A stretch of 64,000 bases of DNA from Pseudothauera rhizosphaerae (GTDB lineage Bacteria > Pseudomonadota > Gammaproteobacteria > Burkholderiales > Rhodocyclaceae), in assembly GCF_004801305.1 (NCBI RefSeq), contig NZ_SSOD01000002.1, positions 310,001 to 374,000 of the forward strand, written 5' to 3'. Position 1 is the stretch's first letter, and every line of letters begins with the position of its first letter. The translations under genes and the position numbers were made by a program. This document shows, in pieces, positions 1-64,000 of this stretch. Under the pieces are notes generated by a model, which saw nothing but the letters and a program-made list of their open reading frames with translations, was not told where the DNA came from and searched no databases.

Positions 1-41
1 CGCATGGCTTCCGGCGGCGTCAGTCGGTTGTTGCGCTTCAT
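1..41 (-). CDS. 5' end of an unidentified gene, cut by the window edge
   Basis: Only the first 13 codons are inside the window (MKRNNRLTPPEAM...). An ATG at 41 reads leftwards and is preceded by a good ribosome binding site, AAGGTGG, 5 bases upstream on the minus strand, which is why I accept it as a real start. It lies 85 bases downstream of the beta-CASP gene on the same strand and could be cotranscribed with it. Nothing can be said about function from so short a stretch. Confidence 0.55.
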   Translation of the reverse strand, partial: MKRNNRLTPPEAM

Positions 42-126
42 CGTTCCACCTTGGATCGAGTGCGATCTCTGTCCGGTTTCGATTTGAGCATGGGCAGGAC
101 GAAGTCCGCTGGCAACTCCATCGCGC

Positions 127-1536
127 TCAGGCGAGGATATTCGGTTCGCCGGCGGCCGGCAGGGTGACGCCCGGCCAGCCGTAGCGGGTGCGCACGGCCT
201 CGCGGAAGGCTTCGGAGGCCCGCTGCTCGCCGTGCACGATGAAGGTACGGCGCGGCGGACGGGTGAAATGCCCCAGCCAGGCGAGCAGCGCGGCCTGGTC
301 CGCGTGGGCCGACAGGCCGCCGATGGTGTAGATGTCGGCCCGCACCGGCACGCGCTCGCCGAACAGGGTCACGTGACGGGCACCCTCCACCAGCCGCCGG
401 CCGAGCGAGCCGGCCGCCTGGAAACCGGCGATGACGATGGAACACTCTTTGCGCCCGAGGTTGTTGCGCAGGTGGTACTTGATGCGTCCGGCATCGCACA
501 TGCCGCTGGCGGAGATGATCACCAGCCCCCCATGGCGGTCGTTGAGGGCGATGGACTCCTCCACGTCCTGCACGAAGCGCACGCTGGCCCGTCCCGGATG
601 TTCGCGCATCCATGCCAGCAGTTCGCGCGTCTCGACGTCCCACAGTTCGTCGTGCCTCAGGGTCAATTCGGTCGCGGCCGCGGCCATCGGTGAATCGACG
701 ACGATCTCGAGGTTGTCGACACGCCCCTGGCGCACCAAGTTCGCGAGCACGAAGATCACCTCCTGCGTCCGCCCCACCGCGAAGGCAGGGATGATCACGT
801 TGCCGCGCTTGACCTTGAGCGTGTGCTGGAGGGCATGCACCAGTTCGTCCTCGGTCTCCTGCATCGCCCGGTGTGCGCGGTCGCCGTAGGTGGACTCGAT
901 GCACAGGTAGTCGGCCTCCTGCAAGGTCGCCGGATCGCGCACCACCGGCCGCAGCGGCTGGCCCAGGTCGCCCGAGAACACGAGCTTGCGCGTCTCCCCT
1001 TTCTCGGCCACGTCCAGTTCGATGATCGCCGAGCCGAGGATGTGGCCGGCATCGTGGAAGGTGCAGGTGACGCCCCGCGCCGGGCTGAAAGACTGGCCGT
1101 AGGGATGCGGGCGCAAGCGCTTTAGGCTCTCCTCGGCCTGCGCCACCGTGTACAGCGGTGCCGCATCCCAGCCGCGGCGCAGGTGGCGGTCACGTTCGTG
1201 GCGGTTCGCCCATTCGGCCTCCTTCTCCTGGATGTGGGCGGCATCCCGCAGCATCACCTCGAGCAGGTCGACGGTGGCCGCGGTCGCGTGGATGGGGCCG
1301 CGGTACCCGAGCGCCGCCAGGCGCGGCACCAGGCCGGAATGGTCCAGGTGGGCATGGGTGAGCAGGACGAAGTCCAGCGCCCGCAGGTTGAAATCCAGTG
1401 CTGCCAGATTCTTGCGCACCGCTGCCTTGCCGCCCTGGAACATGCCGCAGTCGATCAGTCCCACGCCCGCCTCGTGGCGCAGGTGGGCGCACGAGCCGGT
1501 CACCTCGCCGGCCGCACCGTGGAAGGTCAGTTCCAT
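127..1536 (-). CDS. MBL-fold / beta-CASP RNA-processing hydrolase (RNase-like)
   Basis: 469 aa, cytoplasmic. The metallo-beta-lactamase signature HAHLDH is at residues 61-66, followed by the zinc-ligand motifs HDAGHILGS (161-169) and SGD (188-190). The C-terminal GLSAHAD motif (407-413) and the inserted region in between are typical of the beta-CASP subfamily (CPSF73/YSH1-like), whose bacterial members such as the Thermus TTHA0252 protein are ribonucleases. I infer RNA cleavage; the native substrate is unknown. It is transcribed divergently from the universal stress protein gene, with 135 bases between the two starts, so both may respond to the FNR-like box there. Length is normal for the family. 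Confidence 0.88.
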   Translation of the reverse strand: MELTFHGAAGEVTGSCAHLRHEAGVGLIDCGMFQGGKAAVRKNLAALDFNLRALDFVLLTHAHLDHSGLVPRLAALGYRGPIHATAATVDLLEVMLRDAAHIQEKEAEWANRHERDRHLRRGWDAAPLYTVAQAEESLKRLRPHPYGQSFSPARGVTCTFHDAGHILGSAIIELDVAEKGETRKLVFSGDLGQPLRPVVRDPATLQEADYLCIESTYGDRAHRAMQETEDELVHALQHTLKVKRGNVIIPAFAVGRTQEVIFVLANLVRQGRVDNLEIVVDSPMAAAATELTLRHDELWDVETRELLAWMREHPGRASVRFVQDVEESIALNDRHGGLVIISASGMCDAGRIKYHLRNNLGRKECSIVIAGFQAAGSLGRRLVEGARHVTLFGERVPVRADIYTIGGLSAHADQAALLAWLGHFTRPPRRTFIVHGEQRASEAFREAVRTRYGWPGVTLPAAGEPNILA

Positions 1537-1594
1537 CGTGTTCGTTTCCCGTTATTCCCCGCCCGGAGCAGGCGCCGACCTATACACACGGCCG

Positions 1595-1638
1595 TTGACG
1601 GCGGTCAATCGCCCTCTTCCCCCGCTGGTGGCTATAAT
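1595..1638 (+). promoter_or_regulatory. FNR/ANR-like box and -10 element of the universal stress gene
   Basis: TTGAC-GGCG-GTCAA (1595-1608) is a perfect palindrome and matches 8 of 10 conserved FNR positions (TTGAT-N4-ATCAA). A perfect TATAAT lies at 1633-1638, 34 bases before the ATG. The gap from box to -10 is 24 bases, slightly longer than the 21-22 usual for class II FNR promoters and than the 21 seen at the cco promoter in this window. No convincing -35 element is present, which fits an activator-dependent promoter. The palindrome could in principle also act on the divergent gene. Confidence 0.5.
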
Positions 1639-1671
1639 CAGTCACCACATTCGGTAGAAGGATACACCGTC

Positions 1672-2115
1672 ATGTTCAAACACCTGCTTGTACCGACGGA
1701 TGGTTCGGCACTGTCCGACGGCACCATTGCGCGTGCAGTCTCTTTTGCGCGGGATGCCGGCGCCCGCGTCACCTTCTTTTACGCGCAGCCGGATTTTCCG
1801 ATGCCCATCTACGGCGAAGGCGCGCTGATCGACCCGACCACGCCGGAACAGTTCGCCAAGTCCGCGGCCGAAGAAGCGGCGCGCATTCTGGAGAAGGCGA
1901 AGGCCGTGGCCGATGCCGAAGGCGTCAACGCGGATACCGATACGACGGTGAATGAGGTGCCTTACGAGGCGATCATCGATGCCTCGGACCGCCACGGCTG
2001 CGACCTGATCTTCATGGCCTCCCACGGCCGCCGGGGCATCGCCGGCCTGCTGCTGGGCAGCGAGACGCAGAAAGTCCTCACCCACAGCAAGACGCCCGTA
2101 CTCGTATATCGCTGA
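1672..2115 (+). CDS. universal stress protein (UspA family)
   Basis: 147 aa single-domain Usp. The N-terminus MFKHLLVPTDGS is the usual beta1-alpha1 entry, and SHGRRGIAGLLLGS (117-130) is the glycine-rich nucleotide-binding loop of ATP-binding members. Start ATG at 1672 was chosen because the Usp fold begins there; translation further upstream in this frame is antisense to the neighbouring gene. A perfect TATAAT and an FNR-like palindrome lie just upstream, suggesting induction under low oxygen, as reported for Usp genes of the Pseudomonas Anr regulon. A strong terminator follows directly, so it is monocistronic. Confidence 0.93.
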   Translation: MFKHLLVPTDGSALSDGTIARAVSFARDAGARVTFFYAQPDFPMPIYGEGALIDPTTPEQFAKSAAEEAARILEKAKAVADAEGVNADTDTTVNEVPYEAIIDASDRHGCDLIFMASHGRRGIAGLLLGSETQKVLTHSKTPVLVYR

Positions 2116-2133
2116 CGGACGTCCGCAAGCGTG

Positions 2134-2160
2134 ACGGCCCGCCTGGGCGGGCCGTTTCGT
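2134..2160 (+). terminator. rho-independent terminator of the universal stress gene
   Basis: Ten-base inverted repeat ACGGCCCGCC (2134-2143) / GGCGGGCCGT (2146-2155) followed by TTTCGTT, 18 bases after the stop codon. It also separates the gene from the convergent cco accessory genes. Confidence 0.8.
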
Positions 2161-2415
2161 TCAGGATCTCGGACTGGCCTGGTGAATCCGGTTGATCTCC
2201 CCAGCGGAGCGCTGGAGGAAGATCGTCGCCAGGCTGGAGGCAGCGCATGCCAGCCAGAATCCGAAGAAGCCGATCGAGTAGGTGGCGATGGCCGACAGAT
2301 GGACCGGCTCACCGCGCCAGTACAGTTCCTGGGGCGCCACAACGGTAAAGAAGACGGCCTCTGCCACCGCGGCCACCATGAAGGATGGCCACAACACCTG
2401 TATCCATTTCAGCAC
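2161..2415 (-). CDS. small two-helix membrane protein at the end of the cco accessory genes
   Basis: 84 aa with two clear hydrophobic segments (about residues 8-28 and 43-66). I do not recognise a named family with certainty; proteins of this size and topology occur downstream of ccoG-ccoH in related bacteria. It follows the DUF3149-type gene by 30 bases on the same strand and is the last gene before the convergent universal stress gene. A role in assembling or tuning the cbb3 oxidase is only inferred from position. Confidence 0.7.
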   Translation of the reverse strand: MLKWIQVLWPSFMVAAVAEAVFFTVVAPQELYWRGEPVHLSAIATYSIGFFGFWLACAASSLATIFLQRSAGEINRIHQASPRS

Positions 2416-2445
2416 GGCACGCCTCCTTTACCGACTTGAGGGAAT

Positions 2446-2595
2446 TCAGCCCTGGCCGCCCTCCGCACGCCGGGTATCCTCTGCGATGTGGCGCTTGGCA
2501 AAGCGGATGATGTAGGCCGCCATCACCACGACGAATCCGATGGTGAACAGACTCAGCAGACCGATATCGGTCGTGAACAGCTCATGCAAGGCCAT
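2446..2595 (-). CDS. DUF3149-type single-span micro-protein
   Basis: 49 aa (MALHELFTTDIGLLSL...), too short for most gene finders. Start ATG at 2595 is preceded by AAGGAG with good spacing. An N-terminal amphipathic stretch with LFTTDIGL, a single membrane helix (about 13-31) and a basic then acidic tail match the DUF3149 pattern of proteobacterial micro-proteins found beside cbb3 oxidase genes. It sits 24 bases after ccoH and 30 bases before the two-helix membrane protein, so it belongs to the same transcript. Function unknown; a small accessory subunit, in the manner of CcoM or CcoQ, is possible. Confidence 0.75.
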   Translation of the reverse strand: MALHELFTTDIGLLSLFTIGFVVVMAAYIIRFAKRHIAEDTRRAEGGQG

Positions 2596-2619
2596 GGCAC
2601 TTCTCCTTCTACGGACGGG

Positions 2620-3138
2620 TTAGGAAGCTGATGGATCGATCCTGATTTCCGTCTCTGTCGGGAGGTATGCGGCCCCGTTCATTCTCCAACTGCGGGACTC
2701 GTCTTCTATCTGAAACAGCCAACGCCCTGCATGCAGGGGTTGGATGACACCGGTAAAACTGCCGCCGTGGCGGCGCAACAGCAGTTCCTGGTCCATGCCG
2801 CCGCGGGTCGGGTGGGCGATGGTCAGGTGGATGACTTCCGGGATGCTCGTCGTGTCGGCGGCGGACAGATCGACGACGATGCGATCTTCGTACACCCTCA
2901 CGCCCGCGCTCAGTCCCAGCTTGCCGGCAAGCGCCAGGCGATCGATGGTCATGACGATGGCGCGGCCTTCCTTGTAATAGTCATCGACGACCAGGCCATC
3001 CCAACTCTTGATCGAGATCGTGAGGAACACGATGCCGGCCAGGATGGAGGCGCCGGGTATCGCCAGCAGGAACCAGGGCCAGAATTGCTTGAACCAGGGT
3101 TCCGGCTTGGCCAGCGGGGTAGTAGAGGAAGTGTTCAT
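2620..3138 (-). CDS. ccoH: FixH family protein (CcoH), cbb3 oxidase assembly factor
   Basis: 172 aa. One membrane helix at about residues 20-43 is followed by the conserved VDDYYKEG motif (51-58) and a periplasmic beta-rich domain, the architecture of FixH/CcoH. CcoH stays associated with assembled cbb3 oxidase and is needed for its stability. The start at 3138 lies only 4 bases after the ccoG stop, so the two are probably translationally coupled. Confidence 0.9.
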   Translation of the reverse strand: MNTSSTTPLAKPEPWFKQFWPWFLLAIPGASILAGIVFLTISIKSWDGLVVDDYYKEGRAIVMTIDRLALAGKLGLSAGVRVYEDRIVVDLSAADTTSIPEVIHLTIAHPTRGGMDQELLLRRHGGSFTGVIQPLHAGRWLFQIEDESRSWRMNGAAYLPTETEIRIDPSAS

Positions 3139-3142
3139 GCGC

Positions 3143-4573
3143 TCAGTGGGGCATCAGGAAAGTTGATTCTTCGCGGATGGCGACCGATTCATCGTCTTCG
3201 GCGTTTATTTCGAAGTAAAGCGCATTGGCGCCGGGCTTGCCAGAACCAGGGGGGACGACCACCTGCAGTGTCACCGCCTGCGTCGTGGCGGCAGCGACCT
3301 CAATGCGCTCCGTACCGCGAATCTGCACACCGTCCAGACCTCCGACGCCGATCCTGAAGGCGCGCGGCCCCTCGGTCATGTTCATCACCTGCAGGCGATA
3401 GACGTTCTCGATGTTGCCGTCTGCCAGTTCCGTGGCCAGCGTGGCGCGGTCGCGGATCACATCCACGCGCAGGGTGGAGCGGGTCGCCAGCCCCCATACC
3501 AGCGCGGCACAAAACGCCGCCAGAATACCGCTGTAGATCAGCGTGCGCGGACGCATGACGTGGACCAGGATATCCCGCATGCCCCAGTGCTTCTTCATCG
3601 CGTTCTCGGTCGAGTAACGGATCAGACCGCGCGGATACGCCATCTTGTCCATCACCTGATCGCACGCATCGATACAGGCCGCACAGCCGATGCATTCGTA
3701 CTGCAGCCCGTTGCGGATGTCGATGCCGGTGGGACACACCTGCACGCAGATGCCACAATCGATGCAGTCGCCCTTGCCCGCGGCCTTGTAGTCCGAGCCC
3801 TTCTTGCGCGCACCGCGCGGCTCGCCCCGCTCGTCGTCGTAGGTGATGACCAGGGTATCCGGGTCGAACATCACGCCCTGGAAGCGGGCGTAGGGGCACA
3901 TGTACTTGCACACCTGCTCGCGCAGATGGCCGGCAAAGATGTAGGTGAAGGCCCCGTAGAACAGAATCCAGAACAGTTCCCACGGCCCGAAACTGAACGT
4001 GACGGCCGCCTGCAGCAGTTCCTGCAACGGCGAGAAGTAGGCCACGAAGGTGAAACCGGTCCACAGCGAAAACAGCGCCCAGGCTCCGAACTTGCCGCCG
4101 CGCAGGGCGAACTTGCGCCCGCTCATGGGAGCCTTGTCCAGCTTCATGCGCGCGTTGCGGTCGCCTTCGATCTTCTCCTCGATCCACATGAAGATCTCGG
4201 TGTAGACCGTCTGCGGACAGGCGTAGCCGCACCACAGGCGACCGGCGATGGCAGTGAAGAAGAACAGCGCGTAGGCGCAGATGATGAGCAGGATCGTGAG
4301 ATAGAACACGTCCTGCGGCCAGAATACCCAGCCGAAAAGGTAGAACTTGCGTTCAGTCAAATGGAACAGCACAGCCTGGCGGTCATTCCAGACCAGCCAC
4401 GGCAGGCCGTAAAAAATGATCTGCGTGATCCACACCAGCGCCCAGCGCCAGTTGGCGAACACGCCTTTCACCGAACGCACCTGCAGTTTCTTGCGTGCGG
4501 CGTACAGGTTCTCTTGATCGTCTGACGGTTGGGGGGCACCGGCAGACTGGGTTTGGGGGACTATGCTGTTCAT
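3143..4573 (-). CDS. ccoG: cytochrome c oxidase accessory protein CcoG (FixG/RdxA), Fe-S membrane protein
   Basis: 476 aa. About five membrane helices surround an N-terminal GYACPQTVYTE motif (116-126). Two ferredoxin-type clusters follow: C270, C273, C276 and C280 with a trailing proline, then C294, C297, C300 and C304. A C-terminal Ig-like periplasmic domain (about 355-476) completes the CcoG architecture. CcoG is a copper reductase that helps load CuB into CcoN. The start at 4573 has only a weak ribosome binding site but gives the usual length. It is separated from ccoP by 91 bases and a hairpin, and followed immediately by ccoH. Confidence 0.95.
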   Translation of the reverse strand: MNSIVPQTQSAGAPQPSDDQENLYAARKKLQVRSVKGVFANWRWALVWITQIIFYGLPWLVWNDRQAVLFHLTERKFYLFGWVFWPQDVFYLTILLIICAYALFFFTAIAGRLWCGYACPQTVYTEIFMWIEEKIEGDRNARMKLDKAPMSGRKFALRGGKFGAWALFSLWTGFTFVAYFSPLQELLQAAVTFSFGPWELFWILFYGAFTYIFAGHLREQVCKYMCPYARFQGVMFDPDTLVITYDDERGEPRGARKKGSDYKAAGKGDCIDCGICVQVCPTGIDIRNGLQYECIGCAACIDACDQVMDKMAYPRGLIRYSTENAMKKHWGMRDILVHVMRPRTLIYSGILAAFCAALVWGLATRSTLRVDVIRDRATLATELADGNIENVYRLQVMNMTEGPRAFRIGVGGLDGVQIRGTERIEVAAATTQAVTLQVVVPPGSGKPGANALYFEINAEDDESVAIREESTFLMPH

Positions 4574-4614
4574 GATCGCTTTATTAGTGGATTCTTATTT
4601 TTTACTGCGAAATA

Positions 4615-4636
4615 TCCCCGGGGTTACCCCCGGGGA
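4615..4636 (-). terminator. hairpin between ccoP and ccoG
   Basis: Nine-base GC-rich inverted repeat (4615-4623 / 4628-4636) with a 4-base loop, followed on the minus strand by a short T-poor stretch (TATTTCG). It is too weak for a clear terminator and may instead stabilise the ccoNOQP message or attenuate read-through into ccoG. Confidence 0.5.
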
Positions 4637-4664
4637 CGGATGCTGCGTCCTGGCTTGCGAGGGC

Positions 4665-5561
4665 TTACTGGCCCTTGCTCAGGCTTGTGACGTAGGCGGC
4701 CAGGATGTGCACCTTGGCCTCGCCGAGGAAGTCGGCGAAGGCGGGCATCTGGTTCTGACGGCCGTTGGTGATGGTTTCGATGATGGTGGCTTCCGACGAA
4801 CCGTACAGCCACGAGTTGTTGGTCAGGTTCGGCGACCCGAGAGCCTGGTTGCCGGTACCGTCGGCCTGGTGGCACACCGCGCACTGCTGCAGGAACAGGT
4901 CCTTGCCGCGCTGGGCACGCAGGGAGTCATGGGCCAGACCGGAGAGCGAACGCACGTAGTTGGCCACATCCTTGACGCCCTCACCGCCCAGCGCCGGACC
5001 GAAGGGCGGCATGACGCCCATGCGGCCACCGAGGATGGTGGTCTTGATGGTGTCGGGTTCGCCACCCCAGTTCCACTCGGCGTCGGTCAGGTTCGGGAAG
5101 CCCTTCGCCCCGGTCGCGGCGGAACCGTGGCACTGCGCGCAGTAGGTCAGGAACATGCGCTGGCCCATGGCGTTCGCCTCGGGATCGGCCGCGACGGCAA
5201 GCAGATCCTTTTCCAGGTACTGGTTGAAGATCGGGCCGTAACGCTCGTCGGCGCGCGCCACTTCGCCTTCGTACTGGCCGATCGAACTCCAGCCGAAAAT
5301 CCCCTGCTTGTTGCCGAAGCCCGGGAAGATCGCCAGGTAGGCCACCGAGAAGAAGATGGTGATCCAGAACAGGTACAGCCACCAGCGCGGCAGCGGGTTG
5401 TTGTACTCCTGCAGGGTCTCGTCCCACAGATGATCCTGCACCTCGACCTTCTCGGGGCGCTTGGTCATGTTGGCGATCAGAATGAATACACAGAACAGCA
5501 GGCTCAGGGCGACCAGGCCCATCACATACACGTTCCAGAAACCGCTAACAAAGTCAGCCAT
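4665..5561 (-). CDS. ccoP: cbb3-type cytochrome c oxidase subunit III, dihaem (CcoP)
   Basis: 298 aa. Two membrane helices (about 11-31 and 61-80) precede two cytochrome c domains with haem sites CAQCH (141-145) and CAVCH (227-231), and methionines in MPPF (184-187) and QMPAF (271-275) contexts as likely sixth ligands. It takes electrons from soluble cytochromes and passes them through CcoO to CcoN. I chose the start at 5561 (MADFVSG...), preceded by AAGGAA, because upstream in-frame residues are only basic linker. It overlaps the end of ccoQ by 8 bases. Confidence 0.96.
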   Translation of the reverse strand: MADFVSGFWNVYVMGLVALSLLFCVFILIANMTKRPEKVEVQDHLWDETLQEYNNPLPRWWLYLFWITIFFSVAYLAIFPGFGNKQGIFGWSSIGQYEGEVARADERYGPIFNQYLEKDLLAVAADPEANAMGQRMFLTYCAQCHGSAATGAKGFPNLTDAEWNWGGEPDTIKTTILGGRMGVMPPFGPALGGEGVKDVANYVRSLSGLAHDSLRAQRGKDLFLQQCAVCHQADGTGNQALGSPNLTNNSWLYGSSEATIIETITNGRQNQMPAFADFLGEAKVHILAAYVTSLSKGQ

Positions 5562-5742
5562 TTGCTTTTCCTTCCTTTCCTTGCCGGTCCGTCTGGTCCG
5601 GCGGATCGTCATCGGTCAGAGGCAGTCGCGCCGCTTCGTCGAACCCGGCCTTGGCATGCTTGCTGTACGCCCATGCGCAGATACCCACGAAGCACAGGAA
5701 GCCCAGCACGGTGACAATGGTTCTGAGATCGTTCAATTCCAC
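5554..5742 (-). CDS. ccoQ: cbb3-type cytochrome oxidase subunit CcoQ
   Basis: 62 aa with one membrane helix (about 8-26) ending in WAYSKHAKAGFDEAA, the conserved CcoQ/FixQ core, then a charged tail. CcoQ stabilises the interaction of CcoP with the catalytic core. It lies between ccoO (17-base gap) and ccoP (8-base overlap), in the canonical N-O-Q-P order. Confidence 0.93.
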   Translation of the reverse strand: MELNDLRTIVTVLGFLCFVGICAWAYSKHAKAGFDEAARLPLTDDDPPDQTDRQGKEGKANG

Positions 5743-5759
5743 GGCGCGTTCTCAACCTC

Positions 5760-6395
5760 TTACCTTACGTTCTGCAGCGCGGTGCCCATCCCCTGGAGGT
5801 AGGCGATCACGGCGTCCAGCTCGGTCAGACCTTCGACCGCAGCCGGCGCCCCAGCGATTTCTTCCTCGCTGTACTTGTGCAGGCCGACCAGGTTGAGTGC
5901 ACGCATCTTGGCCTGGACGTCGGCCACGCTGGCCGGGCGATCCAGCCAGTAGTAGGCGGGCATGTTGGATTCCGGCACGACGTCGCGCGGGTTCAGCAGG
6001 TGCACGCGGTGCCACTCGTTGGAGTAGCGGCCGCCCACACGGGCCAGATCCGGACCGGTACGCTTGGAGCCCCACTGGAACGGGTGGTCGTAGATGAACT
6101 CACCCGCCACCGAGTAGTGGCCGTAGCGCTCGGTTTCGGCGCGGAACGGACGGATCATCTGCGAGTGGCAGTTGTAGCAGCCTTCGCGGATGTAGATGTC
6201 GCGACCGACCAGACGGACCGGATCGTAGGGCTTCACGTCGAGCGTGTTGCCTTTCTGGTCGATCGCCTGGGTGGTCGACTTCTGGAAGAACAGCGGGACG
6301 ATCTCGACCAGGCCGCCGACGCTGACGGTCAGCAGAGTCAGAACGATCATCAGGAATACGCTGCGCTCGATTTTTTCGTGCTTCGATTGAGCCAT
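5760..6395 (-). CDS. ccoO: cbb3-type cytochrome c oxidase subunit II, monohaem (CcoO)
   Basis: 211 aa. A single N-terminal membrane helix (about 12-36) anchors a periplasmic cytochrome c domain with haem site CYNCHSQ (73-79); the ESNMPAY segment supplies the expected methionine ligand. Length and the [20 protein letters not shown] context are typical of the family. It follows ccoN by 15 bases in the same operon. Confidence 0.96.
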
Positions 6396-6410
6396 GTTAG
6401 GTATCTCCGA

Positions 6411-7835
6411 TTAGGCGTGAGCGGCAGCGGGGGCCACAACCGGGGCGTCGTAAGCCTTCTGGCCGGCGATGGTCTTCACCATGTTGTAGAACATGATGAG
6501 CATGCCGGTGAGGAACAGGGCGCCGCCGACCAGACGGATGGTCCAGAACGGATAGCTGGCCTTCACGCTTTCGACGAAGGAGTAGGTCAGGGTGCCGTCC
6601 GGGTTGGTGGCACGCCACATCAGGCCTTGCATCACGCCGGCGATCCACATCGAGGCGATGTAGAGCACGATGCCGATGGTCGCGATCCAGAAGTGGGTGT
6701 TGATCAGCTTGACGCTGTACATCTCGGCCTTGCCGTACAGGCGCGGCAGCAGGAAGTAGATGGAGCCGATCGACACCATCGCCACCCAGCCCAAGGCGCC
6801 GGAGTGCACGTGGCCGACGGTCCAGTCGGTGTAGTGCGACAGGGCATTGACGGTCTTGACCGACATCATCGGGCCTTCGAAGGTCGACATGCCGTAGAAC
6901 GACAGGGAGGTGATGAGGAACTTCAGGATCGGATCGGTGCGCAGTTTGTGCCAGGCACCGGAGAGCGTCATGATGCCGTTGATCATGCCGCCCCAGGACG
7001 GCGCCAGCAGGATCAGCGAGAACAGCATGCCGAGGGACTGGGTCCAGTCGGGCAGTGCGGTGTAGTGCAGGTGGTGCGGACCCGCCCACATGTAGGTGAA
7101 GATCAGCGCCCAGAAGTGCACCACCGACAGACGGTAGGAATACACCGGACGGTCGGCCTGCTTCGGCACGAAGTAGTACATCATGCCCAGGAAGCCCGCG
7201 GTCAGGAAGAAGCCCACCGCGTTGTGGCCGTACCACCACTGGACCATGGCGTCCTGCACGCCGGCGTAGGCGGAGTAGGACTTGGTCAGGCTCACCGGAA
7301 TGGCCGCGCTATTGACGATGTGCAGCAGGGCCACGGTGATGATGAAGGCGCCCAGGAACCAGTTGGCGACGTAGATGTGCGAGACCTTGCGCTTGACGAT
7401 GGTGCCGAAGAACACCACGGCGTAGGCGACCCAGACCACCGCGATCAGCAGGTCGACCGGCCATTCCAGTTCGGCGTATTCCTTGCCGGAGGTGAAGCCG
7501 AGCGGCAGGGTGACGGCAGCGAGCACGATGATGAGCTGCCAGCCCCAGAAGGTGAATGACGCCAGCCACGGCGCAAACAGCGGAGTGTGACAGGTCCGCT
7601 GAACGATGTAGTAGGACGTGGCGAACAGTGCGCAACCACCGAATGCGAAGATCACCGCGTTGGTGTGCAGCGGACGGAGACGGCCATACGACAGCCACTC
7701 ATGAACGCTCAGTTCAGGCCACACGAGCTGTGCTGCGACGATAACGCCGACCAGCATGCCCACGATGCCCCACACCACCGTCATGATGGCGAACTGGCGC
7801 ACGACTTTGTAGTTATAAGTCGCTTGCGATTGCAT
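6411..7835 (-). CDS. ccoN: cbb3-type cytochrome c oxidase subunit I (CcoN), catalytic core
   Basis: 474 aa, about 12 membrane helices. All redox ligands can be placed by comparison with the Pseudomonas stutzeri enzyme, with a constant offset of 3: low-spin haem b H57 and H344, haem b3 H342, CuB H204, H254 and H255, and the cross-linked Tyr248 in FTYMW. It reduces oxygen to water with high affinity. I start it at 7835 ([10 protein letters not shown]...), where the family begins; upstream in-frame residues fall in the regulatory region. First gene of ccoNOQP, with an FNR-type promoter about 70-120 bases upstream. Confidence 0.97.
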
Positions 7836-7913
7836 GTGAGTCACCTCTTTGATTGAAAACCCCTTGTAGATCCCTCCGATTTCGCGATCCGACCCCGGAA
7901 ATCGACCGATGGA

Positions 7914-7954
7914 AGGATACGCCGCGACCGGAACCGGAACTTGACGCAGATCAA
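7914..7954 (-). promoter_or_regulatory. FNR/ANR-dependent promoter of ccoNOQP
   Basis: On the minus strand TTGAT-CTGC-GTCAA (7954-7941) matches 9 of 10 conserved FNR positions and is followed, after 21 bases, by a -10-like TATCCT (7919-7914). This puts the box centre near -41, the class II activation geometry. The predicted transcript start is close to 7907, giving a leader of about 70 bases before ccoN. There is no -35 element, as expected for an FNR-activated promoter. Confidence 0.75.
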
Positions 7955-8018
7955 CATTGTATTGCACTGCGAGGGGTCTCGAAAGCGCGCCAGCCAACGA
8001 ATCCACGGAAAAAGGGCG

Positions 8019-8047
8019 AAAAAAAAGGGTGCGTTCGAAACGCACCC
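8019..8047 (-). terminator. strong rho-independent terminator between ccoS and ccoN
   Basis: On the minus strand a perfect 9-bp stem, GGGTGCGTT / AACGCACCC, with a 3-base loop is followed by eight consecutive T. It ends transcripts coming from ccoI-ccoS, or from the FNR-boxed start site at about 8121, before the ccoN promoter. Confidence 0.88.
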
Positions 8048-8121
8048 CCAACCCCAACAGAGAGACAAAAATCCGGGCGTCGTCGGCATTGGCCCAAAAG
8101 GGCGTGCCCACGAATAACCAT
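8019..8121 (-). ncRNA. candidate FNR-controlled small RNA of about 100 nt
   Basis: The 366-base gap between ccoS and ccoN contains an FNR box (8168-8155), a weak -10-like CACACT at the same 21-base distance as in the ccoN promoter, and a strong terminator ending at 8019. Together these would define a transcript of about 103 nt with no protein-coding potential that I can support. FNR-activated small RNAs are established elsewhere (FnrS in enterobacteria, AniS in Neisseria), but I see no sequence basis for homology. The alternative is that the box merely boosts ccoN or is a relic and the terminator serves ccoIS. Confidence 0.35.
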
Positions 8122-8154
8122 GGGCGCAGTGTGACTTATTCTTTCAAGGCCGCG

Positions 8155-8168
8155 TTGACCTAGATCAA
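8155..8168 (-). promoter_or_regulatory. distal FNR/ANR box upstream of ccoN
   Basis: TTGAT-CTAG-GTCAA on the minus strand, 9 of 10 FNR positions, centred 327 bases before the ccoN start and 34 bases after the ccoS stop. A strong terminator lies between it and ccoN, so it probably does not drive ccoN directly; see the candidate small RNA. Confidence 0.65.
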
Positions 8169-8201
8169 ACGTCATGGCGATTTTCGAGAAGGGTTTCAGA
8201 T

Positions 8202-8429
8202 TCAGTGGCGCCCGCCCTGCTGCGCGTCGTCTTCCCCGGCAGCGGGCTTCTCGCGTTCCGGCTCCGCTACGGGGGGATCGCGGTCGTCCATCAGCAGACG
8301 ATAGGCGGGTCCTTCCAGGTCGTCGAACTGCCCGGAGCGCACCGACCACCAGAAGATCGCGCCGATCGCGAAGACCAGCAGCACCGACAGCGGAATGAGG
8401 ATGTAGAGACTGCCGAGCAGGTCGACCAT
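8202..8429 (-). CDS. ccoS: cbb3-type cytochrome oxidase assembly protein CcoS
   Basis: 75 aa. One N-terminal helix (about 7-29, ILIPLSVLLVFAIGAIFWW) followed by the conserved VRSGQFDDLEGPAYRLLMDD segment is the CcoS signature; the rest is a charged, proline-rich tail. CcoS is needed for insertion of haem and copper cofactors into the oxidase. It starts 14 bases after the ccoI stop, so the two are one operon, upstream of ccoNOQP. Confidence 0.93.
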   Translation of the reverse strand: MVDLLGSLYILIPLSVLLVFAIGAIFWWSVRSGQFDDLEGPAYRLLMDDRDPPVAEPEREKPAAGEDDAQQGGRH

Positions 8430-8443
8430 CGTGGCGTTTCCGT

Positions 8444-10924
8444 TCAGATTGAGGACGGCCGGGCCTGCAGGCGCAGCGCATTGAGCACGACCAGCAGCGA
8501 ACTCGCGGCCATGCCGATGCCCGCCATCCAGGGCGTGATCAGGCCGAGCATCGCCAACGGCACCGAGGTGAAGTTGTAGATGAAGGACCACCACAGGTTC
8601 TGCCGCACCACGGCAAGCGTGCGGCGCGCGAGGCCGATGGCGCCCGACAGGCCGGCCAGGCTTTCCGACAGCAGCACGACGTCGGCCTGATTGCGTGCGA
8701 GGTCGGTGCCGCCGCCCATGGCCACCGACACGTGCGCCTGGGCGAGCACGGGGGCGTCGTTCACGCCGTCGCCCACCATCGCCACCATCGCGCCGGGTTC
8801 GCGTTGGCGCGCCTCGACCCAGGCCTGCTTGTCCTGCGGCGTCATGCCCGCGTGCGCCTCCCCGGCACCGATACGCCGCGCGACCGCATTCACCGCGGCC
8901 GGCGCATCGCCCGACAGAATGGCGGTCGGGACGCGCTCGCCGGCGAAGCGGCGGAACAGTTCGGGGGCGTCGTCGCGCACGACGTCGGCAAGGCGGAACA
9001 GGGCGATCCAGCCGTCCGCCGAGCCCAGCGCCACCACCGTGGCCCCGCCCTCTTCCAGCGTCGCCACCGCCTCCGGCACCGGGCTTGCGCCCAGCTCCGC
9101 GACGAAGGATGGCCGGCCGATGCGCAGCGGACGGCCTTCGATGCGGCCTTCCACGCCCTGCCCGGTGACCGCGCGCAACCCCTCGACCGCGGGCAGCGGC
9201 AGGCCATCGGCCGCCAGCCGCACCCCGGCGGCCACCGCATGCTCCGAGGCCTGCTCGAGCGCGCCGGCCAGGGCGCGCGCGCGCGCCTCGTCGCCGCCGT
9301 CGAAGACCCGTACCGCATCCACCTGCATGCGCCCGTAGGTGAGCGTGCCGGTCTTGTCGAACACGTAGAGATTGGCACCGGCCAGCGCCTCGATGGCGTG
9401 GCCGCGGGTGATCAGCACGCCCATGCGGGCGAGCACGTCGGTGGCCACGGTGAGGGCGGTCGGCGTGGCCAGCGACAGGGCACACGGGCAGGCCACCACC
9501 AGCACGGAGACGAAGACCCACAGGGCACGATCGGGATCCACGAACTGCCAGGCCATCCAGGTTGCCGCCGCCAGTGCGAGCAGCGTGACGATGAACACGC
9601 GCGCGACCCGGTCGGCCTGGGTGGCGATGCGGGGTTTCTCCGCCGTCGCCCGGTCCATCAACTGGCGGATCGCCGCCAGCCGGGTGGAATCCCCCACCTT
9701 GAGCACCTCCACCAGCAGAGGGCTGGCGACGTTGATGCTGCCGCCGGTCACTTCCGCGCCGGGACGCTTCACCACCGGCCGGCTCTCGCCGGTGAGCAAC
9801 GCCTCGTTGGCCTCGCTCTCGCCCTCGGCCACCACGCCGTCGGCCGGGATCACCTCGCCGGGGCGCACCCGCACACGGTCGCCCGGTTCGAGCTGCGATA
9901 CCGGCACTTTTTCGGTCGAGCCGTCCGCAGCCAGGCGCTCGGCGAACACCGGCAGCACCTTGCCGAGTTCCTCCACCCCGCGCACCGCCTTCTGCCGCGC
10001 CAGCATCTCCAGGTAGCGGCCGCACAGCAGGAAGAAGACGAACATGGTCACCGAATCGAAATACACCTCGGGCCCGCCGGTCAGTGTCGCCCACACGCTG
10101 GCGGCGAAGGCGCTGCCGACCCCGAGGGCCACCGGCACGTCCATGCCCAGCCGGCGCAGGCGGACGTCGCGCAGGGCGCGCTGGAAGAAGGGCGCGGCCG
10201 AATAGAACACCACCGGCAGGGTCAGCACCAGGCTCGCCCAGCGCATCAGCAGTTCGATGTCGGCGCCCATGTCGCCGTCGCCGGCCATGTACACGGGGAT
10301 CGCGTACATCATCACCTGCATCATGCCGAAGCCGGCGACGAAGACCCGCCACAGCATGGAGCGGCGCTCCCGGTGGGCGACCTGCTCGGAGCGCTCGGCG
10401 TCGTAAGGATAGGCGCGATAACCGATGGCCTGCACCGCGGCGAGGATGTCGGAGAGCTTGATCTCGCGCTCGTCCCAGCGCACCCGCGCGCGCCGCGTGG
10501 CGTAGTTGATGTCGATGCCGCGCACGCCGGGCTGGCGCGCCACGTGCTGTTCGTTGAGCCACACGCAGGCCGCGCAGGTGATGCCTTCGAGGATCAGCGA
10601 AGCCTCGCGCTCGTGCTCGCCCACCGGGCGCACGAAGGTCTTCTGGAAGTCCGGATGGTCGAACAGGCCGAGTTCCTGCAACTCCTGCGGCATGGCCTCC
10701 CGGCGCGACTCGGGCATGGCGTCCCGGTGGCGGTAGTAGTCGGTGAGCTTGTTGTCGACGATGGATTGGGCCACCGCCTCGCAGCCTACGCAGCACATGC
10801 GCCGTGGGCGGCCGTCGATCTGTACGTAGTGGCGGGTTTCGGGCGGGATGGGCAGGCCGCAGTGGTAGCAGTCCGCGTCCTCGACGGCGGCGGGTGAAGC
10901 GGTTTCGCTGACAGCAGTATTCAT
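8444..10924 (-). CDS. ccoI: copper-exporting P1B-type ATPase CcoI (FixI-like), cbb3 oxidase copper delivery
   Basis: 826 aa. An N-terminal zinc-ribbon-like pair CYHC (19-22) and CVGC (45-48) precedes a heavy-metal-associated domain with CAAC (117-120). About eight membrane helices carry the CPC metal site (479-481). The actuator TGE (378-380), phosphorylation site DKTGT (523-527) and GDGVND hinge (718-723) are intact. CcoI/FixI pumps copper toward the periplasm for CuB assembly in CcoN, rather than for resistance; the metal-binding N-terminus and the adjacent ccoS support that subfamily. Confidence 0.95.
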   Translation of the reverse strand: MNTAVSETASPAAVEDADCYHCGLPIPPETRHYVQIDGRPRRMCCVGCEAVAQSIVDNKLTDYYRHRDAMPESRREAMPQELQELGLFDHPDFQKTFVRPVGEHEREASLILEGITCAACVWLNEQHVARQPGVRGIDINYATRRARVRWDEREIKLSDILAAVQAIGYRAYPYDAERSEQVAHRERRSMLWRVFVAGFGMMQVMMYAIPVYMAGDGDMGADIELLMRWASLVLTLPVVFYSAAPFFQRALRDVRLRRLGMDVPVALGVGSAFAASVWATLTGGPEVYFDSVTMFVFFLLCGRYLEMLARQKAVRGVEELGKVLPVFAERLAADGSTEKVPVSQLEPGDRVRVRPGEVIPADGVVAEGESEANEALLTGESRPVVKRPGAEVTGGSINVASPLLVEVLKVGDSTRLAAIRQLMDRATAEKPRIATQADRVARVFIVTLLALAAATWMAWQFVDPDRALWVFVSVLVVACPCALSLATPTALTVATDVLARMGVLITRGHAIEALAGANLYVFDKTGTLTYGRMQVDAVRVFDGGDEARARALAGALEQASEHAVAAGVRLAADGLPLPAVEGLRAVTGQGVEGRIEGRPLRIGRPSFVAELGASPVPEAVATLEEGGATVVALGSADGWIALFRLADVVRDDAPELFRRFAGERVPTAILSGDAPAAVNAVARRIGAGEAHAGMTPQDKQAWVEARQREPGAMVAMVGDGVNDAPVLAQAHVSVAMGGGTDLARNQADVVLLSESLAGLSGAIGLARRTLAVVRQNLWWSFIYNFTSVPLAMLGLITPWMAGIGMAASSLLVVLNALRLQARPSSI

Positions 10925-11041
10925 TGTCCGGGGACGAGGTTCCCGCGCCGGTGCCGAGCAAGAACAGGGGCGGGAAAATGGGGAAGCGCCCTTTTAGCAC
11001 ATTTCCCCACCCCGACCAATGCGCCTGCGCAAAGCCTGGCC

Positions 11042-11073
11042 GGAAAGAAAGAGGCCGGGCACCAGGCCCGACC
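11042..11073 (-). terminator. rho-independent terminator of the short-chain dehydrogenase gene
   Basis: On the minus strand an 8-bp GC stem with one G-U pair (11073-11066 / 11060-11053) and a 5-base loop is followed by TCTTTCTTTC, 29 bases after the stop. Confidence 0.7.
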
Positions 11074-11101
11074 TTCGCGTGGCGCAGAGCCCGTCGCCGC
11101 C

Positions 11102-11869
11102 CTACTTCGCCGCCATGCGGATCGCGCCGTCGAGGCGGATCACCTCGCCGTTCAGGTAAGCGTTCTCGACGATGTGGCGCACTAGCGTGGCGAACTCGGC
11201 CGGCTTGCCCAGACGCGACGGGAAGGGAACCATCTTGCCCAGCGCATCCTGCACTTCCTGCGGCATGCCCATCAGCATCGGGGTTTCCATGATGCCCGGA
11301 GCGATGGTCATCACGCGGATGCCGTAGCGCGACAGTTCGCGGGCCACCGGCAGGGTCAGGCCCACGATGCCGGCCTTGGAGGCGGCGTAGGCGGCCTGAC
11401 CGATCTGGCCGTCGAAGGCCGCCACCGACGCGGTGCTGACGATCACCCCGCGCTCGCCGCCCTCGTCCGGGTCGGCCTTGCTCATGACGTCGGCGGCCAG
11501 GCGCATCATGTTGAAGCTGCCGATGAGGTTGATGCCCACCGTGCGGGCAAAGGCATCCAGCCGGTGCGGCCCCTCGCGCCCCACCACCTTCTCGGCCGGC
11601 GCCACGCCGGCGCAGTTGACCAGGCCGTGCAGACCGCCAAAGCCGCTCACCGCCCGGTCGATGGCCGCCTTGGCGCTGGCTTCGTCGGTGACGTCGGTGC
11701 GCACGAAGGCCGCCGCGGCGCCGAGTTCCTTCGCCACCTGCTCGCCGGCCTCCGCATTGACGTCGGCCAGCACCACCTTGCCGCCCGCCTCCACCAGCAT
11801 GCGCGCGGTGGCCGCGCCCAGCCCGGAACCGCCACCGGTCACCAGGAATACCTTGTTGGTTATCTTCAT
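11102..11869 (-). CDS. short-chain dehydrogenase, 3-hydroxyacyl-CoA dehydrogenase type II-like
   Basis: 255 aa classical SDR. Cofactor loop TGGGSGLG (11-18), NCAG (85-88), and catalytic Ser148, Tyr161 and Lys165 (YAASK) are all present. The ADVNAE segment after beta2 favours NAD over NADP. Overall it resembles the HSD10 / 3-hydroxyacyl-CoA dehydrogenase type II group, which oxidises 3-hydroxyacyl-CoAs including the isoleucine-pathway intermediate 2-methyl-3-hydroxybutyryl-CoA. The LiuR-like palindrome just upstream supports a role in branched-chain amino acid or acyl-CoA breakdown. Monocistronic, bounded by a terminator. Substrate is inferred. Confidence 0.85.
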
Positions 11870-11927
11870 CTATGCCTCCTCCAGGGTTCGGACGCTCGCG
11901 TCCGCCGATGGACGGACGATAGTGAAC

Positions 11928-11945
11928 GTTGACGTAAACGTCAAC
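11928..11945 (-). promoter_or_regulatory. LiuR-like operator upstream of the dehydrogenase
   Basis: Perfect 18-bp palindrome GTTGACGT-AA-ACGTCAAC, 58 bases before the dehydrogenase start. Its core ACGT-AA-ACGT inside TTGAC/GTCAA arms resembles the operator of MerR-type LiuR regulators of branched-chain amino acid catabolism in proteobacteria. No liuR gene is in the window. Confidence 0.5.
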
Positions 11946-11978
11946 AAACGACGCGCGCCGGAAACGCTGCCTCAAAGC

Positions 11979-12010
11979 AAAAAGGGCAACCCCGTGGGGC
12001 TGCCCTTTTC
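11979..12010 (-). terminator. terminator of tRNA-Thr
   Basis: AAAAGGGCA (11980-11988) pairs with TGCCCTTTT (12001-12009), with an inner CCCC/GGGG stem. On the minus strand it ends in TTTTT, 9 bases after the tRNA CCA end. Confidence 0.85.
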
Positions 12011-12018
12011 ACTTCGAC

Positions 12019-12094
12019 TGGTGCCGGCAAGAGGAGTCGAACCCCCGACCTTCGCATTACGAATGCGCTGCTCTACCAACTGAGCTATGCCGGC
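12019..12094 (-). tRNA. tRNA-Thr(CGU)
   Basis: 76-nt cloverleaf read on the minus strand. The acceptor stem is GCCGGCA / TGCCGGC with discriminator A and encoded CCA; the D-arm is GCTC...GAGC. The anticodon loop TTCGTAA gives anticodon CGU (decodes ACG), and the T-loop is TTCGACT. The anticodon arm is the same as in E. coli thrW. The T-stem holds two G-U pairs. It has its own promoter and terminator. Confidence 0.97.
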
Positions 12095-12136
12095 CTGCTG
12101 CCATGCGCTTGTCGCGCCGGGCGGCGAAGGGCTCGG

Positions 12137-12165
12137 ACTATAACGGATCGTCGCCGATACATCAA
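12137..12165 (-). promoter_or_regulatory. sigma70 promoter of tRNA-Thr
   Basis: On the minus strand TTGATG (12165-12160), a 17-base spacer and TATAGT (12142-12137), with the tRNA 5' end about 36 bases beyond the predicted start site. Confidence 0.75.
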
Positions 12166-12177
12166 TCTCGCCGCCGC

Positions 12178-13089
12178 TCAGGCCCCCGCCTCCGGCCGGC
12201 CCCAGTAGTCCGGCTCGCTGTAGGTGGCGCGGAAATGATCCAGCAGCAGGCGCATCCGCAGCGCCAGGTGGCGGCGCTGGGGGAACACCGCGTAGATGCC
12301 CAGCGGCGCGGCGGCCCATTTCTCCAGTACCGGCACCAGGCGGCCGCTGCGCAGGTCCTCCCCCACCTCCCATAGGGAGCGCCAGGCCAGCCCCAGGCCG
12401 GCCAGCGTCCAGTCGTGCAGCACCGCGCCGTCGTTGCACTCCAGGTTGCCGGACACCCGCACCAGACGCTGTGTGCCGTCCTCGCCGGTGAACTGCCATC
12501 CACGCTGCTGCGCCAGGCACAGGCAGTTGTGGGCGAGCAGGTCCTCCGGCTTCTGCGGCGTGCCGTGGCGTTCCAGGTAGTCCCGGCTGGCGACCACCAT
12601 CCGGCGGTTCTCCGCCAGGCGCACCGACACGAGGCTGGAGTCCGGCAGTTCGCCGATGCGGATGGCGCAGTCGAAGCCTTCGTTCACCAGGTCCACCATG
12701 CGGTCGGACAACTCCAGCGTGCAAGTGACTTCTGGATTGTCCTGCAGGTAGCGCATCACCAGCGGCGCCACGTGGCGGCGGCCGAAGCCGGCCGGCGCGG
12801 TCAGGCGCAGGTGGCCGCTGGGCTTGATGCCGCCCAGGCTCACGGAGGCTTCGGCGTTGGCCAGATCGTTGAGGATGCGCTGGCAGTCCTCCAGGAAGGC
12901 ACTACCCTCGAAGGTGAGCGTGATGCGCCGGGTGGTACGCAGCGCGAGTTTCACCCCCAGACGCGATTCCAGCGCATCCAGCCGGCGGCCAATGACCGCG
13001 GGCGTCACCCCGGCTTCCCGCGCCGCGGCCGAGAGCGATCCACGGGTGGCGACGCTGACGAAGCTCTCGATCTGCTTGAGCTGATCCAT
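12178..13089 (-). CDS. LysR family transcriptional regulator (divergent from malate synthase)
   Basis: 303 aa. The N-terminal winged helix-turn-helix (about 1-60, FVSVATRGSLSAAAREAGVT) and the two-lobe substrate-binding domain (about 90-295) are typical. It is divergent from aceB with 205 bases between the starts, so control of malate synthase and of itself is the natural inference. A perfect 7-bp inverted repeat abuts its start codon, which would suit autorepression. The effector is unknown. Confidence 0.9.
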   Translation of the reverse strand: MDQLKQIESFVSVATRGSLSAAAREAGVTPAVIGRRLDALESRLGVKLALRTTRRITLTFEGSAFLEDCQRILNDLANAEASVSLGGIKPSGHLRLTAPAGFGRRHVAPLVMRYLQDNPEVTCTLELSDRMVDLVNEGFDCAIRIGELPDSSLVSVRLAENRRMVVASRDYLERHGTPQKPEDLLAHNCLCLAQQRGWQFTGEDGTQRLVRVSGNLECNDGAVLHDWTLAGLGLAWRSLWEVGEDLRSGRLVPVLEKWAAAPLGIYAVFPQRRHLALRMRLLLDHFRATYSEPDYWGRPEAGA

Positions 13090-13090
13090 T

Positions 13091-13107
13091 TTTTACTCAA
13101 AGTAAAA
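13091..13107. promoter_or_regulatory. LysR-type operator candidate between lysR and aceB
   Basis: Perfect inverted repeat TTTTACT-CAA-AGTAAAA, containing the T-N11-A pattern of LysR sites. It starts one base from the regulator's ATG on the minus strand. A second palindrome, ATCAATTGAT, follows at 13109-13118. Confidence 0.45.
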
Positions 13108-13294
13108 GATCAATTGATTTTGCCTTATCTTCTATTTTCATTTTCGACGCAATAGACTCGGCTTCAACCTATGCCGGGTGGAGGAGACACCCGCCTGCGG
13201 CAGCACGCATCCAGACGGGAAGACCCCGCACGCGGCAAGCCGCCGGCACCGGCACACGACCCGACATTCCAGCAATCGCCATCAAGGAGTCCCC

Positions 13295-14893
13295 ATGAGC
13301 CTCGACCTGCCCCAGGGCGTGCAGATCAACGCCCCCCTGCACCCCCGCTTCGACCAGATCCTTACCCGTCCGGCGCTCGAACTCGTCGCCAGACTGCACC
13401 GCGCCTTCGAGCCGCGCCGCCAGGAACTGCTCGCCGCCCGCGTCGCGCGCCAGGCCCGCATCGACGCCGGCGAACTGCCCGACTTCCTGCCGGAAACGAA
13501 GCACATCCGCGAAGGCGACTGGAAGATCGCGCCGCTGCCGAAGGCGCTGGAATGCCGCCGCGTGGAGATCACCGGCCCGGTCGAGCGCAAGATGATCATC
13601 AACGCCTTCAATTCGGGGGCGGACTCCTACATGACCGACTTCGAGGATTCCAACAGCCCGAACTGGTACAACCAGATCCAGGGCCAGGTGAATCTGTACG
13701 ACGCGATCCGCCGCGAGATCGGCTACACCAACGAAGCCGGCAAGGAATACAAGCTCAACGACAAGATCGCCACCCTGCAGATCCGTCCGCGCGGCTGGCA
13801 TCTGGACGAGAAGCACGTGCTGGTGGATGGCCAGCGCGTCTCCGGCGGCATCTTCGACTTCGCGCTGGTGTTCTTCCACAACGCGAAGGAGCAGATCGCC
13901 CGTGGCGCCGGCCCCTTCTACTACCTGCCGAAGATGGAATCCCATCTCGAAGCGCGGCTGTGGAACGACATCTTCAAGCTGGCGCAGGATCACATCGGCC
14001 TGCCGCAAGGCACCATCAAGGCCACCGTGCTGGTCGAAACCATCCTCGCCACCTTCGAGATGGAAGAAATCCTGTACGAACTGCGCGAGCACTCCGCCGG
14101 GCTCAACGCGGGCCGCTGGGACTACATCTTCTCCTGCATCAAGAAGTTCAAGAAGAACAAGGACTTCTGCCTCGCCAACCGTAGCGCCATCACGATGGAA
14201 GTGCCCTTCATGCGCTCCTACGCGCTGGCGCTGGTGCAGGCCTGCCACAAGCGCGGCGCCCCGGCCATGGGCGGCATGAGCGCGCTGATCCCGATCAAGG
14301 GCGACCCCGCCGCCAACGAGAAGGCGCTGGCCGGCATCCGCCACGACAAGACCCGCGACGCCAACGACGGCTATGACGGCGGCTGGGTGGCCCACCCGGG
14401 CCTGGTGCCCATCGCCATGGAAGAGTTCGTCAAGGTGCTCGGCGACCGTCCCAACCAGTGGGAAAAGCAGGTGTCCGGCAGCTTCGGTCCGCAGGACTGG
14501 CTCGACTTCCGGCCCGAACAGCCCATCACCGAAGTCGGCGTGCGCAACAACATCAACGTGGGCATCCACTACCTGGGTAGCTGGCTCGCCGGCAACGGCT
14601 GCGTGCCCATCCACAACCTGATGGAAGACGCAGCCACGGCGGAAATCAGCCGCTCGCAAATCTGGCAATGGGTGGTCAGCCCCAAGGGCAAGCTGGACGA
14701 CGGCCGCAAGGTCACGTCCGAGATGGTGAGGGCGATGATCCCGGAAGAACTGGCGAAGGTGAAGGCCACCGTCACCGCCCAGGGCGAGAATACGGCTACC
14801 TACGACCAGGCGGCAAAGATCTTCGAAGAGATGTCCCTGTCCGAGAACTACCCCGAGTTCCTCACCCTGCCGCTGTACGAGGCGATGGACTGA
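13295..14893 (+). CDS. aceB: malate synthase A (glyoxylate cycle)
   Basis: 532 aa, the usual length of malate synthase A. It condenses glyoxylate with acetyl-CoA to give malate, allowing growth on acetate, fatty acids or PHB-derived C2 units. PRGWH (165-169) holds the catalytic Arg166. The family signature HSAGLNAGRWDYIF lies at 266-279, and the LVET segment (246-249) carries the metal-binding Glu. Start ATG at 13295 follows AAGGAG at 13284-13289; an in-frame upstream extension reads like non-coding sequence. A strong bidirectional terminator follows. Confidence 0.95.
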   Translation: MSLDLPQGVQINAPLHPRFDQILTRPALELVARLHRAFEPRRQELLAARVARQARIDAGELPDFLPETKHIREGDWKIAPLPKALECRRVEITGPVERKMIINAFNSGADSYMTDFEDSNSPNWYNQIQGQVNLYDAIRREIGYTNEAGKEYKLNDKIATLQIRPRGWHLDEKHVLVDGQRVSGGIFDFALVFFHNAKEQIARGAGPFYYLPKMESHLEARLWNDIFKLAQDHIGLPQGTIKATVLVETILATFEMEEILYELREHSAGLNAGRWDYIFSCIKKFKKNKDFCLANRSAITMEVPFMRSYALALVQACHKRGAPAMGGMSALIPIKGDPAANEKALAGIRHDKTRDANDGYDGGWVAHPGLVPIAMEEFVKVLGDRPNQWEKQVSGSFGPQDWLDFRPEQPITEVGVRNNINVGIHYLGSWLAGNGCVPIHNLMEDAATAEISRSQIWQWVVSPKGKLDDGRKVTSEMVRAMIPEELAKVKATVTAQGENTATYDQAAKIFEEMSLSENYPEFLTLPLYEAMD

Positions 14894-14946
14894 ACGGCCC
14901 CTCCCGGTGCTGCCCCGCCTGCTCGGCGGGTTCCGACCGGCCAGGC

Positions 14947-14979
14947 ACGAACGCCCGCGCGAGCGGGCGTTCGTCGTTT
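14947..14979 (+). terminator. terminator between aceB and the PHB depolymerase gene
   Basis: Twelve-base perfect inverted repeat (14947-14958 / 14963-14974) with loop GCGA, then CGTTT. It lies 53 bases after the aceB stop and 4 bases beyond the convergent gene's end. Confidence 0.8.
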
Positions 14980-14982
14980 ACG

Positions 14983-16548
14983 TCAGGGGCAGACCGCCGC
15001 CGTCGGCCGGTTGCGCGCATCCACCGGGCGGTCCTGGGCGAGCGAATAGTAGGGATCGCAGGCCGGCGCGGCTGCGGCGGTGGTTACCGCCAGCTCGGCC
15101 GACGGCGGCCCCTCGGCGCCCGCGGCGTCGAGTACATGGATGCGGTAGCGGTAAGCCGTGGCGGGCGCGAGTCCGGTGTCCACGAAGGACGGCCCATCGA
15201 CCGAGCCGCCGCCCAGCACCTCCGGCTCGCCCGCACCGCTGCGGACGATGCGGTAGCCCGCCGCACCGGCCACCGGCGTCCACACCAGCACGACCCGGGT
15301 GGCGCTGACGTCCGCCAGTTGCGGGACGGGCGTGCCGCTCGCGGGCGTTGCGGGCACGCCCGCGCTGCCGCCGCCCGCCAGCCGCTGCACCATGCGCCAC
15401 ACCGCGGCGATCTGCAGGCCGTCGCGGGTGGCGTAGCGGCCGGCGGGGTCGAAGAGGAAATCGTTGTAGCCCCACCAGTCCCAGCAGCCATTGGGGTTGA
15501 TGGGCCGGGTCGGCGCGAACAGCGTGGGCATGGAATCCGCCGCCTGGGGATAGAGCACGGCGATGCGGTTGGCGTCGGCCCATTCGTTGAAGCCGGCGTG
15601 GTCGACGAACGCGGTGCCGATGCGTCCCGCGTACTGCTGGCAACCGTGGAAGGCCACGTGCAGACGGCAGGGCTGGCCGGCGGCGCAGGCGGCGGGCAGG
15701 TAGAGGTAGCCGGTCTGGCCCATGGAGGCGCGGGCGGGGGCTAGCGGGCTGTCGCCGCGCCGCACGTAGGGCGTCTGGTCGAAACTCAGCACGCGGCCGG
15801 TGAGCGCTGCGGTCGGCGTGCGCTGCAGCGGGCCGTGGAAGAGCTGCAGCGCGGCACCCGCGGCGTCGTAGTCGGCGGCCCCCGTAGCCCGGTCGGCGCA
15901 GTGGTTGATGAAATTGCCGCCAGTTTGCGCGCAGACGTTGCAGTTCGCCCCGGCCTGCGGCGCCGCGCAGGCGGCGGAAATCTGCCCGTGGGCGGCGTTG
16001 AGGTCGTTGCGGTAGAAGACTTGGTGTTGAGGCACGAACGCGCTGTACCAATCCGCCAGGGCATCGCTCACCGGCCGCTTGACGATGCCGTCGTTGTAGC
16101 CGTGGAAGATCCACACGCGCTGGCGCGCCAAGCCGTCGAGGGGGTCGATGCGCCCCTGCGCCGCCCAGTCGCGGGTGTTCGCCTCCATCTGCGCCCGGTG
16201 CGCGGCGGTGATGGGTGTGGCCGGGTAATCGGGGTCGCCCTGCATGCAGCGGGCCATCACACCGCCCACCGCCAGGCCGCCCCAGGTATTGCCGCCGGCG
16301 CAGAAGTACGGCCCGCCGGCGGTGGCGGCCACGCCGCTGACCGCACCCGAGTGGACGGTGCCGAACTGCACCGCCATGTAGGCCCCCGATGAAATCCCCG
16401 AAACGGTGATCCGCGTCGTGTCGAGCACGAGCTCCGGCAGGGGCTCATCCGCCGCAGCGGTGCCGCCCGCCCCGGCCAGCAACAGCACCAGCGCCGCCGA
16501 AAACAGTCGGCGCGGCAATCCAAAATTCATCCATCCACATGATTTCAT
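14983..16548 (-). CDS. secreted poly(3-hydroxybutyrate) depolymerase-like esterase with fibronectin III domain
   Basis: 521 aa. A signal peptide (about 8-33) is followed by an esterase domain with lipase-box GISSG (51-55, nucleophile Ser53), a GYNDG motif that likely supplies the acid, and a FHGCQQ motif with the likely catalytic His. Having the serine near the N-terminus and the His after it matches the circularly permuted PHB depolymerase fold known from the Penicillium enzyme. A fibronectin type III module (about 400-495) precedes a short C-terminal tail; no separate substrate-binding domain is obvious. Start at 16548 is preceded by GAGGAAA. Substrate is inferred from the family. Confidence 0.85.
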   Translation of the reverse strand: MKSCGWMNFGLPRRLFSAALVLLLAGAGGTAAADEPLPELVLDTTRITVSGISSGAYMAVQFGTVHSGAVSGVAATAGGPYFCAGGNTWGGLAVGGVMARCMQGDPDYPATPITAAHRAQMEANTRDWAAQGRIDPLDGLARQRVWIFHGYNDGIVKRPVSDALADWYSAFVPQHQVFYRNDLNAAHGQISAACAAPQAGANCNVCAQTGGNFINHCADRATGAADYDAAGAALQLFHGPLQRTPTAALTGRVLSFDQTPYVRRGDSPLAPARASMGQTGYLYLPAACAAGQPCRLHVAFHGCQQYAGRIGTAFVDHAGFNEWADANRIAVLYPQAADSMPTLFAPTRPINPNGCWDWWGYNDFLFDPAGRYATRDGLQIAAVWRMVQRLAGGGSAGVPATPASGTPVPQLADVSATRVVLVWTPVAGAAGYRIVRSGAGEPEVLGGGSVDGPSFVDTGLAPATAYRYRIHVLDAAGAEGPPSAELAVTTAAAAPACDPYYSLAQDRPVDARNRPTAAVCP

Positions 16549-16730
16549 TGAATTTCCTCATCTTCATTCACGCCCAACCACAACGAGAGCATAGACATCC
16601 GGCATAGGAAAGACCAGGCACGGAAAATCGGCAGAACGGGAATCGACACCTACACTGGAATAGGTATTGCCGGCACGGTTCGTGCGTCACACAAGATACC
16701 GATAACGCGCAGCCCCAACAGGAGAACGCC

Positions 16731-16931
16731 ATGATTCCCTGGAACAAGCTGATCGACTTCCTCGCCCACGGGCTGCTGGTGCTGCCGCTGGTCTTCGGCT
16801 TCGGACTGCACAGCTTCGACGCCTACGCCCTCACGCTGGCGTTCATGCTGCTGTTGCTGATCGGCGTCACCTTCGGCGCGCCCGCCGTGCCGGCCCCGGC
16901 GGAGAAGGAAAAGGGCGAGCACGACGACTGA
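16731..16931 (+). CDS. small two-helix membrane protein of unknown function
   Basis: 66 aa. Two hydrophobic segments (about 8-25 and 29-47) are joined by a short loop with HSFDAYAL, then a proline/lysine/acidic tail. Start ATG at 16731 has AGGAGAA upstream with good spacing. It stands alone, 182 bases after the divergent PHB depolymerase start and 112 bases before the nucleoside-recognition protein. I do not recognise the family. Confidence 0.65.
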   Translation: MIPWNKLIDFLAHGLLVLPLVFGFGLHSFDAYALTLAFMLLLLIGVTFGAPAVPAPAEKEKGEHDD

Positions 16932-17043
16932 ACGGCGGTGCGCCGATCCGGTGCATCGCCAGCCTCCCATGCCCCCGTGCGGAGCACGCCGGGAACGGTT
17001 AGCATCCGCGGCGTTGCGACGATAGCCACGATGGCCACAAGGC

Positions 17044-17979
17044 ATGGACCTGCTCACCGACATCATCCTGCGCGCCGGCCGTTCGGCGGTGGAACTTTCC
17101 CTCTTCATCCTGCTGCCCATCATGGTGGTCATGCTGTCGCTGATGCGCCTGCTGGAAGCGCGCGGCGTGCTGGACTGGGTGGTCGCCCGCCTCGCCCCGC
17201 TGCTGCGGCCGGTAGGGCTGACCGGACTGGGCGTGTTCGCCGCGCTGCAGATCAATTTCGTCAGCTTCGCCGCGCCGGTGGCCACGCTGACGATGATGGA
17301 GGGGCGCGGCGCCTCCGATCGCCACCTGGCGGCCACGCTGGCCATGGTGATGGCGATGGCGCAGGCCAACGTGACCTTTCCGATGGCGGCGCTGGGGCTG
17401 GACTTCGCGCTGACACTGGCCCTGTCGCTCGTCGGCGGGCTGCTCGCCGCGGCCGCCACCTGGCATCTGTTCGGGCGCAGGCTGTCGGCGGAGGAAGGAC
17501 CGGTGGACGAGACCCTGCACCACCGCAGCGCCGACGACGCCAAGGGCGTGCTGGACGTGATCAACCGCGCCGGCGCGGAAGCCTTCAAGATCGCCGTGGG
17601 CGCGATTCCCATGCTGGTGCTGGCCCTGGTGGCGGTGCTGGCGCTGCGCGCGGCCGGCGCCATCGACCTCCTCACCGCCGCACTGACCCCGGCCCTGGCG
17701 GTGCTGGCCATCGACCCGGCGCTGATCCTGCCCACGCTCACCAAGTACATCGCCGGCGGTACCGCCATGCTGGGCGTCATGGACGAGATGCTGCGGGAAG
17801 GCACCCTCTCCGCTGCGGCCCTCAACGCCAGCGCCGGCTTCCTGATCCACCCGCTGGACGTGGCCGGGGTAGCGATCCTGATCTCCGCCGGCCGGCGGGT
17901 GGCCGGCGTGCTGCGCCCGGCGCTGGCCGGTGCAGCGGTGGGCATCGCGCTGCGCACCGTGGGTCACGCGCTGATGTAG
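17044..17979 (+). CDS. nucleoside recognition (Gate) domain membrane protein
   Basis: 311 aa, about eight hydrophobic segments arranged as two Gate-domain repeats: a first around 17-145 ([14 protein letters not shown]-type core) and a second around 180-300 ([20 protein letters not shown]). This resembles SpmA/SpmB-like and nucleoside-permease gate proteins. The transported or sensed molecule is unknown for the stand-alone bacterial forms. Start at 17044 has a weak ribosome binding site. It precedes purC but has a separate terminator-less gap with a TATAAT for purC. Confidence 0.78.
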
Positions 17980-17998
17980 GGTCGGCCGCGGCTATAAT
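17971..17998 (+). promoter_or_regulatory. promoter of purC
   Basis: Perfect -10 TATAAT at 17993-17998, 30 bases before the GTG start, with a weak -35 CTGATG at 17971-17976 (16-base spacer). No PurR-like palindrome is visible. Confidence 0.6.
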
Positions 17999-18028
17999 TT
18001 CGCCTTTACTTCCGCCGGTACCCGCCCC

Positions 18029-18964
18029 GTGAGCACTCCCCTGTTCGAATCCACCATCAAGAGCCTGCCGCTGCTCGGCCGCGGCAAGGTGCGCGACATC
18101 TACGCGGTCGATGCCGACAAGCTGCTGATCGTCACCAGCGACCGCCTGTCGGCCTTCGACGTGATCCTGCCGGATCCGATTCCGGACAAGGGCCGGGTGC
18201 TGACCGCGCTGGCCAACTTCTGGTTCGAGCGCCTGGCCCACGTCGTCCCCAACCAGCTCACCGGCATCGCCCCCGAAACCGTGGTCGCCGCCGGCGAGCG
18301 CGACCAGGTCGCGGGGCGCGCGCTGGTGGTCAAGCGCCTGAAGCCCCTGCCCATCGAGGCGGTGGTGCGCGGCTACGTGATCGGTTCGGGGTGGAAGGAC
18401 TACCAGGCCACCGGCAGCATCTGCGGCATCCCGCTGCCCGCCGGCCTGAAGCAGGCGGCCAGGCTGCCGGCGCCCATCTTCACCCCAGCCACCAAGGCCG
18501 AGGCGGGCGACCACGACGAGAACGTCTCCTTCGCCGTGGCCCAGGCCAACTGCGACGCGGCACTGGCCGACGCGCTCGCCGGCACCGGCAAGCGTGGCGC
18601 GGGTCTCGCGGAAGAAGCCCGCAACGCCGCCATCGCGCTGTACTCCGAAGCAGCCGAGTACGCCCGGGCGCGCGGCATCATCATCGCCGACACCAAGTTC
18701 GAGTTCGGCGTGGATGCGGCCGGCACGCTGCACCTGATCGACGAGGCGCTGACCCCGGATTCCTCCCGTTTCTGGCCCGCCGACAGCTACCGCGAAGGCA
18801 TCAGCCCGCCCTCCTTCGACAAGCAGTACGTGCGCGACTACCTGGAGACGCTGGACTGGAACAAGAAGGCGCCGGGCCCGCGCCTGCCCGCCGAAGTGAT
18901 AGCACACACCGCGGCCAAGTACCGCGAGGCCTACGAGCGTCTCACCGGCAAGACCCTGGGCTGA
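18029..18964 (+). CDS. purC: phosphoribosylaminoimidazole-succinocarboxamide synthase (SAICAR synthetase)
   Basis: 311 aa. It joins aspartate to CAIR using ATP, step 8 of de novo purine synthesis, in the cytoplasm. The N-terminal GRGKVRDIY (17-25) and [10 protein letters not shown] segments are the ATP-grasp-like entry motifs, and the central [20 protein letters not shown] and [14 protein letters not shown] segments are highly conserved. Length is of the longer form, about 300 aa. The start is GTG at 18029, supported by a TATAAT 30 bases upstream. Confidence 0.95.
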
Positions 18965-19054
18965 ACCGCCCGTGCAGTACCCGTCCCGCGGCACGATCCG
19001 CGGGGCGGCCACAACAACAAGGGCGGCCCCGCGCCCCCGCAGGAGACGAATCCC

Positions 19055-20329
19055 ATGCACATCCCCGCCAGCGGGCGTGGGCTGGCGATGGCCGTGGTCA
19101 TCGCCGCCTACATCATGTCCTTCTTCCACCGCTTCGCCCCGGCCGGCATCGCCCAGGACCTGGCGCTCGCCTTCCACACCAGCGCCGCCTCCCTGGGCGT
19201 GCTGGCAGCCACCTATTTCTACGTCTACACGCTCATGCAGGTGCCCACCGGCATCCTGGTGGACACCCTCGGCCCGCGCCGCATCCTGCTCCTGGGCGGC
19301 CTGGTGGCGGCGGGCGGCAGCCTGCTGTTCGGCCTCGCGCCCGACCTGAACGTGGCCCTGATCGGACGCACGCTGATCGGCCTGGGCGTGTCGGTGGTCT
19401 TCATCGCCATGCTGAAGCTGATCGCCGTGTGGTTCGACGAACGCCGCTTCGCCACCCTGGTGGGCCTGTCCATGCTGCTGGGAAACCTGGGCTCCATGCT
19501 GGCCGGCACGCCGCTCGCCGCGCTGGCCCAGGTCACCTCCTGGCGCGGCGTGTTCTTCGGCGCCGCGGCCATCTCGGCGCTGCTGGCGGTCGCGTGCTGG
19601 GTCTTCATCCGCGAAGCCCGCAGCGCGGATGCACCCCGCCCGCGCTTCGACCGCACCGTGATCATCAGCGGCCTGCTGGGCGTGCTGAAAAACCGCGCCA
19701 CCTGGCCAGCGGTGTGGGTGAATTTCGGCCTCGCGGGCAGCTTCTTCGCCTTCGCCGGGCTGTGGGCCACGCCCTATCTGGTGCAGGTGCATGGCCTCAG
19801 CCGGGTCGAGGCCGCCAGCCATCTGTCGCTGTTCTTTGCCGGTTTCGCCATCGGCTGCCTCGCCATCGGCACCCTGTCCGACCGCCTGAGGCGCCGCAAG
19901 CCGGTACTGATCGCCGCCAGCCTGGCCTACTGCGTGCTGTGGCTGGTGTGGCTGTCCGCGCTGCGCATGCCCATCGGCCTGTCCTACGGGCTGTTCGCAG
20001 TGATGGGCTTCACCACGTCGAGCTTCTCCCTGACCTGGGCCTGCGCCAAGGAAGTGAATCCGCCGCAGTTGTCCGGCATGAGCACCAGCGTCACCAACAT
20101 GGGCGGCTTCCTCGCCGGCGCGCTGCTGCAGCCGGCGGTCGGCCTGGTCATGGACCTGGGCTGGGACGGCACGCTGGCCGACGGCGTGCGCGTGTATTCC
20201 GTGGACAACTTCCGCCTCGGCATCGGCCTGCTCGCCGCCGCCGGCCTGTTCGGCGCGCTGTGGAGCTTCTTCGTGCGCGAGACCGGCTGCCGCAACGTCT
20301 GGCGGGCGCCGGCCGAACAGGGGGATTGA
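19055..20329 (+). CDS. MFS transporter
   Basis: 424 aa with about 12 membrane helices. The LVDTLGPRRILLLGG loop (about 69-83) between helices 2 and 3 is the MFS motif A, and the central cytoplasmic loop follows VFIREARSAD. Start ATG at 19055 is preceded by AGGAGA. It lies 90 bases after purC on the same strand, but no link to purines is evident. The substrate cannot be told; the overall pattern resembles the nitrate/hexuronate/other-anion type of MFS proteins found widely in betaproteobacteria. Confidence 0.85.
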   Translation: MHIPASGRGLAMAVVIAAYIMSFFHRFAPAGIAQDLALAFHTSAASLGVLAATYFYVYTLMQVPTGILVDTLGPRRILLLGGLVAAGGSLLFGLAPDLNVALIGRTLIGLGVSVVFIAMLKLIAVWFDERRFATLVGLSMLLGNLGSMLAGTPLAALAQVTSWRGVFFGAAAISALLAVACWVFIREARSADAPRPRFDRTVIISGLLGVLKNRATWPAVWVNFGLAGSFFAFAGLWATPYLVQVHGLSRVEAASHLSLFFAGFAIGCLAIGTLSDRLRRRKPVLIAASLAYCVLWLVWLSALRMPIGLSYGLFAVMGFTTSSFSLTWACAKEVNPPQLSGMSTSVTNMGGFLAGALLQPAVGLVMDLGWDGTLADGVRVYSVDNFRLGIGLLAAAGLFGALWSFFVRETGCRNVWRAPAEQGD

Positions 20330-20428
20330 ACGGGGAGATTGAACAGGGACATGGCCGGGATAGGGCACCCCTCACCGCTTTTTCGGCACAATAGCGGTCA
20401 GCCCCACCCCAACGGAACATCCCCAGCC

Positions 20429-22486
20429 ATGAGCAACCCGCTGCTGCACCTGAAGGCCCTGCCCGACTTCGACGCCATCCGCCCGGAACACGTGGCGCTG
20501 GCCGTCCGCGAACTGATCGAGGAAAACCGCCAGCTCATCGCCCGCCTCACGGCCGAGGCCGGCACGCCCGACTGGGACGGCTTCGCCGTGCCGCTCACCG
20601 AGGCCGGCGAGCGCCTGGGCCGCGCCTGGGGCGTGGTGGGCCACCTGCACAGCGTCAAGGACGTGCCCGAGTGGCGCGAGGCCTATAACGCCATGCTGCC
20701 GGAAGTCTCCCGCTTCTACGCCGAGGTGGGGCAGAACCTGGCCCTCTACCACAAGTACAAGGCGCTGGCCGAAAGCCCGGCCTTCGCCGCCCTGTCGCCG
20801 GTACGCCGGCGCATCGTCGAGCATGAGCTGCGCGACTTCCGCCTCTCCGGTGCCGAACTGGCCGAAGAACTCAAGCCGCGCTTCCAGGCCATCCAGGAGG
20901 AACTGTCGCAACTGGCGGCGAAGTTCTCCGAGAACCTGCTGGACGCCACCAACGCCCACGCCGAGTATGTCACCGACGAGGCCGGCGTGGCGGGAATTCC
21001 GGCCGACGCGCTGGAGGCCGCCCGCGCCGCCGCGGAGCGCGACGGCCAGGCCGGGTGGAAGTTCACGCTGCAGATGCCCTCCTACCTGCCGGTGATGCAG
21101 TACGCCGACGACCGGCACTTGCGCGAGCGCATGTACCGCGCCTACGCCACCCGCGCCTCGGAAGCCGGCAAGGCAGACTGGGACAACGGCCCGCTGATCG
21201 GCCGCATCCTCGCCCTGCGCGCCGAGGAGTCGCGGATGCTGGGCTACCGCAGCTTCGCCGAGGTGTCGCTGGTGCCCAAGATGGCCGACAGCCCGCAGCA
21301 GGTGCTGGACTTCCTGCGCGAACTGGCGGCCAAGGCCAAGCCCTTCGCCGAGCGCGACCTGGCCGAACTGCGGGCCTTCGCCCGCGACGAGTTGAACCTG
21401 CCCGAACTGCAGCCCTGGGACATCGCCTGGGCGTCCGAGAAGCTGCGCCAGGCGCGGTACGCCTACTCCGACCAGGAGGTGAAGCAGTACTTCCCCGAGC
21501 CCAAAGTGCTCGACGGCCTGTTCGGCGTGGTCCGCACCCTCTACGGCGTGGACATCCTGCCCGACGAGGCGCCGCGCTGGGACGAGGACGTGCGCTTCTT
21601 CCGCATCGAGCGCGACGGCGACACCATCGGCCACTTCTACCTGGATCTGCACGCCCGCGAAACCAAGCGCGGCGGCGCCTGGATGGATTCCGCCCGCAGC
21701 CGCTACCGCGGCCCGGCGGGCCTGTCCACGCCGGTGGCCTACCTGGTGTGCAACTTCCCCGGCCCGGTCAATGGCAAACCCGCCACCTTCACCCACGACG
21801 ACGTGCTGACCCTGTTCCACGAGGCCGGCCACGGCCTGCACCACCTGCTCACCCGCATCGACGAGCTGGCGGTCTCGGGCATCCACGGCGTGGAATGGGA
21901 CGCAGTGGAACTGCCCAGCCAGTTCATGGAGAACTTCTGCTGGGAGTGGGACGTGCTCTCCGCCATGACCGCCCACGCGGACACCGGCGAACCCCTGCCC
22001 CGCGCCCTGTACGACAAGATGATCGCCGCGAAGAACTTCCAGAGCGGCATGCAGACCGTGCGCCAGCTCGAATTCGCCCTGTTCGACCTGCGCCTGCACA
22101 GCGAGGTGGACGCCTCCGCCGGCCCGGTGCCGGTGGAGGCCGTGCTGCGCCTGCTGGACGAGGTGCGGCGCGAGGTGGCGGTGATCGTCCCGCCGCCCTG
22201 GCACCGCTTCCCCCACAGCTTCTCCCACATCTTCGCCGGCGGCTACGCGGCCGGCTACTACAGCTACAAGTGGGCCGAGGTGCTCTCGGCCGACGCCTTC
22301 GAAGCCTTCGAGGAAGCCGGTGCCGGGCGCGGCAGCCTGCTCGACCGGGAAACCGGCGAACGCTTCTGGCGCGAAATCCTCGCCGTGGGCGGCAGCCGCC
22401 CGGCGCTGGAATCCTTCAAGGCCTTCCGCGGCCGCGAGCCGCGGGTGGATGCCCTGCTTCGCCACAACGGTATGGTGACCGCATGA
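20429..22486 (+). CDS. prlC: oligopeptidase A (M3 family zinc metallopeptidase)
   Basis: 685 aa, normal for the family. The zinc site HEAGH is at 464-468, inside LTLFHEAGHGLHHLLT, and the third ligand Glu follows in the GVEWDAVELPSQ segment. Oligopeptidase A degrades short peptides, including cleaved signal peptides, in the cytoplasm. Start ATG at 20429 (MSNPLLHLK) is the conserved N-terminus. The stop overlaps the ATG of the glutaredoxin-like gene by four bases (ATGA), so the two are translationally coupled. Confidence 0.95.
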   Translation: MSNPLLHLKALPDFDAIRPEHVALAVRELIEENRQLIARLTAEAGTPDWDGFAVPLTEAGERLGRAWGVVGHLHSVKDVPEWREAYNAMLPEVSRFYAEVGQNLALYHKYKALAESPAFAALSPVRRRIVEHELRDFRLSGAELAEELKPRFQAIQEELSQLAAKFSENLLDATNAHAEYVTDEAGVAGIPADALEAARAAAERDGQAGWKFTLQMPSYLPVMQYADDRHLRERMYRAYATRASEAGKADWDNGPLIGRILALRAEESRMLGYRSFAEVSLVPKMADSPQQVLDFLRELAAKAKPFAERDLAELRAFARDELNLPELQPWDIAWASEKLRQARYAYSDQEVKQYFPEPKVLDGLFGVVRTLYGVDILPDEAPRWDEDVRFFRIERDGDTIGHFYLDLHARETKRGGAWMDSARSRYRGPAGLSTPVAYLVCNFPGPVNGKPATFTHDDVLTLFHEAGHGLHHLLTRIDELAVSGIHGVEWDAVELPSQFMENFCWEWDVLSAMTAHADTGEPLPRALYDKMIAAKNFQSGMQTVRQLEFALFDLRLHSEVDASAGPVPVEAVLRLLDEVRREVAVIVPPPWHRFPHSFSHIFAGGYAAGYYSYKWAEVLSADAFEAFEEAGAGRGSLLDRETGERFWREILAVGGSRPALESFKAFRGREPRVDALLRHNGMVTA

Positions 22487-22962
22487 AACGCATGCTCCTG
22501 CTCGCAGCCCTGCTTGCCGCCGCCCCCACCCTGTTCGCCCAGGACACGACCTACCGCTGGGTGGACGACCGCGGCCAGATCAACTACTCCGACCTGCCCC
22601 CGCCCGCCCACGTGCAGGAGGTGGAGCGCCAGCGCTTCAAGCCGGGTGCGGCCGACGCCGCCCTGCCCTACGCGGTGCGCAAGGCGGCGGAGAACTTCCC
22701 GGTGACGCTCTACGTCACGGAGGAATGCGGCGATCCCTGCGACAGCGCCAGGAAGCTGCTGGATGGCCGGGGTGTGCCCTACGCGGAAAACGCGCTGGAC
22801 AGCGAGACCGCCCACGAGGCCTACCGGAAGGCCATCGGCGTGCCGGTGGAAGTACCGGCCCTGCTGGTGGGCCGCTTCACCCGCAAGGGTTTCCTGGAAA
22901 ACGACTGGCAGCGCCTGCTCGACGACGCCGGCTATCCGCGCACGGCCCTGCCCGGCCGCTGA
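22483..22962 (+). CDS. periplasmic DUF4124 / glutaredoxin-like protein
   Basis: 159 aa. A signal peptide (1-20) leads to a DUF4124 segment (about 21-55, YRWVDDRGQINYSD), then a glutaredoxin-fold domain (about 73-150). The redox pair is spaced CGDPC (82-86), i.e. CxxxC rather than the usual CxxC, so normal thiol-disulfide exchange is uncertain. The VEVPALLVG segment supplies the cis-proline-type loop. Coupled to prlC by ATGA overlap. A role in envelope redox homeostasis is inferred only from the fold. Confidence 0.82.
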   Translation: MKRMLLLAALLAAAPTLFAQDTTYRWVDDRGQINYSDLPPPAHVQEVERQRFKPGAADAALPYAVRKAAENFPVTLYVTEECGDPCDSARKLLDGRGVPYAENALDSETAHEAYRKAIGVPVEVPALLVGRFTRKGFLENDWQRLLDDAGYPRTALPGR

Positions 22963-22968
22963 GAACGC

Positions 22969-23928
22969 TCAGGTGCTCCGGCCGCACGCCGCGCGCAGGG
23001 CCTGCGCGAACAGCGCGTCGGCCTCGCGGGACGACTCCTCCGCGCGGCGGAACAGCGTGACCGGCGGCAGCGTCCAGCCGAAGCGGTGCGCCACCACGCC
23101 CACGCCGGCGATGCGCGCCAGTTCCTCGGCGATGTCGGCGGGCACGATGGACACGGCGCGCTCGTTGGCCGCCAGCAATTCGCCGATCAGCTTGGCCGAC
23201 AGGCTCTCGACCATGGGCGCGGGCGGCGCCACCCCGGCGCGAAGGAAGAAGTCGGTGATCTGCTCCCGCATCGGCGTGTTGCGCTGGCCCAGCACCCAGT
23301 CCAGTTGCGCCAGTTCCGGCCAGGACAGCGGCCTGCGGCCCAGCCGCGCAGCCAGGCGGCGGTGCGCGACCAGCCGGGGTTCCTGCTCGTAGAGCACCTC
23401 GTGCACCAGTCCGTCCATGGCTAGCACGGCGGAGCTGCGGCCGATCACGCAGTCCAGTTCGTGGTCGCGCAGGCGCGCCAGCAGATGGTCGCTGGAACCC
23501 TCGTGGATCGTCACCGTGACGCCGCTCCCCCGCGGCCGCGTGCGGCCGATGGCCTCGGCCAGCAGCCGCCCCGGGATGAACGGAATCACCCCCACCTGCA
23601 GGTGCGCCGCGCGGCCCGCGCCGGCCGCTTCCATGTCGCGCACCCAGTGGCCGAGATCCTGCAGCATGGCCCGGGCGCGCGCGAGCGCCACCTCGCCCAG
23701 CGCCGTGGGCGCCATGCCGCGCGCGGAACGGACGAACAGCGGCGCGCCGAACATCGCCTCCAGTTCAGCCAGCGCATGGGTGACCGCCGGCTGGCTGGTG
23801 GCCATGTGCCCGGCCACGCGGGTGAGCGAGCCGTGCTGCCCGATCAGGCGCAGCAGCACCAGGTGGCGCATCTTCAACCGCGAGGTAAGGCGGGCCAGGA
23901 GTTCGTCGGGGGCGTTCATCGCAACCAT
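22969..23928 (-). CDS. LysR family transcriptional regulator (divergent from a TauE/SafE protein)
   Basis: 319 aa. The helix-turn-helix (about 20-75, VLLRLIGQHGSLTRVAGHMATS) and substrate-binding domain (about 100-310) are clear. Either ATG at 23928 or 23919 could start it; neither has a good ribosome binding site. It shares an 88-base intergenic region with the TauE/SafE-type transporter gene, so regulation of that transporter by a small anion is plausible. The end lies 6 bases from the convergent glutaredoxin-like gene. Confidence 0.88.
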   Translation of the reverse strand: MVAMNAPDELLARLTSRLKMRHLVLLRLIGQHGSLTRVAGHMATSQPAVTHALAELEAMFGAPLFVRSARGMAPTALGEVALARARAMLQDLGHWVRDMEAAGAGRAAHLQVGVIPFIPGRLLAEAIGRTRPRGSGVTVTIHEGSSDHLLARLRDHELDCVIGRSSAVLAMDGLVHEVLYEQEPRLVAHRRLAARLGRRPLSWPELAQLDWVLGQRNTPMREQITDFFLRAGVAPPAPMVESLSAKLIGELLAANERAVSIVPADIAEELARIAGVGVVAHRFGWTLPPVTLFRRAEESSREADALFAQALRAACGRST

Positions 23929-24016
23929 GATGAGAATGTGATACCGCGATACTAATTCCGAATGATCACCTTATGTCTTCCGCTCACAATGTGCCGGCAA
24001 GGGAAGGCGGGGACGC

Positions 24017-24772
24017 ATGGATTCGATCTATCTCGTGGTGGCGCTGGGCGCAGTGGCGGGCGGTTTCGTGCAGGGCCTGTCGGGCTTCGCCTTCGGGCTC
24101 ACCGCCGTGTCGTTCTGGGCCTGGGCGCTGGAACCACGCCTGGCGGCGACGCTGGCGGTGTTCGGCGCCCTCACCGGGCAGATCATCGCCGCGCTGTCCG
24201 TGCGCCGCGGCTTCGACGCGCGGCGGCTGCTGCCCTTCGTGCTGGGTGGCCTGCTCGGCGTGCCGCTGGGCGTACTGCTGCTGCCGCGCCTGGACATGGC
24301 GTGGTTCAAGGCCATCCTGGGCGCGCTGCTGGTGCTGTGGTGCCCGGCCATGCTGATGGCGCGCAGGCTGCCGCGCATTGCCCGCGGCGGCCGGCTGGCC
24401 GACGGCGTGGTGGGCCTGGCCAGCGGCATGATGGGCGGCATCGGCGGCTTCACCGGCACCCTGCCCACCCTGTGGGGCACGCTGCGCGGCTTCGACAAGG
24501 ACGCCCTGCGCGCGGTGGTGCAGAACTTCAACCTGTCCATGCTGCTGGTGACCATGGCGAGCTACCTCGCCGCCGGCCTCGTCACGCGGGAGATGCTGCC
24601 GCTGTTCGCCATCGTGGCGCCGGCCATGCTGCTGCCCGCGCTGCTCGGCGCGCGGCTCTACATCGGCATCAGCGAAGCGCGCTTCCGCCAGCTCGTGCTC
24701 GCGCTGCTGACCGCATCGGGCGTGGCGCTGCTGGCCTCGGCCGTGCCGCAACTGGCGAGCCGCCACGCCTGA
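24017..24772 (+). CDS. TSUP family transporter (sulfite exporter TauE/SafE-like)
   Basis: 251 aa, about 7-8 membrane helices in two repeats, with GGFVQGLSGFAFGL (about 15-28) in the first and GGIGGFTGTLPTLWG in the second, both characteristic of TauE/SafE proteins. Members export or import sulfite, sulfoacetate, small organic acids and others; the substrate here is unknown. It is divergent from a LysR regulator, a common pairing for this family. Confidence 0.88.
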   Translation: MDSIYLVVALGAVAGGFVQGLSGFAFGLTAVSFWAWALEPRLAATLAVFGALTGQIIAALSVRRGFDARRLLPFVLGGLLGVPLGVLLLPRLDMAWFKAILGALLVLWCPAMLMARRLPRIARGGRLADGVVGLASGMMGGIGGFTGTLPTLWGTLRGFDKDALRAVVQNFNLSMLLVTMASYLAAGLVTREMLPLFAIVAPAMLLPALLGARLYIGISEARFRQLVLALLTASGVALLASAVPQLASRHA

Positions 24773-24865
24773 AACCGCCCGCGACGCGCGGACGCTGCAA
24801 TACAATCTGCCGGCGCCCTCCCCCCGGCCGGATGCTCCGGCCGCCACCGAGATGTGACCGACAGC

Positions 24866-25627
24866 ATGAAAATCGTTACGTGGAACGTCAATTCCCTCAA
24901 GGTCCGCCTACCCCACGTGCTGGACTGGCTGGCCGAGCACAGGCCGGACGCCCTTTGCCTGCAGGAACTCAAGCTGGAGGACCCTGCGTTCCCGCATGAG
25001 GAACTGGCTGCGGCGGGCTACCAGGCGGTGAGCAACGGGCAGAAGACCTACAACGGCGTCGCCATCCTGACCCCGGTGGCGGCCGAAGACGTGGCGCGGG
25101 ACATTCCCGGCTTCGCGGACGAGCAGAAGCGCATCGTCGCCGCCACCGTGAACGGGGTGCGGGTGATCTGCGGCTACTTCCCCAACGGCCAGGCGGTGGG
25201 CTCGGAGAAGTTCGAGTACAAGCTGCGCTGGCTTGCCGCACTCACCGAGTGGGTGCGCGACGAACTGCGCCGCCATCCGAAGCTGGTGCTCACCGGCGAC
25301 TTCAACATCGCCCCCGAGGCGCGCGACGCCCACCCGGACTGGAAGGAGGAAATCCACGTCTCGCCGCAGGAGCGCGAAGCCTTCCGCGCCCTCACCGCGC
25401 TGGGCCTCACCGACGCCTTCCGCCTCTTCGAGCAGCCGGAGAAGAGCTACTCCTGGTGGGACTACCGCCAGGGCGCTTTCCGGCGCAACTTCGGCCTGCG
25501 CATCGACCACATCCTGGTCTCCGAGCCCCTGCGCGCCGCCTGCCGCAGTTGCACGGTGGACAAGGCACCGCGCAAGCTGGAACGCCCCTCGGACCACGCC
25601 CCCGTGGTCCTGGAACTGGACGCCTGA
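24866..25627 (+). CDS. xth: exodeoxyribonuclease III (AP endonuclease)
   Basis: 253 aa. The Exo III family residues are all visible: WNVNS (6-10, Asn7... of the first motif), LQELK (32-36, metal-binding Glu34), GDFNIAP (144-150), the RIDHILVS loop (212-219) and SDHAPV (242-247). It incises abasic sites and removes 3' blocks during base-excision repair. Start ATG at 24866 (MKIVTWNV) is the universal N-terminus; an upstream GTG would only add four residues. It is followed by the Crp/Fnr gene after 10 bases. Confidence 0.95.
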   Translation: MKIVTWNVNSLKVRLPHVLDWLAEHRPDALCLQELKLEDPAFPHEELAAAGYQAVSNGQKTYNGVAILTPVAAEDVARDIPGFADEQKRIVAATVNGVRVICGYFPNGQAVGSEKFEYKLRWLAALTEWVRDELRRHPKLVLTGDFNIAPEARDAHPDWKEEIHVSPQEREAFRALTALGLTDAFRLFEQPEKSYSWWDYRQGAFRRNFGLRIDHILVSEPLRAACRSCTVDKAPRKLERPSDHAPVVLELDA

Positions 25628-25637
25628 GCCCCGTCCC

Positions 25638-26297
25638 ATGAGCGACACCGCCCAACTCGCCGCCCGCTATCCGGTACTCGACGCCCTGCCCCCCGCCGTC
25701 CGCGCGCGGGTGGAGGCGGCGGCACGGTGGATGCACATTCCCGCCGGCGCGCTGGTGTTCGACGACTGCCAGGCCTGCGAGGGCTTTCCCTTCGTCGTCG
25801 AAGGCTCGCTGCGCGTGCTCAAGTGCGCCCCCAACGGCCGCGAACTGCCCCTCTACCGCGTGACGCCGGGCGAGACCTGCATCATCTCCTCGTCCTGCCT
25901 GCTCGGCCACGAGGACTACAATGCGCGCGGCATCACCGAGTCCGACACCCTGCTGATGCTGCTGCCCAAGGCGGTGTTCGACGAACTGCTGGGCGAACCG
26001 GCCTTCCGCGGCTTCGTCTTCCACCTCTTCGCCGAACGCATCGCCGACCTGATGCAGTTGATCGAGGCGGTCGCCTTCCAGCGCCTGGACCAGCGCCTGG
26101 CCGCGCTGCTGCTGGGCAAGGGCCAGGTATTGCACGTGACCCACCAGCAACTGGCCGACGAACTGGGCAGCGTGCGCGAGATCGTCAGCCGGCTGCTGAA
26201 GGGCTTCGCGGAACAGGGCCTGGTGCGCCTGGGGCGCGAGCAGGTGGAAATCCTCGACCCCGCCGGCCTGCGCCGGCTCGCCGCCGGCGGCCACTAA
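25638..26297 (+). CDS. Crp/Fnr family transcriptional regulator with five cysteines in the sensor domain
   Basis: 219 aa. The N-terminal cyclic-nucleotide-like beta-barrel (about 25-130) holds Cys44 and Cys47 (DCQAC), Cys63, Cys81 and Cys87; a metal, Fe-S or thiol sensor is possible but not shown. The C-terminal HTH (about 165-192) has recognition-helix residues Arg180, Glu181 and Arg185, the same trio CRP uses to read GTGA. This fits the palindrome TGTGACC-GC-GGTTACA found upstream of the next gene (26397-26412). It lacks the FNR N-terminal cysteine cluster, so it is not the oxygen regulator of the cco genes. Confidence 0.9.
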   Translation: MSDTAQLAARYPVLDALPPAVRARVEAAARWMHIPAGALVFDDCQACEGFPFVVEGSLRVLKCAPNGRELPLYRVTPGETCIISSSCLLGHEDYNARGITESDTLLMLLPKAVFDELLGEPAFRGFVFHLFAERIADLMQLIEAVAFQRLDQRLAALLLGKGQVLHVTHQQLADELGSVREIVSRLLKGFAEQGLVRLGREQVEILDPAGLRRLAAGGH

Positions 26298-26310
26298 CGG
26301 AACTGCGGTG

Positions 26311-26382
26311 GTAGGAGCGGGCTTGCCCGCGATACGGCGGTGGTTTCCTCGTAGGCTGCATCACGGGCGAGCCCGCTCCTAC
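26311..26382. repeat. REP-like extragenic palindrome pair, copy 1
   Basis: 72 bases bounded by GTAGGAGCGGGC and its reverse complement GCCCGCTCCTAC. Each end holds a small GC-rich palindrome of the form GCGGGC-TT-GCCCGC. Two more copies flank hemF (40949-41021 and 41958-42029). This is the REP/REPIN layout known from pseudomonads and other proteobacteria. No RAYT transposase is in the window. Confidence 0.85.
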
Positions 26383-26396
26383 CCGCCCGGATGCTG

Positions 26397-26440
26397 TGTG
26401 ACCGCGGTTACAGACGCCGGCCCGGCCGCGGTGCTGCAAT
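26397..26440 (+). promoter_or_regulatory. Crp/Fnr-type operator and -10 upstream of the DUF2892 gene
   Basis: Near-perfect palindrome TGTGACC-GC-GGTTACA (26397-26412), then after 22 bases a -10-like TGCAAT (26435-26440). This is class II activator geometry. The GTGA half-site suits the recognition helix of the Crp/Fnr protein encoded just upstream, which is therefore the likely regulator. Confidence 0.5.
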
Positions 26441-26470
26441 GCTGCCGTTCAAACACACGAGGAGAGCGGC

Positions 26471-26662
26471 ATGAAAAGCAACGTGGGCGGAATCGACAAG
26501 ATCCTGCGCATCCTGGTCGGCATCGCGCTGATCGCATGGGCACTGCTGGGGGGGCCCGTGTGGGCGTGGATCGGCATCCTGCCGCTGGCCACCGGCCTCA
26601 TGGGCTGGTGCCCGGCCTATCTGCTGATCGGGGTCAATACCTGCCCGGCGAAGCGGAACTGA
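26471..26662 (+). CDS. DUF2892 (YgaP-like transmembrane) small membrane protein
   Basis: 63 aa with two helices: about 10-27 (ILRILVGIALIAWALLGG) and 29-52, with the NVGGIDKILRILVG start and the GWCPAY...NTCP end typical of DUF2892, including the two cysteines (47 and 58). The same domain anchors YgaP rhodaneses. Start ATG at 26471 follows GAGGAGAG. It carries its own operator and terminator and is likely controlled by the preceding Crp/Fnr gene. Function of stand-alone forms is unknown. Confidence 0.88.
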   Translation: MKSNVGGIDKILRILVGIALIAWALLGGPVWAWIGILPLATGLMGWCPAYLLIGVNTCPAKRN

Positions 26663-26678
26663 GAAAACACGCGATATG

Positions 26679-26704
26679 AAGGCCGGGGCAACCCGGCCTT
26701 TTTC
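26679..26704 (+). terminator. terminator between the DUF2892 gene and rsmA
   Basis: AAGGCCGGG / CCCGGCCTT stem with loop GCAA, followed by TTT on the plus strand and by TTCATA on the minus strand; bidirectional for the convergent genes. Confidence 0.85.
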
Positions 26705-27482
26705 ATTTGCGCGCCACGTGGTTGGCGATGGCCACGTAGTCGGCCACCGCCAGGCGCTCGGCGCGCAGGCCGGGGTCGATCCCGAGCGCGGCGAAATCGT
26801 CCTCGGCCAGATAGTCCCGCAGGGTGTTGCGCAGGGTCTTGCGGCGCTGGCCGAAGGCCGCGGCCACCACGCGGCCGAGCAGGGCCTCGTCCTGCGCGGC
26901 AAGCGCGTCGGCGGGCAGCGGGACCATGCGCACGATGCTGGAGGTGACCTTGGGCGCCGGGCGGAAGGCGCCGGGGGGCACGTCGAAGAGCCGCCCCATG
27001 CGGAAGCGGTACTGCAGCATCACGGACAGGCGTCCGTACTCCTCGCTGCCCGGCTCGGCCACCATGCGCATGACGACCTCCTTCTGCAGCATGAAGGTCA
27101 TGTCGCCCACGCGCTCGGCGAAGCCGGCGAGGTGGAAGAGCAGCGGCGTGGAGATGTTGTAGGGCAGGTTGCCGACGACGCGCAACGGGCGGCCGTCCGC
27201 GGCCAGCGCGCCGAAGTCGAACTTGAGCGCATCGCCCTCGTGCACGGTCAGGCGTTCGGGGCTCCAGCGCTGGTGCAGGCGGGCGATGAGGTCGCGGTCG
27301 ATCTCCACCACGTGCAGGTGGGCGAGGCGTTCCAGCAGGGGTTCGGTGAGCGCCCCGAGCCCGGGGCCGATCTCCACCACCAGGTCGTCCGCCTGCGGGC
27401 GGATGGCGTCCACGATCTTGCGGATGATGTTGGGGTCGGACAGGAAGTTCTGCCCGAAGCGCTTGCGTGCGCGATGTTCCAT
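26703..27482 (-). CDS. rsmA: 16S rRNA (adenine1518-N6/adenine1519-N6)-dimethyltransferase
   Basis: 259 aa. RKRFGQNFL (6-14), the SAM-binding [10 protein letters not shown] (37-46) and the catalytic NLPYNIS (105-111) are the KsgA/RsmA signatures. It dimethylates two adenines near the 3' end of 16S rRNA, a late step in 30S assembly. It is last in the lptD-surA-pdxA-rsmA series on the minus strand, 23 bases after pdxA, as in many gamma- and betaproteobacteria. Confidence 0.96.
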
Positions 27483-27505
27483 GGAAGGCCCGGTTCTCGG
27501 GGAAG

Positions 27506-28504
27506 TCAGGACCGGGCCATGCGCGCGGCCAGCTCCACCGCGGCGTACAGGCTGCCCGGATCGGCCCGCCCGCTGCCGGCGAGATCCAGCGCCGTGCCGT
27601 GGTCGACGGAAGTACGCACGATGGGCAGGCCCAGGGTGACGTTGATGCCGCCGCCGAAGCTCGCGTGCTTGAGCACCGGCAGGCCCTGGTCGTGGTACAT
27701 GGCGAGCACGGCGTCGCCCTTTTCCAGCGAGTGGGGGACGAAGAGCGTGTCGGCCGGCAGGGGGCCGAGGAACTGCATGCCTTCGGCGCGCAGGCGTTCG
27801 AGCACGGGGATGATGACGTCGATCTCCTCGCGCCCCATGTGGCCGCCCTCGCCTGCGTGGGGGTTGAGGCCGGCCACCAGGATGCGCGGCGAGGGCAGCC
27901 CGAAACGCGTCACCAGGTCACGGTGCAGGATGCGCAATGTTTCTTCCAGCAGCGCGGGGGTGATCGCCGCGGGCACGGCGGAAAGCGGCAGGTGCGTGGT
28001 GGCGAGCGCCACGCGCAGGCCGCCGCCCACCAGCATCATGACCACGCGCGGCGTACCGGTCTTTTCCGCGAGGTATTCCGTGTGGCCGGAGAAGGCCACG
28101 CCGGCGTCGCAGATCACGCCCTTGTGCACCGGCGCCGTGACCATGCCGGCGAAATCGCCGGCGAGGCAGCCGGCGATGGCGCGGTCGAGCAGGTCGAGCA
28201 CGTAGCGGGCGTTGGCCGGATCGAGCACGCCGGGCTGCGCGGGGGCGGCCAGCGGACAGTGCAGCACGTCCAGCATCCCGGCCTGCGGCGGCACGTCGGG
28301 CAGGTATTCGCGCACCACCACGTCGGCGCCGCTGCGGTCCGCGCGCTCCTCGATCAGATCGAGGTCGCCCAGCACCACCAGCGGCCTCGGCCAGGTACGC
28401 CCGGCGAGCCGGGCGCACAGCTCGGGACCGATGCCGGCCGGCTCGCCGCTGGTCACGGCCAGCGGCGCGGGTTCACTCCTGCTCTTCGAGCCGGTATTCG
28501 ACAT
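27506..28504 (-). CDS. pdxA: 4-hydroxythreonine-4-phosphate dehydrogenase
   Basis: 332 aa. It oxidises and decarboxylates 4-phosphohydroxy-threonine in vitamin B6 synthesis. The [11 protein letters not shown] entry (about 19-29), TAPVHKG and the metal-ligand histidines in [17 protein letters not shown] and the C-terminal [10 protein letters not shown] segment are all in place. The start at 28504 lies inside the 3' end of surA, overlapping it by 32 bases, so the genes are coupled. Confidence 0.95.
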
Positions 28505-29789
28505 AGGTGCTGTCGCGCAACTGGCGGACCCAGTCCTCGAAGGCGTCCTCGGACTTGCGCTGGCGCAGGGCGGCGCGTGCCATGGCGCGCTTGCGCTCTT
28601 CGGTGACGTCCTGCACGCGGCGCTCGTGCACCTTGATCAGGTGCCAGCCGAAGGGCGAGCGCACCGGTTCGCTGATTTCGCCCGGTGCCAGCGCGTTCAT
28701 GGCGCGCTCGAACTCGGGCACGGTGTCGCCCTGGTACACCCAGCCCAGTTCGCCGCCCTTGGCGGCGGAGAGGTCGTCCGAGTGGGCGCGCGCAAGGGCG
28801 GCGAAGTCCTCGCCGCCCCGCACGATGCGTTCGTGCAGCCGGCGCAGGCGGCTTTCCGCCTCCACGTCGGAGAGCACTTCGGAGGTGCGCACCAGGATGT
28901 GGCTGGCGCGGGTCTGCTCGACCTGGTCGGCGCCGGCCAGCGCGCCGCCGCGCACATCGAGAAGCTTGACGATGTGCAGGCCCGCGGCGCTGCGCATGAT
29001 GGGCGACAACTGGCCGGGAGAGAGATTGCCGACCACCTCGGCGAAGAGGGCGGGGAGCGCGTCCCGGCGCCGCCAGCCGAGATCGCCGCCGTTCATCGCG
29101 TCGGGCGCATTCGACACCGCCGCCGCCACGCTGGCGAAATCCTCGCCGCCCTGGAGCCGGCCCATGACGTCCTGGGCGCGTGCGGCGAGCGCTTCGAGCT
29201 GGGCCGGACTGGCGCCTTCGGGCGCGCGCAGCAGGATGTGGGCGAGGTGGTACTCGCGCCCGGAAAAGGCGTCCGGATTGGTGGTGATGAAGTTGTCCAC
29301 CTCGGCCTCGGTCACCACGATGCGGTTGTCCACCTCGCGCTCGCGCAGACGGGTGAGCATGAGTTCGGTGCGCACCTCGTCACGGAAGCGGTCCCAGGCG
29401 ATGCCGTCGCGCGTCAGCGCCTCGCGCAGCCCTTCCGGCGTCAGCCCGTTGCTGTCGGCAATGCGCTGGATGGAGCGCTCCAGCATGGTTTCGTCCACGC
29501 GGATGGTGCTCTCGCGCGCAAGCTGCAACTGGGCGCGTTCGAGGATCAGGCGTTCGAGCATCTGGCGTTCCAGCACCTCCCGCGGCGGCAGCTCGGTGCC
29601 CTGCCGGCTCAGGCGGCGGACGGCCTGGTCCAGGCGTTCGCGTAGTTGCACCGCGGTGATCACTTCGTTGTTGACCACCGCCACGATGCGGTCCGCCTCG
29701 ACCGCGCGCTGCGCCGCGGCGGGCAGCGCACTCAAGCCCGCAGCGCAGGCCAGCAGCGAAAAACCCAGTCGGAAAATCAGTCGTTTCAT
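28473..29789 (-). CDS. surA: periplasmic peptidyl-prolyl isomerase / outer-membrane protein chaperone SurA
   Basis: 438 aa. A signal peptide (about 1-26, ending PAAA) is followed by the SurA N-terminal chaperone region (about 30-170) and two parvulin domains (about 180-280 and 290-390), then the C-terminal helix. It escorts unfolded outer-membrane proteins, notably LptD, to the BAM complex. I chose ATG 29789 because the signal peptide begins there; the frame upstream is antisense-like. It follows lptD by 20 bases. Confidence 0.95.
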
Positions 29790-29809
29790 GGTGTCTCGGT
29801 TATCAGGTG

Positions 29810-32248
29810 TCAGTCGGTGCCGAAGATGCGCCCGGAACCCGGCTCGTTGATCTTGCCGTAGCCGGACACGCTGCGCTTGAGCAGGCCCACCGGATTCGCG
29901 CCGATGCTGGCCAGCCCGTTCAGTTCGAGCTGGATGAAGAGGGCCTGGGTCACGTCCTCCTCGGTGGTGGCGAAACGGTGGGCGACGGTGCGGAACACCC
30001 AGCAGCCGCCATCGTACTCCAGCCCGGCGATGGCCTCGGTGACGCGGCGCTCCAGGATGGAGCGGGTGACCCGGCCCACGCCGTACCAGCGTCCGCCCAG
30101 CGGCCATTGCGCGGAAACGTCGATGTCGCGCAGCACGTCGCGCGTCCAGCGGTAGCTCACGTTGAGCGCCTTGCTGAACTCCGGCTGCCAGCGCACGCCA
30201 AGGGCGAAACGCTCGGTGCGGCTGTCGCGGGGGTTGTACTGCCAGGCGCTGTTGAGCGCGGTATGGGGCGTGATCTGCCCGCCGAGGGCGGCCAGGAAGT
30301 CGGTACGCCGGTCCGTGCGCCGCGCCTCGCCGGGCAGCGTCACTTCCTGGTCGGAGAAATAGTGGCGCTGGCCGATGGCGGCGTAGAGCCGCTCCGCGCC
30401 GCTGGCCGGATCGATCAGGCGCGAGGTCAGCGCGACGGTCACCTGGTTGGCGTCGGCCACGCGGTCGTAGCCGCCGTAGGGCGTCTCGGAGAACATCTGC
30501 GCGAAGCTGAAATCGAAGCGCTGGGTGTCGAACAGCGGAATGTCGTCCTGGTCTCGGGAAGGCGCGCGCACGTAGAAGATGCGCGGCTCCAGGGTCTGCA
30601 CGAAGTCCTGGCCGAAAAACGAGGTGTCGCGCTCGAAGTTGAGCCCGCTGTCCACCGAGAAGATCGGCACCGAGCGGGTGATCGCCTCATCACGGGTGTC
30701 GGTCTCCGGGCGGTCGAGGCTGTAGCGCGTGTAATGCAGGCCGACCTTGGGGGTGATGTAATAACCGCCGCGCTCGAAGGGCAGCGCGAGCTGTGGGTAG
30801 AGCACGGTGCGCCCGCCGGTGATGCGCCCCTCGTCGGGATGGTCGAATTCCGTGTATTGCGCCTTCATCGCGAAGGTCGTGCCGCCCGGTAGATTTGCGC
30901 GGTTCGCCCTCCATTCGAGCTGCGGCAGGCGGCGGTAGGGCGAGGAGCCCGACAGGGTCTGGTAGCTCTGCAGCAGTGCCGAGGCCGACCACCAGTCGGC
31001 GCCCGCGTAGTCCAGCCGCCCCTGGCGCAGCAGGTTGACCTTGGAGGCGACCGCCACGCGGGAGCTGAGATCCTCGAAGTACTGGTCGTCCGACACCGTG
31101 TTCAGATCGAGCGAAGCACGCAGCCGCGGCGTGATGCGATGCTCGTGCTGCAGTGCGCCCAGGTAGCGCTCGGTGCCTTCCACGCGGTCCTTGGGCAACC
31201 ACTCGCCGCGCATCTCGCCGCGGTAGTTCGCACCCAGGTAGCGGAATTCGCCGCCCAGTTGCAGGCCGCGGCGGCTCATCAGGCGGGGCGACAGCGTGGC
31301 GTCGTAGTTGGGCGCGATGTTCCAGTAGTAGGGCTGGGTGATGTCGGCGCCGGTCTTGTTGGAAGTGCCGAAGGTCGGCGCCAGCAGGCCGGACTGGCGC
31401 TGGCCGACGAGCGGGAAGTCCGCCCACGGCACCCACAGGATGGGCACGTCCTTGAACACCACGGTGCCGTGGCGCGCCGTGCCGAGCTCGGTGTCGTAGT
31501 CCAGCTCCAGGTCGCGCGCCTTGACGTACCAGTCCGGGTCCTGGGGCGCGCAACTCGTCCACGTGGCGTTGCGCAGGCGGTACTGGTTCTCGCCTTCGAA
31601 ATAGAGCATGTCGGCGGAGCCGCTGCCGGTGATCACCCGCTCGGGTTCGCCGGGACGCGGCTCCGAGCGCCGGGTGAGGGCGTAGTGCGGGGCCTCGAAT
31701 TCGCCGGTGCGCTCGCCGATGACCAGACGCGCCGACGGGCCGGTGATCTCGTCGGTGCGCTGGGCGATGCGCACGTTGCCTTCGGCGACGGCCTCGTCGG
31801 TGAGCTCGCGGTAGGTCAGGCGGTCGGCGGTCAGCACCAGTTCGCCGCGCTGCAGCTCGGCCTCGCCGTCGGCCACCAGTTCCACGGCGCGGGTGCCGCT
31901 GATGCGCAGCGCGCTGACCTGGGTGGTTTCCTCGCCGGCCGGTGCGGCCCTGGCTCCCTGCTCCGGGCCGGCCACGGATGCGGCGGGTGCCGGCGCAGGC
32001 TCCGCGGCGGGCGGAATGTCGGCGGGATGGACGGGCTGCACCGTAGCGCCTTCCCCGGCCGGCGCGGGCGCCAGCCCCGGTCCGCCGGGCTCGGGCACCG
32101 CCGGGGCGGGCTGGGCAGGGACGGGTTTGCGCGCCGCACCACCCACGGGGCGACCACGCACGAGGTCGGGCGACACCACCAGCGCGGGCATGTTGCCCGC
32201 CAGGGTCGTCCCCGACATCCAGCACAACAGCAGCGGAATCACTCGCAT
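29810..32248 (-). CDS. lptD: LPS-assembly protein LptD
   Basis: 812 aa. A short signal peptide (about 1-18) leads to a proline/alanine-rich linker (about 30-110), an OstA/LptA-like beta-jellyroll (about 115-260), then the 26-strand barrel domain (about 280-812). LptD with LptE inserts lipopolysaccharide into the outer leaflet. Cysteines are few: CAPQD near residue 232 and one near the C-terminus, so the usual two-pair disulfide network seems reduced. The low-complexity linker is longer than in E. coli. Start ATG 32248 was chosen for the signal peptide; its ribosome binding site is weak. Divergent from amgK. Confidence 0.93.
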   Translation of the reverse strand: MRVIPLLLCWMSGTTLAGNMPALVVSPDLVRGRPVGGAARKPVPAQPAPAVPEPGGPGLAPAPAGEGATVQPVHPADIPPAAEPAPAPAASVAGPEQGARAAPAGEETTQVSALRISGTRAVELVADGEAELQRGELVLTADRLTYRELTDEAVAEGNVRIAQRTDEITGPSARLVIGERTGEFEAPHYALTRRSEPRPGEPERVITGSGSADMLYFEGENQYRLRNATWTSCAPQDPDWYVKARDLELDYDTELGTARHGTVVFKDVPILWVPWADFPLVGQRQSGLLAPTFGTSNKTGADITQPYYWNIAPNYDATLSPRLMSRRGLQLGGEFRYLGANYRGEMRGEWLPKDRVEGTERYLGALQHEHRITPRLRASLDLNTVSDDQYFEDLSSRVAVASKVNLLRQGRLDYAGADWWSASALLQSYQTLSGSSPYRRLPQLEWRANRANLPGGTTFAMKAQYTEFDHPDEGRITGGRTVLYPQLALPFERGGYYITPKVGLHYTRYSLDRPETDTRDEAITRSVPIFSVDSGLNFERDTSFFGQDFVQTLEPRIFYVRAPSRDQDDIPLFDTQRFDFSFAQMFSETPYGGYDRVADANQVTVALTSRLIDPASGAERLYAAIGQRHYFSDQEVTLPGEARRTDRRTDFLAALGGQITPHTALNSAWQYNPRDSRTERFALGVRWQPEFSKALNVSYRWTRDVLRDIDVSAQWPLGGRWYGVGRVTRSILERRVTEAIAGLEYDGGCWVFRTVAHRFATTEEDVTQALFIQLELNGLASIGANPVGLLKRSVSGYGKINEPGSGRIFGTD

Positions 32249-32374
32249 CCGCGTCTTCAAGCCCAAAGCTGGCAAGACGTTCCCCGTTCGTAAAAGTTGG
32301 CTGCGCGCCCCGCGGCGCATCCGGTGCCTTTGATAAACTTGCGGATTTTACACGAACGTTTGCGGAGAACCGGT

Positions 32375-34097
<1,723 letters not shown>

Positions 34098-34117
34098 GCG
34101 CATGCCATAATCCATCC

Positions 34118-35458
34118 ATGAACGCCCCCCTCGAATCCGTCCTCGACATCACCCCCTTCCGCGCCCGCCGCGCCCGCCTGCTCGCCCGCATGCGCGCGGA
34201 AGGCGGCGGCATCGCCATCCTGCCCACCGCGCCCGAGCGCATCCGCAACCGGGACGCCCACTACCTCTACCGCCACGACAGCTACTTCTACTACCTCACC
34301 GGCTTCCGCGAGCCGGAGGCGGTGGCGGTACTGATCGCAGGCGACGAGGACCGCAGCGTGCTGTTCTGCCGCGCCAAGGACGAGGAGCGGGAAATCTGGG
34401 ACGGCTACCGCTACGGCCCGGAAGCCGCCCAGGCCGCCTTCGGCTTCGACGAGGCGTACACCGTCGGCGACCTGGAGCGCCGCCTGCCCGAACTCCTCGC
34501 CGACAGGCCCGTGCTGTGGAGCGGCCTGGGCTACGACAGCGAGTGGGACGGCAGGATCATGGCCGCGCTCAACGCGGTGCGCGCCAACTCGCGCACGGGC
34601 GTGGTGCCGCCCCACTCGGTGCGGGACATCCGCGCCGAGCTGGACGAAATGCGCCTGGTCAAGGATGCCTTCGAACTGGACACCATGCGCCGCGCCGCCG
34701 CCATCTCCGCCCGCGCCCACCGCCGCGCCATGGCCGCCGCCTGCCCGGGGCGCTTCGAATACGAGGTCGAGGCCGAACTGCTGCACACCTTCCGCGCCGC
34801 CGGCAGCCAGGCCCCGGCCTACACCAGCATCGTCGCCAGCGGCCCCAACGCCTGCGTGCTGCACTACGTGGAAAACGACCGCCGCATGGCCGACGGCGAC
34901 CTGCTGCTGATCGACGCCGGCTGCGAACTGGACGGCTACGCCTCGGACATCACCCGCAGCTTCCCGGTCAACGGCCGCTTCTCCGGCCCCCAGCGCGACG
35001 TCTACGAACTGGTGCTGGCCGCCCAGGCCGCAGCAAAAGCCGCCATCCGCCCCGGCGCCCACTGGAACGAACCCCACGAGGCCGCGGTCAAGGTGCTCGC
35101 CCAGGGCATGCTGGACCTGAAGCTCCTCGCCGGCAGCCTGGACGGCGTGCTGGAGAACGGCGACTACCGCCGCTTCTACATGCACCGCACCGGCCACTGG
35201 CTGGGGATGGACGTGCACGACGCCGGCGAGTACAAGCAGGGCGGCGAATGGCGCTCCCTCGCCCCCGGCATGGTGCTCACCGTGGAGCCCGGCTGCTACA
35301 TCCGCCCCGCCGACGACGTACCCCAGGACTTCTGGAACATCGGCGTGCGCATCGAGGACGACGCGGTGGTCACCGCCGACGGCTGCGAGTTCATCACCGA
35401 GGACGCCCCGCGCAGCGTGGCGGACATCGAAGCCGTGATGCGCGAGGGCCGCGCATGA
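34118..35458 (+). CDS. pepP: Xaa-Pro aminopeptidase P (M24B)
   Basis: 446 aa. The N-terminal creatinase-like domain (about 8-170) precedes the pita-bread catalytic domain. The dinuclear metal ligands are visible: the two Asp in LIDAGCELDGYASDITR, His in HRTGHWLGMDVHD, and Glu in TVEPGCY and GVRIEDD. It removes N-terminal residues preceding proline. It starts 20 bases after murU and its stop overlaps the next ATG (ATGA), so it is in an operon with the hydroxylase gene, the pepP-ubiH order of gammaproteobacteria. Confidence 0.95.
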   Translation: MNAPLESVLDITPFRARRARLLARMRAEGGGIAILPTAPERIRNRDAHYLYRHDSYFYYLTGFREPEAVAVLIAGDEDRSVLFCRAKDEEREIWDGYRYGPEAAQAAFGFDEAYTVGDLERRLPELLADRPVLWSGLGYDSEWDGRIMAALNAVRANSRTGVVPPHSVRDIRAELDEMRLVKDAFELDTMRRAAAISARAHRRAMAAACPGRFEYEVEAELLHTFRAAGSQAPAYTSIVASGPNACVLHYVENDRRMADGDLLLIDAGCELDGYASDITRSFPVNGRFSGPQRDVYELVLAAQAAAKAAIRPGAHWNEPHEAAVKVLAQGMLDLKLLAGSLDGVLENGDYRRFYMHRTGHWLGMDVHDAGEYKQGGEWRSLAPGMVLTVEPGCYIRPADDVPQDFWNIGVRIEDDAVVTADGCEFITEDAPRSVADIEAVMREGRA

Positions 35459-36600
35459 CGGAACACGACCTGCTGGTGGCGGGTGCCGGCCCGGTGGGCC
35501 TGGCGCTCGCGCTCGCATTGAAGGACAGCGGGCTCGACGTGGCGCTCGCCGACACCAGACAACCGGAAGCGGTCGCCGCCGACCCGCGCGTGCTGGCCCT
35601 GTCCCACGGCACCCGGCTCACGCTCGAACGCCTCGGCGTGTGGCAGGCGCTGCCCGCCACGCCCATCATCACCATCCACGTCTCCCAGCAGGGCGGCTTC
35701 GGCCGCACGCTGATCCGCGCCGCGGACTACGGCGTGCCCGCGCTGGGCCACGTGCTGCCCGCAGGCGCCCTCGCCGGCGCGCTGCGCCGCGCGGTGGACG
35801 CGGCCGGCATTCCGGTGCTGGACGAGACCGAGGTGCGCAGCCTCGCGCCCGACGCGGACGGCGTGACGGTGCAGCTCGCCGGCCGACACGCAGGGGAACG
35901 CCGCGTCCGCCTGGCTATATGCGCGGAAGGCGGCATCCGGGCGGAGGCCGCCGAGTTGACCGAACGGGACTACGGCCAGCACGCGCTGATCGCCCTGGTC
36001 GAAGCCGAAGGCGCGCCTCCCGGCACCGCCTTCGAACGCTTCACCCCGGCCGGTCCAGTGGCCCTGCTGCCCTGCGGTACTTCCTACGCGCTGGTGCACG
36101 GGGTCAGCCCGCAACAGGCGGACGAACTGCTCGCCCTCGACGATGCCGCCTACCTCGCCCACCTGCAGGCCCATCTCGGCGGCCGCCTGTGCCTGACGTC
36201 CATCGGCGAGCGGCTGCGCTACCCCCTCGGCCTCAAGGTGCGCAAGACCCCGGTCGGCCCCCGCACCGTGTGGCTGGGCAATGCCGCCCAGACCCTGCAT
36301 CCGGTCGCCGGCCAGGGCTTCAACCTCGCCCTGCGCGACGTGTGGGCGCTGGCCGACACCCTGCTGCGCCACCCCGGCGACCCCGGCGCAACCGCCACGC
36401 TGGCCGCCTACGCCAGCCGCCGCAACCCGGACCGCTTTGGCACCATCGGCTTCACCGACACCCTGGTGCGCCTCTTCAGCAACGACCTCGCCCCCCTGCG
36501 CCACCTGCGCGGCGCCGGCCTGTTCGCCCTGGATCTGGTCGGACCGCTGCGCCACTTCGTCGCCAAGCGCATGATGTTCGGCGCCCGCGCCTGGCCCTGA
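35455..36600 (+). CDS. UbiH/COQ6 family FAD-dependent ubiquinone-biosynthesis hydroxylase
   Basis: 381 aa. The N-terminal dinucleotide motif GAGPVGLALALAL (9-21) and the C-terminal [21 protein letters not shown] segment (about 278-298) are diagnostic of the UbiH/UbiF/VisC family, as is the DYGQHALIA stretch after the second motif. These enzymes hydroxylate the ubiquinone ring. Position after pepP suggests UbiH, but betaproteobacteria may use other combinations (UbiL, UbiM), so the exact carbon is not assigned. Overlaps pepP by 4 bases. Confidence 0.88.
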   Translation: MTEHDLLVAGAGPVGLALALALKDSGLDVALADTRQPEAVAADPRVLALSHGTRLTLERLGVWQALPATPIITIHVSQQGGFGRTLIRAADYGVPALGHVLPAGALAGALRRAVDAAGIPVLDETEVRSLAPDADGVTVQLAGRHAGERRVRLAICAEGGIRAEAAELTERDYGQHALIALVEAEGAPPGTAFERFTPAGPVALLPCGTSYALVHGVSPQQADELLALDDAAYLAHLQAHLGGRLCLTSIGERLRYPLGLKVRKTPVGPRTVWLGNAAQTLHPVAGQGFNLALRDVWALADTLLRHPGDPGATATLAAYASRRNPDRFGTIGFTDTLVRLFSNDLAPLRHLRGAGLFALDLVGPLRHFVAKRMMFGARAWP

Positions 36601-36738
36601 GCCACCCCGGCGCAAACCGAGCAGGCGCGCGCCGCTCCGCCGGAAGACCGCCCCGCCGCCTGCAGCCGGCCGGCGCGGCGCGCCCCAACCCCTCGCCGCA
36701 TGGGGTAAAATGCCGCCTTTTCCCCAAGCCCGATCCCC

Positions 36739-37761
36739 ATGCAGTTCGCCGGCTTCACCCTGCGCAACAACCTGTTCGTCGCCCCCATGGCCGGGGTCAC
36801 GGACCGCCCCTTCCGCCAGCTTTGCAAGAAGCTGGGGGCCGGGCTCGCGGTGAGCGAGATGGTGACCTCCAATTCGCTGCTCTACGGCAGCGCCAAGACC
36901 CGCCGGCGGGCCGACCATGCGGGCGAGGTGGCGCCCATCTCCGTGCAGATCGCCGGCGCCGATCCGGCCATGATGGCCCAGGCCGCGCGCTACAACGCGG
37001 ACCACGGCGCGCAGATCATCGACATCAACATGGGCTGCCCGGCCAAGAAGGTGTGCAACGTCATGGCCGGCTCCGCGCTGATGCAGGACGAGGCCCTGGT
37101 GGGACACATCCTCGACGCCGTGGTCGCGGCCGTGCCGGAGACCCCGGTGACGCTGAAGTTCCGCACCGGCTGGAACCGGGACAACCGCAACGCCCCCGCC
37201 ATCGCCCGCATCGCCGAGGAAGCGGGCGTGCGCGCCATCGCCATCCACGGCCGTACGCGCGCCGACCAGTACATGGGGCAAGCCGAGTACGACACCATCG
37301 CCCACGTCAAGACGCTGGTGAACATCCCGGTGATCGCCAACGGCGACATCGACAGCCCGCAGAAGGCCAGACACGTGCTGGACCACACCGGCGCCGACGG
37401 CGTCATGATCGGCCGCGCCGCCCAGGGCCGGCCGTGGATCTTCCGCGAGATCGAACATTATCTGACCACCGGCGAACTGCTCGCGCCGCCGCTGGTGAGC
37501 GAAATCCACCAGGTGTGCCGCGAGCACCTGGCCGACCTCTATGCCTTCTACGGCGAGGAGACCGGGGTCAAGATCGCGCGCAAGCACATCTCCTGGTACA
37601 CCAAGGGCCTGGTCGGCTCCGCGGCCTTCCGCCGCGCCATGAACCAGTTGCCCGACATCGACGTACAACTCGACGCGGTGGACGAGTTCTTCGGCCGCCT
37701 GGCGGCGGAAGACGCCCGCCTGCGCTACGAGGAAGACTATCCGCAGGAGCTCGCAGCATGA
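36739..37761 (+). CDS. dusB: tRNA-dihydrouridine synthase B
   Basis: 340 aa. APMAGVTDRPFRQL (15-28) and the DINMGCPAKKVCN segment (about 95-107, with the catalytic Cys) are the Dus signatures, and the TIM barrel ends in TGADGVMIGRAAQGRPWIF. It reduces uridine to dihydrouridine in the tRNA D-loop with FMN. A -10-like TAAAAT lies at 36706-36711. Its stop overlaps the fis ATG by four bases, the classical dusB-fis operon. Confidence 0.96.
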   Translation: MQFAGFTLRNNLFVAPMAGVTDRPFRQLCKKLGAGLAVSEMVTSNSLLYGSAKTRRRADHAGEVAPISVQIAGADPAMMAQAARYNADHGAQIIDINMGCPAKKVCNVMAGSALMQDEALVGHILDAVVAAVPETPVTLKFRTGWNRDNRNAPAIARIAEEAGVRAIAIHGRTRADQYMGQAEYDTIAHVKTLVNIPVIANGDIDSPQKARHVLDHTGADGVMIGRAAQGRPWIFREIEHYLTTGELLAPPLVSEIHQVCREHLADLYAFYGEETGVKIARKHISWYTKGLVGSAAFRRAMNQLPDIDVQLDAVDEFFGRLAAEDARLRYEEDYPQELAA

Positions 37762-37994
37762 GCCGTTCCAACGACATCGCCGAATCCGTCCAGCGCACCC
37801 TGGACCAGTACTTCCGCGACCTGGACGGCGAACGGCCGGCCGCCATCTACGACATGGTGATCCGCAACGTGGAGCGTCCGATGCTGGAATTCGTGCTGCG
37901 CCAGGCCGGCGGCAACCAGACCGCCGCCGCCGACATGCTGGGCATCAACCGCAACACCCTGCGCCGCAAGCTCAACGAATACGATCTGCTGTGA
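37758..37994 (+). CDS. fis: nucleoid-associated protein Fis family
   Basis: 78 aa. The C-terminal HTH (about 52-78, [21 protein letters not shown]) is the highly conserved Fis domain; the N-terminal part is short as in beta- and many gammaproteobacteria. Fis bends DNA and activates stable RNA promoters in fast growth. Translationally coupled to dusB (ATGA). Confidence 0.95.
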
Positions 37995-38000
37995 TCATTC

Positions 38001-38023
38001 CGCGCCGCCCCCGGGGCGGCGCG
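38001..38023 (+). terminator. GC-rich hairpin after fis
   Basis: Eleven-base inverted repeat (38001-38011 / 38013-38023) 6 bases after the fis stop, followed only by TTCCCC. It may terminate weakly or protect the message. Confidence 0.4.
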
Positions 38024-38064
38024 TTCCCCACGCCTTTCCCCACTTCCCGTTGCCCAAGCTTCCC

Positions 38065-39648
38065 ATGACCGTCACCCAAGCCCTGATCAGCGTTTCCGAC
38101 AAACGCGGCGTGCTCGACTTCGCCCGCGAACTGGCCGCCCTCGGCGTCAAGCTGCTGTCCACTGGCGGCACCGCCGCCCTGCTGCGCGAGGCCGGCCTCG
38201 CCGTCACCGACGTCTCCGAGCACACCGGCTTTCCCGAAATGCTGGACGGCCGCGTCAAGACCCTGCATCCCAAGGTGCACGGCGGCATCCTCGCCCGCCG
38301 CGACCTGGCCGAGCACATGCGCACCATCGCCGACCACGACATCAGCCGCATCGACCTGGTGGTGGTGAACCTCTACCCCTTCCAGGCCACCGTGGCCCGC
38401 CCGGACTGCTCGCTGGAAGACGCCATCGAGAACATCGACATCGGCGGCCCCACCATGGTGCGCGCCGCGGCCAAGAACCACGGCAACGAGCAGGGCGGCG
38501 TGGGCATCGTCACCGATCCCGAGGACTATGCCGGCATCGTCGCCGAGCTCAAGGCCAATGGCGGCAAGCTCGGCTACAAAACCCGCTTCGCGCTGGCGGT
38601 GAAGGCCTTCACCCATACGGCGCGCTACGACTCGGCCATCTCCAACTACCTCACCGCGCTGGTCACCAACGAAGCCGGCGACCTCTCGAAGCAGGCCTAC
38701 CCCGAACGCTTCCAGCTCGCCTTCGACAAGGTGCAGGACCTGCGCTACGGCGAGAACCCGCACCAGAGCGCGGCTTTCTACCGCGAGCCGAACACGCCCG
38801 AAGGCGCCATCGCAGGCTACACCCAGTTGCAGGGCAAGGAACTCTCCTACAACAACATCGCCGACGCGGATGCGGCGTGGGAATGCGTCAAGGCCTTCGA
38901 CAGCACGGCGTGTGTGATCGTCAAGCACGCCAACCCCTGCGGCGTGGCCCTCGGCGCGACCCCGCTGGAGGCTTACAAAAAGGCCTTCTCCACCGACCCC
39001 ACCTCGGCCTTCGGCGGCATCATCGCCTTCAACGGCGTGGTGGACCGCGCCGCTGCGGAAGCCGTGTCGGCCCAGTTCCTCGAAGTGCTGATCGCGCCCT
39101 CCTACACCGCCGACGCGCTGGAACTGCTGCGCGCCAAGCAGAACGTGCGCGTGCTCACCTGTCCGCTGGGCAAGCCTGCCGGCGCCCTCGACTACAAGCG
39201 CGTGGGCGGCGGCCTGCTGGTGCAGAGCGCCGACGAGGCCCGCATCGCCCTCGCCGACCTGAAGGTGGTCACCAAGCGCGCGCCCACGGACGCCGAACTC
39301 TCCGACCTGCTGTTCGCCTGGCGCGTGGCCAAGTACGTGAAGTCCAACGCCATCGTCTACTGCAAGGACGGCCAGACCGTGGGCGTGGGCGCCGGCCAGA
39401 TGAGCCGCGTGGACTCCGCCCGCATCGCCAGGATCAAGGCCGAGAACGCCGGCCTGCAGATCACCGGCTGCGTGGTGGCCTCCGACGCCTTCTTCCCCTT
39501 CCGTGATGGGCTGGACGTGCTCGCCCAGGCCGGCGCCACCGCGGTGATCCAGCCCGGCGGCTCGGTGCGCGACGCGGAGGTGATCGCCGCCGCCGACGAG
39601 CAGAACATCGCCATGGTGTTCACCGGTTTCCGCCACTTCCGCCACTGA
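38065..39648 (+). CDS. purH: bifunctional AICAR formyltransferase / IMP cyclohydrolase
   Basis: 527 aa. The N-terminal MGS-like IMP cyclohydrolase domain (about 1-200, [11 protein letters not shown] and [14 protein letters not shown]) is followed by the AICAR transformylase domain (about 200-527, with SAAFYREP and KHANPCGVA, the latter holding the catalytic His). It performs the last two steps to IMP. I use ATG 38065; an in-frame TTG at 38050 would add five residues. purD follows 14 bases later. Confidence 0.96.
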
Positions 39649-39662
39649 GCACGGAGCAGTCC

Positions 39663-40937
39663 ATGAAAGTCCTCGTCATCGGCTCGGGCGGACGCGAACA
39701 CGCGCTGGCCTGGAAACTCGCCCAGTCGCCCAAGGTCACCCGCGTGCTGGTCGCCCCCGGCAACGCCGGCACCGCGCGCGAGCCGCTGCTGGAGAACGCC
39801 CCGGTCACGGCGATCCCCGAGCTGGTGGAGCTGGCCCACAGGGAAAAGGTCGCCTTCACCGTGGTCGGCCCGGAAGCGCCGCTGGCCGCCGGCGTGGTGG
39901 ACGCCTTCCGCGCCGCCGGCCTGCCCATCTTCGGCCCGCTGCAGGCCGCCGCACGGCTGGAAAGCTCCAAGGACTTCGCCAAGCAGTTCCTGGTCCGCCA
40001 CGGCATCCCCACCGCCAAGTACCGGACCTTCGCCGACGCGGCCGAAGCCCACGCCTACTTGAAGGCCGAGGGCGCGCCCATCGTCATCAAGGCCGACGGC
40101 CTGGCCGCAGGCAAGGGCGTCGTGGTGGCGATGACCACCGACGAGGCCCATGCCGCCATCGACATGATGCTGCTGGACAACAAGATGGGCGACGCCGGCG
40201 CGCGCGTGGTCATCGAGGAATTCATGCAGGGCGAGGAAGCGAGCTTCATCGTCATGGCCGACGGGAAGAACGCGCTGGCGCTCGCCACCAGCCAGGACCA
40301 CAAGCGCCTCCAGGACGGCGACCAGGGTCCCAACACCGGCGGCATGGGCGCCTACTCCCCCGCCCCGGTGGTCACCCCCGAAATCCACGCCCGCGTGATG
40401 CGCGAGATCATCCAGCCCACGCTGGCCGGCATGGCCGCCGACGGCAGCCCCTACACCGGCTTCCTCTACGCCGGGCTGATGATCGACGACGCAGGCAAAC
40501 CCCGCGTGGTGGAGTTCAACTGCCGCCTGGGCGACCCGGAAGCCCAGCCCATCATGATGCGGCTGAAGACCGACCTGGCCGACCTGGTGGAGGCGGCCAT
40601 CGAAGGCAAGCTCGACCAGGCCGAGGCCGAATGGGACCGCCGCGTGGCCCTGGGCGTGGTGCTCGCCGCCGCGGGCTACCCGGACAGCCCCCGCAAGGGC
40701 GACCCCATCACCAGCCTGCCCGCCGACACCGCGGACGTCCACGTCTTCCATGCCGGCACGGCGGAGAAGGACGGCCAAGTGGTCACCGCCGGCGGCCGCG
40801 TGCTGTGCGTCACCGCCTTGGGCGACAACGTGCGCAGCGCGCAGAAGCTCGCCTACGAGGCCGCCGACCAGATCCAGTTCGCCGGCCGCCAGTACCGCCG
40901 CGACATCGGCCACCGGGCCGTGGCGCGCAAGGGCTGA
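39663..40937 (+). CDS. purD: phosphoribosylamine-glycine ligase (GAR synthetase)
   Basis: 424 aa ATP-grasp enzyme. [17 protein letters not shown] (1-17) is the N-terminal signature and [12 protein letters not shown] the PurD motif; the ATP-grasp lysines lie in [14 protein letters not shown]. It couples glycine to phosphoribosylamine in step 2 of purine synthesis. In an operon with purH. Confidence 0.96.
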
Positions 40938-40948
40938 TCCCTCTCCAT

Positions 40949-41021
40949 GTAGGAGCGGGCTTGCCCGCGATTGCGGCGTCCATGTAGCCCCGACCGCAAT
41001 CGCGGGCAAGCCCGCTCCCAC
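40949..41021. repeat. REP-like extragenic palindrome pair, copy 2
   Basis: 73 bases between purD and hemF. It begins GTAGGAGCGGGCTTGCCCGC and ends with the near-complement GCCCGCTCCCAC; the inner sequence GATTGCGG...CCGCAATC extends the fold to nearly the whole element. Same family as 26311-26382 and 41958-42029. Confidence 0.88.
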
Positions 41022-41046
41022 GGCAGTAACGACATCGCCGGAAACC

Positions 41047-41961
41047 ATGACGCCCGATCTCGCCGCCATCAAGCAGTATTTCACCACCCTGCAGGCGCGC
41101 ATCGTCGAACGCCTGGAAGCCTTCGACGGCCAGCCCTTCCGCGCCGACGGCTGGGAGCGCCCGGGCGGCGGCGGGGGGCTGACCCGCGTCATCGAGGAAG
41201 GCGGCTTCTTCGAGCGCGGCGGGGTGAACTTCTCCCACGTCACGGGCGAAGGCATGCCGGCTTCCGCTACCGCCCACCGCCCGGAACTCGCCGGCCGCCG
41301 CTTCGAGGCCATGGGCGTGTCCCTGGTGCTGCACCCGCGCAATCCCTACTGCCCCACCGCGCACATGAACGTGCGCTGCTTCGTCGCCCTGGCCGAAGGC
41401 AAGGCGCCGGTGTGGTGGTTCGGCGGCGGCATGGATCTGACGCCCTACTACGGCTTCGAAGAGGACGTGCGCCAATTCCACGCCACCTGCAAGGCGGCGG
41501 TGCTTCCTTTCGGCGGCGAAGCGGAATACCGTCGGCTCAAGGACTGGTGCGACCGCTACTTCTTCCTCAAGCACCGCAACGAACCGCGGGGCGTGGGCGG
41601 GCTGTTCTTCGACGACCTGGGCGCGGACGGCAAGACCCCGTTCGATGCTGCTTTCGGCCTCACCCGCTCCGTGGGCAACGCCTTCGTCGACGCCTACCTG
41701 CCCATCCTCGAACGCCGCCGCGACACGCCCTATGGCGAGCGGGAACGCGACTTCCAGGCCTACCGCCGCGGGCGCTACGTGGAATTCAACCTGGTGTTCG
41801 ACCGGGGCACCCTCTTCGGCCTGCAGTCGGGCGGGCGTACCGAATCCATCCTGATGTCCCTGCCGCCCATCGTGAAGTGGCGCTACGACTGGCACCCGGA
41901 AGCGGGCAGCGCGGAAGCGGAACTGTACGAGCGCTATCTGAAGCCGCAGGACTGGGTGTAG
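41047..41961 (+). CDS. hemF: oxygen-dependent coproporphyrinogen III oxidase
   Basis: 304 aa. It decarboxylates two propionates of coproporphyrinogen III using O2, late in haem synthesis. [25 protein letters not shown]-type N-terminal motifs, HMNVRCF and [10 protein letters not shown], and the [13 protein letters not shown] segment are the family signatures. The start ATG lies 25 bases after a REP-like element, and the stop codon TAG is itself part of another REP copy, so the gene is bracketed by repeats. Confidence 0.95.
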
Positions 41962-42029
41962 GAGCGGGCTCGCCCGCGATGCGGCGTTCGTTTTCCCGCA
42001 GGCCGCATCGCGGCCAAGGCCGCTCCTAC
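41958..42029. repeat. REP-like extragenic palindrome pair, copy 3 (overlaps hemF stop)
   Basis: 72 bases starting GTAGGAGCGGGCTCGCCCGC; the TAG at 41959-41961 is the hemF stop. It ends GGCCGCTCCTAC. The right-hand unit has diverged (CGGCCAAGGCCG instead of GCGGGC-TT-GCCCGC), as REP variants often do. Confidence 0.88.
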
Positions 42030-42055
42030 CAGCCCGTGGCACCCATGGATCGGAC

Positions 42056-43267
42056 TCAGATCGCGACCGGCAGACTGCCCTGCTGTGCCGCCGGCTCGGC
42101 CGACACCTTCGCCGCCGCGCGGTAGTGCTCCTGCGCTTCCTCGCCCCGCCCGAGCTGCTCCAGCAGCCCGGCCAGGGACAGATGGGTTTCCACCGCCGGG
42201 TCCTGCTTGAGGGACAGTTCCAGATAGCTCTGCGCCTTGCCCCACAACTGCGCCTGCAGGCACAAGCGGCCCAGCGCATGCAGCAGGCCGGCATCCTGGG
42301 GATGCCGTTTGAGCCACTCTTCCGCCTTGGCCAGGCAGGCCACCGCGTCGTCCTGGCCGCACAGGGCGTAGAGGCGCGCCAGGCCGGAATCCCACTCGGC
42401 GTCCAGCAACTGCTCCACCTTGCGCCGCGCCAGCGCTCCCTGCCCGCCCGCCACCAGCAGCGGCACCGCCCGCTCGACCAGGCGGCGGTCCTTCATCTCG
42501 GCGGCGGGGATCGCCTTCCAGTAGTCGGACAGCGCCTTGCCGTCGCCGCCCAGTTCACGCATGCGCTCCACGTGGGCGCGGCGGACCAGCGGGGCGACCT
42601 GCTCGTCGGACAGGGCCTTGTGCTTGTAGAGCTGGCGCGCGAGCTTGAGCACCTCGTCCCAGCGGTGCAGGGCGGAGGCCACGCGCAGGGACAGGCGCAG
42701 GGCGGCGATCTGGCGGTTGCCGAGCAGGCGCAGGGTTTCGAGGCGCTCGGCGGCGAGCTGGAAATCCCGGTCTTCCACCGCCAGTTCGGCCTCGGTCATC
42801 AGGCGTGCGGCGCGGGCCGCATCACCGTATTCAGCGATGCGGCCGATCCAGGTCTTGTAGCGGGTCTCGTCGCGCATGGCGTGGGCCGCCCGCGCCGCCA
42901 CCAGCGCCGCCGCGGGGGTTCGTTCGCCCAGGGTGCACGACTTTTCGGCCAGCTTAAGTGCCTGCGCATAGCGCCCCTCGAACAGCGTGCGCAGCGCGTC
43001 GCGCAGCATGCGGCCGGCCTTGTCGCGCCTGCGGCGCTCGCGAAAGGCCCTCACCGCACCCGGCAACGCAAGGGTGTTGTGCAACACGCGCACCAGCAGG
43101 TAGGCGACGAAGAATGCCGCCAGCAGCCCGATGATGACCAGGTTGAGCGACAACTGCACGCGGTAGGGCGGTACCGCCAGCAGCACGTAGCCCGTATTGA
43201 TGCTGCCGGCGACCGCAATGGCGGCGGCCAGCGCGAAGATGCCGATGAGCCAGATCAGGGCGCGCAT
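42056..43267 (-). CDS. hemY: HemY-type membrane protein with tetratricopeptide repeats
   Basis: 403 aa. Two N-terminal membrane helices (about 5-24 and 40-60) form the HemY_N domain, followed by helical TPR-like repeats to about residue 390. It is the proteobacterial HemY of the hemCDXY cluster, unrelated to protoporphyrinogen oxidase; a role in haem or cytochrome assembly is assumed but undefined. It starts 9 bases after hemX. Confidence 0.9.
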   Translation of the reverse strand: MRALIWLIGIFALAAAIAVAGSINTGYVLLAVPPYRVQLSLNLVIIGLLAAFFVAYLLVRVLHNTLALPGAVRAFRERRRRDKAGRMLRDALRTLFEGRYAQALKLAEKSCTLGERTPAAALVAARAAHAMRDETRYKTWIGRIAEYGDAARAARLMTEAELAVEDRDFQLAAERLETLRLLGNRQIAALRLSLRVASALHRWDEVLKLARQLYKHKALSDEQVAPLVRRAHVERMRELGGDGKALSDYWKAIPAAEMKDRRLVERAVPLLVAGGQGALARRKVEQLLDAEWDSGLARLYALCGQDDAVACLAKAEEWLKRHPQDAGLLHALGRLCLQAQLWGKAQSYLELSLKQDPAVETHLSLAGLLEQLGRGEEAQEHYRAAAKVSAEPAAQQGSLPVAI

Positions 43268-43276
43268 GGGTCGGCC

Positions 43277-44488
43277 TCAGCGCGCCGGAGCGGCTGCGCC
43301 GCCGGCGTCCTGCCCGTCGTCAGCCGGGCCGGCGGGTTCCGCATCGGCGCCACCTGCCGGGCGCGCCTGCAACAGGCGCAGGGCCGCCATGCTGTCCAGG
43401 GTCACGCCGTGCTCGACGACCACGGGCGTGGCCTCCAGCGTCTTCAGTTCGGCCACCAGCGCCTGCACGCCTTCGTCGCGCAGGTCGAAGAAGCGCTCGA
43501 TCCAGCCGCGTGCCTGCTTCAGGTCGGCCGCATAGTTGTTGCCGTCCCGCGCCAGCAGCGCGAGACGCGCGGTGAGCAGGCGGATCTTGACGTTCTCGCG
43601 CAGGAAGGTGCCCTGCGCCGGCGCGAGCAGGACGGGCTCGGTCTGGTCCAGGCGCTCGACGCGCACCAGGGTCTTGAGCTCGTTCCACAGATCGCGCCCC
43701 AGCATGGCGACGAAATCGAGCGGCGCGGAGCCGAACGAGGCGGGTTCGGAGACGGCATCGGTCGCCTCGGCGGGACGCGGCAGTTCACCGGCATAGGCCA
43801 GCGGCAGCGTTTCGATGCGATCCTGCATGATTTCCAGGCGCAGGGCGATGCCCTGCACGTCCACCTGCGGCATCGCGCGCAGTTGTTCGATGTCGCGGGC
43901 GATGGCGCGGCGCAGCGGGGCAATCTGGCCGCGGTCCTGCGTCGCCAGGCGGGCCTCGGCGCCCTGCAGGGCGATCAGCGCCGCTTCCACGTTGCCGGCG
44001 AGGGTCAGTTGCTGGCCGGCGATGGTCACCGCCTGCTCGACCTCGGCGATCACACGGTCCTCGCGCGAGCGGGAGAATTCCTGATACAGGGCTTCGAGCG
44101 CCGCCGCCTGCCCTTCGGTGGCAGCGACCTTGGACTCCAGCGCGCCGAGCTTGCCCTGCAGCGTGCCAATGGCTTCCTGCTGCTGGCGGGTCAGCGCGCG
44201 CGCCTCGGTGGCGGCGGTATCGGCCGCGGCCAGGCGGCTTGCGAGCTCGTCGCGCAGTTCGCCGGCCTGGCTGCGCGTCTGCCAGGCCTGCCAGCCCGCG
44301 GCGGCCGCACCGAGGAGGGCCACGACCGCGAGCACGATCGCCAGTCCGGGCGAGCCGCCGCGGGCGGGCGGCGCAGGCGGGGAAAGGTCTGCCGGCCGGG
44401 GGTCGGCGGAAGCCTGATCGCCGGTCCTGGGCGCGGCCGCATCGGCGGCGGCCGGCGGCTGCGTGAGCGCGGGGGTTTCTTCTTTCAT
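43277..44488 (-). CDS. hemX: HemX family protein (uroporphyrinogen-III C-methyltransferase-like annotation)
   Basis: 403 aa. An acidic, proline-rich N-terminus, one membrane helix (about 49-67) and a coiled-coil region (about 75-160) lead to the HemX domain. Despite the common database name there is no visible SAM-binding methyltransferase domain. It lies between hemD (9-base gap) and hemY, the usual order. Function unsettled. Confidence 0.9.
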   Translation of the reverse strand: MKEETPALTQPPAAADAAAPRTGDQASADPRPADLSPPAPPARGGSPGLAIVLAVVALLGAAAAGWQAWQTRSQAGELRDELASRLAAADTAATEARALTRQQQEAIGTLQGKLGALESKVAATEGQAAALEALYQEFSRSREDRVIAEVEQAVTIAGQQLTLAGNVEAALIALQGAEARLATQDRGQIAPLRRAIARDIEQLRAMPQVDVQGIALRLEIMQDRIETLPLAYAGELPRPAEATDAVSEPASFGSAPLDFVAMLGRDLWNELKTLVRVERLDQTEPVLLAPAQGTFLRENVKIRLLTARLALLARDGNNYAADLKQARGWIERFFDLRDEGVQALVAELKTLEATPVVVEHGVTLDSMAALRLLQARPAGGADAEPAGPADDGQDAGGAAAPAR

Positions 44489-44497
44489 GCGTTCAGT

Positions 44498-45292
44498 TTA
44501 ACCGAGGCTGGTATCGAAGTGCGCTTCCAGCGCGGCCAGCAGGCCGTCGTCGCCCGGTTCGGTGGCGATGACGCGGGAGAAACCGGCCAGCGTCGCCTGC
44601 TCGGCAATGCGGGGGTGCGAGGCGAACACAGGTATGCGCGCGAGCGCCGGCGGCAGCTCGCCGCCGAACAGGGTGAGGAAGTTGCGCACGCCCTCGCTGC
44701 TGGTCAGGCTGATGGCATCGAGCTCGCCGCGCTCGGCCAGGCCCTGCAGCAGCGCCGGTTCGACCGGTGGCAGTGCGCGGCAGTAGCAGGTGACGTACTC
44801 TACTTCCGCGCCGCGCTCCCGCAGCGTGTCGCCGAGCAGGTCGCGCCCGCCGTCGCCGCGGAACACGACGACGCGGCGTCCGCGCACGGCTTCCGGCGCG
44901 AAGGCCGGCAGCGCCAGCACGGCTTCGCTGTCGAAACCGCTGTCCGGGGCGATCACACCGGTGAAACCGTGCTCGGCCAACGCGCGCTCGCTGCCCTTGC
45001 CCACTGTGGCAACCGCCACGCCGGCCGGCCACGCGCGCCGCGCGAGGATGGCGCGCAGGGCGTGCTGCACGGCATTGGGGCTGACGAAGAAGGCGAGATC
45101 GAAGGTGCCGAGGCGGTCGGCCAGGTCCTCCAGCGCGGACGTATCGGCGAGCGCCTCGATGGCCATGACAGGAAAACGCACCGGGGTGCCGCCATGGGCG
45201 GCGATGGCCTCGCACAGGGCGTCCGCCTGCGCGGCAGGACGGGTGACGAGGATGCGGAGCCCGGCAAGGGGCTGGGGTGCGGTCTGGGGCAT
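44498..45292 (-). CDS. hemD: uroporphyrinogen-III synthase
   Basis: 264 aa, two-domain HemD fold. LRILVTRPAAQADAL at the N-terminus and SLTSSEGVRNFLTLFG near residue 190 are the recognisable HemD motifs. It closes and isomerises hydroxymethylbilane to uroporphyrinogen III. It follows hemC by 15 bases. Confidence 0.92.
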   Translation of the reverse strand: MPQTAPQPLAGLRILVTRPAAQADALCEAIAAHGGTPVRFPVMAIEALADTSALEDLADRLGTFDLAFFVSPNAVQHALRAILARRAWPAGVAVATVGKGSERALAEHGFTGVIAPDSGFDSEAVLALPAFAPEAVRGRRVVVFRGDGGRDLLGDTLRERGAEVEYVTCYCRALPPVEPALLQGLAERGELDAISLTSSEGVRNFLTLFGGELPPALARIPVFASHPRIAEQATLAGFSRVIATEPGDDGLLAALEAHFDTSLG

Positions 45293-45307
45293 GCCCGGGG
45301 CGGCGAG

Positions 45308-46273
45308 TCAGCCGAGTTCGGCGAGGATGGCCTCGGCTCCCTGGGCGCGCAGCTCGTCGGCCAGCGCGCGGCCCAGCGCCTCCGCTTCGGCCGGGTCGCC
45401 TTCGCGCTCGGCGCGCACCATGCGGCTGCCGTCGGGCAGCGCGACGAAACCGCGCAGCCACAGGCGGCCGGCACGAATTTCAGCGTAGGCGCCGAGGGGC
45501 ACCTCGCAACTGCCGGCCAGCGCCCGGGCGACTGCGCGTTCGGCGCGCACGCAGGCGGAAGTGTCGGGGTCGTTCAGGGGCGCGAGCCAGGCAGCGACCT
45601 CGGGCCGGTCCGCCAGGCACTCGATGCCCAGCGCGCCCTGCCCGGCCGCGGGCAGCGAGACCTCGGACGGCAGCAGGGCGCGGATGCGCTCGCCCAGACC
45701 CAGGCGCTTGAGGCCCGCGGCGGCGAGGATGATCGCGTCGTACTGGCCTTCGTCCAGCTTGCGCAGGCGGGTGTCCAGGTTGCCGCGCAGGCTGGTCACC
45801 GCCAGGTAGGGATAGCTCATGTGCAACTGCGACTCGCGACGCAGGGAGGAGGTGCCGACCACGGCCCCCGGCGGCATGTCGTCCAGGCTGGCGTAGCGGC
45901 TGGAGACGAAGGCGTCGAGCGGCAGTTCCCGCGCCGAGATGCAGGGCAGCGCGAAGGGTTCGGCCATCTCCATGGGCACGTCCTTCATGGAATGCACGGC
46001 GATGTCGGCGCGGCCGTCGAGCAGCGCGGTTTCCAGTTCCTTGACGAACAGGCCCTTGCCGCCCACCTTGGCCAGCGGCCGGTCGAGGATCTGGTCGCCG
46101 CGCGTGGTCATGCCCAGCAGTTCCACCCGGCATGCCGGATACAATGCCTCCAGCCGCGCCTTGACGTGCTCGGCCTGCCACAGGGCGAGACGGCTTTCGC
46201 GGGTGGCGATGACGATGCGCTCGGGCGCGGCGCTGCCGGATTCGTTTCGGGTCACGGTCGGGAACTCATGCAA
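45308..46273 (-). CDS. hemC: hydroxymethylbilane synthase (porphobilinogen deaminase)
   Basis: 321 aa. The cofactor-binding Cys256 in [10 protein letters not shown] carries the dipyrromethane; [11 protein letters not shown] (24-34), [11 protein letters not shown] (71-81) and VHSMKDVP (93-100) are family signatures. It polymerises four porphobilinogens. First gene of hemC-D-X-Y. Unlike the pseudomonad order, where algR lies immediately upstream, here the ppc gene is divergent from it, with 172 bases between the starts. Confidence 0.96.
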
Positions 46274-46445
46274 GGAGAACGGGATTCATGCCGGAGGCCG
46301 CTTTTCGCCGCGGTGCAGCATCAGGGTTGACACCCATGGCGCTCTGGCTGGGCGCGATTCTAGCATGCATGCCGCCCGCCCTCCCGGCCCACGGGACGGC
46401 ATCCCGCCTCCCATTCAACCGACGATATCGAAGCTGACCGCCACG

Positions 46446-49199
46446 ATGGCCGACACCCCGACTACCCCCGACAAGGACGCGCCGCTGCGCGAAGACATCC
46501 GCCTGCTCGGTCGCCTGCTGGGCGACACCGTGCGCGACCAGCAGGGCGAAGCCAGCTTCGCCCTGATCGAACGCATCCGCCAGACTTCGGTGCGCTTCCG
46601 CCGCTACGACGACCTGGACGCCCGCCGCGAGCTGGAAGGCATTCTCGACGCCCTCGAACGGGAGCAGACCATCCAGGTGGTGCGCGCGTTCAGCTACTTC
46701 TCGCATCTGGCCAACATCGCCGAGGACCAGCACCACATCCGCCGCTCCCGCGCCCACCTGCTGGCCGGCTCCGCGCCGCGGGAAGGCAGCCTGGCCTGTG
46801 CGCTGGAGCGCGCCGCCCATGCACTGGGCCAGGATGCACCGGCGGCGCTGGCGGACTTCTTCACCCACGCCCTGGTGTCGCCGGTGCTCACCGCCCATCC
46901 CACCGAGGTGCAGAGAAAGAGCATCCTCAACTGCCAGACCGGGATCGCCCAGCTCCTGGACGAGCGCGACCGCATGCAGCTTACGCCCGAGGAACTGGCG
47001 GCCAACGTCGATTCCTTGCGCCGCGCCGTGCTCACCCTGTGGCAGACCCGCATGCTGCGCCCGGCCCGGCTGTCGGTGATCGACGAGGTGAACAACGGCC
47101 TGTCCTATTTCTCCACCACCTTCCTGCGCGAACTGCCGCGCCTGTATGCCGGCATCGAAGACCACCTCGGGCAGGCCGGGGCCGAACTGCCCGCCTTCCT
47201 GCAGGTCGGCAACTGGATAGGCGGGGACCGGGACGGCAACCCCTTCGTCACCGCCGAGGTGCTGGAGCGCGCCTTCGCACTGCAGGCCGCCGCGGCGCTC
47301 GGCTTCTACCTGGACGAGTTGCACGCGCTGGGCGCGCAGCTTTCCCTCGCCCTCGGCCTGGTCCAGGTTTCGGACGCCCTGCTGGCCCTGGCCGAACGTT
47401 CCGCCGACCACTCCCCGCACCGCAGCGACGAACCCTATCGCCGCGCCATCGCGGGCATGTATGCGCGCCTCGCCGCCACTTGGCACGCCCTGCTCGGCAG
47501 CGCGCCGCCGCGCCCACCGGTGGGCGAAGCCGAGTCCTATGCCGACCCCGCCGAATTCGCCGCGGACCTGGACATCCTCCACCATTCGCTCGTCGCCAAC
47601 GGCACGGCCGCACTGGCCCGCGGCCGCCTGCGCCACCTGCGCCGCGCGCTCAGAGTGTTCGGCTTCCACCTAGCGCCCATCGACCTGCGCCAGAACTCGG
47701 ACGTGCATGAACGCGTGGTGGCCGAACTGCTCGCCACCGCGGGCGCGGCGGCCGACTACCGGACGCTGGACGAGACCGCCCGCATCGACCTGCTGCTGGC
47801 CGAGCTCGCCACCCCGCGCCTGCTCGCCTCGCCCCATCTCGCCTACAGCGAAGAAACCGAATCCGAGCTGGCGATCTTCCGCGCCGCGCGCCGCGCCCAT
47901 CTGCGCTTCGGCCCGGCGGCGATCCAGAACTGCATCATCTCCAAGACCGCCGACGTCTCGGACCTGCTCGAACTCGCCGTGCTGCTCAAGGAAGCAGGCC
48001 TGCTGCGGCCCCACGAGGGCGCTCTGGACGTGAACGTCGTGCCGCTGTTCGAGACCATCGAGGACCTGCGCAACGCCCCCGGCGTGATGGACCGCCTGTT
48101 CGCACTGGAACCGTACCGGGCGCTGGTGGCCGCCCGCGGCGAGCTGCAGGAAGTGATGCTGGGCTATTCCGACAGCAACAAGGACGGCGGCTTCCTGACC
48201 TCGGGATGGGAGCTCTACAAGGCCGAGATCGGCCTGGCGGAAACCTTCGCCCGCCACGGCGTGCGCCTGCGCCTGTTCCATGGCCGCGGCGGCTCGGTGG
48301 GCCGCGGCGGCGGGCCCAGCTACCAGGCCATCCTGGCCCAGCCGGGCGGCGCGGTGCAGGGCCAGATCCGCCTCACCGAGCAGGGCGAAGTCATCGCCGC
48401 CAAATACGGCAACCCGGAAGTGGGCCGGCGCAACCTGGAGGTGCTGGTGGCCGCCACGCTGGAAGCCACGCTGCTGGCGGACGGCGGCGCCGCGCCGGAC
48501 CCGGCCTTCCTCGACACCATGCAGGCGCTCTCCGACGGCGCCTTCGCCGCCTACCGCGGGCTGGTGTACGAGACGCCCGGCTTCGAGGACTACTTCTGGC
48601 AGTCCACGGTGATCAGCGAGATCGCCGAGCTCAACATCGGCTCGCGCCCCGCCTCCCGCAAGAAAGGCATGCGCATCGAGGATCTGCGCGCCATCCCCTG
48701 GGTGTTCTCGTGGGCCCAATGCCGGCTGATGCTGCCCGGCTGGTACGGCTTCGGCACCGCGGTCAAGGCCTGGCTCGCCGCCCGGCCGGACGACGGCCTC
48801 GCCCACCTGCGGCGCATGCACCGGGAGTGGTCCTTCTTCGCCACCCTGCTGTCGAACATGGACATGGTGCTGGCCAAGACCGATCTGGCCATCGCCGCGC
48901 GCTACGCCGAACTGGTGCGGGACGCGGCCCTGCGCGACGCCATCTTCGCGCGCATCCGCGCCGAATGGCAGGATACGGTCGAGGCGCTGCTGGCCATCAC
49001 CGGCCAGCGCGAACTGCTGGACGGCAACCCGCTGCTCAAGCGCTCGATCCGCAACCGCTTCCCCTACCTGGACCCGCTCAACCATGTGCAGGTGGAACTC
49101 CTGCGCCGCCACCGGGAAACCCATGACGACGAGCGCATCCGCCTGGGGCTGCACATCTCCATCAACGGCATTGCCGCCGGGTTGCGCAACAGCGGCTGA
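46446..49199 (+). CDS. ppc: phosphoenolpyruvate carboxylase
   Basis: 917 aa. The catalytic His151 lies in [14 protein letters not shown], and [14 protein letters not shown] and [14 protein letters not shown] are the other PEPC active-site motifs; the C-terminus ends RNSG, close to the conserved RNTG. It fixes bicarbonate onto PEP to refill oxaloacetate. Start ATG 46446 gives the usual N-terminus. It is divergent from hemC and ends 9 bases from the convergent response regulator gene. Confidence 0.96.
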
Positions 49200-49208
49200 C
49201 GCCGCGTG

Positions 49209-49988
49209 CTACAACCCCAACAACTGCTTGACCGCCGCCCACTGCCGGCGGCTCACCGGCAGGCGTTCGGGCACGCCGGCGAGCAGCACCTGCCAGTGGC
49301 CTTCGCCGCCTTCCTCGTCCGCGTCAGCCGCCCGTTCCACGCCCTGCAGCGCGGCGCGCGCCACCAGGCTGTTGCGGTGGATGCGCAGGAAGCGCCCGCC
49401 GAATTCCTGTTCCAGTTGCACCAGGGATTCGTCCAGCAGGTATTCCCGCTCCACGGTGCGCGCGGTGACGTACTTCTGCTCCGCCTTCAGGTAGAGCACG
49501 GCCTCCACCGGCACCAGCAGGATGCGCCCGCGTTCGCTCACGCTGAAGTGCCGGCGCACGCCCGGCGCCAGCGCCGCCAGGGCCGCATCGGCCGGCGCCA
49601 GGTGGCGGCGCGCCTTGCCGAGCGCATCGGCGAGGCGTTCCGCCCGCACCGGCTTGAGCAGGTAGTCCGCCGCGGCCAGTTCGAAGGCCTGCACCGCGTA
49701 CTGGTCGTAGGCGGTGGTGAAGATCACGGCGGGCGCCTGCGGCAGGCGGCGCAGGTGGCGGGCCAGCTCCACGCCGTCCATGACCGGCATGCGGATGTCG
49801 GCCAGCACCACGTCCACGGGCGCCGCTTCCAGCAGGCGCAAGGCTTCCACGCCGTTGGCGGCGAGGCCGGCGACCTCGGTGGGCTGGGTCGCGGCGATGT
49901 CGCCGAGCAGGTCGCGCAGGCGGCTGCGGGCCGGCGCCTCGTCGTCCACGATCAGCACGCGCAGGGTTCTGGTGACCGTATCGTTCAT
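49209..49988 (-). CDS. LytTR-family response regulator, AlgR-like
   Basis: 259 aa. The receiver domain (about 8-130) has Asp15/Asp16, phospho-acceptor Asp64 and the switch Lys; a LytTR DNA-binding domain fills about 155-255 (KYVTARTVEREYLLDESLVQLE, RIHRNSLV). The adjacent LytS-type kinase, argH and hemC nearby reproduce the Pseudomonas argH-algZ-algR-hemC neighbourhood, so I call it AlgR-like. In Pseudomonas AlgR controls the fimU-pilVWXY1Y2E minor-pilin operon; a comparable operon lies 5 kb away here. Its start overlaps the kinase stop by 4 bases. Confidence 0.9.
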   Translation of the reverse strand: MNDTVTRTLRVLIVDDEAPARSRLRDLLGDIAATQPTEVAGLAANGVEALRLLEAAPVDVVLADIRMPVMDGVELARHLRRLPQAPAVIFTTAYDQYAVQAFELAAADYLLKPVRAERLADALGKARRHLAPADAALAALAPGVRRHFSVSERGRILLVPVEAVLYLKAEQKYVTARTVEREYLLDESLVQLEQEFGGRFLRIHRNSLVARAALQGVERAADADEEGGEGHWQVLLAGVPERLPVSRRQWAAVKQLLGL

Positions 49989-51010
49989 GCGGGTGCACTC
50001 CGGTAGGGCATGCGGATGCGCACCCGGTAGCGGCCCTCGCGCCGCTCGCTCTCCAGCCCCGCCTCCAGGTCGAAGAACAGCATCAGCCGTTCGCGCAGGT
50101 TATCCAGCGCCATGCGGTTGCCTTCGTGATGCGAAAGATCGCGGGACACCGGGTTTTCCACCTCGATGCGCAGTTCTTCGCCGCGGCGGTACAACTGCAC
50201 CCGTATCTCGCCCGCTTCGGCCAGGGGTTCGATGCCGTGATACACCGCGTTCTCCAGCAGGGGTTGCAACAGCAGCGGCGGCACCAGAGCGTCGCGCGGG
50301 CAGTGCTCGGCCTGCCAGCGCACCTGCAGGCGCTCGCCCAGACGCAGGCGTTCCAAGTCCAGGTAGCGCTCGCACAGGGCGAGTTCGGTATCCAGACGCA
50401 CCAGCTCCCGGTTCTCGCGCATCAGCACGCGGAAGAGGTCGGCCAGTTCCTCCAGGGCGCGCTCGGCGCGGCGCGGGTCGGAGCGGATCACGCCGAGCAC
50501 GGCATTGAGGCTGTTGAACAGGAAATGCGGGCGGATGCGGGCGGTAAGCGCCATCAGCCGCGCTTCGGAGAGAGCCCGCGAGAGCCGGCGGTTGCGGTAG
50601 TCGAAATACAACAGGCCGAGCACGCCAGCCACCGCCGCCCACAACAGCCAGCGCTGCAGGCCGACGCCGCCGAAACCTCCAAAGCCGCCCGCGAGCCAGT
50701 ACGCGGCGGCCGCGACGGCCAGCACGGCGGCCATGACCAGCACCATGCCGACCCGCCGCGACCGGCGCGCGAGCCAGGGCTGGACCAGGTAGAGCAGCAG
50801 GGCCACGGCCAGCAGCGGCAGTTCCACGCGCCCGGCCAGGGCGATGAACTGCAGCATGAAGCCGTCGAAGCTGTCCGCCTGCACCAGTGCGGTGGCCACC
50901 ACCAGCACATTCACCAGCAGGAGCAGGCGCAGCAGCACGCCCAGATTGCGGAAATCGGGCAGTCCGCCGGGCGGCAAGGGAGGCTGGGCCTTTTGCTTTA
51001 TACTTTGCAT
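49985..51010 (-). CDS. LytS-type sensor histidine kinase, AlgZ/FimS-like
   Basis: 341 aa. Four membrane helices (about 23-43, 52-75, 88-106 and 120-136) precede the His_kinase domain with His162 in [10 protein letters not shown] and the N-box [14 protein letters not shown]. The catalytic ATPase domain looks short, and clear G-boxes of a HATPase are not obvious beyond NLRERL; Pseudomonas FimS/AlgZ is likewise an unorthodox kinase. Partner of the downstream LytTR regulator. Divergent from argH with 79 bases between. Confidence 0.87.
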
Positions 51011-51089
51011 CGCTCAAGCCGGGGTGCGGCGCACCCGACGGCCCCATGAACGGCCGGGTCCGGCCGGAAACATCCTTCAAGCGCGCATT

Positions 51090-52508
<1,419 letters not shown>

Positions 52509-52525
52509 CCGTCGCCCCAGCGACA

Positions 52526-53434
52526 ATGCCGCCCGCCACCGCACGCGCACCCATCGAAGCCGCGCTGCGTGCGGCCCTCGGCAACGCCTTCCGCCTCACC
52601 CACATCGAGGCGGCCGGCGGCGGCTGCAGCCACGAGTCCTTCGTCGCCGGCGATGGCGCACGGCGCTTCTTCGTCAAGCTCGACAGCGCCGAGCGACTGC
52701 CCGTGTTCGCCGCCGAAGCGGACGGGCTGGCCGCAATCGCCGCCACCGGCACCTTCCGCACCCCGGCCGTGATCGCCTGCGGCAGCGACGGGCAGTACAC
52801 CAGCCTGATCCTGGAGCATCTCGAACTGCGCCCGGTGCACACCGAGCGGGAAGGCAGCCGCTACGGCGAAACGCTCGCCGCCCTGCACGCGCACTGTGGC
52901 GAGCGCTTCGGCTGGCCGGCCGACAACTACATCGGTGCAAACCGGCAGCCCAATGTCCTGACCGACAACTGGGCGCTGTTCTTCACCGAATACCGCCTGC
53001 GGCCGCAATTCGCGCTGGCGCGCGCCCACGGCTTCGGCGGCGATCTGCAGCGCCAGGGCGAACGCCTGCTCGAACGTGTACCGGCGCTCTTCCTCGACTA
53101 CCGCCCGCGCCCCAGCCTGCTCCACGGCGACCTGTGGCACGGCAATGCAGCGGTGCTGGCCGACGGCACCCCGGCGTTGTTCGATCCGGCCGTGCATTAC
53201 GGCGACCGGGAATCCGACATCGCCATGAGCGAGCTGTTCGGCGGTTTTCCCACCGCCTTCCATGCCGCCTACCGGCGCTGCGCGCCGCTCAATGAAGGCT
53301 ACGAGCAGCGCAAGCTGCTCTACAGCCTGTACCACATCCTCAACCACCTCAACCTGTTCGGCCGCGGCTACCTGGGCGAAGCGCTCCGCCTCCTGGCACG
53401 CCTCAATGACGAACTCGGCGCACGGCGGCCCTAG
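52526..53434 (+). CDS. fructosamine kinase family protein
   Basis: 302 aa, the usual length. The kinase-like fold is shown by FFVKLDS (ATP-binding Lys), LLHGDLWHGN (catalytic loop) and LFDPAVHYGDRESDIAMS (metal-binding Asp). Bacterial members phosphorylate ketoamines such as fructoselysine or ribulosamines to deglycate proteins. Overlapping transcription with argH is likely but a functional link is not evident. Confidence 0.93.
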   Translation: MPPATARAPIEAALRAALGNAFRLTHIEAAGGGCSHESFVAGDGARRFFVKLDSAERLPVFAAEADGLAAIAATGTFRTPAVIACGSDGQYTSLILEHLELRPVHTEREGSRYGETLAALHAHCGERFGWPADNYIGANRQPNVLTDNWALFFTEYRLRPQFALARAHGFGGDLQRQGERLLERVPALFLDYRPRPSLLHGDLWHGNAAVLADGTPALFDPAVHYGDRESDIAMSELFGGFPTAFHAAYRRCAPLNEGYEQRKLLYSLYHILNHLNLFGRGYLGEALRLLARLNDELGARRP

Positions 53435-53546
53435 GCCGCGGCACTGCGCGCTAGCGCGTCGGAATACTTTACACATTATTTCCGCACGCCCCAGAACCAC
53501 CCCCAGACAGCGCGCAATGCACTGTTATATATCGACATTCTCCATC

Positions 53547-53562
53547 CGGCATCGATATTGCT
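53547..53562 (+). promoter_or_regulatory. candidate sigma54 -24/-12 promoter of the HPr-rel-A leader gene
   Basis: CGGCAT-CGATA-TTGCT: the GG at -24 and GC at -12 have the exact 12-base register of sigma54 promoters (TGGCAC-N5-TTGCA), with mismatches only at the first and sixth positions and the last. It ends 99 bases before the ATG in the 227-base gap after the fructosamine kinase gene. No activator site was recognised. Confidence 0.4.
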
Positions 53563-53661
53563 TCGATCAGACACAACGCGCCCCGTCCGTGCATTGGTTC
53601 ACGGCACGGCCGCCATGGCACACCTAACATCTACCGCAGGCATTTGGCAGGACGAATCGCC

Positions 53662-54375
53662 ATGACCCCCGACCAGGATCACCGCGCCGCTGAAACACCC
53701 CCGACGCACGACGTCTCCGGCCTGCGCCGCCGACTGCTGCGCGGCGGGCTGTCGTCGGCACCGCTGCTGCTCACCCTGACCAGCCGGCCGGTACTGGCGA
53801 CCTACTGCACCTGCCCCTCCGCAGCCCTGTCCGGAACGGCGAGCCACAAGGAAGAAGACAAGCCCAAGTGCTGGGGATACTCCCATAAAAAGTGGAAACA
53901 CTCCGCCAAGGAAGAAATCGATCACCGCAAGAAACTGTGGTACAGCCAGCATGGCGGCAAGGACAAGTCCCCCGGTCATGGGCATGACGACGACGATGAC
54001 GACATCAGCAAGTACGGCCCGTTCACCAGTTGGCCGATCCCGCTGACCGATCCGTTCCACAATTACTTTCCGCAAGGGTCGCACGGCCGCTACTTCAAGT
54101 CCGGCCAGCAGGGCTGGAAGCCGCTCTCCCTGTTCGAAGTCATGGATCTGCCCGGACACGCCGACCCGTCCGAGATCGGCGCCCATTTCGTCAGCGTCCT
54201 GCTCAACATCCGCACCGGCCTGGTCGACCCGCGCGCGATGACCGAACAGAGCCTCAAGGCGCTGTGGTCCGAATACGCCCAGAAGGGCTACTACAAGCCC
54301 CACGCCGGCGCCAACCCCTGGTACGCGGCCGACATCGTCGCGTACTTCGAACGGACGGGGCTCTCGTCCTATTGA
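53662..54375 (+). CDS. Tat-like secreted protein of the HPr-rel-A neighbourhood, function unknown
   Basis: 237 aa. The N-terminus has a twin-arginine-type RRRLLRGG (22-29), a hydrophobic stretch and a cleavage-like VLA at 44-46, followed by CTCPSA with Cys49 and Cys51 and a third Cys70. The middle is lysine/histidine-rich with a six-Asp run (109-114), a possible metal-binding segment. The C-terminal part has the pattern DPSEIGAHFVSVLLNIRTG...LWSEYAQKGYYKPHAG...ADIVAYF, which I recall from many unnamed proteins with similar Tat-like leaders, and ends GLSSY. The stop overlaps the next start (TTGA). I cannot name the function. Confidence 0.85.
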   Translation: MTPDQDHRAAETPPTHDVSGLRRRLLRGGLSSAPLLLTLTSRPVLATYCTCPSAALSGTASHKEEDKPKCWGYSHKKWKHSAKEEIDHRKKLWYSQHGGKDKSPGHGHDDDDDDISKYGPFTSWPIPLTDPFHNYFPQGSHGRYFKSGQQGWKPLSLFEVMDLPGHADPSEIGAHFVSVLLNIRTGLVDPRAMTEQSLKALWSEYAQKGYYKPHAGANPWYAADIVAYFERTGLSSY

Positions 54376-54629
54376 ACGGCCCTTCCGCCCCGCAGCCCCA
54401 CCTGCTCGAAGCCGTCTGGGAAGACGGGGCGGCGCTCTATGACCGCCGCTCGGGCGACACCCACCTCCTCGACACCTTCACCCTCGCCGTCCTGCATGCA
54501 GCGCGTGCCGTCGGCGCCGACCCCGCGGCCATCCACGCCCGCCTCGCCGATTCCGGCAACCCGCAGGAATACGAACTTTCCCGGATAGAATCGGCGCTGG
54601 ACCAGTTGATGGCCGCCCACCTACTTTAG
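54372..54629 (+). CDS. PqqD-like peptide chaperone, HPr-rel-A system type
   Basis: 85 aa. The ALYDRRSGDTHLLDTFTLAVLHAA core is the PqqD_rel_X pattern (small PqqD-like proteins that occur only with HprK-related kinase A). PqqD-like domains are RiPP recognition elements that hold peptide leaders. I start it at TTG 54372, which overlaps the stop of the preceding gene as TTGA; there is no ATG in a sensible place. In other genomes its kinase and nucleotidyltransferase partners are adjacent; here they lie 7 kb away, beyond the pilus operon. Confidence 0.8.
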   Translation: MNGPSAPQPHLLEAVWEDGAALYDRRSGDTHLLDTFTLAVLHAARAVGADPAAIHARLADSGNPQEYELSRIESALDQLMAAHLL

Positions 54630-54929
54630 GGTACGCTCCCTGCTCCTTGGTGGTCGCACACACTCTGCCGCGGCCGTATGACCACGGCCCGACCGCGGCA
54701 AGGCCCTCCCCCCTCCTCGTACCGCAGGCATAGCATCGCAGCCCTGCCCTGCCCTGCGCGTACCGTCCCGTTTGTGGCATGGTCTCCATCCGGTTTCCAT
54801 TCGACACAGACAGGCATAATTGCCGGCCGGATCCTGACACCCAGGACCCGCAAACCGCTCATCGGCCGAATTCAGTCTTTCATCGCCGGCGTCTTGAGCC
54901 TCCCGCCCACTCCGCATAGTGTCCAACCC
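54630..54929 (+). promoter_or_regulatory. 300-base gap before the pilus operon, with an AlgR-like site
   Basis: No gene is supported here. CCCGTTTGTG at 54767-54776 matches 8 of 10 bases of the Pseudomonas AlgR consensus (CCCGTTCGTC). A -10-like CATAAT lies at 54815-54820, with a poor -35 candidate TTTCCA at 54794-54799 and a short 15-base spacer. The transcript start would be about 100 bases before fimT. I see no terminator for the preceding two genes. Confidence 0.35.
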
Positions 54930-55409
54930 ATGAAAAAGACACGTGGTTTCACCATCATCGAACTGATGCTCACCGTCGCGGTGCTCGCGGTGCTGCTCGG
55001 CATCGGTATTCCGAGCTTCCGGAACCTGATCCAGAACAACCGCGCCACGGCCATCGCCAACGACATCGTGGGCACGCTGCAAACTGCCCGCTCTGAGGCC
55101 ATCAAGCGCAGGAGCCCCATCACCGTCTGCCGCCGCAATGCCGCCGGCAGCGCTTGCGAAAACGGCACGAACTGGGCGGCTGGCTGGCTCATGCTGCAGG
55201 GAGCCACCGTACTGAAGGTCTGGGATGCCGCAGCCGGCGAGCCGGTCGTTACCGGCCCCGCGGGCGGCATCGTGTTCCAGTCCGACGGCACCGCGAGCGC
55301 AACCGGGGAATTCCAGGTCCAGACCTCCAGCGGCAGCACCGCCGTCCAGCGCTGCGTCGGCGTCGCCGGCCTAGGACGTGTCAGCACGAAGACAGGAGCA
55401 TGTTCATGA
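54930..55409 (+). CDS. fimT: GspH/FimT family minor pseudopilin
   Basis: 159 aa. The prepilin peptidase site is G6/F7 in MKKTRGFTIIEL, with Glu at +5 and a hydrophobic helix of about 22 residues. The C-terminal half is the GspH-type beta domain, with four or so cysteines probably forming disulfides (CRR, CENG, CVG, CS). Minor pilins of this kind prime type IV pilus assembly and some bind DNA. First gene of the minor-pilin operon; its 3' end overlaps pilV by 4 bases. Confidence 0.9.
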   Translation: MKKTRGFTIIELMLTVAVLAVLLGIGIPSFRNLIQNNRATAIANDIVGTLQTARSEAIKRRSPITVCRRNAAGSACENGTNWAAGWLMLQGATVLKVWDAAAGEPVVTGPAGGIVFQSDGTASATGEFQVQTSSGSTAVQRCVGVAGLGRVSTKTGACS

Positions 55410-55855
55410 CCCTCCTCGCTTTCAAGCACCAGCAAGGCACCTCGCTCCTCGAAATCCTTGTTGCCGTGGTCATCCTCAGCGTTGGCCTGCTCGGTGTGGC
55501 CGGTCTGCAATTAACCAGCCTGCAGAGCGGGTACAGCGCCTATCAACGTTCCCAGGCCACCTGGCTCGCCAACGATCTCGCCGACCGCATGCAGGCGCAG
55601 AGCCTCACCGCTTGCACGGTATATGACGATGGCAGCAGCGACACTAAGCGCACAGAATGGAACACCCTCCTCACCGACCTGCTCGGCGCCGATGCGGAAG
55701 GCTTCGTGGGTGTCTGCGACAGCGACGGCAACGTCACGATCTTCGTCGAATGGACCGACGCCCGCGGCAACATCAAGGCGGGTGGTGAGACGGACGCGGG
55801 CGACCAGGAAAACAGGCAAATCTTTGAATTTCGCACCCGGCTTGGCAGATCATGA
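55406..55855 (+). CDS. pilV: type IV pilus minor pilin PilV
   Basis: 149 aa. Prepilin motif G/TSLLEILVAVVILSVGLLG near residue 11, with Glu at +5. The family feature LQSGYSAYQRSQATWLANDLADRM follows. I chose ATG 55406 because AGGAG lies 7 bases upstream; ATG 55400 is in frame but too close to it. Overlaps fimT and pilW (ATGA-type), as usual in this operon. Confidence 0.9.
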   Translation: MTLLAFKHQQGTSLLEILVAVVILSVGLLGVAGLQLTSLQSGYSAYQRSQATWLANDLADRMQAQSLTACTVYDDGSSDTKRTEWNTLLTDLLGADAEGFVGVCDSDGNVTIFVEWTDARGNIKAGGETDAGDQENRQIFEFRTRLGRS

Positions 55856-57048
55856 AAACACCCTCCACCCAGCGCGGGCTCACCCTGGTCGAACTGCTGG
55901 TCGCCATGGCGGTCGGCCTGATACTGATCGCCGGCGTCATCACCATCTTCCTCGGCAGCAAGCAGAGCTACCGCACCAGCGAAGCCCTGTCCCGCGTCCA
56001 GGAAAGCGGGCGCTTCGCCCTGGAATTCATGGCCCGCGACCTGCGCGCGGCCGGCTACAGCCCGGCACGGGAATTCGGCTGCACGCGCCTGGGGCAGGAA
56101 GCCGAGCAGGAAGTCGAACCGGGCGACCTTCACGAAGGCCGGCTGCGTGTAGCGCTCACCGACCCCAGCGCCATCGGCGAGGGCCAAACTGCCAACCCCG
56201 ATGCCACGGCAAACTGGAATGCCGTGTTCTCCCCCGAAACCGTCCCCTCCGTATACAGCGAAGGCGAAGGCACGGCCCCTGCCGGCCGGCTCCGGGGAGA
56301 CTGGGTCACCGCCCAGACCTTCTCCCCCCGGGGCGGGCCCATGCGGGTTCTCGACAGCGACACGTCATCCGGTCTGACCCTGGATGTGGAAATCGCCCCC
56401 GATGCGGAACCGGACACGGGTGAAACCATGGTGATCATCGAGGAAAACTGCACGCGGGGCGTCGTGCTGGAGCTCTGCGGCATCTCCGAAATTGCGGGAG
56501 GCGGCGGGGAAGAGGGTGAAACAGGCGGCGGAGACGATGACGGCCCTACCGCTACCCACCGGCTCAGTTTCGCAGATTGCAACGCCGGACACATAGATTC
56601 GAGCAACCGCAACGACTTCATCAAAGCCCACCCGATGAATTTCGAGGATGCCGGCGTGCTGCGCGTGTCCGGTGCGGCGTTTCCCGTCACCTACTACATC
56701 GGCACAGGCGCCGGCGGCGAGCCCGCCCTTTTCCGCAGGGCTGGCACCCAAGCCGCACAGGAACTCGTGGAGGGGGTCGAGAATATGCGCCTCCTATACA
56801 GCCTGAGAAGCGCAGGCAACCCCCGCCAGGCCGACGGCAACTTCGTCGACGCCAGCGCCAGTTCCGTAGCAGGCAACTGGGAAAACGTGGTCGCCGTGCG
56901 CGTCGAACTGCTGGTGCGCAGTGCGGAAACTAACGTGGTTCCCGAAGTGCAATCCGTCACCTTCGGCGGCGCGCCCGTAAACACCGACGACCGCCGCCTG
57001 CGCCAAGTCTTCACCTCCACCATCGCCCTCAGGAACCGCCTGCTATGA
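55852..57048 (+). CDS. pilW: PilW family minor pilin
   Basis: 398 aa. Prepilin site in QRGLTLVELLVAMAVGLIL, Glu at +5. The GSKQSYRTSEALSRVQESGRFALEFMARDLRAAGY stretch is the PilW hallmark. A glycine/acidic low-complexity loop (about 212-226) interrupts the C-terminal domain. PilW, PilV, PilX and FimT form the tip complex with PilY1. Overlaps pilX by 4 bases. Confidence 0.9.
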   Translation: MKTPSTQRGLTLVELLVAMAVGLILIAGVITIFLGSKQSYRTSEALSRVQESGRFALEFMARDLRAAGYSPAREFGCTRLGQEAEQEVEPGDLHEGRLRVALTDPSAIGEGQTANPDATANWNAVFSPETVPSVYSEGEGTAPAGRLRGDWVTAQTFSPRGGPMRVLDSDTSSGLTLDVEIAPDAEPDTGETMVIIEENCTRGVVLELCGISEIAGGGGEEGETGGGDDDGPTATHRLSFADCNAGHIDSSNRNDFIKAHPMNFEDAGVLRVSGAAFPVTYYIGTGAGGEPALFRRAGTQAAQELVEGVENMRLLYSLRSAGNPRQADGNFVDASASSVAGNWENVVAVRVELLVRSAETNVVPEVQSVTFGGAPVNTDDRRLRQVFTSTIALRNRLL

Positions 57049-57653
57049 ACGCCGCCACCGCCCTCCGCCCACCGGCGCATGCGCCTTCCGGCCAGCGCGG
57101 CGCCGTCCTGGTCGTCTCCCTTATCATGCTGGTGGTGCTCACCATCCTGGGTGTCGCCAGCATGCGCAGCACCATCCTCGAAGAGCGCATGGCCGGCAAC
57201 GTCAAGGAGCAATACCGCGCCTTTCACACCGGAGAACTGGCCGTGCGCACCGCGGAAGCCGCCATCCGGAACGATACCGGGACGGCCCAGGACTCATGGA
57301 ACTGCACCGATGCCGTGATCGGCAGCCTTACTGACTTCGAAGAGCTTACCGACGGGGAAAATAGTAGCGAGATTCCCCCCCGCTATTCCTCCCGCTATTG
57401 CGGCCCCAAGGAATCACCTTACGTCAAGCTGGTATGCAATACCTACACCGAGACCACGGAGGTGGCGGGGGAGGAAGTCAGCACCGAAATCACCGATTGC
57501 GAGCCTTTTACGCCCAGGGACCAAACCGTCATAGATTCCGGCAGTGCCCCCTCCATTAAAGTGGAAAGCTATGCGGTTCTGGGCGTGGGCCGCATTCCCG
57601 GCAATGCCGAATCCGCCCTCGTCACGTCCTACAATAACGGGTTCACCGAATAA
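57045..57653 (+). CDS. pilX: PilX-type minor pilin
   Basis: 202 aa. The N-terminal QRGAVLVVSLIMLVVLTILGV with no Glu at +5, followed by MRSTILEERMAGN, matches the PilX_N pattern, where the usual Glu is absent. Cysteines around 86-135 may pair. 63 bases separate it from pilY1. Confidence 0.88.
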   Translation: MNAATALRPPAHAPSGQRGAVLVVSLIMLVVLTILGVASMRSTILEERMAGNVKEQYRAFHTGELAVRTAEAAIRNDTGTAQDSWNCTDAVIGSLTDFEELTDGENSSEIPPRYSSRYCGPKESPYVKLVCNTYTETTEVAGEEVSTEITDCEPFTPRDQTVIDSGSAPSIKVESYAVLGVGRIPGNAESALVTSYNNGFTE

Positions 57654-57716
57654 GCAAAGCACATCATGCGGATGCCCCGCAGGGCCTCGCCCGCCCGGCA
57701 CCGCAGGAGGAAGAAA

Positions 57717-60700
57717 ATGAAGTACGCGTCGCTCATGCCCGCCCCCATCCGTTCCCCCAAGCGCCGCATCCCGTGCCGGCCGGGCCTTCTTTCCCTAATC
57801 GCCACCGCCATCGTCATGGGAGGCAGCACTTGGCCCACGGCGGCACTCGCCCAGGTCATGGCCGAAGACATTTCCCAGGCACCGTTGTACGTCAGCAGCC
57901 AGGTCGAACCAAACATCATGTTTATTCTTGATGACTCGGGATCGATGCACTATGAAATTACTCCAGATGATTATCGCGCTGCGGGGAGAACCAACGGTGA
58001 CGTACGGTTCGTTTTCCCAAGACCGGCTGGTGTTTATGGCGGAAGCGATTATGCAAACACCGTTTCCACTGTTGACGACAATGCTGCTTACAATGCGCTG
58101 ACACGCTCTCCTCAAGTAAATAAGACATACTACAACCCCAGCGTTACCTATACGCCCTGGGCCAAGCACGATGGCTCACTCTACCCGTCTGCAAGCGCAT
58201 CCTGCGCGCCGCACAATCCAGAAAACACGGGTAGCTGCCCAAGTGGGGGCACGAGTGTAAACGCTTACGCCCGCAACCTTACCGTCAACAACTCCAACTA
58301 TCAGTCTCCAAGTTGGCGTACTTGCACATCAGCAACATCCTGCTCCTCTACAACCAACAGCAAAACATTCTGGCCTGCTACCTACTTCTGGCACAACGGG
58401 GGAAGCGTTTGGAGCTGGAGTAATTACACCAAAGTCGAGATCAAATCGACGACTCCCAACTACTCCGGCCACGGTCGCGAGAACCGCTCCGACTGCACTG
58501 GAGGAGTATGCACGTATGCCCAAGAGATACAGAATTTTGCGAACTGGTACACCTATTACCGCTCGCGCGTTCTCGCGGCACGGGCGGGCATAGGCCGGGC
58601 GTTTGCCCAGCAGGGCGAAAGCATGCGAGTGGGATATGGCGCCATCAACAAGGCATCCTCCTCCGTCGATGGTGTCAATACATCAACCATTGTTCGCGGA
58701 GTTCGTCCATTCACAGGGGCTGACCGCGAAGCATTCTTCACTGAACTGTATGGGCGCACTATCCCGAATGCGGGGACACCCTTGCGTGGAGCCCTGGACG
58801 ATGCCGGAAAATATTTCTCTCGAACGGATAACCGTGGGCCTTGGGGGGCCGTACCGGGGAACAATAATTCATCTCCTCATTTAGAGTGCCGCCAGAGCTT
58901 CACCATTCTGATGACTGACGGGTATTACTCGGATGGCCCCAGCAGCGTTACGGGAAACATTGACGATACCGCCGGGCCTATTATTACAGCGCCGGATGGC
59001 TCTACATATCAATACACTGCAGCGGACCCATATAAGGATGAATACAGCGGCACGCTAGCGGATATCGCCATGTATTACTGGAGAACGGATCTGCGCTCAG
59101 ATCTCGCGAACCGGGTGCCGACGGGCCTGCAGAATCCGGCCTTCTGGCAGCACATGGTTACGTTTGGTGTTGGGTTTGGCGTGACCGGATCAGTCGACGA
59201 AAGCGATGCCTGGGCTGCAGTCGAAAGTGGCAGCTCAATCAATTGGCCGGACCCTGCAGATAGCAATCCGGCCAAACTCGATGACTTGTTACACGCAGGA
59301 ATCAACAGCCGAGGAGGGTTCTTCAGCGCACAGAACCCGGAAGAATTCGCCGCTGGCCTGGGCAACACACTGGCCTCCATCGTCAGCAGAGCACGCTCCT
59401 CTGTGAACCGCATGGCCACCAGTTCCGTGTTCCTGAACACTGGCTCCCGGGTGTACCAAGCCAGTTTCGACAGCAGCGACTGGAGCGGCCGGCTGGTGTC
59501 CTACCTGCCGGAGGAAGACGGCGACGGTGCGCTCGATATCGATGCGGACTGGGACGCCGCCAGCGAACTCCCCGCACCGGCGAGCCGCAACATTCTGAGC
59601 CACGCCGGCGGCGCAGGAAACGGCCGCGGAATCACCTTCACCTGGGCCAGTGGCGGACTGACGGACGATCAAAAGGCCCTGCTTGGCAGCGCGGCCGTGC
59701 TCAACTACCTGCGCGGCGACCGGACAGGGGAAGGCACAACCTACCGCACCCGCGGCTCCGTGTTGGGCGACATCATCAACTCCGACCCCGTATACGTCCA
59801 CCAGCAGAACCTGGGCTACAACACCCTTTCCGGCACTGAAGGCAGCAGCTACCGCAACTTCGTGCAGACCACCAAAGCCACCCGCGCCCCGGTGGTCTAC
59901 GTGGGCGCCAACGACGGCATGCTGCATGCCTTCCACGCGGAAGAAGGCACCGAACTTTTCGCTTACGTGCCCAACGCCGTATATCCCAATCTAGCCGCCC
60001 TGGCCGATCCCCAATACACGCACCACTATTACGTGGATGGCGGCATCACCGTGACCGACGCCTACTTCGGCGGCGGCTGGAAGACCGTGCTGGTCGGCTC
60101 CCTCGGAGCCGGTGGCAACTCGATCTACGCCCTGGACGTCACCAACCCGGGCAGCATGACGGCCAGCAAGGTGCTATGGGAATTCACCGACGCGGACATG
60201 GGCTACACCTTCGGCCGGCCGCTGGTGGCCCGCCTGCAGAACGGCGCATGGGCGGCGATCTTCGGCAACGGCTACGGTAGCGCCAGCGGCAAGGCGGTGC
60301 TCTATGTCGTGAACCTGGCCGACGGCAGCCTCATCTCCAAGGTGGAAACCGGGGTCGCGGGCAACAACGGCCTGTCCGGGCCGACGGGCTACAACACCAC
60401 CGACCGCAGCAACCTGCACGCCCTGGGCTTCTATGCCGGCGATCTGCTGGGCAACCTGTGGAAGTTCACCATGGACGGCACTTGCGCCACCGGGGCAGGC
60501 AACTGCAACTGGAAGGTGGCCTATGGCTCCGGCACTAATCTGCCGCTTTTTACGGCCCGCAACGCCAGCGGCCAGGTCCAGCCCATTACGGTAACCCCCG
60601 CCCTGCGGGTGCACCAGAAGGGCGGCTATATGGTGCTGTTCGGCACCGGCCGCTTCTTCGCCGCTGGCGACGCAGAGGATCGTAGCGTACAAAGCGTCTA

Positions 60701-61238
60701 TGGCATCTGGGACAAACTCCAAGCAATTGCTGAGACCGACCGCAGCACCCTACAGCAACAGACCATCACCCACCAGGTAATCATCGATGATTTCAACGCC
60801 CGCGCCATCAGCAACAGCAGGGTGGACTGGAGCTCCAAGCGCGGCTGGTATCTGGACCTCGTCCCGCCGGCCATTGCGCCGGCAACGGCTGGAGTCGCCG
60901 AAGGCGAGCGCGTCATTCGCGCCCCGGAAGTCTGGTTCGAACGCCTGCGCGTAAGTACCTACGTGCCCAGCAGCGATCCGTGCTCGGCAACCGGCTATTC
61001 CTGGTACATGGAAATCGACCTGCGCACCGGGGGACGCCTTGATTACCCGGTATTCGGCCCGCCCATGTACATCCCCGGCACCAACATCCCGGTCAGCGGC
61101 ATCGCCGTTCCCGGCGGTGTGCCGGCCACCATCGGGGACTATCTGATCACTGACCCCGAGCAGAACGAGTGGACCGGCTACGACTCCGGGCTGGACGAAG
61201 AGGACGAGGGCCGCCAAAGCTGGCGTGCTGCCCAATGA
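57717..61238 (+). CDS. pilY1: PilC/PilY1 type IV pilus tip adhesin
   Basis: 1173 aa. A signal peptide (about 22-46) is followed by a von Willebrand A-like region with MIDAS motif DDSGSM (72-77), then a calcium-loop-like DGDGALDID segment (about 601-609), and the PilY1 beta-propeller domain in the C-terminal half ([33 protein letters not shown]). PilY1 caps pili, controls retraction and mediates adhesion. Start ATG 57717 has AGGAGG upstream. The first 520 codons are visibly poorer in G+C than the rest of the gene and window: 23/60 at 57901-57960 and 27/60 at 58081-58140, against 40/60 at 59461-59520. Confidence 0.93.
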
Positions 61239-61270
61239 TGCGAACGCATGGTATTCACAGAGGCAAGCCG

Positions 61271-61684
61271 ATGAACATCGCACACAGGACCCAACGCGGG
61301 TTCACCCTGATCGAACTGATGATTGTCGTGGCGGTCATCGGCCTGCTGGCCTCGATTGCCTACCCCTCGTACCAGGACCACGTCCGCAAGGCCCGCCGCG
61401 CAGACGCGCAGGCGGCCCTGATGGAACTGGCGCAGTTCATGGAGCGTTGGTATACGACCAATGGAACCTACCAAGACGGTGCCAACATGCCCACCCTGCC
61501 TTTTACACGCTCCCCCAAGGACGGAGGCGCAGCGTTCTACAACATCGCCGTGGCCGGCAATGCGACCACTTTCACCCTGACCGCCGCACCCACCGGTCCG
61601 ATGTCTGGCGACACATGCGGCAACCTGACCCTTGCCCATACGGGTGCCAAAGGTGCCAGTGGAGACTCCTGCTGGCGACGCTGA
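61271..61684 (+). CDS. pilE: PilE-like type IV minor pilin
   Basis: 137 aa. Prepilin site in [23 protein letters not shown], Glu at +5, then [29 protein letters not shown] and a C-terminal disulfide pair (Cys in GDTCGN and DSCWRR). The short length and operon position match the PilE that ends minor-pilin operons, rather than the major pilin. Starts 32 bases after pilY1 and is followed by an extragenic palindrome. Confidence 0.9.
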
Positions 61685-61692
61685 CCTTCCGC

Positions 61693-61722
61693 CCGTAGGG
61701 TGCGCTAAGGCACAACCTACGG
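61693..61722. repeat. GTAGGGTGCG-type extragenic palindrome after pilE
   Basis: CCGTAGG (61693-61699) pairs with CCTACGG (61716-61722), with an inner GTGC/GCAC stem. It starts 8 bases after the pilE stop and could end the pilus transcript. A single copy in the window, of a sequence type that is often repeated in proteobacterial genomes. Confidence 0.5.
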
Positions 61723-61818
61723 AACCCGGGCTGCAAGACCCGGACAACCGTCCACGGACCGCGTCACAGTTCCGCGGCGCATCCCGGGCCCTTGCGCATA
61801 ATCGGCGGCACGCCCCCC

Positions 61819-62763
61819 ATGCAGACGGCTTGCTTTCCGATGGCGCATTCCCCCTTCGTTCCTCTTGCTACGCTGCCCGCACGCACGCTCGCCGACTGGC
61901 TGGCGCAGGGGCGGCTGGCCTTACGCACCGGTCCGCTCACCTTCCGCATCGCCTGCGGCGAAGGTATCGTCGCGGACAATTTGCGCCTGCTGTATGGTCA
62001 CCACGCCGTAGCAGACAGCCCGCCGTTCGCCGATTTCCACATCGAGGTCGCCCGCCCTGTCGCGCTGCGCCGATGGGTGCGCCCGCAGGTCGAGTTCCGC
62101 CTCGACGGCTACGCTCCTTTCCTTTCGCTGCCCGCGGCGCAGGCTTTCGCAATGATGGAATGGGGCATGAACTGGTGCGTCGCCAGCCACTGCCACCAGT
62201 ATCTGCTGCTCCACGCGGCGGTCCTAGCACGCGGTGACGACGCGGTACTGCTGCCGGCACCGCCGGGGTCGGGAAAGAGCACGCTGTGCGCTTATCTCAG
62301 CCATCGCGGCTGGCGTCTGCTGTCGGACGAACTGGCGCTCATCGTTCCCGGTGAAGGCCGGGTATATGGGCTTGTGCGTCCGATCAGCCTCAAGAACGAC
62401 GCCATCGAGGTCATCCGGCGCACCTTGCCCGAAAGCACAATCGGTCCCCCTGTGCGGGATACGAAGAAAGGGGTCGTCACACACCTTGCCCCGCCGCCGG
62501 GCTCGGTGGACGAATCAGACCGACCGGCACTGTTGCGCTGGATCGTCACGCCGCGCTACCGGGCCGGCAGCACGCTGCACGCCGAGCGGATTCCCCGGCC
62601 CGAGGCCATGGCCATGCTGATCGACAATGCCTTCAACTACGACGTGCTGGGCGAGACGGCGTTTTCCACCCTGACTACCCTGCTGGGCCGAGGACCCGCC
62701 TTCGACCTGCACTACGCGCAGTTCGACGACGCCCTGCGCTGGTTCAATGCCCTCGAAGCATGA
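61819..62763 (+). CDS. HprK-related kinase A (HPr-rel-A system)
   Basis: 314 aa if started at ATG 61819; ATG 61840 (MAHSPFVPLATLP) fits the family start slightly better, and neither has a good ribosome binding site. A -10-like CATAAT at 61796-61801 could make it the start of a new transcript. The P-loop APPGSGKS (147-154), LLSDELALI (168-176) and RPISLKN (188-194) are the marks of HprK-related kinases. No HPr partner is expected; the substrate is unknown. The stop overlaps the nucleotidyltransferase start (ATGA). The matching PqqD-like protein is upstream of the pilus operon. Confidence 0.88.
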   Translation: MQTACFPMAHSPFVPLATLPARTLADWLAQGRLALRTGPLTFRIACGEGIVADNLRLLYGHHAVADSPPFADFHIEVARPVALRRWVRPQVEFRLDGYAPFLSLPAAQAFAMMEWGMNWCVASHCHQYLLLHAAVLARGDDAVLLPAPPGSGKSTLCAYLSHRGWRLLSDELALIVPGEGRVYGLVRPISLKNDAIEVIRRTLPESTIGPPVRDTKKGVVTHLAPPPGSVDESDRPALLRWIVTPRYRAGSTLHAERIPRPEAMAMLIDNAFNYDVLGETAFSTLTTLLGRGPAFDLHYAQFDDALRWFNALEA

Positions 62764-63851
62764 GCACGAGCGCTGCTCGGAACTGGCCACCTGACCGCCT
62801 GGCCTCGCTGCTGAACGAGCCGGATCGGCTCACCGAGCTCAGTGAGGGCGGCTGGGACACGCTGCTCCGTCTCGCGAGGCGCGCCAATGTCATGGGCAGA
62901 CTCGCGTTCGCTACGCGTGGCCTGCCCGAGAAAGCCCTGCCGGCCCCCTGTCGTCCCCACGTCACGGCGGCCCTCGCCCTGGCCGACCGCCAGGCCCATG
63001 CCGTCCAGTGGGAAATCGGATGCCTGCGTGCGGCGCTGGACGAAATCGGCGTTCCGCTGGTACTGCTCAAGGGTGCTGCCTATCTGGCTGCCGACCTTCC
63101 CTTTGCACGCGGACGTTTCTTTTCGGACGTAGACATCCTTGTTCCGCGCACGCGCATCGACGAAGTGGAATCCGTCCTGCTCAAACACGGCTGGGCCGGC
63201 ACCCACCACGACGCCTACGACCAGCGCTACTACCGACAATGGATGCACGAACTGCCGCCCATGCGCCATCTGCGCCGTGGGACCGTGGTGGACGTGCACC
63301 ACCGCATCCTTCCGCTCACGGCACGCTTCGACCCCGATCCCGCGACCATGCTCGAACGGGCCATGCCGGTAGCGGACGACGAAGGCGTCTTCGTCCTCTC
63401 ACCCACGGACATGCTGCTGCACAGCGCCACTCATTTGTTCCACGAAGGCGAATTGCCGAATGGTTTCCGCGATCTGCTGGACCTGGACGGGCTGTTTCGC
63501 CACTTCGGCGCCGCTCGGCCGGATTTCGCCGCCGAACTCGATGCACGCGCCCACACCCTGCACCTGGAAGCGCCTCTGGCCTTTGCCCGTCACCAGTGCA
63601 TCCGCCTGCTGAAAACCCCAGGTATCGCACCCAGCCGGAACGGGCACGTCAACCGGCTCAGCGATGCCCTGTACGATCACGCCCTGCGACCGCAGCATCC
63701 CCTGCTCGACAGCCCCGGTAGCGGATTCGCCCGCTGGCTGTTATACGTCCGCGCCCACTGGCTGCGCATGCCACCTCACCTGCTGGCCTGGCATCTTACC
63801 CACAAGGCCGTAGGCAGGTTCAGAGGGCAGCCAGCGGAGAATGACGTATGA
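62760..63851 (+). CDS. nucleotidyltransferase family protein (PF14907 type), HPr-rel-A partner
   Basis: 363 aa. A nucleotidyltransferase core is seen in LLKGAAYL (102-109), FSDVD (121-125, metal-ligand Asp123 and Asp125) and VDVHH (177-181, third Asp178). This is the 'uncharacterised nucleotidyltransferase' family that accompanies PqqD-like and HprK-like proteins in HPr-rel-A loci and in some lasso-peptide clusters, where it adds nucleotide-derived groups to a phosphorylated peptide. Coupled to the kinase gene by a 4-base overlap. Confidence 0.87.
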   Translation: MSTSAARNWPPDRLASLLNEPDRLTELSEGGWDTLLRLARRANVMGRLAFATRGLPEKALPAPCRPHVTAALALADRQAHAVQWEIGCLRAALDEIGVPLVLLKGAAYLAADLPFARGRFFSDVDILVPRTRIDEVESVLLKHGWAGTHHDAYDQRYYRQWMHELPPMRHLRRGTVVDVHHRILPLTARFDPDPATMLERAMPVADDEGVFVLSPTDMLLHSATHLFHEGELPNGFRDLLDLDGLFRHFGAARPDFAAELDARAHTLHLEAPLAFARHQCIRLLKTPGIAPSRNGHVNRLSDALYDHALRPQHPLLDSPGSGFARWLLYVRAHWLRMPPHLLAWHLTHKAVGRFRGQPAENDV

Positions 63852-63894
63852 TTCGGCACTGACCCATTCCAGAACCCCATCAAGGAGAATCGGC

Positions 63895-64000
63895 ATGTTC
63901 CTGCGGCCGTTCGACACCCCCGGCCACGCCGCCGGCTTCAGCCAGAGAAAAGGGTGGACAGCGCTACTCCTGTCTGTCTGGCTGGGCCTGCCCTCTTACG
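63895..64000 (+). CDS. 5' end of a secreted or membrane protein gene, cut by the window edge
   Basis: ATG 63895 has an excellent AAGGAGAA ribosome binding site. The 35 visible residues (MFLRPFDTPGH...) contain a basic stretch, then a hydrophobic core (about 21-33, WTALLLSVWLGLP) that looks like a signal peptide or membrane helix. It begins 43 bases after the nucleotidyltransferase and may belong to the same HPr-rel-A transcript. Family unknown. Confidence 0.7.
   Translation, partial: MFLRPFDTPGHAAGFSQRKGWTALLLSVWLGLPSY

Follow-up and report, generated by a model that had tools for sequence, protein, structure and literature searches.

A split HPr-rel-A cassette in Pseudothauera rhizosphaerae: a putative modification and export system for one protein of the XrtA/PEP-CTERM-type exopolysaccharide matrix

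Among the bacteria of water and sludge are many that produce a slimy polysaccharide matrix. According to the part of PMC9850573 consulted, transposon mutants of sludge bacteria in prsT, epsB2 and prsK were floc-deficient and complementation of prsK was unsuccessful; a motif ending in TTTACA is described in PMC1569441. In the excerpt of PMC13381572 used here, the kinase LppK phosphorylates Ser3 of its own peptide and is encoded in one cluster with an RRE and an NTP transferase; the same excerpt states that the roles of lasso and LPP phosphopeptides are unknown. PsmN, in the pseudomycoidin system, puts one or two hexoses on phosphoserine, either directly or via a host enzyme, as given in part of PMC9266682. 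A search of the open literature by family names, with subscription papers outside its scope, found no role for the HPr-rel-A families TIGR04352 and TIGR04353.

A cassette of this type lies in the window, the whole stretch of 64 kb that was analysed (Table 1). The gene content and order described in an earlier note, made from the sequence alone, agree with the NCBIfam and Pfam matches. hprK scored 354.6 bits against HprK_rel_A TIGR04352 (curated cut-off 200) and pqqD 48.9 bits against PqqD_rel_X TIGR04353 (curated cut-off 35), so that both family assignments made in that note are borne out; ntp5 matched NTP_transf_5 PF14907 with E 2e-55, and all six genes between pqqD and hprK matched pilin or PilY1 models. 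Comparison with congeners moved the start of hprK from 61819 to the ATG at 61840. The entire genome (4.6 Mb, 99.9% complete) holds a single match to TIGR04352 and a single match to TIGR04353, both at this locus, and hence no second complete PqqD-kinase-nucleotidyltransferase cassette. As TIGR04352 and TIGR04353 are defined by sequence and the neighbourhood alone is atypical, the membership of the window proteins in HPr-rel-A stands despite the split. Neighbouring genes are presumably argH, hemA, prfA, prmC, grxD and a sugar-kinase-like gene.

Table 1. Features of the cassette locus, in positions of the window.
Feature	Position	Strand	Description
PEP-CTERM box (motif 1)	53458..53473	+	predicted PrsR binding site; GTCGG-N5-TTTACA
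sigma-54 -24/-12 promoter-like site	53547..53563	+	12/14 points; 73 nt after the box; upstream of tatL
tatL	53662..54375	+	secreted protein with Tat-like RR leader; candidate substrate; S53 and S57 candidate modified serines
pqqD	54372..54629	+	PqqD_rel_X TIGR04353; RRE-type, predicted leader-binding adaptor; start overlaps tatL stop (ATGA)
fimT-pilV-pilW-pilX-pilY1-pilE	54930..61684	+	type IV pilus minor-pilin operon; inside cassette
hprK	61840..62763	+	HprK_rel_A TIGR04352 kinase; start revised; HMM match from 61915
ntp5	62760..63851	+	PF14907 nucleotidyltransferase-like protein; start overlaps hprK stop (ATGA)

The contiguous order in relatives is tatL-pqqD-hprK-ntp5, which was found at 85/110 loci in one set and at 75/80 in another, the two sets sharing genomes and the 80 being the best 80 of at least 500. 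The Tat-like gene, correctly seen in the earlier note, is therefore no bystander but a true fourth part of the cassette and a near-constant member of it. Thirteen of 190 loci lacked a match to the TatL HMM, and 12 of these 13 have an upstream protein with an RR leader as read by eye. Less complete loci also occur: L168 has hprK-ntp5 with tatL and pqqD matches absent, and among 18 loci fetched from XrtA-less cassette genomes outside the host order an ntp5 match was absent in four (L253, L255, L256, L259), with tatL and pqqD matches likewise absent in the stretch of L253.

The kinase was found in 82/199 genomes of the host family. The P-loop GxGKxT and the acidic pair DE, which has a catalytic role in HPr kinase-like kinases, are kept in HprK, and G150, G152, K153, T155, D170 and E171 are invariant in 35 sequences. 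A sequence search of the PDB with E limited to 0.01 found HPr kinases as the only relatives of HprK, which was aligned to 1jb1; the match spans P-loop to DE only. The predicted model of PqqD (pLDDT 90.5) matched the lasso-peptide B1 RREs 6jx3_B and 5v1u_A over 76 residues with Z 9.0 and rmsd 3.0-3.2, values of Z only slightly lower being reached by unrelated models; PqqD 3g2b gave Z 5.5 and rmsd 11.0. All seven top structural entries were RREs or RRE-bearing RiPP enzymes, and the best Foldseek match had E 0.009. In a profile search, lasso RREs appeared as weak matches (E 0.23 and 0.94), and the designed helical repeats at the top were judged to be composition artefacts. The predicted PqqD model thus has the beta-beta-beta-alpha-alpha-alpha fold of RREs that bind leaders.

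TatL combines a conserved leader with a cargo which shows no detected similarity in several lineages and appears interchangeable (30/177 TatL without the leader pattern were dropped from this analysis). A leader model gave one strong match in each of 12/12 cassette genomes and none in 4/4 cassette-less genomes; it found no further substrates in the window genome. Among 46 TatL, selected by their score and with column identities averaging 18%, R22, R23 and S57 are invariant and S53 and C49 are kept in at least 90%. The predicted structure is disordered in residues 1-60 and mostly confident in the remainder. A double-serine motif is common but not universal: a loose pattern found it in 138/176 TatL, with parsing errors behind several of the misses, and of the 47 listed type II/III cargos, some of them misparsed, 28 have instead a serine at +3. 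The full Tat consensus [ST]RRxF occurs in 43/176 TatL, and Tat-signal models gave no match. Neither Pfam nor NCBIfam has a family for the window's TatL; 0/46 TatL matched Pfam and 1/46 had a weak NCBIfam match (PraA, E 0.0044). A PEP-CTERM anchor was likewise found in 0/46 at E up to 0.01 with the PEP-CTERM models of these two collections. Searches of the PDB with the predicted fold gave no Foldseek match and one chain at Z 3.2 with VIA-align, which is no proof of a new fold.

The region upstream of tatL shows the layout of the PrsR regulon, box first and sigma-54 site after it. The box is the sole exact match in the window, where two sites were found with one mismatch allowed and 0.39 were expected by chance; across relatives it stands upstream of tatL in 45/176 non-identical upstream regions. 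The sigma-54 site taken alone is not above chance (29 found in the window with two mismatches, 32 expected). The module of both elements was found in 73/171 tatL upstream regions and on average 0.05 times in shuffles that keep base composition only (6/177 TatL that lacked usable upstream DNA or the RR pattern were dropped). In XrtA-less cassette genomes outside the host order the box was found in 0/17.

The window genome itself encodes PrsR (at G000:C10) and XrtA (at G000:C6). Counted above the curated cut-offs, PrsR is present in 80/82 cassette genomes of the host family versus 15/117 others, and XrtA in 47/50 cassette genomes of the host order versus 26/250 others; both thus occur without the cassette, in 15 and 26 genomes, respectively. 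An obligate partnership with an exosortase, which the family and order counts had suggested, was rejected: outside the host order, XrtA is absent in 36/55 cassette genomes, and 29 of these 36 lack any exosortase. The gene stp2, for an XrtA-type exopolysaccharide (EPS) glycosyltransferase, is present in 31 of the same 36 genomes, 25 of which have it no more than 2 kb from hprK, and in 0/39 controls. These controls, like the 25 used for XrtA, were hand-picked from genomes with sub-cut-off matches and are non-random. For PrsR and stp2 only matches above cut-off were counted because sub-cut-off matches occur nearly everywhere (199/199 and 80/80 genomes, respectively). stp2 fits better as a partner than the exosortase, and the data point to the XrtA/PEP-CTERM-type exopolysaccharide system, not the pilus, as the partner of the cassette.

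Beside these computed features, namely the cassette make-up, the conserved leader with variable cargo, the predicted RRE fold, the EPS association and the promoter module, we set a proposal for their function. On balance we favour the view that the HPr-rel-A cassette modifies and exports a single protein substrate for the XrtA/PEP-CTERM-type exopolysaccharide matrix. Most likely this one secreted protein receives phosphate and perhaps also sugar, a modification which we infer. TatL, which we consider the likely substrate, would be made with an N-terminal RR leader held by PqqD acting as a predicted lasso-type RRE. HprK would phosphorylate one or more serines in the flexible tail directly after the leader, S53 and S57 being the candidates in the window's TatL. 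On the phosphate, the PF14907 enzyme would then place a hexose or a nucleotidyl group, as reported for PsmN, a step to which we give even chances. TatL would finally be exported and join the matrix; because the modifications need cytoplasmic ATP/NTP, export by Tat is quite probable. Where PrsR is present, PrsR and sigma-54 would switch on tatL together with the PEP-CTERM genes. An extension that we regard as quite unlikely is that the Ser-phosphate-hexose made by HprK and NTP5 on the TatL tail primes the XrtA-type exopolysaccharide or offers it a point of attachment and so links protein to polysaccharide. Each genome would then have one dedicated glycan-bearing matrix protein, and the LPP/paeninodin clusters in capsule loci of Bacillota would follow the same principle in Gram-positives.

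Two other functions deserve consideration. TatL might be a partner rather than the substrate, a co-controlled extracellular receptor or matrix protein, while PqqD, HprK and NTP5 act on a sugar, a lipid carrier or another protein of the EPS locus. The mutual dissimilarity of the cargo types, which have no modified residue common to all, would suit this view, as would the EPS glycosyltransferase so close to hprK. We hold it to be unlikely: PqqD is predicted to resemble leader-bound RREs and the leader is just the constant part of TatL, and the phosphorylated substrate in the studied LPP system is the precursor, as far as the excerpt of PMC13381572 describes it. That HprK is instead a signalling kinase which ties EPS production to carbon supply by acting on an HPr-like PTS protein appears highly improbable to us. 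HPr kinases are indeed its sole PDB relatives, but the similarity is limited to the stretch from the P-loop up to DE. Neither in the cassette nor among the conserved neighbours examined was a gene for HPr recognised, and what constantly accompanies hprK are genes for an RRE-like protein, for a nucleotidyltransferase and for a secreted protein.

The split at the window locus raised the alternative, put forward in the earlier note, of an inserted pil operon or of a functional link between pilus and cassette. The contiguous cassette in relatives agrees with the former, yet the split is not a simple foreign insertion, and the pilus link found no support. The gap between pqqD and hprK is at most 300 nt in 99/102 loci with a pqqD match. 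The exceptions are the window (7196 nt, the two genes not being adjacent as they are in relatives), L105, where the pqqD match is in the wrong frame and the DNA places pqqD and hprK in direct contact, and L081, where pqqD lies downstream of ntp5. The window locus alone among the 102 is split by pil genes, and the recurrent nesting that the earlier note had considered does not occur. In 8/110 loci including the window, all of them in the host family (Rhodocyclaceae), this pil operon is found close to the cassette, which might favour a cassette that modifies a pilus tip or minor pilin. However, PilY1 presence does not follow the cassette (73/82 cassette genomes versus 99/117 others of the host family, p=0.41), and almost all cassettes come with a secreted leader protein of their own; the pilus is thus unsupported as partner, and a functional nesting is very unlikely. 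Import of the operon from another place, for instance by a mobile element, would be consistent with a block placed exactly at one gene junction, that of pqqD and hprK. We judge it very unlikely, as a similar pil operon was near the cassette in 5/5 other congeners fetched and could be aligned piecewise with that of the window, no exact repeat of at least 10 nt is common to the three junction zones, and leftover pqqD or hprK homology at the rearrangement did not exceed shuffles. The order ntp5-fimT..pilE-retropepsin gene in L146, compared with fimT..pilE-hprK-ntp5-retropepsin gene in the window genome, implies that two blocks changed places. The window's gene order is thus a local swap of blocks, with the pil operon in the cassette by accident and outside the system; tandem duplication and loss would give this order. 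At five loci of the congener type, the stop of pqqD and a possible TTG start of hprK share letters (TTGA); the rearrangement removed this overlap in the window genome, where hprK-ntp5 may now be read through from the pil operon. Sigma-70 and terminator scans were uninformative.

The proposed modification and export system offers a first testable idea of what the HPr-rel-A cassette is for, and for a widespread gene pair it supplies a candidate substrate, a logic of leader recognition, a regulator and a biological context, each of them testable. It would join three fields, namely lasso/LPP phosphopeptides, the PEP-CTERM/exosortase field and floc formation in sludge bacteria. Compared with HPr-rel-A as defined by its two families, the window cassette is alike in that both proteins exceed the curated cut-offs, and differs by the pil operon within it and by a secreted leader protein outside Pfam. 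With the XrtA/PEP-CTERM system and its PrsK-PrsR-PrsT proteins, as covered in part of PMC1569441, it shares co-occurrence in family and order, neighbourhood in some genomes and a tatL promoter of the same kind, whereas TatL has no PEP-CTERM match and the cassette also accompanies EPS genes where the exosortase is missing. The paeninodin and pseudomycoidin lasso peptide systems (PadeK; PsmK, PsmN) likewise combine an RRE, an HprK-like kinase and a nucleotidyltransferase, but their macrolactam cyclase and B2 peptidase are absent from the ten genes scanned at the window locus. Near L249 and L258, TIGR03108 amidotransferases resemble the macrolactam cyclase model, below its cut-off. The LPP clusters of Bacillota (lppA-B-K-N) share the discrete RRE, the HprK-like kinase and the NTP transferase; their precursor, like TatL, has a conserved N-terminus and a variable C-terminus, and both kinds of cluster often lie in polysaccharide loci, according to the consulted part of PMC13381572. 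Their SpI-like peptidase and MsbA-like exporter were not recognised among the neighbour clusters inspected here. Unlike theirs, the TatL leader is RR/Tat-like and lacks the YxxP motif (neither YxxP nor WxxP occurs in residues 1-47 of the window's TatL); as candidate substrate, moreover, the cassette has a secreted, folded protein with some 130 to 300 residues, and the hosts are Gram-negative. By analogy, the HPr-rel-A cassette is best read as a Gram-negative counterpart of the LPP/paeninodin systems.

The kinase and PqqD-type genes that the earlier note had placed on either side of a pilus operon are present as described, and both exceed their NCBIfam cut-offs. HMM search of the whole 4.6 Mb genome returned HprK_rel_A and PqqD_rel_X once each, and no second cassette. 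The cassette belongs to the named HPr-rel-A system, for which, as had been supposed, the open papers searched describe no role.

Cassette, pilus operon and upstream sites in the window
Feature	Position	Strand	Remark
PEP-CTERM box	53458-53473	+	exact, sole one in window; predicted PrsR site
-24/-12 site	53547-53563	+	73 nt after the box, upstream of tatL
tatL	53662-54375	+	cassette gene
pqqD	54372-54629	+	PqqD_rel_X, above NCBIfam cut-off
fimT-pilV-pilW-pilX-pilY1-pilE	54930-61684	+	pilus operon between pqqD and hprK
hprK	61840-62763	+	HprK_rel_A, above NCBIfam cut-off
ntp5	62760-63851	+	PF14907

HprK_rel_A exceeded the cut-off in 82 of 199 family genomes and 50 of 300 order genomes. Stretches of up to 20 kb were taken around 110 matches (own locus L004, L035-L083, L102-L161), covering all but 17 of the 82 family cassette genomes; a second set comprised 80 named loci on GTDB contigs, chosen as the best out of 500 or more, from genomes partly common to both sets. 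The order tatL-pqqD-hprK-ntp5 was found in 85/110 loci and in 75 of these best 80. At the others (first and second set, respectively), tatL (11; 0), pqqD (7; 2) or both (1; 1) were undetected, or tatL (5; 2) or tatL-pqqD (1; 0) followed ntp5. Where pqqD was matched, it lay within 300 nt of hprK in 99/102 and, among the best 80, 75/77 loci; the gap in the window is 7196 nt. L105 and L162 represent a single genome, and their gap of 660-684 nt arises because the pqqD match is in the wrong frame; pqqD follows ntp5 in L081, and the gap is 380 nt in L229. One genome (G383, 3% contamination) carries two different cassettes, on contigs C99 (L140) and C22 (L146); the latter copy resembles the window's genus, so the genome may be a binning mixture. 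The cassette adjoins hemA-prfA-like genes also in L213, L216, L233 and L240, whose MAG titles read Proteobacteria, Hydrogenophilales (twice) and Betaproteobacteria; the cassette may thus have come to lie in the hemA region repeatedly.

The contiguous cassette of relatives agrees with one of the two earlier proposals, that the pil operon was inserted into it, but pil genes close to the cassette in congeners argue against a simple foreign insertion. None of the five other congeners fetched has the operon inside the cassette, though all have it nearby: L104 and L106 carry it downstream on the cassette's strand, L103 downstream on the opposite one, and L102 and L105 upstream, past argH and a pair of genes for a histidine kinase and a response regulator. 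Loci of two other genera have it downstream (L146) or upstream (L161). DNA alignment of the window with L146 is unbroken to the last bases of pqqD and picks up again with the opening bases of hprK, the two ends meeting in L146 at one base (3717); the gene 3' of pilE in L146 is that 3' of ntp5 in this genome. In L102, L104, L105, L106 and L146, the stop codon of pqqD shares bases with a possible TTG start of hprK. These arrangements together indicate that the neighbouring hprK-ntp5 and pil blocks have swapped places. Just past the window, a TIGR02281 clan AA aspartic protease gene (L003:841-1596) overlaps the ntp5 end; in L146 a relative comes after pilE instead, which supports the block swap. 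Neither repeats nor remnants at the junctions reveal the mechanism.

The alternative, a functional link between cassette and pilus, was not borne out: PilY1 (PF05567, E ≤0.001) occurs in 73/82 cassette genomes of the family vs 99/117 others (Fisher p 0.41). The nested arrangement is a local curiosity. The last pil gene (window 61262-61684) matches ComP_DUS (PF16732, E 3e-30), a DNA-uptake-sequence receptor family. A LytTR-type response regulator and a histidine kinase (window 49209-51010), are divergent from argH, like algR/fimS of Pseudomonas; a similar pair adjoins the pil operon in L102, L105 and L161.

The link of the cassette to exopolysaccharide (EPS) genes and PrsR control is well supported. 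Neighbour clustering gave two settings, the argH...hemA region, as in the window, and PEP-CTERM/XrtA EPS loci, where cluster representatives were identified as PrsT, PrsR and a TIGR03013 sugar transferase; HemA-like, PrsT-like and PrsR-like genes occur in 39, 23 and 16 of the 110 stretches. Among family genomes, 80 have both PrsR and HprK_rel_A, 2 HprK only (MAGs, 82% and 79% complete), 15 PrsR only and 102 neither (p 3e-37); by genus the counts are 31, 0, 5 and 32. Related genomes are not independent, yet in the 12 genera of mixed status 15/20 kinase-less genomes also lack PrsR. XrtA occurs in 47/50 cassette genomes of the order vs 26/250 others, and outside it in 19/55 vs 5/25 hand-picked controls; the latter count, with any exosortase in only 7 of the 36 XrtA-less genomes, speaks against a role of the exosortase itself. 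Eighteen of these 36 were fetched, with tatL-type leader and pqqD matches in 17 and an ntp5 match in 14. The EPS glycosyltransferase stp2 (TIGR03088) exceeds its cut-off in 31/36, of which 25 have it no more than 2 kb from hprK; it does so in 1/5 family and order cassette genomes without PrsR or XrtA, and in 0/39 hand-picked controls. The cassette adjoins stp1, stp2, FemAB and an amidotransferase in L249, and stp2 or an amidotransferase in L256 and L258. The XrtA-system amidotransferases near the cassette (TIGR03108; L249:6481-8520, L258:11893-13839) match the lasso-cyclase model with about 238 bits, below its cut-off of 525; an AsnB-like enzyme is thus present in these EPS loci, as it is in lasso clusters.

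According to Haft et al. 2006 (PMC1569441), proteobacterial PEP-CTERM genes are preceded by a 17-nt motif that ends in TTTACA and, after a spacer of 32-92 nt, by a -24/-12 site; the predicted activator is PrsR. This module precedes tatL in 73/171 regions (duplicates between sets included), vs a mean of 0.05 and maximum of 1 in 20 shuffles and at most 16 with permuted hexamers. GTCGG ahead of TTTACA, which played no part in the selection, is conserved, its five bases in order being present in 73, 73, 71, 64 and 45 of the 73 modules. With identical regions removed, GTCGG-N4-6-TTTACA lies upstream of tatL in 45/176 cases, which are among 76 boxes on both strands of the whole 7.75 Mb locus set; it is absent from the 17 tatL upstream regions of the exosortase-poor set. 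In the window, the -24/-12 site by itself is no commoner than chance.

Profiles grown from the window's TatL found a relative in 177/190 loci, some by leader only; 12 of the other 13, read by eye, have an upstream RR-leader protein with cargo of other kinds. L168, a Nitrosospira MAG that has hprK-ntp5, gave no match for either tatL or pqqD. The leader is the constant part, approximately RRR-[KL]-L-x-K-G-x-A-A-x-P-V-[IL]-x-T-L-x-S-x-x-x-L-[AG]; a leader model recovered the cassette protein in 12/12 cassette genomes, two of which gave an additional marginal match, and had no match in 4 genomes that lack the cassette. Type I cargo, as in the window, begins with C-x2-P-S-[GA]-x2-S-G-N, and types II/III are short proteins, some with SCWNS at the C-terminus or containing GGIMISAAAYTSL. 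Across 46 type I proteins picked by score (mean column identity 18%), R22, R23 and S57 are invariant and S41, C49, S53, W124 and N182 at least 90% conserved; Pfam matched none and NCBIfam one, weakly. AlphaFold predicts one domain at residues 61-237, confident save for about 101-120, and a disordered leader and serine tail.

The predicted PqqD structure (pLDDT 90.5) best matches leader-bound lasso-peptide RiPP recognition elements (RREs; 6jx3, 5v1u, Z 9.0), followed by RREs of a sactipeptide enzyme and heterocyclases; Pfam PqqD matched 15 of 28 sequences (E ≤0.1). The HprK P-loop and DE are invariant in 35 sequences, with HPr kinases as sole, weak matches. In NTP5, K-G-A, D123-x-D125 and D178 are invariant in 28 sequences, a pattern compatible with an active nucleotidyltransferase.

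The same parts, namely precursor, discrete RRE, HprK-like kinase and NTP transferase, form the Bacillota LPP clusters, often within capsule loci and of unknown role, whose kinase phosphorylates Ser3 of the peptide (PMC13381572). For pseudomycoidin, the nucleotidyltransferase homologue is responsible, directly or otherwise, for adding hexoses to phospho-Ser (PMC9266682). Because of these two likenesses, we propose that TatL would be phosphorylated under guidance of the PqqD RRE, then glycosylated or nucleotidylated, before its export into the EPS matrix; the chemistry is inferred. The cassette is regarded here as a new form of modification by RRE, HprK and NTP transferase, in which the substrate is probably a secreted protein.
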